IMG/VR virus record: IMGVR_UViG_3300008117_000789
Coordinates: 1-21,875 of that record
Source of the DNA: a virus
DNA length: 21,875 nt
Reading direction: 5' to 3' (one strand)
This document shows, one piece after another, positions 1 through 21,875 of this stretch; within the stretch, counting starts at the first letter, position 1; each line of letters begins with the position of its first letter. A program made the translations under genes and the position numbers. The notes under the pieces are model-generated. The model saw only the letters and a list, made by a program, of their open reading frames with translations, was not told where the DNA came from and made no database searches.

Positions 1-225
1 CTTATAGCATATACTGAGTTACATTGGTCTAAAATCACATCAACATATACATCTCCAGGGGTTTATACAATCCGTTATTATTATTCCGATAATGATAGAG
101 CCACTTGGACATTGTTGTACACATCGCTAACCACGCATAATGGAACGGTTAATTTCCATTCTGACTTTGTTGCAAATTATGGCTATTATTTGCAAACACA
201 CATTGCAGAACTAACACAGAACTAA
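1..225 (+). CDS. 3' end of a fibre-like protein (partial)
   Basis: The frame is open from the first base of the window to a TAA at 223-225, giving the last 74 residues of a protein whose start lies outside. The fragment is rich in Tyr, Thr and aromatic residues with alternating polar and hydrophobic positions, as in beta-structured tail or fibre proteins, and has no recognisable motif. Its stop overlaps the ATG of the next gene (TAATG), so the two are probably co-translated. The fibre role is inferred from composition and from the fibre-like gene that follows. Confidence 0.7.
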   Translation, partial: LIAYTELHWSKITSTYTSPGVYTIRYYYSDNDRATWTLLYTSLTTHNGTVNFHSDFVANYGYYLQTHIAELTQN

Positions 226-1091
226 TGGGAAGATCAATAAACGATCCTAATATTGTAAAAGTATGTGCTGGTGAATCTACTAGCACAATGCTTGTATCAT
301 ATGCATCTAACACTAACAAAAATATCTTTTTTAGAATAGGATTTACTGGTGAGCTTACAAGTGAAATTCTTACCAATGTAACATCCTATCAAATGTGGGT
401 GAATGATACGTTGGTTACACCCTTAACCTTCCCCTTTACTGTTAATCAAAACGATAGAGTATTCGTATCAATTACTAGGACTGTAGCTGGAGCTGCTAGT
501 GTAAAGTTTAATGTAAAAGGAATCAGTGATCCTGTAACCTTTACTCAAAACTCTAAATTAGCGTACCCACGTTACATGCTCCATAAAGAGAATGTAATCG
601 CACTTAATGATTATCTGCTTAATACAGATCAGTCAATTAAGGGTCAAGGTAGTACCACATCTTTCCAAACTAACTGCGTATGGGGTGATCCTATTAAAGG
701 AAGATGCGAAATGGTTTATGAACCCTCGCACTGGAACTTTACAGGTCAATTAGCTTTCGGGTTAAACGATTTAAGTCTTCCGTTTAATACTGTTAATCGC
801 TATCCTAGAATGCGTTATTGTATTTACTTAAATACTAGTAACGTGCAGATATATGAGTTTGGGGTACTTAAAGCTACAATTGCACTTACTACCAATCAGT
901 TATTTTATTACAGAATTAGTAGCCCAAGTGCTGGTGGTGGTAGTATTGTTTATGAGTATTCTACTGGATTATCGTATTCAACATTGTATACTTCTACATT
1001 GTTGTATGATGGAACTACCGATCTTTATCCTGACTTTGCTGTAACAGCAGGACACTATTTAGAACATCATCCACCCAAAACTACATCCTAA
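225..1091 (+). CDS. Beta-rich tail fibre / receptor-binding-like protein
   Basis: A 288-residue protein, predicted mostly beta, with no signal peptide or membrane segment. The first 120 residues are Thr/Val/Asn-rich like fibre shaft domains. Residues about 165-260 carry a pattern of the type RYCIYLNTSNVQIYEFG, which I associate with concanavalin-like or SPRY-like domains in Bacteroidetes phage and surface proteins. This would fit a virion surface protein that contacts host glycans. The start overlaps the previous stop (TAATG) and the stop overlaps the next start in the same way. I do not recognise a named family. The receptor-binding role is inferred from fold impression and position next to the lysis genes. 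Confidence 0.65.
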   Translation: MGRSINDPNIVKVCAGESTSTMLVSYASNTNKNIFFRIGFTGELTSEILTNVTSYQMWVNDTLVTPLTFPFTVNQNDRVFVSITRTVAGAASVKFNVKGISDPVTFTQNSKLAYPRYMLHKENVIALNDYLLNTDQSIKGQGSTTSFQTNCVWGDPIKGRCEMVYEPSHWNFTGQLAFGLNDLSLPFNTVNRYPRMRYCIYLNTSNVQIYEFGVLKATIALTTNQLFYYRISSPSAGGGSIVYEYSTGLSYSTLYTSTLLYDGTTDLYPDFAVTAGHYLEHHPPKTTS

Positions 1092-1345
1092 TGGCACTGG
1101 TTCAAATTTTAGATGCTGACATGCTCGGGGAAATTGTTACCTATTTACCCGAAGATTCATACGAGTTCTTTCCTTGCTACATCCATAACGGGTACACCTA
1201 TGTGTATATCACAGACGGGTACATAAACAAACTAATTGTAAATTACACCGAGGTTCCGCTCCCTGATCCAAATCTTGATAGTTATCAGAGAGTAGTGGAC
1301 CCGGTAATATTAACTTCTCATAGTTTACCAGAGGGGCAACCCTGA
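1091..1345 (+). CDS. Hypothetical 84-aa protein after the fibre gene
   Basis: A short acidic protein, rich in Tyr and Pro, with one cysteine and no membrane segment. I do not recognise the family. Its ATG shares one base with the TAA of the fibre-like gene (TAATG), so the two are probably translated together. Small proteins in this position may be fibre-attachment proteins or fibre chaperones, but nothing in the sequence proves this. It ends in TGA, 7 bases before the i-spanin start. Confidence 0.65.
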   Translation: MALVQILDADMLGEIVTYLPEDSYEFFPCYIHNGYTYVYITDGYINKLIVNYTEVPLPDPNLDSYQRVVDPVILTSHSLPEGQP

Positions 1346-1352
1346 ACATGTT

Positions 1353-1637
1353 ATGGCTGACATTACTCAAGATACAAAACTTAAATTAGCTCTTCCACAA
1401 GTTGTTAATATAGTTATTCTCATAATTGGCATTATTATGAGCTATATGACGACTAAACTAACTACTCAATACGATATTGATAATCTTAAAGAAAGAGTGA
1501 ATAAAATAGAAAGTGTTAAGCCTGAACTTCTTCAGTTTCAACTCAATTCGGTAAATGAGAAAATAGAGGAACTAAAGAAAAATCAGGGAACACAAAATGA
1601 GCTCATTCAAAAGATTTACGATACTCTTATTAAGTAG
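1353..1637 (+). CDS. Candidate i-spanin (inner-membrane spanin, Rz-like)
   Basis: A 94-residue protein with a short cytoplasmic N-terminus, one hydrophobic segment at about residues 15-33 (VVNIVILIIGIIMSYM) and a long charged helix with coiled-coil character from about 40 to the end. This is the architecture of i-spanins, which anchor in the inner membrane and reach across the periplasm to an outer-membrane lipoprotein partner to fuse the membranes at lysis. The next gene starts inside this one in another frame and encodes a lipoprotein, as in Rz/Rz1 pairs. It ends in TAG, one of only two genes here that do. If TAG is read as an amino acid, the protein gains 11 residues and ends at the TAA at 1668-1670. 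Function is inferred from topology and context, since spanins diverge too much for sequence recognition. Confidence 0.7.
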   Translation: MADITQDTKLKLALPQVVNIVILIIGIIMSYMTTKLTTQYDIDNLKERVNKIESVKPELLQFQLNSVNEKIEELKKNQGTQNELIQKIYDTLIK

Positions 1638-1872
1638 TATCACTTTTTCGGCGTGTACAAGCTATCCTAACGGAGAAGATGTACCCCTTGAGTACAATAC
1701 TGTAGTAATACTAGATACTATAGTTCACGCAGATAGTTCAAATTACCACATCAATTTGGTTAAGAACTTCGATAGCGTTGTCCATACTTTTCAAGAGTCT
1801 GAAAAGAAGATTCATAAGTTAGATAGCGTTGTTCAATTAAGGTGTAAACGTAAAAAACTTACTTACAAATGA
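1597..1872 (+). CDS. Candidate o-spanin (outer-membrane lipoprotein, Rz1-like)
   Basis: A 91-residue protein with a lipoprotein signal peptide: basic start (K5, R6), hydrophobic core LLLSSITF and the lipobox S-A-C with Cys20 as the predicted lipidated residue. The mature part of about 71 residues is charged and follows the outer-membrane sorting expected of a spanin partner. The gene overlaps the end of the i-spanin candidate by 41 bases in a different frame. Its TGA overlaps the holin-candidate ATG (ATGA). In Gram-negative phages the o-spanin binds the i-spanin through the peptidoglycan mesh and drives outer-membrane disruption once the wall is degraded. The lipobox is directly visible; the spanin role rests on the overlap and the neighbours. 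Confidence 0.72.
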   Translation: MSSFKRFTILLLSSITFSACTSYPNGEDVPLEYNTVVILDTIVHADSSNYHINLVKNFDSVVHTFQESEKKIHKLDSVVQLRCKRKKLTYK

Positions 1873-2102
1873 TTACATGGATTAAAGGATTCTTTGAAGC
1901 TGATAAGCCTCAGAGCTCCAAAAGACTAATGGGTATTGTATCCGGATTTGCTTTAATCTTGGTATGCATGCTCGACCTATTTAATGCTATTATAGTTCAC
2001 GAATGGGTAGGTTATGTACTCGCAGGTTACAGTGCAGCAGCTCTCGGGTTCTCATCTATTCCTGTCCCTACTTCTAAAAAGAAAACCGTAGAGAAAGAGT
2101 AA
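1869..2102 (+). CDS. Candidate holin, two membrane segments
   Basis: A 77-residue protein with two hydrophobic segments, about residues 21-41 and 45-63, joined by a short turn, and a lysine-rich tail (KKKTVEKE). Size, topology and the charged C-terminus match class II-type holins, which permeabilise the inner membrane at a set time. It follows the spanin candidates with a 4-base ATGA overlap, making a three-gene lysis cassette. No endolysin is seen in this window, so it must lie elsewhere in the genome if the reading is right. A hairpin that includes the stop codon closes the operon. Two further small membrane proteins at 16397-16961 are alternative holin candidates. Confidence 0.6.
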   Translation: MITWIKGFFEADKPQSSKRLMGIVSGFALILVCMLDLFNAIIVHEWVGYVLAGYSAAALGFSSIPVPTSKKKTVEKE

Positions 2103-2127
2103 TACTTGTAAAGTATTACAATTTTTC
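2099..2127 (+). terminator. Terminator after the lysis cassette
   Basis: A 9-bp perfect stem (GTAATACTT / AAGTATTAC) with a 3-base loop is followed by a T-rich run (ATTTTTCTT). The TAA stop of the holin candidate lies within the left arm. The stem is AT-rich and the loop tight, so it may be a modest terminator. A second, stronger one lies 66 bases downstream. Confidence 0.5.
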
Positions 2128-2192
2128 TTATTATATATATAGCATATACTTTTTGGTTTTTCTTCACTTTTCTTGTTGCTTTGTAGTTTCGT

Positions 2193-2230
2193 AGAATCCC
2201 CCGCCTAAAAAACGGGGGATTTTCTATTTG
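2193..2230 (+). terminator. Strong intrinsic terminator
   Basis: A GC-rich hairpin: AATCCCCCG at 2195-2203 and its exact complement CGGGGGATT at 2213-2221, loop of 9 bases, followed by TTCTATTT. It separates the lysis operon from the packaging operon. No gene lies between this and the preceding AT-rich hairpin. Confidence 0.8.
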
Positions 2231-2259
2231 TAATATTTAAACTTTAATTGTTATGTTTG
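2227..2259 (+). promoter_or_regulatory. Bacteroidetes-type promoter candidate
   Basis: TTTG at 2227-2230, a 21-base spacer and TATGTTTG at 2252-2259 match the primary-sigma promoter form of Bacteroides (TTTG near -33, TAnnTTTG near -7). It lies directly after the strong terminator and 23 bases before the ATG of the next gene, so it would start transcription of the packaging operon. A match this short can arise by chance in AT-rich DNA; the position is what supports it. Confidence 0.5.
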
Positions 2260-2282
2260 TAAAACATTAAATCTTATTTATT

Positions 2283-2609
2283 ATGACACAAGAAAACCAA
2301 CAAGAAGTAAGTCCAGAAGTTTTAGAGAATGCCAGAAAGAAAATGGTTGATTTCTACAAGCGAGAACTACCACTTATGCGTCTTCGTGCAGAGTATGAAG
2401 AACTAGCTACAAAGATCGATAAAGCTCGTTTTGACAGAATGGTAACGCAGATTCAAACTGCACAACTGCTTGATTCTCAGAACCAATTTGAACAAGATCA
2501 GTATGAACAAGAAGAAGAGGAACAAGTAGAACCTGAAGTTCCACAAGAAGAGGAAGAAGAGTTTAAAAAGCCTAGAAAACTCCGCTCACTTAAGAAGGAA
2601 ACAGTTTAA
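2283..2609 (+). CDS. Acidic coiled-coil hypothetical protein
   Basis: A 108-residue protein. Residues about 10-80 are predicted helical with heptad-like spacing. A very acidic Glu-rich stretch follows (about 75-95, with EEEEQ and EEEEEF runs), then a basic tail (KKPRKLRSLKK). I do not recognise the family. It is the first gene after the promoter candidate and the strong terminator, and opens the packaging operon. The charged segments suggest a partner-binding role, but this is speculation. The ATG is preceded by TTATT rather than a Shine-Dalgarno sequence. Confidence 0.7.
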   Translation: MTQENQQEVSPEVLENARKKMVDFYKRELPLMRLRAEYEELATKIDKARFDRMVTQIQTAQLLDSQNQFEQDQYEQEEEEQVEPEVPQEEEEEFKKPRKLRSLKKETV

Positions 2610-2630
2610 TAAAACTGTAAACATTTAAAA

Positions 2631-2651
2631 TTGTCAGTCACGTATACCAAC
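2631..2651 (+). promoter_or_regulatory. Leader motif copy A (GTCAG ... ACCAAC)
   Basis: TTGTCAGTCACGTATACCAAC directly abuts the ATG at 2652. The same bipartite arrangement, GTCAG then ACCAAC 6-8 bases later, occurs before the genes at 10197 and 12950. The function is unknown; a phage promoter, a processed 5' leader or a regulator site are possible. Confidence 0.4.
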
Positions 2652-3065
2652 ATGGCTAAAGTAAATCTTGTAACTAAAAATGTGAAATTGGAACTTGACG
2701 CTATCGTCAGGTTCCAATTAATTGTCTTTTCTTATTTACGGAACATCAACTTAAGTGAGCTAGACCTAGATTGTTTAACCTATTTGGGTTTAGCGGGTGA
2801 GATGGAACTTACAGATTTCTGTACTGAGATGGCAGAAATAAGAAGAGAGAAAAAGCTTGATGAGCTTAGGAGTAGTGGAAATAAAACCAAGAATCCTGAT
2901 GCTTCCCCACAAAGTATAAGAAACGTATTACTCAAAGCTGAGAGAGCAAATCTTATTTCTAAGAATGGAAAAGGTAGAAAGAAGATTTCTCTAAACCCTG
3001 AGATGCAAATCCAAACTGCAGGTAATATTGTTCTTAACTATAAAGTGTTTAGTCTTGAATCCTAA
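2652..3065 (+). CDS. Winged-helix DNA-binding protein
   Basis: A 137-residue protein counted from the ATG at 2652; an upstream in-frame TTG at 2631 is unlikely because it falls in the conserved leader motif. The C-terminal half looks like a winged helix: helix-turn-helix around 84-104 (ASPQSIRNVLLKAERANLI) followed by a basic wing (KNGKGRKKISL). The N-terminal half is helical. It sits with HU/IHF-like and nuclease genes upstream of TerL. Roles consistent with this are late-gene regulation or DNA recognition in packaging, including a small-terminase-like role. Its last codons overlap the start region of the HU/IHF-like gene. The domain call is moderate; the role is inference. Confidence 0.65.
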   Translation: MAKVNLVTKNVKLELDAIVRFQLIVFSYLRNINLSELDLDCLTYLGLAGEMELTDFCTEMAEIRREKKLDELRSSGNKTKNPDASPQSIRNVLLKAERANLISKNGKGRKKISLNPEMQIQTAGNIVLNYKVFSLES

Positions 3066-3504
3066 GAAGCTTAAACCACTGATTAAGAAGTTCTGTGATG
3101 CTAATGGCGTAGACCAGAAAACCGCAGAAATTATCATTGATGCTTATTGGAAACGAGTTAAAAAAGCTCTGACTGAACCTGAACACATAAGCATCTATGT
3201 CCATGGATTTGGTACTTTTTATATAAAACCTAATCGTCTTGAGAAGAGAATTAAAATGTCTCAAGATATAATAAACAAATACCAAGAGATCATTGACTCA
3301 GGTCATAGAATTACAATGCAGAAGTATGCAATCATGCAGGACAAGAAAAAAGCTTTAGAAAAACTTGAGAAAATGATACCTCTGCTTCAAGAAAAAGCTA
3401 CATACAAAAGTGAAATAAAAAACCAAAGAGATGAATATAAGAGAGATTTGGAAGAACAAAACCAAGATTCTAGAGGGGATAAAGAACTCTCTGATCAAGA
3501 GTGA
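3055..3504 (+). CDS. HU/IHF-family DNA-binding protein
   Basis: A 149-residue protein if translation starts at the TTG at 3055 (NPKKLKPLIKKF...). No in-frame ATG precedes the conserved core; a second TTG at 3028 is the alternative. Residues about 3-62 have the HU/IHF pattern: helical dimer region with basic residues, then IYVHGFGTFYIKPN, where HGFGTF is the family signature before the DNA-binding arm. A long Lys/Glu-rich predicted coiled coil (about 65-149) extends well beyond the roughly 90 residues usual for the family. HU/IHF proteins bend DNA and are commonly encoded near the packaging genes of crAss-like phages. The start overlaps the winged-helix gene by 11 bases, so coupled translation could permit the weak start codon. 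Confidence 0.78.
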   Translation: MNPKKLKPLIKKFCDANGVDQKTAEIIIDAYWKRVKKALTEPEHISIYVHGFGTFYIKPNRLEKRIKMSQDIINKYQEIIDSGHRITMQKYAIMQDKKKALEKLEKMIPLLQEKATYKSEIKNQRDEYKRDLEEQNQDSRGDKELSDQE

Positions 3505-3760
3505 ACACATTGAACAGATTGCTTCTGAAAGAATGAAGCTCTGTGAAGCATGTGATCTCATCGATAGAAAAGGATCAGAGTGTGCTTTACCTGGTACTCA
3601 ACCATGCTGTGGTGAATGCGGGTGTAAACTTTCCTATAAAGTAAGATCTCTCTCCTCTGAATGTCCTCATCCTAAAGGATCACGCTGGAATGCCATTTTA
3701 AGTGAAGAAGACGAAGACAAATTCTACGATCAAATAAACTACAATCCAGATATAGACTAA
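3431..3760 (+). CDS. Cys-rich zinc-binding protein
   Basis: A 109-residue protein with eight cysteines in a compact region: C38-x2-C41, C51, C59-C60, C63, C65 and C78. The segment GTQPCCGECGC followed by a basic patch and ECPHPKGSRW looks like a zinc-ribbon fold seen in small phage proteins. The N-terminal 35 residues are helical (IWKNKTKILEGIKNSLIK). The ATG at 3431 lies inside the HU/IHF-like gene, a 74-base overlap. I keep it because the helical N-terminus continues smoothly into the Cys domain and feels conserved, but a later start cannot be excluded. A nucleic-acid or protein-binding role is likely and the exact job is unknown. Confidence 0.72.
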   Translation: MNIREIWKNKTKILEGIKNSLIKSEHIEQIASERMKLCEACDLIDRKGSECALPGTQPCCGECGCKLSYKVRSLSSECPHPKGSRWNAILSEEDEDKFYDQINYNPDID

Positions 3761-3761
3761 T

Positions 3762-4589
3762 ATGGCGGTACTATTCAAATCAGAAAATCATAAATACGAG
3801 AGTCAGGATCCTAACGATAATATCCAATGGTTAGGAGTTACATCAATGATCAAACAGTTTAAAGAACCATTTGATCCTATTGCTGTATCTAAAAAAGCTT
3901 CTGTTAATCCTAATAGTAAATGGTATGGTTTAGACCCAGCTGTTATTAGAGAACATTGGGAAAAAGAAACCGATAGAGCTATTCTTAATGGTAGTTATTT
4001 CCATGACCAAAGAGAATCGGATACTGTTAGTCTTCAGACACTTAGACGACAGGGCTTAGATATACCGATCATCCCTCCTATTTATAACGGTAATATTAAG
4101 CTTGCACCAGAACAGAGACTAGTTGACGGTATCTATCCAGAACACTTTGTTTACTTGAAATCTGCAGGTATTTGTGGTCAAGCTGATAGGGTTGAGGTTG
4201 TAAATGGTGTAGTAGACATTGTAGACTTTAAGACTAATAAAGAGATTAAGACCAAGAGCTTTACTAATTGGGAAGGTGTTAGTACCAAAATGCTAGGTCC
4301 TTGTTCTCACTTAGATGACTGTAATTTCAATCATTATGCTTTACAATTGAGTACTTACATGTACATTATTCTAAAGCATAACCCTAGATACAAACCTGGA
4401 ACAATGACTTTACACCACATCATTTTTGAAAAAGAAGGTGAAGATTCATTTAAATTCCCTATCTATAAGAAAAATGAAAAAGGAGAAGCTATTGTAAAAG
4501 AAGTAGTTCCCTATACTGTCCCTTACTTAAAAGACGAAGTAATAGCGATGTTTAATTGGATAAGAGACAATAAAGATCAAGTAAAATGA
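3762..4589 (+). CDS. PD-(D/E)XK nuclease, RecB/Cas4-like
   Basis: A 275-residue protein with the ordered motifs of the RecB-like nuclease branch. These are a His after a small-residue helix (NGSYFH, H81), a Gly-rich strand with an acidic residue (GICGQADRV, D142), the core VDIVDFKTN (D155, K157) and the QLxxY helix motif (QLSTY, Q195-Y199). All four are intact, so metal-dependent DNA cleavage is expected. Nucleases of this group occur in the packaging neighbourhood of crAss-like phages, where end processing or recombination are plausible roles. The start is one base after the preceding TAA. The TGA overlaps the next ATG (ATGA). Confidence 0.85.
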   Translation: MAVLFKSENHKYESQDPNDNIQWLGVTSMIKQFKEPFDPIAVSKKASVNPNSKWYGLDPAVIREHWEKETDRAILNGSYFHDQRESDTVSLQTLRRQGLDIPIIPPIYNGNIKLAPEQRLVDGIYPEHFVYLKSAGICGQADRVEVVNGVVDIVDFKTNKEIKTKSFTNWEGVSTKMLGPCSHLDDCNFNHYALQLSTYMYIILKHNPRYKPGTMTLHHIIFEKEGEDSFKFPIYKKNEKGEAIVKEVVPYTVPYLKDEVIAMFNWIRDNKDQVK

Positions 4590-5101
4590 CTATTAGAATC
4601 TTTGATATACAGAATGGAAAAGTAATAGTTAATATTAACTGTTTACTTGTTCCTGAGCTTAAAGCTGTACACGACGAGTACGAAGACCCGATCCCCGCCC
4701 TGTCATTTCTTCACTATTACTTTGATCATACAGGTCCTTACGCTAATCTTCCGGAAAACATTAAAGAGGAAACTCTTTTAAATGATTTTGTAGGAGATTA
4801 TACTCTAGAAGATGAAGTTATGCAAGCTGCTTTAAAGAAGTTAGAGCTACTATTCATGACTCCTACGTATCGTTATTATCTTGATAATAAGATTCTTTTA
4901 GAGAAACTAGGTACGTTTGCACGTAATACTCCTATTACTACTGGTAGAGATGGTAACTTAGCAGCGTTAGCTATGCAGGTTAAATCAGTAGGAAAGACCA
5001 TTCAGGAATTTAAACAACTAGAAAAGATAGTTCTACAAGAGCTTAATGAAAGCTCTAATAGAATTAGAGGTGATAAGAAACTAGCATATGACCAGGAATG
5101 A
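4586..5101 (+). CDS. Conserved hypothetical in terminase small-subunit position
   Basis: A 171-residue protein with a mixed N-terminal part and a mostly helical C-terminal half ending in a charged segment (QEFKQLEKIVLQELNESSN). It overlaps the nuclease gene by 4 bases (ATGA) and TerL by 14 bases, so it is tightly coupled to TerL. The helical C-terminus, size and position are what one expects of a small terminase subunit. I see no clear helix-turn-helix, and the winged-helix protein at 2652 is a rival candidate. I do not recognise the family by sequence. Confidence 0.6.
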   Translation: MTIRIFDIQNGKVIVNINCLLVPELKAVHDEYEDPIPALSFLHYYFDHTGPYANLPENIKEETLLNDFVGDYTLEDEVMQAALKKLELLFMTPTYRYYLDNKILLEKLGTFARNTPITTGRDGNLAALAMQVKSVGKTIQEFKQLEKIVLQELNESSNRIRGDKKLAYDQE

Positions 5102-7301
5102 TGATTTTTATAAGAAAATCCCTACGTGGGAAAATGACGAATGGTCTTACACTGAGTTTTATAACTACGATGAGTTTCGGGAATTTGTAAAATCTCTTTT
5201 TAAAGAACCCGGTAAATATGAATTTGATGATGTAGCATTTGAATTCAATTTACAAGCTAGAAAATACAACGATAGAAAATACTACTGTCCTTTTCCTGAA
5301 GGTACAGCAGACTTTAAAAAGTATTGGAACGGAGAAAAAGAGAAATGTAAAGAAGGAGTAATTTATAAAAGCGGTAAGAAGATATGGTATCTCCCTAGGG
5401 AATACTACATGTGGATCAACTTCTTACCAATCAATGATAAGAAAAAAAGGAAGTTCGGTTTCCCTGATGTATGGGATTCTCAATATCATATGGCTCTATA
5501 TGAGCTATTAGCTGAGTTACATTACCAGCATTGTGCAGTCCTAAAGAAACGTCAGTTTGGATCTAGCTATTATCACTGTGCTAAGCTCATAAATCAAATA
5601 TGGTTTGAGGAAACTCCTATTCTTAAAATAGGCGCATCACTCAAAGACTACATAAATGAAAAGGGATCTTGGAAGTTCTTAAACGAGTATAAATCTTTCC
5701 TAGATAGTGAGACGGCGTGGTATCGTCCTATGAACCCTGGAAAGGTTCTCATGTGGCAGCAGCAGATTGGAGATACAGACTCTAACGGTCGTGAAACTCT
5801 GAAAGGTCTTAAAGGAACTATTCAGGGTGTATCCTTTGATAAAGATCCTACAACAGGTGTAGGTGGTGGGGTAAGGTACTTCTTCTACGAAGAAGCGGGG
5901 ATTGCACCTACAATGGATCAGACAGTGGAATACATGTTTCCTGCGTTACAGTTAGGTGACATTACTACTGGTGTATTTATTGCAGCTGGTTCCGTGGGTG
6001 ACCTTGATCAATGTGAACCTTTAAAAAAGATGATGCTATTTCCTATTAGACATAGCATATATCCTGTCGAGACTAATCTAATTGATAATAAAGGGACTAT
6101 AGGTCTATCAGGATTATTCATTCCTGAACAGTGGTCAATGCCTCCATACATTGATCAATATGGTAACTCACTAGTAGAAGAAGCACTAGAAGCTCTTAAC
6201 TCTAAGTTTGAGAAGTGGAAGAAGGATCTTGATCCTCAGACCTATCAGCTTAGGGTATCACAGCATCCGCGTACTATTGAGGAAGCTTTCGCGTTTAGAA
6301 ACGTATCCCTTTTCCCTACTCATTTACTCTCAGCTCAAAAAGCTAGAATAGATGATAAAGACTATCCATATGAGTTTGTAAATCTTGCATGGAACGAAAA
6401 GGGTGAAGTAGTTCATACTACCAGTAATAAATTACCGATTTTAGAGTTTCCTATTTCAAAGAGTACAGAAGATAAAACAGGCTCTATCGTAGTATGGGAA
6501 AGACCTGATAAGAATGCAGAGTGGGGGACATACTATGCATCTATTGACCCGGTGTCAGAAGGAAAAACTACAACTTCTGATTCTCTATGTTCTATCTATG
6601 TCTACAAGAATCCTGTAGAAATAACTCGTGTAGGAGCTGATAAAGTAGAATCATTCATGGAGCGAGACAAGATTGTAGCTGCATGGTGTGGTCGTTTTGA
6701 TGATATCAATAAAACACATGAGCGTCTCGAGCTCATAATTGAGTGGTACAGCGCGTGGACAGTAGTGGAAAATAACGTTTCCCTATTCATCCAGCACATG
6801 ATTCATAGAAAGAAACAGAAGTATCTAGTTCAGAAAGACCAAATGCTTTTCTTAAAAGACATTGGTGCATCTAGAAACGTCTACCAAGAATATGGTTGGA
6901 AGAACGTGGGTACAATCTTTAAGAATCACATGCTTAGTTATCTCATCGAATTTTTAAATGAAGAGCTAGATGTAGAAACTAAAACAGATGGTACGATAGT
7001 TAAAAAGGTATATGGTGTTGAACGTATACCTGATATTATGGCGATCAAAGAGATGGAAGCTTATAATGATGATATAAACGTTGACCGTTTAGTTTCATTA
7101 GCAGCTCTTATTACTTTTGCTAAAGTTCAACAAGCAAACAGAGGATTAAAGAAAAGAACTGAATATACTGACAGATCACATTTGCAAAAATCTTCTGATT
7201 TATATAAATTATCAGTAAGCCCTTTCCGTAATTTAGGAAAAAATAATAGGGGTGGACTAAACATGGGTAAACCTAGGAACCCCTTTAAAAACATAAAGTA
7301 A
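5088..7301 (+). CDS. terL: Terminase large subunit (TerL)
   Basis: A 737-residue packaging motor that would dock on the portal, pump DNA with ATP and cut the concatemer. The ATPase domain shows a deviant Walker A at about 153-160 (KKRQFGSS, without the usual GK[ST]), a Walker B with catalytic acidic pair at about 263-269 (VRYFFYEEA) and the coupling motif around 296-303 (GVFIAAGSVGD). The nuclease domain has three acidic positions: D487 in YYASIDPVSEG, E561 in WTVVENNVS and D666 in NINVDRLVSLAAL-like context. Length and motif spacing match crAss-like TerLs as I know them. The start overlaps the preceding gene by 14 bases. It ends 4 bases before the portal gene. Confidence 0.9.
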   Translation: MTRNDDFYKKIPTWENDEWSYTEFYNYDEFREFVKSLFKEPGKYEFDDVAFEFNLQARKYNDRKYYCPFPEGTADFKKYWNGEKEKCKEGVIYKSGKKIWYLPREYYMWINFLPINDKKKRKFGFPDVWDSQYHMALYELLAELHYQHCAVLKKRQFGSSYYHCAKLINQIWFEETPILKIGASLKDYINEKGSWKFLNEYKSFLDSETAWYRPMNPGKVLMWQQQIGDTDSNGRETLKGLKGTIQGVSFDKDPTTGVGGGVRYFFYEEAGIAPTMDQTVEYMFPALQLGDITTGVFIAAGSVGDLDQCEPLKKMMLFPIRHSIYPVETNLIDNKGTIGLSGLFIPEQWSMPPYIDQYGNSLVEEALEALNSKFEKWKKDLDPQTYQLRVSQHPRTIEEAFAFRNVSLFPTHLLSAQKARIDDKDYPYEFVNLAWNEKGEVVHTTSNKLPILEFPISKSTEDKTGSIVVWERPDKNAEWGTYYASIDPVSEGKTTTSDSLCSIYVYKNPVEITRVGADKVESFMERDKIVAAWCGRFDDINKTHERLELIIEWYSAWTVVENNVSLFIQHMIHRKKQKYLVQKDQMLFLKDIGASRNVYQEYGWKNVGTIFKNHMLSYLIEFLNEELDVETKTDGTIVKKVYGVERIPDIMAIKEMEAYNDDINVDRLVSLAALITFAKVQQANRGLKKRTEYTDRSHLQKSSDLYKLSVSPFRNLGKNNRGGLNMGKPRNPFKNIK

Positions 7302-7305
7302 AGAC

Positions 7306-10080
7306 ATGAAGGTTTTAAATGCGTTACAACTTAAAGGTGGGGCGAAAGCGGAGTACAACCGTCTTGGTAGTATTACCCAACCTATTCAGTTTTTACCTAG
7401 AAGAGAGAAAGACGAGTCGTGGACAGCATGGAATCTAGACTGGTTAGAGTGGCAGGGTCTGAAACAGATTAGACGTAATGCTCGTCGGTTAATGAAAAAC
7501 TACAAGTTAGCCGAAGGTGTCATTGATAAAACAGACTATATCATCGAGGATGATAATGAAATGAGAGATCTTGTAGAGACTCTCATTAAAGAAGACGCTA
7601 GCGCATTAGAACTTAAGTTTTATCCTATTATTCCAAACGTAATCAGAGTTCTTACTTCTGAATTTGCAAAAAGGAATACTAAAGTAACCTATCACGGTGT
7701 TGACGAATTCTCTTATAATGAAATGTTAGAGGAGAAACGTAAGCAGATTGAAGAAGTACTTTATTCTCAAGCTGAACAAAGAGTCATGATTGAACTCTTA
7801 AATATGGGATTAAATCAAGAAGATCCCGAAGTTCAGCAGATGATGGAAGAAAAGATGAAACCTGAAAACATCAAGTCTCTTCCTGAAATCCAAAACTTCT
7901 TTGATAAAGATTATAGGAGTATGTCCGAACAATGGGCTTCTCACCAACATAAGATTGACGTCGAAAGATTCTCAATGGATGAGTTGGAAGAACGTGGTTT
8001 CAGAGACATGCTCATTACAGATAGAGAGTTTTGGCACTTCCGAATGATGGAAGATGACTATGATGTAGAGCTGTGGAACCCAGTGACTACGTTCTACCAT
8101 AAGTCACCAGAAACAAGATATGTATCTCAAGGTAACTACGTAGGTAGAATTGAGATGCTTACCGTAGCAGACGTTATTGATAAATACGGTTACATCATGA
8201 CTCAGGAACAGCTTGAGTCTTTGGAAGCTATTTATCCTGTACGTTCTGCAGGTTATCCATTACAAGGGTATCAAAACGATGGTAGCTACTATGATGCTAC
8301 TAAGTCTCATGATTGGAACGTCAATATGCCTTCACTCGCGTATAGACAGTTTACATCCATGTGGGACAACTCTATCGCTCCTGGTGGTGATATTATTAAC
8401 TGGATCTTTGGTGAAGGTGAAGACTATGCTCCTATGGGTATGGCGTTCCTCATGAGGGTAACAACCTCTTATTGGAAATCACAAAGAAAGGTAGGTCACC
8501 TTACCAAGATTACAGAAGACGGCGAAGTAATCATCGATATTGTCGATGAGAATTATAAGATTACAGACAAACCTATTTATAACACCAATCTCATTAAGAA
8601 TAAGAGCAAAGACAATTTGATCTTTGGTGAACACGTAGATTGGATTTGGATTAATGAAGTATGGGGTGGTATTAAGATTGGTCCTAACCACCCATCGTTC
8701 TGGGGTATGAATAACCCCGGGGGTATTAATCCAATGTACATCGGTATTGACAAGAATAAAATCGGTCCTCTTAAGTTTCAATTTAAGGGGGACAATTCTC
8801 TCTACGGTTGTAAACTTCCTGTAGAAGGATCTATCTTCAATGACCGTAACACAAGATCAATGTCTATGGTCGATTTGATGAAACCATTCCAAATCGGTTA
8901 TAACATTGTAAATAATCAGATTGCTGATATTCTTGTCGACGAATTAGGAACTGTTATTCTGTTAGATCAGAATGCTCTTCCTAGACACTCTTTGGGAGAA
9001 GATTGGGGTAAGAACAATCTTGCTAAAGCATATGTAGCTATGAAGAACTTTCAGATGCTACCGCTTGATACCTCGATTACTAATACTGAGAATGCACTGA
9101 ACTTTCAGCATTTTCAAACACTGAACCTTGAACAGACACAGCGTATGATGTCAAGGGTTCAGTTAGCTAATTACTTTAAACAACAAGCATTTGAAGTAAT
9201 CGGTATCACACCTCAAAGACTAGGTCAGCAGATTGGTCAAACAGATACAGCTAAAGGTGTCGAACAAGCTGTTACAGGATCGTTTGCTCAAACAGAGACA
9301 TTCTTTATCCAACACTCTGATTACCTAATGCCTAGGGTACATCAGATGCGTACAGACTTAGCGCAATATTACCATTCAACAAAACCATCACTCCGCCTAC
9401 AATACATGTTAGGTACCGGTGAAAAGGTTAATTTCCAAATGAACGGTACCGATCTCTTACTGAGAGATTTAAACGTATTCTGTACTACCAAAGCAAATCA
9501 TCGTTCTCTTGTAGAACAAATGAAACAAATGATTGTAGGAAATAACACTACTGGTGCTACAATCTATGATCTCGGAAACATCATGCAGTCTGAAACTCTT
9601 GCTGAGATGAATCACATCCTGAAAGAGACAGAACGTAAGACAAGAGATGCTCAAGCTCAACAGCAGCAGCATGAAGAGAAGATGAAGCAGATGGAGATGG
9701 AACAACGTACAGCTGAAAGAAAAATGATGCTTGATCATCAATCTATGGAAGCTGAAAAGAATCGTCGTAAAGATCTTCTTGTTGCTGAAATTAAAGCATC
9801 TGGTTTTGGGTCTATGCAGGACATTAACCAGAATCTCCAAAGTGATTTCATGGATAACATGGACCGTATCAGAAAGTCTGAAGAATTCCGTGAAACTATG
9901 AATATGGAATCTAGTAAGGAAAATACTAAGGCTACCATTGCTAGAGAGAAAAATCAGATTGCTCGTGAGAAAACACAAGCTCAAATAGCAATGAAACAAA
10001 CCGATCTTCAGATAGCTAGAGAGAATAAAAATCAATTTGATTTAAAAACAGCTAGTAAAAAGAAGAATGAAAAAGATTGA
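7306..10080 (+). CDS. Portal protein
   Basis: A 924-residue protein directly between TerL and the scaffold-like gene, the usual place of the portal. The first roughly 700 residues contain features of long phage portals: an N-terminal helical part with Trp-rich segment (SWTAWNLDWLEWQGL), a mid-region with helices and strands, and a GITPQRLGQQIGQTDTA-like segment that I associate with crAss-like portals. The last roughly 200 residues are Gln/Glu/Lys/Arg-rich coiled coil, matching the helical barrel or tail that projects into the capsid. It would form the dodecameric ring for DNA entry and tail attachment. Assignment is mainly by position, size and architecture. Confidence 0.85.
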   Translation: MKVLNALQLKGGAKAEYNRLGSITQPIQFLPRREKDESWTAWNLDWLEWQGLKQIRRNARRLMKNYKLAEGVIDKTDYIIEDDNEMRDLVETLIKEDASALELKFYPIIPNVIRVLTSEFAKRNTKVTYHGVDEFSYNEMLEEKRKQIEEVLYSQAEQRVMIELLNMGLNQEDPEVQQMMEEKMKPENIKSLPEIQNFFDKDYRSMSEQWASHQHKIDVERFSMDELEERGFRDMLITDREFWHFRMMEDDYDVELWNPVTTFYHKSPETRYVSQGNYVGRIEMLTVADVIDKYGYIMTQEQLESLEAIYPVRSAGYPLQGYQNDGSYYDATKSHDWNVNMPSLAYRQFTSMWDNSIAPGGDIINWIFGEGEDYAPMGMAFLMRVTTSYWKSQRKVGHLTKITEDGEVIIDIVDENYKITDKPIYNTNLIKNKSKDNLIFGEHVDWIWINEVWGGIKIGPNHPSFWGMNNPGGINPMYIGIDKNKIGPLKFQFKGDNSLYGCKLPVEGSIFNDRNTRSMSMVDLMKPFQIGYNIVNNQIADILVDELGTVILLDQNALPRHSLGEDWGKNNLAKAYVAMKNFQMLPLDTSITNTENALNFQHFQTLNLEQTQRMMSRVQLANYFKQQAFEVIGITPQRLGQQIGQTDTAKGVEQAVTGSFAQTETFFIQHSDYLMPRVHQMRTDLAQYYHSTKPSLRLQYMLGTGEKVNFQMNGTDLLLRDLNVFCTTKANHRSLVEQMKQMIVGNNTTGATIYDLGNIMQSETLAEMNHILKETERKTRDAQAQQQQHEEKMKQMEMEQRTAERKMMLDHQSMEAEKNRRKDLLVAEIKASGFGSMQDINQNLQSDFMDNMDRIRKSEEFRETMNMESSKENTKATIAREKNQIAREKTQAQIAMKQTDLQIARENKNQFDLKTASKKKNEKD

Positions 10081-10120
10081 TAGTGTTATAATGTATAGTT
10101 TTTTGATTTGAAAATAATGC

Positions 10121-10152
10121 ACTTTATCATCTATAAAGTTTATTTTCTTTTC
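10121..10152 (+). terminator. Weak AT-rich terminator after the portal gene
   Basis: A 7-bp perfect stem (ACTTTAT at 10121-10127, ATAAAGT at 10133-10139) with loop CATCT is followed by TTATTTTCTTTTCTTT. The stem has only one G-C pair per arm, so it may act as a partial attenuator between portal and scaffold/MCP transcription units. Confidence 0.4.
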
Positions 10153-10163
10153 TTTGATTAAGA

Positions 10164-10185
10164 TTTTGTCAGTTATAAAACCAAC
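10164..10185 (+). promoter_or_regulatory. Leader motif copy B (GTCAG ... ACCAAC)
   Basis: TTTTGTCAGTTATAAAACCAAC begins 25 bases after the hairpin downstream of the portal gene. Its GTCAG starts 29 bases before the scaffold ATG, the same distance as in copy C before the gene at 12950. The function is unknown. Confidence 0.45.
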
Positions 10186-10196
10186 ATTTATTTATT

Positions 10197-11390
10197 ATGG
10201 AAGTACAAGAAAATACACAGGTAGAACAACTAGATATTGATATCGATTCTATGCTCGGTATCAGTGCGGACAATGTTATGCTCCCCGCTGATAAAGAAAC
10301 CAAGCCTAGTGTCTTTTCAAGAAGTGGAAATCCTGATGTTTCTTTCCTTGATAGAAAAAGTGAACAAGAGGATGATGAACCCGAAGAGGAAGAAAAAAAG
10401 GAAATTGAGAAAGTTCTAGCTATTGACGATACTCAAGTTTCCGAAAAGAAACCTCGCTACAACAAAGACGGAGTTCTTCAACTAACAAACAAGCTGATTG
10501 AGAAAAAGCTTCTTATTCCTTTTGATGATGAGAAACCTCTCGAGGACTATTCTCTTCAAGACTTTGAGGAATTGTTAGAAGCTAATTTCAATGAGCGTGA
10601 AAGAAAAGCTCGTGAACAGGTTCCTGCTGAATTTTTTGAAGCATTACCTGAGGAGCTTCAGTATGCTGCTCAATACGTAGCTAACGGTGGTACAGATCTT
10701 AAAGCATTGTTTAGGACATTGGCGAGTGTAGAAGAAGTTCGCTCAATGAGTCCTGATGATGACAATTATGCTAGGACTATCGTTCGTTCTTATCTTCAAG
10801 CAACTAGATTTGGTAGCGCTGAGGAAATTGAAGAAGAGATCAACTCTTGGGATGACCTTGGTAAACTGAACGAGAAAGCTAAGAAGTTCAAACCAAAACT
10901 TGACGCTATGACTGAACAACAAATTCAGTATCAGCTTCAAGAACAAGAAGAACGTCGTAAAATGCAGGAACAACAAGCTCAAATGTACATGGACAATGTA
11001 TATAGAACACTTGAACCTGGTGAGCTCAATGGTTTGAAACTTGATAGAAAGACTCAGAACATGTTGTTCTCAGGTCTTGTTCAACCCGCATATCCCTCTA
11101 TTTCTGGGAGACCTACAAACCTACTCGGTCACTTGTTGGAGAAACACCAATACGTAGAACCAAACCATTCCCTTATTGCGGAAGCTTTGTGGTTACTCGC
11201 AGATCCAGATGGATATAAAGCTAAAGTTCGTGAGAATACTAAGAAAGAAGTTGTTAAAGAGACTGTTCGTCAATTGAAGTCTGAAGAGTCCCGTAAAACA
11301 TCTTCTTCCTATGCACAAGAGGAGGAGTCGTACCAACTACCTCAGCGTCAAACTATTGCTAGACCAAGTAAAAACTTTTTCAAAAGATAA
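10197..11390 (+). CDS. Capsid scaffold-like protein
   Basis: A 397-residue, highly charged and helix-rich protein between portal and MCP, the classical position of a scaffolding protein. It has an acidic, disordered N-terminus (EQEDDEPEEEEKKE at about 56-69), a helical central region and a Gln/Glu/Arg-rich coiled coil at about 240-265 (EQQIQYQLQEQEERRKMQEQ). The C-terminus is short and basic (ARPSKNFFKR), like scaffold tails that bind the capsid protein. It would guide procapsid assembly and be removed before packaging. No protease is evident nearby. The function is inferred from context and composition rather than from a recognised domain. Confidence 0.7.
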   Translation: MEVQENTQVEQLDIDIDSMLGISADNVMLPADKETKPSVFSRSGNPDVSFLDRKSEQEDDEPEEEEKKEIEKVLAIDDTQVSEKKPRYNKDGVLQLTNKLIEKKLLIPFDDEKPLEDYSLQDFEELLEANFNERERKAREQVPAEFFEALPEELQYAAQYVANGGTDLKALFRTLASVEEVRSMSPDDDNYARTIVRSYLQATRFGSAEEIEEEINSWDDLGKLNEKAKKFKPKLDAMTEQQIQYQLQEQEERRKMQEQQAQMYMDNVYRTLEPGELNGLKLDRKTQNMLFSGLVQPAYPSISGRPTNLLGHLLEKHQYVEPNHSLIAEALWLLADPDGYKAKVRENTKKEVVKETVRQLKSEESRKTSSSYAQEEESYQLPQRQTIARPSKNFFKR

Positions 11391-11408
11391 ATTATTTAAT
11401 ATTTTCAA

Positions 11409-12872
11409 ATGGCAACACCACTTTTAAACAATGGTATTTTTCTACGTGATACGAACTACCAAGCTAGTTCTCACGTAGATTCTTACCACCTGGTAAACAT
11501 GCTGAAAGATGCGGAGCCTATGGACATGGGTCCAGTCGATATTTGGGCGATGGCTCAGAAAGTCGAAATGCCGCTTTATCAGTTGTCTTCCTTTGGTGGT
11601 AAGAATGTGATTATGGTTGACAATGCTCGGGGTGAGTACAAGTGGCAGACCCCAGTAAGTCAAGACCTTCCTTACATTCTTGAAGACATCGAACCTGAGA
11701 ACGAAACCAAAGGTATCGACGGTACGACTTTCAGAATTAAGATTAACAAACGCGAATTTGGACATGGTGACATCATCACCTATGACAAATACAACGGCGT
11801 TGAAATGTACATCACGGACGATGACATCCTTCCTCTCGGGGATGGTTTCTTGTACACCGTTCGTTTGGTGAACAACGATAACTATAAATTCTTGGAGAAC
11901 AAGTACCTTGCTCCTCAAACGAAGATCTTCCGTAAAGGATCTGCTCGTGGTGAGTACGGTGAGCGTTTCTCCGATATTCAAACTCGTTCGGGCTTCCGCG
12001 AATAGGATATCGCTTCCAAAATGGGTAAAGACTACCTGAAGCGCGCAGTAGGTAATGGTACCTTGACCCGCACCTTCCTTACTACGATGGAAGCAGCTCA
12101 CTTGACCAAGATTGCTACGGACATCGAAACCTACTTGATGTGGGGACATGGTGGTCGCGTTAAGCAAGACGGTCCAGATGATATCCGTCTGTCTGTAGGT
12201 CTTTGGAAACAACTTGACAACTCCTTCAAGCGTGTTTACAACAAGTCGAACTTCTCCTTGGAGTTGTTCCGTGCTGAGTTGTACAACTTCTACGCTGGTC
12301 GTGTCGAGTTCCAAGGTCCAGATCCTAAGCGCCAACTCATCGTCCAAACGGGTATGGGTGGTATGCGTATGGTCAACGAAGCGATCAAGCGTGAAGCAGT
12401 GAACTCCGGTCTTGTTATTCAGGCAGCAGATAACAATGGTATCGGCGCAATCACGGGTAAAGGTATGGACTTGAACTTTGGGTTCGCGTTCACCAGCTAC
12501 GTGATTCCGTTTCTTGCTAACGTGAAGTTCGTCTTGAACCCAGCATTCGATAACATTTACACAAATGACATCGAAAACCCGATCATTGATGGACATCCGC
12601 TTAGCTCCTATAGCTTTATCATTTTCGACATCACCGACACTGGAAACGACAACATCTTCATGTTGAAGCTTTCGTGGGACAATCAATTGAAGTGGTGGTA
12701 TCAGAATGGTACTATGGACTACATGGGCCGTACCCAAGGATTCCAGTCTTCTGGTCAGTTCAACGGTTACCGTGTCATGATGACCCAAACGATGCCTGCG
12801 ATTTGGGTAAAAGACCCTACCAAAGTGTTGAAGATTGTCATGCGCAATCCGATCACCGGCGGTAGTTTCTAA
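11409..12872 (+). CDS. Major capsid protein with in-frame TAG at codon 199
   Basis: The frame runs from ATG 11409 to TAA 12870-12872, 487 codons, and is broken only by a TAG at 12003-12005. Read through, the product is about 487 residues, close to the roughly 490 of crAss-like HK97-fold capsid proteins. The position after the scaffold gene and before a strong terminator fits. Both halves have the same strong codon bias: between 11442 and 12788 the frame contains no TTA, CTA or TCA codon although neighbours use them freely. Both halves lack cysteine. Only 5 codons separate the TAG from the next in-frame ATG (12021). Read literally, the gene would be two products of 198 and 283 residues. I favour one protein made by TAG suppression or reassignment (Gln in related phages); a nonsense mutation or base-call error is the alternative. 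Confidence 0.82.
12003..12005 (+). other. In-frame amber codon in the capsid gene
   Basis: The codons run CGC GAA TAG GAT ATC GCT, with frame and codon bias unchanged on both sides. TAG is one transition from CAG (Gln). Some crAss-like phages are known to read TAG as Gln using a suppressor tRNA; none is seen in this window. Confidence 0.85.
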
Positions 12873-12885
12873 TATTCACGCGAAC

Positions 12886-12920
12886 GAGAGGGGAGTTTTC
12901 TCCCCTCTCAATCTTTTTTT
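12886..12920 (+). terminator. Strong terminator after the capsid gene
   Basis: A 10-bp perfect stem GAGAGGGGAG (12886-12895) / CTCCCCTCTC (12900-12909) with a TTTT loop is followed by a run of seven T at 12914-12920. Leader motif copy C starts within this T run. Confidence 0.9.
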
Positions 12921-12937
12921 GTCAGTTAAATACCAAC
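12917..12937 (+). promoter_or_regulatory. Leader motif copy C (GTCAG ... ACCAAC)
   Basis: TTTTGTCAGTTAAATACCAAC abuts the terminator T run and lies 12 bases before the ATG at 12950. Its GTCAG is 29 bases before the start codon, exactly as in copy B. Because it follows a strong terminator, it may mark a new transcription start or a processing site. Confidence 0.45.
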
Positions 12938-12949
12938 TATATAATTATT

Positions 12950-13975
12950 ATGGCAAGAGGAATTTCTATTGTACAAGTCCCTTACGAAGGTGCAAAAAGC
13001 ACTAGTGTGACAATTCGTCCCTATTTTGACCCAGAAGCTAGTAACCTAGGTTTGGAGAGATATGGGATGGCTCTTTATGATGGTGTGTTTCATGAAGAAC
13101 AGTTAGCATGTATCGAAAGAAACGGAATCAGCAGATACATTACTGGTCTTAATGAGTTTGCACCTGAAGTAAAAAACATTGCTAACAAGGAAGAAAGAGA
13201 AGCTAAGATTAAAGAAATCAGAAAAGTTGTTTCTCAATTAGAGAAAGAACTTTGTGCTAACATTGTTGATCCTGATGATCCTGAGTTTTGGAATAAGCTA
13301 AAACTTCTTCGTCCTGATAACAATGAATTCTGGGATAGAATTACACTCCGTTGTGGGAATGATCAAGTTATTCTTGATCCAGCTAAAGACCCTTATGATT
13401 TAATTAAACTCTATGCAATCGAAGCAGGTGGATTCTCAATGGTCGCCCCAAGTCTTGAGACAGCTAAATCTAAAGCTGTACCTCCTAAGTTCTTTTTGGA
13501 CAAAGCCGTTGACACAATTGCTACGAAAACTGAGCTTAAGAAACTCAAAAACAAAGCACTCTCAGAGCTCGATTCGTTGTTCAATAAAAACCCCAACAAG
13601 TTGCTTTACATTGCGAAAGTACTTGACGGGAACAGCGCGTCGTACAAAAAATCCACACCGAACGATTTGATCTATGATAACATGGACAGATATATTAACG
13701 GTGATGGTATTGAAACTAATCTTCATAGAGCAGCTAAATCCTTTATTGATGCAGCGGATCTTGATATGGAAACATTGAAACTCCGCGCATTGGTGAAAGA
13801 CGCTACGTTCTATAAGTATATCACGGCTCGTTCTGATGGATTCATTTATGAAGTCAGCGAATCAATCCAAATGGGTAGAAACCCAAGCGATTGTGTTGAG
13901 TTCTTGAAAAATCCTTTGAATGACCAAGTTCTTCTCAAGCTTCAAAAGAAGGTTGAGTATCATTGGAAACAATAA
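12950..13975 (+). CDS. Conserved structural-region protein downstream of the capsid gene
   Basis: A 341-residue soluble protein with no signal peptide or membrane segment. The N-terminal 60 residues are mixed; a charged helix lies around 80-110 (NKEEREAKIKEIRKVVSQLEKEL) and the C-terminal half is mainly helical. I recognise the position (directly after the MCP in crAss-like phages) more than the fold, and cannot name a function. A virion or assembly role is likely. It is the first gene after the MCP terminator and carries leader motif copy C, so it may head the operon of small basic proteins that follows. Confidence 0.7.
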   Translation: MARGISIVQVPYEGAKSTSVTIRPYFDPEASNLGLERYGMALYDGVFHEEQLACIERNGISRYITGLNEFAPEVKNIANKEEREAKIKEIRKVVSQLEKELCANIVDPDDPEFWNKLKLLRPDNNEFWDRITLRCGNDQVILDPAKDPYDLIKLYAIEAGGFSMVAPSLETAKSKAVPPKFFLDKAVDTIATKTELKKLKNKALSELDSLFNKNPNKLLYIAKVLDGNSASYKKSTPNDLIYDNMDRYINGDGIETNLHRAAKSFIDAADLDMETLKLRALVKDATFYKYITARSDGFIYEVSESIQMGRNPSDCVEFLKNPLNDQVLLKLQKKVEYHWKQ

Positions 13976-13986
13976 CTTATATCGAT

Positions 13987-14157
13987 ATGTCAAGTCATAT
14001 GAAAAACAAAAACCAATACCCTACGGTGGTAACTAATCCTACCAAGTATCGTGGTGGTATGAATGCTCCTGTAACTGTGGAGACTAATCCTACTCGTTAC
14101 ACGGGTGGTTTGAATAAAGCTGCTTGTGATGTTCCTACTGGTAAACTCAAAAAGTAA
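13987..14157 (+). CDS. Small basic protein with an internal repeat
   Basis: A 56-residue protein from ATG 13987; ATG 13999 (52 residues) is also possible, and an upstream in-frame ATG at 13963 lies inside the previous gene. It contains two copies of a short unit, TNPTKYRGGMN and TNPTRYTGGLN, 18 residues apart, so it arose by an internal duplication. It is rich in Lys, Asn and Gly and has no membrane segment. The function is unknown. It opens the run of small basic proteins. The bases TGTCAAGTCAT at 13988-13998 also occur directly upstream of the gene at 19965. Confidence 0.6.
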   Translation: MSSHMKNKNQYPTVVTNPTKYRGGMNAPVTVETNPTRYTGGLNKAACDVPTGKLKK

Positions 14158-14163
14158 GAACTC

Positions 14164-14412
14164 ATGAAAAAGATGTCATCTAAAAAAACTATGTCGAGCA
14201 AGCCCACTTATAAAGTGGGCGGCTCTACAAAGTCTGTATCTGATATGCAGCAGAGAGGTAAAGAGTCTATTACGAAAGGTACTGGTAAGTTTACTACTGG
14301 TGTTCAAATGTATGGACCGGGTTACAAGGGAAATCCTAATGCTCCTAAACCTTTTGTTGGTGCAGCTCCTGCTAAGAAAAAAGGTGGTGCTGTTAAATCA
14401 AAGAAAAAGTAA
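14164..14412 (+). CDS. Small Lys/Gly-rich basic protein
   Basis: An 82-residue protein, very rich in Lys, Gly, Ser and Thr, with no cysteine and no long hydrophobic stretch. It begins KKMSSKKTMSSK and ends KKKGGAVKSKKK. Low complexity and charge suggest a DNA-binding or capsid-internal protein, which is inference. The stop shares a base with the next start (TAATG). Confidence 0.65.
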   Translation: MKKMSSKKTMSSKPTYKVGGSTKSVSDMQQRGKESITKGTGKFTTGVQMYGPGYKGNPNAPKPFVGAAPAKKKGGAVKSKKK

Positions 14413-14651
14413 TGGGAAAGGTTAGAGTATCAGCAGGTGGTGAAAAACACGTTGTCTATAAAAAGACGAGTAAACGTGGTAAAGGAGAACCTGGTGATAT
14501 TATGGTAAACCATCCTACTAAAGACAAAGGTAAGTGGGATACCATTAATCTAACTAAGATCGGTAAAGCTAAGACAGTTGCTCAAGGTGTAGCCGCTACT
14601 AAAAAATGGCATAAGGATAACCCCGATTACAAGTATAAAAAGAAGAAATAA
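14412..14651 (+). CDS. Small basic protein
   Basis: A 79-residue strongly basic protein with a C-terminal lysine run (YKYKKKK). It has some globular content (PGDIMVNHPTKDKGKWDTINL, a predicted strand-turn region, and a helix with AKTVAQGVAATKKWHK). I do not recognise a named family. It overlaps the previous stop by one base and is separated from the next gene by only TT (TAATTATG). Confidence 0.65.
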   Translation: MGKVRVSAGGEKHVVYKKTSKRGKGEPGDIMVNHPTKDKGKWDTINLTKIGKAKTVAQGVAATKKWHKDNPDYKYKKKK

Positions 14652-14653
14652 TT

Positions 14654-15076
14654 ATGGCACTCTATTCATTAAACCCGTTTAAAAGGGTTTGGCAGTATAC
14701 TCACAGAACTCCTAAAGAACTTGTTCAAGCAGGAACTCCATACAAAGTTTATAGAGCTCTTGTTTTTCAAGCTGGGACAGAAGCACCTGTAGTTGAGGTA
14801 TTGGAAAACTCATTGAATATTAATATCACATTTTCCTATGAAGGACCTGGTGACTATTTAGGAATTATTGATAAAAATATTTTTGAATCACCTAATGAAG
14901 ATGTTACTATTACTAGTGCATTTTTTGATTCTGGTACAGCTACCGCGTGTGTAGCAATGACCGCTCCTGTTTTCTTTAATGCTCTCTTTATTAACGTGTA
15001 TAAAGATGGAGTAGAAACAGATGACATTTTGGGATCGAGCTGCAACATTGTTCTTGAAATTAGAAAATATAAATAA
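14654..15076 (+). CDS. Small beta-rich virion-like protein (140 aa)
   Basis: A 140-residue protein. From about residue 28 it has a pattern (TPYKVYRALVFQAGTEAPVVEVLEN) that recurs in small proteins of Bacteroidetes phages and seems to begin a beta-sandwich domain. The remainder is strand-rich (ITFSYEGPGDYLGII, then two further strand pairs). A capsid-decoration or head-fibre role would fit the position among structural genes, but I cannot assign it by sequence. It starts two bases after the previous TAA in the context TAATTATGGCA. Confidence 0.6.
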   Translation: MALYSLNPFKRVWQYTHRTPKELVQAGTPYKVYRALVFQAGTEAPVVEVLENSLNINITFSYEGPGDYLGIIDKNIFESPNEDVTITSAFFDSGTATACVAMTAPVFFNALFINVYKDGVETDDILGSSCNIVLEIRKYK

Positions 15077-15078
15077 TT

Positions 15079-15219
15079 ATGGCACAGCGGGATAAAAACA
15101 GCTGGTCTGATCCAGCAGCACTTCTTACAAGATTGTTAAACAAGTACGCTTATTTGAAGGACAATGGTGTTACTGCAAATAGGATTTACAATCTTATTCT
15201 GAAGATTAATAAGAAGTAA
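15079..15219 (+). CDS. 46-aa helical small protein
   Basis: A 46-residue protein from ATG 15079 to TAA 15217-15219: MAQRDKNSWSDPAALLTRLL and a basic helical end. It starts in the recurring context TAATTATGGCA. Two short amphipathic helices are predicted. Support comes from its exact fit in the gap between its neighbours, the shared start context and basic composition. The function is unknown. Confidence 0.6.
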   Translation: MAQRDKNSWSDPAALLTRLLNKYAYLKDNGVTANRIYNLILKINKK

Positions 15220-15224
15220 TAACT

Positions 15225-15398
15225 ATGGCTAAGAGTAAAGTAAACCAAGCAGGTAACTATACCAAACCAGGTATGAGAAAGTCTTTATTTAAAAAGATTA
15301 AAGCTGGTTCAAAAGGTGGTGATCCTGGTGAGTGGTCTGCTCGTAAAGCACAAATGCTCGCCCGTGAATATAAATCCAAAGGTGGAGGTTATAAGTAA
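15225..15398 (+). CDS. 57-aa basic protein, KSKGGGYK type
   Basis: A 57-residue protein beginning MAKSKVNQAGNYTKPGMRK and ending AREYKSKGGGYK. This pattern (NxAGNYTKPGMRK, GxPGxWSARKAQ, a Gly-rich YK end) is one I know from small proteins of many crAss-like and other large phages, so it is very likely a real conserved gene. It is basic and has no membrane segment. A virion-internal or DNA-binding role is plausible but unproved. The stop overlaps the next start (TAATG). Confidence 0.75.
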   Translation: MAKSKVNQAGNYTKPGMRKSLFKKIKAGSKGGDPGEWSARKAQMLAREYKSKGGGYK

Positions 15399-15667
15399 TG
15401 GGTTTAGCTAAATCACAGCAGTCTTTAAAAAATTGGACTGACCAAAAATGGATGACCTCTGGGACTTATGCGAATAAGAAAAAGGGGTCATCTAAAGAGG
15501 TTAAAGCTAATGGTAAAAAGAGATACTTACCTGAAGCTGCGTGGGCGTCATTATCGTCCGGTGAAAAAGCTGCTACTAACAAAGCTAAAGCAGAAGGAAA
15601 TCGTAGGGGAAAACAGTTTGTTTCTCAACCAAAAGGTATTAAACAGAAAACTAAACGTTATAGATAA
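15398..15667 (+). CDS. DUF5872-like small basic protein
   Basis: An 89-residue basic protein. The pattern LKNWTDQKWMTSG, then RYLPEAAWASLSSGEKAAT, and the ending GKQFVSQPKGIKQKTKRYR, matches the small basic DUF5872 family as I remember it from large phages and viruses; I could not check this by search. The start shares a base with the preceding stop (TAATG) and the stop is followed by TT and the next ATG. The function is unknown; abundance of Lys/Arg suggests DNA contact. Confidence 0.7.
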   Translation: MGLAKSQQSLKNWTDQKWMTSGTYANKKKGSSKEVKANGKKRYLPEAAWASLSSGEKAATNKAKAEGNRRGKQFVSQPKGIKQKTKRYR

Positions 15668-15669
15668 TT

Positions 15670-16116
15670 ATGGCATTACCAGAATTTAAAACCCCTAGAA
15701 GATACAATTGGCAGTTAGCTCACGATAGAATTTCTAGAGACAATACTGCTTTTTATTTTCATAACTGTAATCTTGGGACTGTTATTGAGGTTAATACTTT
15801 AAAAGGTATTATTGAGCTTAATAAGTTTGATGTCTTTATGACAAATCCTAAACCAGCTTTTGGTTCACCTGTACAGTTGTACATTAATAATCCTGCACTT
15901 GATCTTACCGAAGCAAATAGGGATAATATATACGTACAAATTACCCCCTATTATAAGAGAAGCACTGATGATAACGCACTTCCTTATGTTGTACCCAACG
16001 GGTTTATTATTAATGGATTAGGTATTGAAGTTTATAATGCTAATCCTCAACCTGCTGGTACAAATCAATGGGAAGGAGCGCTTTATATTTATTATGAAAT
16101 CTATACTATAAATTAA
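15670..16116 (+). CDS. Small beta-rich virion-like protein (148 aa)
   Basis: A 148-residue strand-rich protein with little charge clustering and no membrane segment. Its pattern of strands (LGTVIEVNTLKGIIELN, GSPVQLYINNPAL, GALYIYYEIYTIN) suggests a compact beta-barrel or jelly-roll. In this neighbourhood such proteins are often capsid decoration or auxiliary head proteins. I do not recognise the family. It starts in the context TAATTATGGCA, coupled to the DUF5872-like gene. Confidence 0.6.
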   Translation: MALPEFKTPRRYNWQLAHDRISRDNTAFYFHNCNLGTVIEVNTLKGIIELNKFDVFMTNPKPAFGSPVQLYINNPALDLTEANRDNIYVQITPYYKRSTDDNALPYVVPNGFIINGLGIEVYNANPQPAGTNQWEGALYIYYEIYTIN

Positions 16117-16124
16117 TAATCATC

Positions 16125-16397
16125 ATGGCACAAAGTAAAAAACAACAAGCAGCTATCGCTATGTCTATGAAAGCTGCAGGTAAAAAACCTAAGATGCAAA
16201 AAGGTGGTAGCTTTCCTGATCTTAACAAAGATGGTAAAGTGACTCAAGCTGATATCCTTAAGGGTAGAGGTGTTTACAAAGCTGGTGGTATGGCTAAACC
16301 CATGATGAAAACCGGTGGTTACTCTAATCCTAATAAGTCTGCAGTAGTATCTCCCAAAATGAAAATGGGTGGGTCTTCTAAGATGAAGAAGAAGTAA
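16125..16397 (+). CDS. Small basic protein with an EF-hand-like loop
   Basis: A 90-residue Lys/Gly/Met-rich protein. At about residues 32-43 it contains DLNKDGKVTQAD, which fits a calcium-binding EF-hand loop (D1, N3, D5, G6, V8, D12) followed by a short helix (ILKGRGVYK). The rest is low complexity (KMQKGG, GGMAKPMMKTGG, KMKMGGSSKMKKK). I have seen similar FPDLNKDGKVT segments in crAss-like phage proteins. Calcium binding is plausible because the loop is complete; the role could be in virion stability. The stop overlaps the next start (TAATG). Confidence 0.7.
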   Translation: MAQSKKQQAAIAMSMKAAGKKPKMQKGGSFPDLNKDGKVTQADILKGRGVYKAGGMAKPMMKTGGYSNPNKSAVVSPKMKMGGSSKMKKK

Positions 16398-16699
16398 TGA
16401 AAGAATTAATAGAGGAGTTAGGGATAAACATTGGAATATCTGTTGCAGGATTATTCGGTGCACTTATTCTAATTGGTAAAGACGCTGCTCATAGTTGGAA
16501 AACATCCATGTTTTCAATTATCACAGGAGTTGCGTCTGCTAATTACATAACTCCTCTATTTCTTGATATTACTCGCATAGACATTAAATATCAAATGTCT
16601 GTGGGATTTATTCTAGGATTTTTAGGACTGAAAGGTGTAGAGATTATCAGTAATAAACTTCTTAAAGTAAAAATCAATGGAGTATCTAAAGATAATTGA
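16397..16699 (+). CDS. Small membrane protein, holin-like
   Basis: A 100-residue protein with two or three hydrophobic segments (about 11-27, 36-56 and 67-85) and a charged C-terminus. Size and topology are like holins, but the more convincing lysis cassette lies at 1353-2102. The gene shares a base with the preceding stop and overlaps the next membrane-protein gene by 23 bases, so the two are probably a pair. It may be a second holin, an antiholin or an unrelated membrane protein. Confidence 0.6.
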   Translation: MKELIEELGINIGISVAGLFGALILIGKDAAHSWKTSMFSIITGVASANYITPLFLDITRIDIKYQMSVGFILGFLGLKGVEIISNKLLKVKINGVSKDN

Positions 16700-16961
16700 T
16701 GCTATAGCTAATTTGATTACTACATTAGGAATTAGCGTCTTTATGATCTTCGTATTTGGAAGATTAAGTTTATTGCAAAAACTTTCAGTGTTTGAGACTT
16801 ACACTATTAAAGTTGGTCTTGCACTTACTGCATCTGGAGCATTCCTCAATATTTTTACTACGACTGTTCCAAGTATTACAGAGGTTATTCTAAATGTTGG
16901 TTTAGCAGTAATTTTTGTATGGACAGCTTTGTTTCATTACAGACACTTTGTTAAAAAATAA
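16677..16961 (+). CDS. Small membrane protein, partner of the preceding gene
   Basis: A 94-residue protein with three hydrophobic segments (about 13-30, 43-61 and 66-86) and a basic tail (HYRHFVKK). It overlaps the preceding membrane-protein gene by 23 bases in a different frame, which favours joint production and direct partnership. The function is unknown; holin/antiholin or superinfection-related membrane roles are possible. No signal peptide or conserved motif is visible. Confidence 0.6.
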   Translation: MEYLKIIDAIANLITTLGISVFMIFVFGRLSLLQKLSVFETYTIKVGLALTASGAFLNIFTTTVPSITEVILNVGLAVIFVWTALFHYRHFVKK

Positions 16962-16962
16962 C

Positions 16963-17211
16963 ATGGCTAAATCACCAGCTTGGCAGCGTAAAGAGGGTAA
17001 GTCTCCTAGTGGAGGACTTAACGCTAAGGGTCGTGCTTCTTATAATAGAGCTACTGGGGGTAATTTGAAACCACCACAACCTGAAGGAGGTTCTCGTAAG
17101 AAGTCATTCTGTGCGAGAATGGAGGGTATGAAAAAGAAGTTAACTAGTTCTAAAACCGCCAAAGATCCTGATTCAAGGATCAATAAGGCACTACGTAAGT
17201 GGAAATGCTAA
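16963..17211 (+). CDS. DUF6321-like small basic protein
   Basis: An 82-residue protein from ATG 16963. The sequence MAKSPAWQRKEGKSPSGGLN, the following KGRASYNRATGGNLKPPQP and the end SRINKALRKWKC form a well-conserved pattern I associate with DUF6321 proteins of large phages, giving good confidence that the gene is real. It is rich in Lys/Arg and Gly, with two cysteines near the end. The function is unknown. The start is one base after the previous stop, and its stop overlaps the ring-protein start (ATGCTAA). Confidence 0.75.
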   Translation: MAKSPAWQRKEGKSPSGGLNAKGRASYNRATGGNLKPPQPEGGSRKKSFCARMEGMKKKLTSSKTAKDPDSRINKALRKWKC

Positions 17212-17906
17212 ACTCTACTATTCTCATAAAAGTTCGTCAAAGACTTAATAAACTGTCTAGTCTCGATTATGATAACATCGAAGACTGGGCGATTATTGAA
17301 GCTTTTAATAAAGGACAAGTAGAGTGGTGTAGAAGAAACTTACACGGTAATAATCTCTTTAAAGAAGGAGACGATGAGTCTAAAAGACGCGTCGATGATT
17401 TACAGATTCTTATTGAAGAAGTAAACCTTACTCTTACTGATAGAGGTTTGTATTACGAAAGCGAAGATTTTCCTGCTGATTATTTAGAGTATAAGAGAGT
17501 TACAGCATATGGTAAAAACGACTGTTGTAACGAAAGGAAAATGGTAGTTTATCTTGCTGAACAAGATAACGTAGACGCGCTTCTTCGTGATGAAGTAAAG
17601 AAACCAAGCTTTGAGTGGGCTGAGACATTTGCTACACTTTCAGGTAATAGAGTTCAGATTTATACAAATGATGAATTCGTAATTACTAAAAGTTCTTTTA
17701 TCTATTACCGTCAACCCATAAGGATAGAAATAGCAGGTGTATCAAACCCCTATACAGGATTAGTATCAGCTGCTGATGTACTTTGCGAATTTAAAGATGA
17801 CATTGTTGAATTGTTTATTGATTCCGCAGCTTCTATTATTGCAGGTGATATTGAGTCTTTCAATCAAATGCAAAGAACAAATCAAGCAGTAGAACAAAAT
17901 AACTAA
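17205..17906 (+). CDS. Head-tail ring / connector protein (crAss-like R1 type)
   Basis: A 233-residue protein from ATG 17205; a GTG at 17199 is a less likely start. The N-terminus (LNSTILIKVRQRLNKLSSLD followed by NIEDWAIIEAFNKGQVEWCRRN) fits the helical connector or tail-tubular family that forms the first ring below the portal in crAss-like and P22-like phages. A mixed beta region follows and the end is Gln-rich. It would sit between portal and tail. The gene overlaps the previous one by 7 bases and shares a base with the ferritin start (TAATG). Family assignment is from remembered pattern and context. Confidence 0.72.
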   Translation: MLNSTILIKVRQRLNKLSSLDYDNIEDWAIIEAFNKGQVEWCRRNLHGNNLFKEGDDESKRRVDDLQILIEEVNLTLTDRGLYYESEDFPADYLEYKRVTAYGKNDCCNERKMVVYLAEQDNVDALLRDEVKKPSFEWAETFATLSGNRVQIYTNDEFVITKSSFIYYRQPIRIEIAGVSNPYTGLVSAADVLCEFKDDIVELFIDSAASIIAGDIESFNQMQRTNQAVEQNN

Positions 17907-18436
17907 TGGCAGATTTACTCAAAAGACCGGTGCGTAAAGGACGCAATCCTCTTCTCGATGAAGAGTCGACAAAATATTTGAATTACAGAATCCAACAAGA
18001 GGAGCTTTCAAGTAGGATTTATCTTTCGATGTCCATGTGGTTGAACAACGAAGGATACTCAGGAGCAGCTCAACTTTGGAGAAAGTATTCAAATGAAGAA
18101 CTAGCTCACGCTGACTGGGCGAGAGAATATCTTCTTGCTATGGGAGTAACACCCGATACTCCAATGTTAGCAGCACAACCATTAACATATGATGGTCTTC
18201 CTGATATTATTAAAAAGTCATTTCAACATGAGATTGAAATTTCTAAACAAATTAAGGAAGCTGCATCTAATGCTATGAAAAAGGGTGATCATATGTTATA
18301 TCAGTTGTTCTTACAATATCTTAAAGAGCAAGTAGAAGAACACGATAAAATGCAGACATGGGTAGATAAACTGAATTCGTTTGGTGAAGACGCTGTCGCT
18401 TTACGTTTTCTTGATAATGAAATGTCACAATTGTGA
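17906..18436 (+). CDS. Ferritin (FtnA-type, ferroxidase centre intact)
   Basis: A 176-residue protein that aligns without gaps, at a constant offset of 15 residues, to bacterial FtnA from the first helix to the fourth. All ferroxidase ligands are present: E32 (FtnA E17), Y39 (Y24), E65 (E50), H68 (H53), E109 (E94), E141 (E126), Q142 (Q127) and E145 (E130). The end LRFLDNEMS matches the fifth-helix region. It should oxidise and store iron as a 24-subunit cage. Unlike FtnA it has a basic 15-residue N-terminal extension (KRPVRKGR). Its start shares a base with the ring-protein stop, and it lies in the structural operon, so it is expressed with virion genes. A misidentified Dps or ferritin-like protein is unlikely, since Dps lacks this ligand set. 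Phage origin or transfer from a host is not resolved by sequence alone. Confidence 0.92.
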   Translation: MADLLKRPVRKGRNPLLDEESTKYLNYRIQQEELSSRIYLSMSMWLNNEGYSGAAQLWRKYSNEELAHADWAREYLLAMGVTPDTPMLAAQPLTYDGLPDIIKKSFQHEIEISKQIKEAASNAMKKGDHMLYQLFLQYLKEQVEEHDKMQTWVDKLNSFGEDAVALRFLDNEMSQL

Positions 18437-18449
18437 TTTGCATTATTCA

Positions 18450-18480
18450 TTCTGCTTTATTATATTATAGTATATGTTTG
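18450..18480 (+). promoter_or_regulatory. Promoter candidate for the 462-aa gene
   Basis: TATGTTTG at 18473-18480 matches the Bacteroidetes -7 element (TAnnTTTG), identical to the element at 2252. It is 19 bases before the ATG at 18500. A clear TTTG at the right upstream distance is missing (nearest, TCTG at 18451-18454, is imperfect), so confidence is modest. Confidence 0.4.
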
Positions 18481-18499
18481 TTTAATCTTTATAAATACA

Positions 18500-19888
18500 A
18501 TGGCTTATTTCAATCACGCATTTAGTAAGATGTTCGTCGGTACTGGCGACACTCTTACGACTCCTGCGGCGCTGGTAAACGCGACCGAAGGATTTATTAC
18601 TAGTGTGGGGGTTCCGACTGGAGCACCTAACACTAGTGATACCTGTATTGTTAACTTAGGTCCTGGGTACTATGGATTTGTTAATCCTAAAACTTGGCAG
18701 ACTGTTGGAAACGTAGCTCCAAATGACTGTTGTCCTTTGGTTCTTGTTTCTAGTTCTGTTTTGGAACGTGACAAGATTGGTAAATTCCATGGTGGTTACA
18801 TTGAAACTAACAAGTCTAAAGTAATCAATCCTAGGTACATCCAACGTTTTTATCGCGTTGACCCATGTGTTCCTCAGCAGTGTGTTATCTCTATTGGTAA
18901 CACTCCTCAAACTGAGGTTCCTGCTCTTCCTGCAGATAGATTCCAAAGTGGTACTACTCAAGCACAGTGCTGCAAAGAGTTCTTGTGCGGTGAAACGTAC
19001 TACCTCCGTATTGATGTCAAAGGTTCTCCTGCACTTCGCGCATTGAACCACCAAGCATACTATACGGTGGATGCTTACACTGGATGTTGCGATGATCAAC
19101 CCGATGATCCGCTTATTCCGCCAACTGCAGTTGACTCTACTATTGTAATGATCAAATGGGCTGAGCAAATTGTTAGAACTCAGTACCTGAATCAATTCAT
19201 TGCTCCTGTAGTGTATGACCAAAATGGTGTAGCATGGTACGCTCCTGGTACTGAGTTTACCTATGATGGTACTAATACTCCAGTTGTTGAAGCACAATGG
19301 TGGACTAATTACCCATATCCTGGATATATCAATGATACTTGTGCAGGTCTTCGTTTGTTTGGTGCTTATGTTGATACAAGATTCCTTGACTGTACTTTCC
19401 AAGTAACTGATTACTTTGAAAAAGAGCCTCTGAGAATCTTTGCATCTGAAGTGGACTACACTGGAGATCCATGTCTCTTTACTGGTCTTTGTGTTTACAA
19501 CGACTGTAATGGTATCCAAGGTATGGGATTTGGTGAGCAAGTAGTAAGGGATTTGATCCGTTCCGAAAGCTACCTCCAAAACTTCTTCCATACGGATCTT
19601 CGTATCAGGGAGATTACTCAAGGTAACCAATTCCTTAACGTAATCAACCGTCAGAATCTGTATACCCGTTACTATATCTTGCATAGTGTTCCTAGGTATA
19701 ATAACCCAACTGGTACTTTCGATAACGATCGTTACCTGCTTGAGATTATTACCAATGGTGATAATGCAGTTCTTGAAGGGTTTATTGAAGATTGGTTGGG
19801 TAACTGTCCGCAATGTGTCGAATTTGAAACCGTTACTTGCGAACCATGTGAGATCGTTCCTGATCCAGAACTCATCATCATCCCTTAA
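18500..19888 (+). CDS. Abundant Cys-rich structural protein (462 aa), unrecognised
   Basis: A 462-residue protein with 19 cysteines, three of them as CC pairs (NDCCPL, AQCCKE, TGCCDD), and several CxxC-like or clustered sites towards the end (GNCPQC, VTCEPC). The MCP, by contrast, has none. It is beta-rich, has no signal peptide and no membrane segment. Between 18656 and 19813 its codons avoid TTA, CTA and TCA, as in the MCP. It has its own promoter candidate and a strong terminator, so it is probably one of the most abundant late proteins, likely a major tail, collar or head component. The cysteines could bind metal or form disulfides. I do not recognise the family and do not assign a function. 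Confidence 0.75.
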   Translation: MAYFNHAFSKMFVGTGDTLTTPAALVNATEGFITSVGVPTGAPNTSDTCIVNLGPGYYGFVNPKTWQTVGNVAPNDCCPLVLVSSSVLERDKIGKFHGGYIETNKSKVINPRYIQRFYRVDPCVPQQCVISIGNTPQTEVPALPADRFQSGTTQAQCCKEFLCGETYYLRIDVKGSPALRALNHQAYYTVDAYTGCCDDQPDDPLIPPTAVDSTIVMIKWAEQIVRTQYLNQFIAPVVYDQNGVAWYAPGTEFTYDGTNTPVVEAQWWTNYPYPGYINDTCAGLRLFGAYVDTRFLDCTFQVTDYFEKEPLRIFASEVDYTGDPCLFTGLCVYNDCNGIQGMGFGEQVVRDLIRSESYLQNFFHTDLRIREITQGNQFLNVINRQNLYTRYYILHSVPRYNNPTGTFDNDRYLLEIITNGDNAVLEGFIEDWLGNCPQCVEFETVTCEPCEIVPDPELIIIP

Positions 19889-19905
19889 TCTTCATTAGCT
19901 ATCGT

Positions 19906-19944
19906 AAAAGGAGAGTGAGAGTCAATCTCTCCTCTCCTTTTTTT
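19906..19944 (+). terminator. Strong terminator after the 462-aa gene
   Basis: An 11-bp stem, GGAGAG (19910-19915) plus GAGAG (19917-19921) with one bulged T, pairs with CTCTCCTCTCC (19927-19937); the loop is TCAAT. Four A before and a run of seven T after extend the pairing and form the U tract. Confidence 0.88.
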
Positions 19945-19954
19945 CTTATTTTTA

Positions 19955-19964
19955 TTGTCAAGTC
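19955..19964 (+). promoter_or_regulatory. Leader element TTGTCAAGTC before the 186-aa gene
   Basis: TTGTCAAGTC abuts the ATG at 19965, after the terminator T run. TGTCAAGTCAT also occurs at 13988-13998. It resembles the GTCAG half of the leader motif at 2631, 10164 and 12917. It may be a variant of the same signal; chance similarity is possible. Confidence 0.3.
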
Positions 19965-20525
19965 ATGGCACAACATAGTTTAAGTCTTGAAGCTCCGGAT
20001 ACTTTAAACAAGTGTATCCTTCGCGTTGTAGATACAAGCGTTTACAATTCTCAAGTGACTGTTAAATGTCCATTGCTTGAGATTACTCCTCCCGGTTTTT
20101 TAAGACCTGTTCAGTTTACTGAAGCAGATATCTCCATTGGATTTAATCTGAACTTAACAGCTTGTGATTTAGGTTTACAAAACACAAGTTGTGGGACTGA
20201 ATTCTACGATCTGCCAGACGGAATATATATTATCAAGTACAGCGTATCTCCTAATGAGTATGTGTATGTTGAATACAATCATTTGAGAATTACCTGTGCA
20301 TTAAGGAAAATTCAAGATATTTACTGTGAGCTAAACTTAGGAGCTTGTGATCCACCCGCATCTGTAAAGACTACTCTTAACGAGGTGAGAATGATTGAAC
20401 AATATCTTAAAGCTGCTAAAGCGATGGTAGAGTTTTGTCTTGAACCTACAAAGGGTATGGATCTTTATAGATACGCGGTTAAATTGTTAGACAAGCTTAA
20501 GTGCACCTCATGTTCTTCATGTTAG
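19965..20525 (+). CDS. Cys-rich conserved phage protein (186 aa)
   Basis: A 186-residue protein with 11 cysteines. The first 110 residues are strand-rich with a conserved-looking pattern (LEAPDTLNKCILRVVD, LPDGIYIIKYSVSPNEYVYVEYN) and the end is helical, finishing CTSCSSC. I recognise it as a type found near crAss-like tail genes but cannot name a role. It ends in TAG, one of two such genes; reading through adds only three residues before the TAA at 20532-20534. It comes after the strong terminator of the 462-aa gene, so it probably has its own transcript start or depends on readthrough. Confidence 0.7.
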   Translation: MAQHSLSLEAPDTLNKCILRVVDTSVYNSQVTVKCPLLEITPPGFLRPVQFTEADISIGFNLNLTACDLGLQNTSCGTEFYDLPDGIYIIKYSVSPNEYVYVEYNHLRITCALRKIQDIYCELNLGACDPPASVKTTLNEVRMIEQYLKAAKAMVEFCLEPTKGMDLYRYAVKLLDKLKCTSCSSC

Positions 20526-20545
20526 TCTAATTAATTACCAACACT

Positions 20546-20728
20546 ATGAGTATTTTATGTCCTAACTGTAAAGCTAAACTTGGTTGCAGCTGTCAAAAGA
20601 GAAAAGCTTCTGATGGAACTCAAGTATGTAGTAACTGCTTGAAAAACTACGAGACTGGTTTAGTAACCAAAAATTCTAATTCTCCTTCAAACGTTACTGT
20701 GTTTTATAATAAACCAGGAATCAAGTAA
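20546..20728 (+). CDS. Small zinc-ribbon protein
   Basis: A 60-residue protein with six cysteines near its N-terminus: CPNC at residues 5-8, CSC, then CSNC, in the segment LGCSCQKRKASDGTQVCSNC. This fits a treble-clef or zinc-ribbon that binds one or two zinc ions. The tail is short and unstructured. It is the third Cys-rich product in a row and overlaps the start of the fibre gene by one base (TAATG). Its leader has ACCAAC four bases before ATG, as in the leader motif elsewhere. Function in fibre assembly or as a structural zinc protein is possible. Confidence 0.7.
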   Translation: MSILCPNCKAKLGCSCQKRKASDGTQVCSNCLKNYETGLVTKNSNSPSNVTVFYNKPGIK

Positions 20729-21875
20729 TGGCATTAAGTAAAACATACGCCGTAGGTGCTGCAGGTTTAGTCCGTCGAATGCTTGATGGTAATGGTATCT
20801 GGGTAAATAAATCAGTTACTAATAGTCTTCCTGAAGCATCAGCGCATCAAATGTTTGATGTAATGACAGATCCTAATGACAATTCTAAAGTATTTGTCGT
20901 AGGAGAAGGTCTTTTCAATACATCGTGCCTTGGTGTTTATGTTTCATTTAATGCGGGAGATACTTGGATTATCCCAAATGGTACGTACAAAAATGGCTAT
21001 AACCCAGCTACTTTCGGACTCAGTTGGAAAGAAGTCTGGGTTATAGACTCTTTAAATATTGTTATTTGTGGTGAAAACGGATATGTAGCTAAAAGTACAG
21101 ACGGAGGTTATACCTTTAATCTTTGTACTCAGCTTCCTCTTGTATCAAATCCTTTTTCACCTTTAGTTTTTGAAATTCCTAATGTATCAAGTATACATTG
21201 GATTAATCCTAACGTAGGGGTTATTGGTACTGAATACCATGTATTCAGAACTATAAATGGTGGAACTAGTTGGTTCATGACCAACTTTAATAATAGTGTT
21301 ATTCCATCAGCACAAGGACAAACATTCTACGGAATTCACCTTAGCAGTGACGGCACCACAATTGTCGCACTAGCTAGTAACTATATTTTTAGATCTATAG
21401 ACCATGGTAATACGTGGTCTGTAGTCTATACTTTCCCTACTGATGGCTTAGGGTTTGGTTGTGCTAGACATTTAACTTGGACTGATGATTCCAACTTCCT
21501 TGTTGTAGGAGCGGGTGGAATGCGTGTTACAAGTACAGACGGTGGTCAAACTTGGAGTGTTATAACTGCATATTTTGCAGGTGGAGATCTTCAGTTAGCT
21601 GCTCATTTATACGAAGGAGATAATGGTTATTTTGGGGAAGGTAATACTCTTTATAGTACTACTAATAGAGCTGTAAACGGAATACCAAGCGATACAGGTT
21701 ATTTACCCGCAGCTGTATGGTCAGCTCCTGTACCAGCTAGTTTCTATTTACTTACTCCATGTGATGGTGGTCCTACTATTACTGTAAATAATGATTTATC
21801 AGGAGCAGTAGGTCAAGTAATTATCGTTTGTCCTCAGGATATTATTGGTAACCCCAATACTAATACCACAACACC
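20728..21875 (+). CDS. Asp-box beta-propeller tail fibre protein (partial, 3' end outside)
   Basis: The frame is open from ATG 20728 to the window end, 382 codons so far. It contains five Asp-box motifs (S/T-x-D/N-x-G-x-T-W/F) at about residues 73-80 (SFNAGDTW), 123-130 (STDGGYTF), 175-182 (TINGGTSW), 223-230 (SIDHGNTW) and 269-276 (STDGGQTW), spaced 46-52 residues. That is the blade repeat of BNR / Ycf48-like beta-propellers, found in sialidases and in phage fibre or tail proteins. It probably binds or degrades surface glycans of the host; no sialidase catalytic set is identified. The start shares a base with the preceding stop. The first 30 residues may form the attachment segment. Confidence 0.78.
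   Translation, partial: MALSKTYAVGAAGLVRRMLDGNGIWVNKSVTNSLPEASAHQMFDVMTDPNDNSKVFVVGEGLFNTSCLGVYVSFNAGDTWIIPNGTYKNGYNPATFGLSWKEVWVIDSLNIVICGENGYVAKSTDGGYTFNLCTQLPLVSNPFSPLVFEIPNVSSIHWINPNVGVIGTEYHVFRTINGGTSWFMTNFNNSVIPSAQGQTFYGIHLSSDGTTIVALASNYIFRSIDHGNTWSVVYTFPTDGLGFGCARHLTWTDDSNFLVVGAGGMRVTSTDGGQTWSVITAYFAGGDLQLAAHLYEGDNGYFGEGNTLYSTTNRAVNGIPSDTGYLPAAVWSAPVPASFYLLTPCDGGPTITVNNDLSGAVGQVIIVCPQDIIGNPNTNTTT

Follow-up and report, generated by a model that had tools for sequence, protein, structure and literature searches.

The window, i.e., the whole stretch of 21,875 nucleotides that was analyzed, carries a ferritin gene in the position between a ring protein gene and a downstream flanking gene (hereafter, the slot), with the following features.

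17199-17906, + strand: ring (neck/tail-barrel) protein gene, the upstream partner of the slot (phrog_29507; tblastn)
17904-17908, + strand: TAATG stop/start overlap that couples the ring and ferritin genes (sequence)
17906-18436, + strand: FtnA-type ferritin gene, 176 aa (PF00210, PDB matches, AlphaFold/Foldseek, invariant ligands)
17915-17929, + strand: N-terminal tag, residues 4-8 (LLKRP), a motif common to slot proteins and rare elsewhere
17930-17956, + strand: short linker, residues 9-17, of differing length among homologues
17957-18433, + strand: five-helix ferritin body with complete ferroxidase A/B/C sites (AlphaFold, Foldseek, ligand conservation)
18461-18481, + strand: AT-rich promoter-like element TATATTATAGTATATGTTTGT between the ferritin gene and g30 (motif match)
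18500-19888, + strand: downstream flanking gene g30, 462 aa, the right-hand border of the slot (conserved neighbor in relatives)

An earlier note on this DNA had called the product of 17906-18436 an intact FtnA-type ferritin that keeps every ferroxidase ligand it named (E32, Y39, E65, H68, E109, E141, Q142, and E145), and both statements stand. The ORF, with an ATG start and a TGA stop, matched Pfam Ferritin with an E-value of 1e-24 and 87.5 bits, passing the gathering threshold of 24.5, and phmmer aligned its product without gaps to E. coli FtnA and to the V. cholerae ferritin 3qz3 (E = 2e-22). The top NCBIfam model was PRK10304 FtnA (E = 4.5e-21), but the score of 75.5 bits lies below the equivalog cutoff of 178 bits, and by this measure the protein is FtnA-type without being an FtnA equivalog. 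The AlphaFold model (pLDDT 89.7) displayed a four-helix bundle followed by a short C-terminal helix E (helices at residues 19-48, 52-78, 98-126, 129-159, and 163-174), and Foldseek gave TM scores of 0.88 to 0.96 for its comparison with E. coli FtnA. The residues of iron sites A, B, and C are all present in the window protein. Besides the eight ligands named above it carries E64 and E144, and none of these ten ferroxidase-site residues varied in the 57 unique phage ferritins (57/57). The FtnA-type ligands E17, E50, H53, E94, Q127, and E130 and the FtnA-type C-site residues E49, E126, and E129 were likewise kept in 57/57. Judged by sequence and model, the window gene codes for an FtnA-type ferritin that looks catalytically intact.

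The product of the adjoining upstream gene matched phrog_29507, "virion structural protein" (E = 5.7e-13), and tblastn found the "ring protein" of csAssE-Sib and a virion structural protein of Cellulophaga phi17:2, consistent with the head-tail ring gene that had been proposed. Its TAA stop codon (17904-17906) shares one base with the ferritin ATG (17906-17908), which is the TAATG coupling described previously. Matches of other window genes to capsid (crassvirus), terminase, and portal proteins identify the window as part of a crAss-like phage genome. The late structural position claimed for the ferritin gene holds as well. On the other side, g30 shares its gene-order position with phi17:2 gp063, a "structural protein". 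The intervening element TATATTATAGTATATGTTTGT matches exactly once in the window (shuffle mean of 0.09 at 3 mismatches), and a TATATTA-like string lies 5′ of g30 in 127 of 148 relatives as a raw count. The element suggests that a fresh transcript may begin downstream of the ferritin gene and is a possible late promoter. Elsewhere in the window, small basic Lys/Gly-rich ORFs that are weakly conserved in relatives fill positions 13963-17211, from the post-capsid gene to the ring gene. The major capsid gene (11409-12872) is broken into two ORFs; the near-identical contig L002 (99.7%) has a single 541-aa capsid ORF with 162 additional bases at window position 12003/12004, so the window assembly has probably suffered a deletion there. 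About 287 bases of L002 that are absent at 14229-14231 mark a second likely assembly gap.

Ferritin relatives were collected by a direct search, which returned 33 viral contigs, and by a profile search (best 80 of 86). Pairwise dN/dS values of about 0.01 to 0.18 indicate purifying selection on the phage ferritin genes. A chance insertion or a decaying gene was ruled out by the 57 unique homologues and by dN/dS <0.2; the earlier note had said that absence from the position in all relatives together with decaying codons would mark the gene as such an insertion, and the slot ferritins described below and the same ratios refute that condition. The tree of bacterial and phage ferritins that it had proposed placed the phage proteins in a single clade, separate from 12 sampled cellular ferritins (SH-aLRT 100). 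These outgroups were drawn from plasmid records and from a sample of Bacillota genomes, and since cellular sequences are few and several branches long, the tree establishes that the phage clade is distinct and does not tell its origin. The closest plasmid-borne bacterial ferritins were only about 32% identical to the phage proteins, and a search of genome contigs for cellular relatives yielded one contig only, L355, with a phage-like ferritin. The gene in question (1090-1689) is of the phage type and lies on a 5.5-kb contig binned as a Tissierellales MAG; its neighbor genes are unlike a bacterial operon, so this is probably a misbinned phage contig. The ferritin at 1420-1893 of a gut "phage" contig (L372, MT838721.1) groups with Phocaeicola/Parabacteroides ferritins, which we read as recent host transfer or contamination.

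The slot was surveyed on contigs recruited through the ring protein, blind to slot content; 79 were scored and 73 had both borders. Some of these contigs are close relatives of one another, so the counts do not represent independent events. The earlier note had suggested scanning related phages for a ferritin at the same position, and 13 of the 73 slots did contain one; the usual occupant was instead a Dps-like mini-ferritin (DUF5856/phrog_858; 51/73, including L178), and nine slots held neither. Two of these nine, the otherwise empty slots of L161 and L163 (about 5701-5754), retain a match to the final 18 codons of a Dps-like gene, remnants that point to deletion of such a gene. Since 12% of slots hold neither protein, the slot protein is dispensable. 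Occupants were almost exclusively ferritin-superfamily proteins, and the position behind the ring gene is a dedicated slot for them. This bears on the view that the gene is ordinary host-acquired cargo with no particle role, sitting in a tolerated insertion site. Such cargo would be missing from some relatives, as this gene is, but the near-uniform occupancy, the separation of the phage clade from cellular ferritins, the low identity to plasmid-borne ones, and the strength of purifying selection all speak against it, and we regard this already disfavored view as very improbable.

The Dps-like slot protein belongs to Pfam DUF5856 and to phrog_858, "starvation-inducible transcriptional regulator". 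Its model was a four-helix bundle whose top Foldseek match was Dps, with an E-value of only 0.005 and a TM score of about 0.7. His44, His56, Asp71, and Glu75 were kept in 106/106 sequences with the spacing of H51, H63, D78, and E82 in E. coli Dps; in place of Dps Asp67 the phage proteins have Asn or Gly, leaving four of the five ferroxidase residues exactly spaced in 106/106. The two kinds of occupant were almost mutually exclusive on contigs of 92 to 123 kb: no Dps was found elsewhere on seven ferritin contigs of 103 to 122 kb, and no ferritin on twelve Dps contigs of 92 to 123 kb (using a query validated by a positive control), contigs that are perhaps incomplete. Tandem ferritin and Dps pairs were present in L024, L028, L012, and L298. 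On the ring-protein tree (n = 163; built by a quick method, some branches being long), the occupant, scored by Dps label, switches at least 23 times, with 16 of these switches forced by well-supported branches. In one swap pair, L306 (ferritin) and L224 (Dps), an identity of ∼96% persists until 27 bases inside the gene, precisely where the tag ends, and homology returns from the intergenic region onward. Homology reaches 32 bases into the gene for the pair L341/L125 and ends at the gene border, not inside the gene, for L345/L147. These alignments indicate that in some natural swaps the body was exchanged behind the tag, with DNA homology crossing the tag and then ending.

The window ferritin begins MADLLKRPV, and residues 1-9, which contain the tag, are predicted to be disordered (pLDDT <50). 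N-terminal extensions of the slot proteins (median of 39 residues in ferritin and 26 in Dps-like proteins) typically open with MEKPRMLKR(P/D/N), and the shared tag takes the form R-x-L-K-R, or hydrophobic-K/Q-R-P, before a variable linker. The first form occurred in 80/108 Dps proteins, 15/58 ferritins, and 5 of ∼3,130 other genes; the second, scored as [LIV][KQ]RP, in 25/108, 24/58, and 1 of ∼3,130, respectively. Among representatives below 80% identity the strict motif was found in 15/27 ferritins and 26/34 Dps proteins (shuffle expectation, 0.4), and the tag was less frequent in ferritins (about 56-70%) than in Dps-like proteins (76-91%). Of 20 whole contigs (∼2.1 Mb) searched with two DNA tag patterns, 13 matched, once each and always at the slot. 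That the tag marks cargo in general, on further proteins of the phages, was rejected: no such use was found in the survey of ∼3,130 other genes or with the two DNA patterns. A targeting peptide is recognized as a short conserved N-terminal peptide on different bodies, and this is what the slot proteins have; at the level of sequence, they are modular, made of a short N-terminal peptide, a variable and flexible linker, and an exchangeable body.

Because the ferritin tags use 15 different 9-mers, the peptide itself is under selection. In the Dps genes the tag codons are more constant than codon usage predicts, so shared ancestry and recombination, through shared DNA, contribute to the tag. A purely nucleotide element was also considered; it is partly supported in Dps, and its sole-cause version fails on the 15 ferritin 9-mers. 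Basic Dps tails bind DNA, and the extension might be a tail of this kind, as in E. coli Dps, that coats and protects phage DNA before packaging. The extensions are indeed net positive, mostly +2 to +3, and Dps-like relatives are annotated as DNA-binding (phrog_3636), but conservation falls on an ordered motif (hydrophobic, then K or Q, then R) rather than on overall charge: K can give way to Q, whereas the hydrophobic residue and R persist. We consider a DNA-binding tail improbable.

The homology through the tag in the swaps and the codon conservation would also fit inheritance by recombination. They are thereby in keeping with the main rival of a particle role, in which free ferritin or Dps lowers Fe(II) and Fenton damage in the cytoplasm during packaging, late in infection, and the tag is a recombination by-product. 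In a study of freshwater phages, ferritin stands among many reported ROS-defense genes and late cytoplasmic ROS/iron control is proposed (PMC6802176); Dps and Mn-catalase are known from gut phages (PMC8008677). Furthermore, in many T4-like phages the Dps-like family gene adjoins the lysis gene rI, outside the head genes. Against cytoplasmic control, the peptide is retained with differing codons in the <80%-identical representatives while the adjoining linker varies, and genes of this kind recur next to portal, ring, and head-protease genes in several lineages. We rate this rival as unlikely, though a good deal less so than the DNA-binding tail.

The recurrence takes several forms. In a second crAss-like lineage (L012 and L298), a ferritin-Dps pair is flanked by portal and capsid genes; the pair members start MALDINS/MIDINK in L298 and MALDIAK/MININK in L012, an M-(A)-DIN beginning that, in these few sequences, is unlike the slot tag and partly common to both members. 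In the unrelated podoviruses DSL-LC05 and ctNMl277 a Dps-like gene overlaps the portal gene by one base, and in ctEw122 it follows a connector gene; membership in phrog_858 was confirmed for the podovirus Dps-like genes. In L354 a ferritin immediately precedes a protein that contains a head maturation protease domain, and Foldseek found a ferritin-like fold (moderate TM) within proteins named prohead protease. The ferritins of L287, L328, and L346 are more distant from head genes. Near the L287 ferritin, two adjacent genes (1530-3038 and 3362-4573; 502 and 403 aa) have the common start MFGPESKLFPKQSK, a local duplication.

Taken together, the slot, the common peptide, and the swapping favor a particle- or assembly-associated role over a free cytoplasmic ferritin. 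The earlier note had offered, without choosing, iron sequestration in the infected cell, protection of replicating DNA, or carriage of iron in the particle; the particle option, still unproven, is the one now favored, and a free cytoplasmic ferritin has become less so. The slot, tag, and swapping had escaped that note because they are not visible from one sequence. Our best explanation, which we hold at close to an even chance, is that the slot protein oxidizes iron, bears a docking tag, and acts at or in the virion; the particle probably carries it, inside or on its surface. It would be synthesized late alongside the neck proteins, and its N-terminal peptide would dock on a conserved partner in the neck, the portal, or the head interior while the particle assembles. 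The exchangeable body, a ferritin (24-mer type) or Dps-like mini-ferritin (12-mer type), would form a cage that, at or in the virion, presumably oxidizes Fe(II) and binds it, and either packaged DNA would be shielded from Fenton damage or the protein would travel with the DNA into the next cell. More tentatively, this aquatic crAss-like clade may package ferritin and Dps-like bodies as interchangeable cargo, in or on its particles, via a phage-specific N-terminal docking peptide, and the next host would thereby receive iron, or the capacity to oxidize it, with the virion.

The best explanation draws support from the intact site (57/57), purifying selection, the slot, the tag, the swaps, and the recurrence at neck and head genes. 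It is weakened by the weaker tag in ferritins, the conserved Dps tag codons, the dispensable slot, and the ferritins that sit further from head genes; in addition, ferritin 24-mers form shells of about 12 nm, which would have to unfold to pass a portal. T4 internal proteins are diverse, yet have a common capsid targeting sequence (PMC3012670), and zones of protein cargo are known from the capsid and tail barrel of the crAss001 virion (PMC10172136); both are precedents for the presumed docking and virion steps.

Our literature search, which covered published and mainly open-access papers, found nothing direct on ferritin or Dps of crAss-like phages or on DUF5856, and nothing on the slot, the common tag, or ferritin-Dps swapping. 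Phage ferritin and Dps are thus already known, and the slot, tag, and swapping appear to be new. Genes of phages for iron and ROS functions are generally classed with the auxiliary metabolic genes that work inside the host; the crAss-like clade described here, which is environmental and widespread, reserves a place among its virion genes for an iron-oxidizing protein and swaps two ferritin-superfamily bodies behind one peptide. If virion-borne, these proteins would represent a natural ferritin-in-capsid system, their short tag would offer a means to load proteins into crAss-like particles, and the question whether phage particles contain or bear iron (the Ferrojan Horse idea) would become directly testable.

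Compared with FtnA (E. coli 1eum and V. cholerae 3qz3), the window ferritin has the same gap-free alignment, five helices including helix E, and A/B/C residues; it differs in being only about 30% identical, in its additional N-terminal tag and linker, and in being encoded behind a phage ring gene in a separate phage clade. Dps (DUF5856/phrog_858) is the usual occupant of the slot where the window ferritin lies, but the window protein is no Dps, and the phage Dps-like proteins themselves depart from Dps in the Asn/Gly at Asp67 and the weak fold E-values (0.005). Encapsulin cargo ferritins are ferritin-like proteins with a short terminal cargo-loading peptide and a linker, loaded into an HK97-fold shell. 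The window ferritin resembles them in its terminal peptide and linker and its link to an HK97-fold shell, whereas its peptide is N-terminal and different, and the shell is a DNA-filled phage head. Slot proteins and T4 internal proteins (PMC3012670) both combine differing bodies with one short conserved sequence, a likeness in design without evident sequence relation, packaging of the slot proteins being presumptive. Finally, the ferritins of freshwater phages (PMC6802176), of viruses in BFVD, and of NCLDV, the last described as eukaryotic-type (PMC7136201), are virus-encoded like the window ferritin; as far as the accessible parts of these two papers go, the window ferritin stands apart from them in its structural slot, its tag, and its swapping with Dps.
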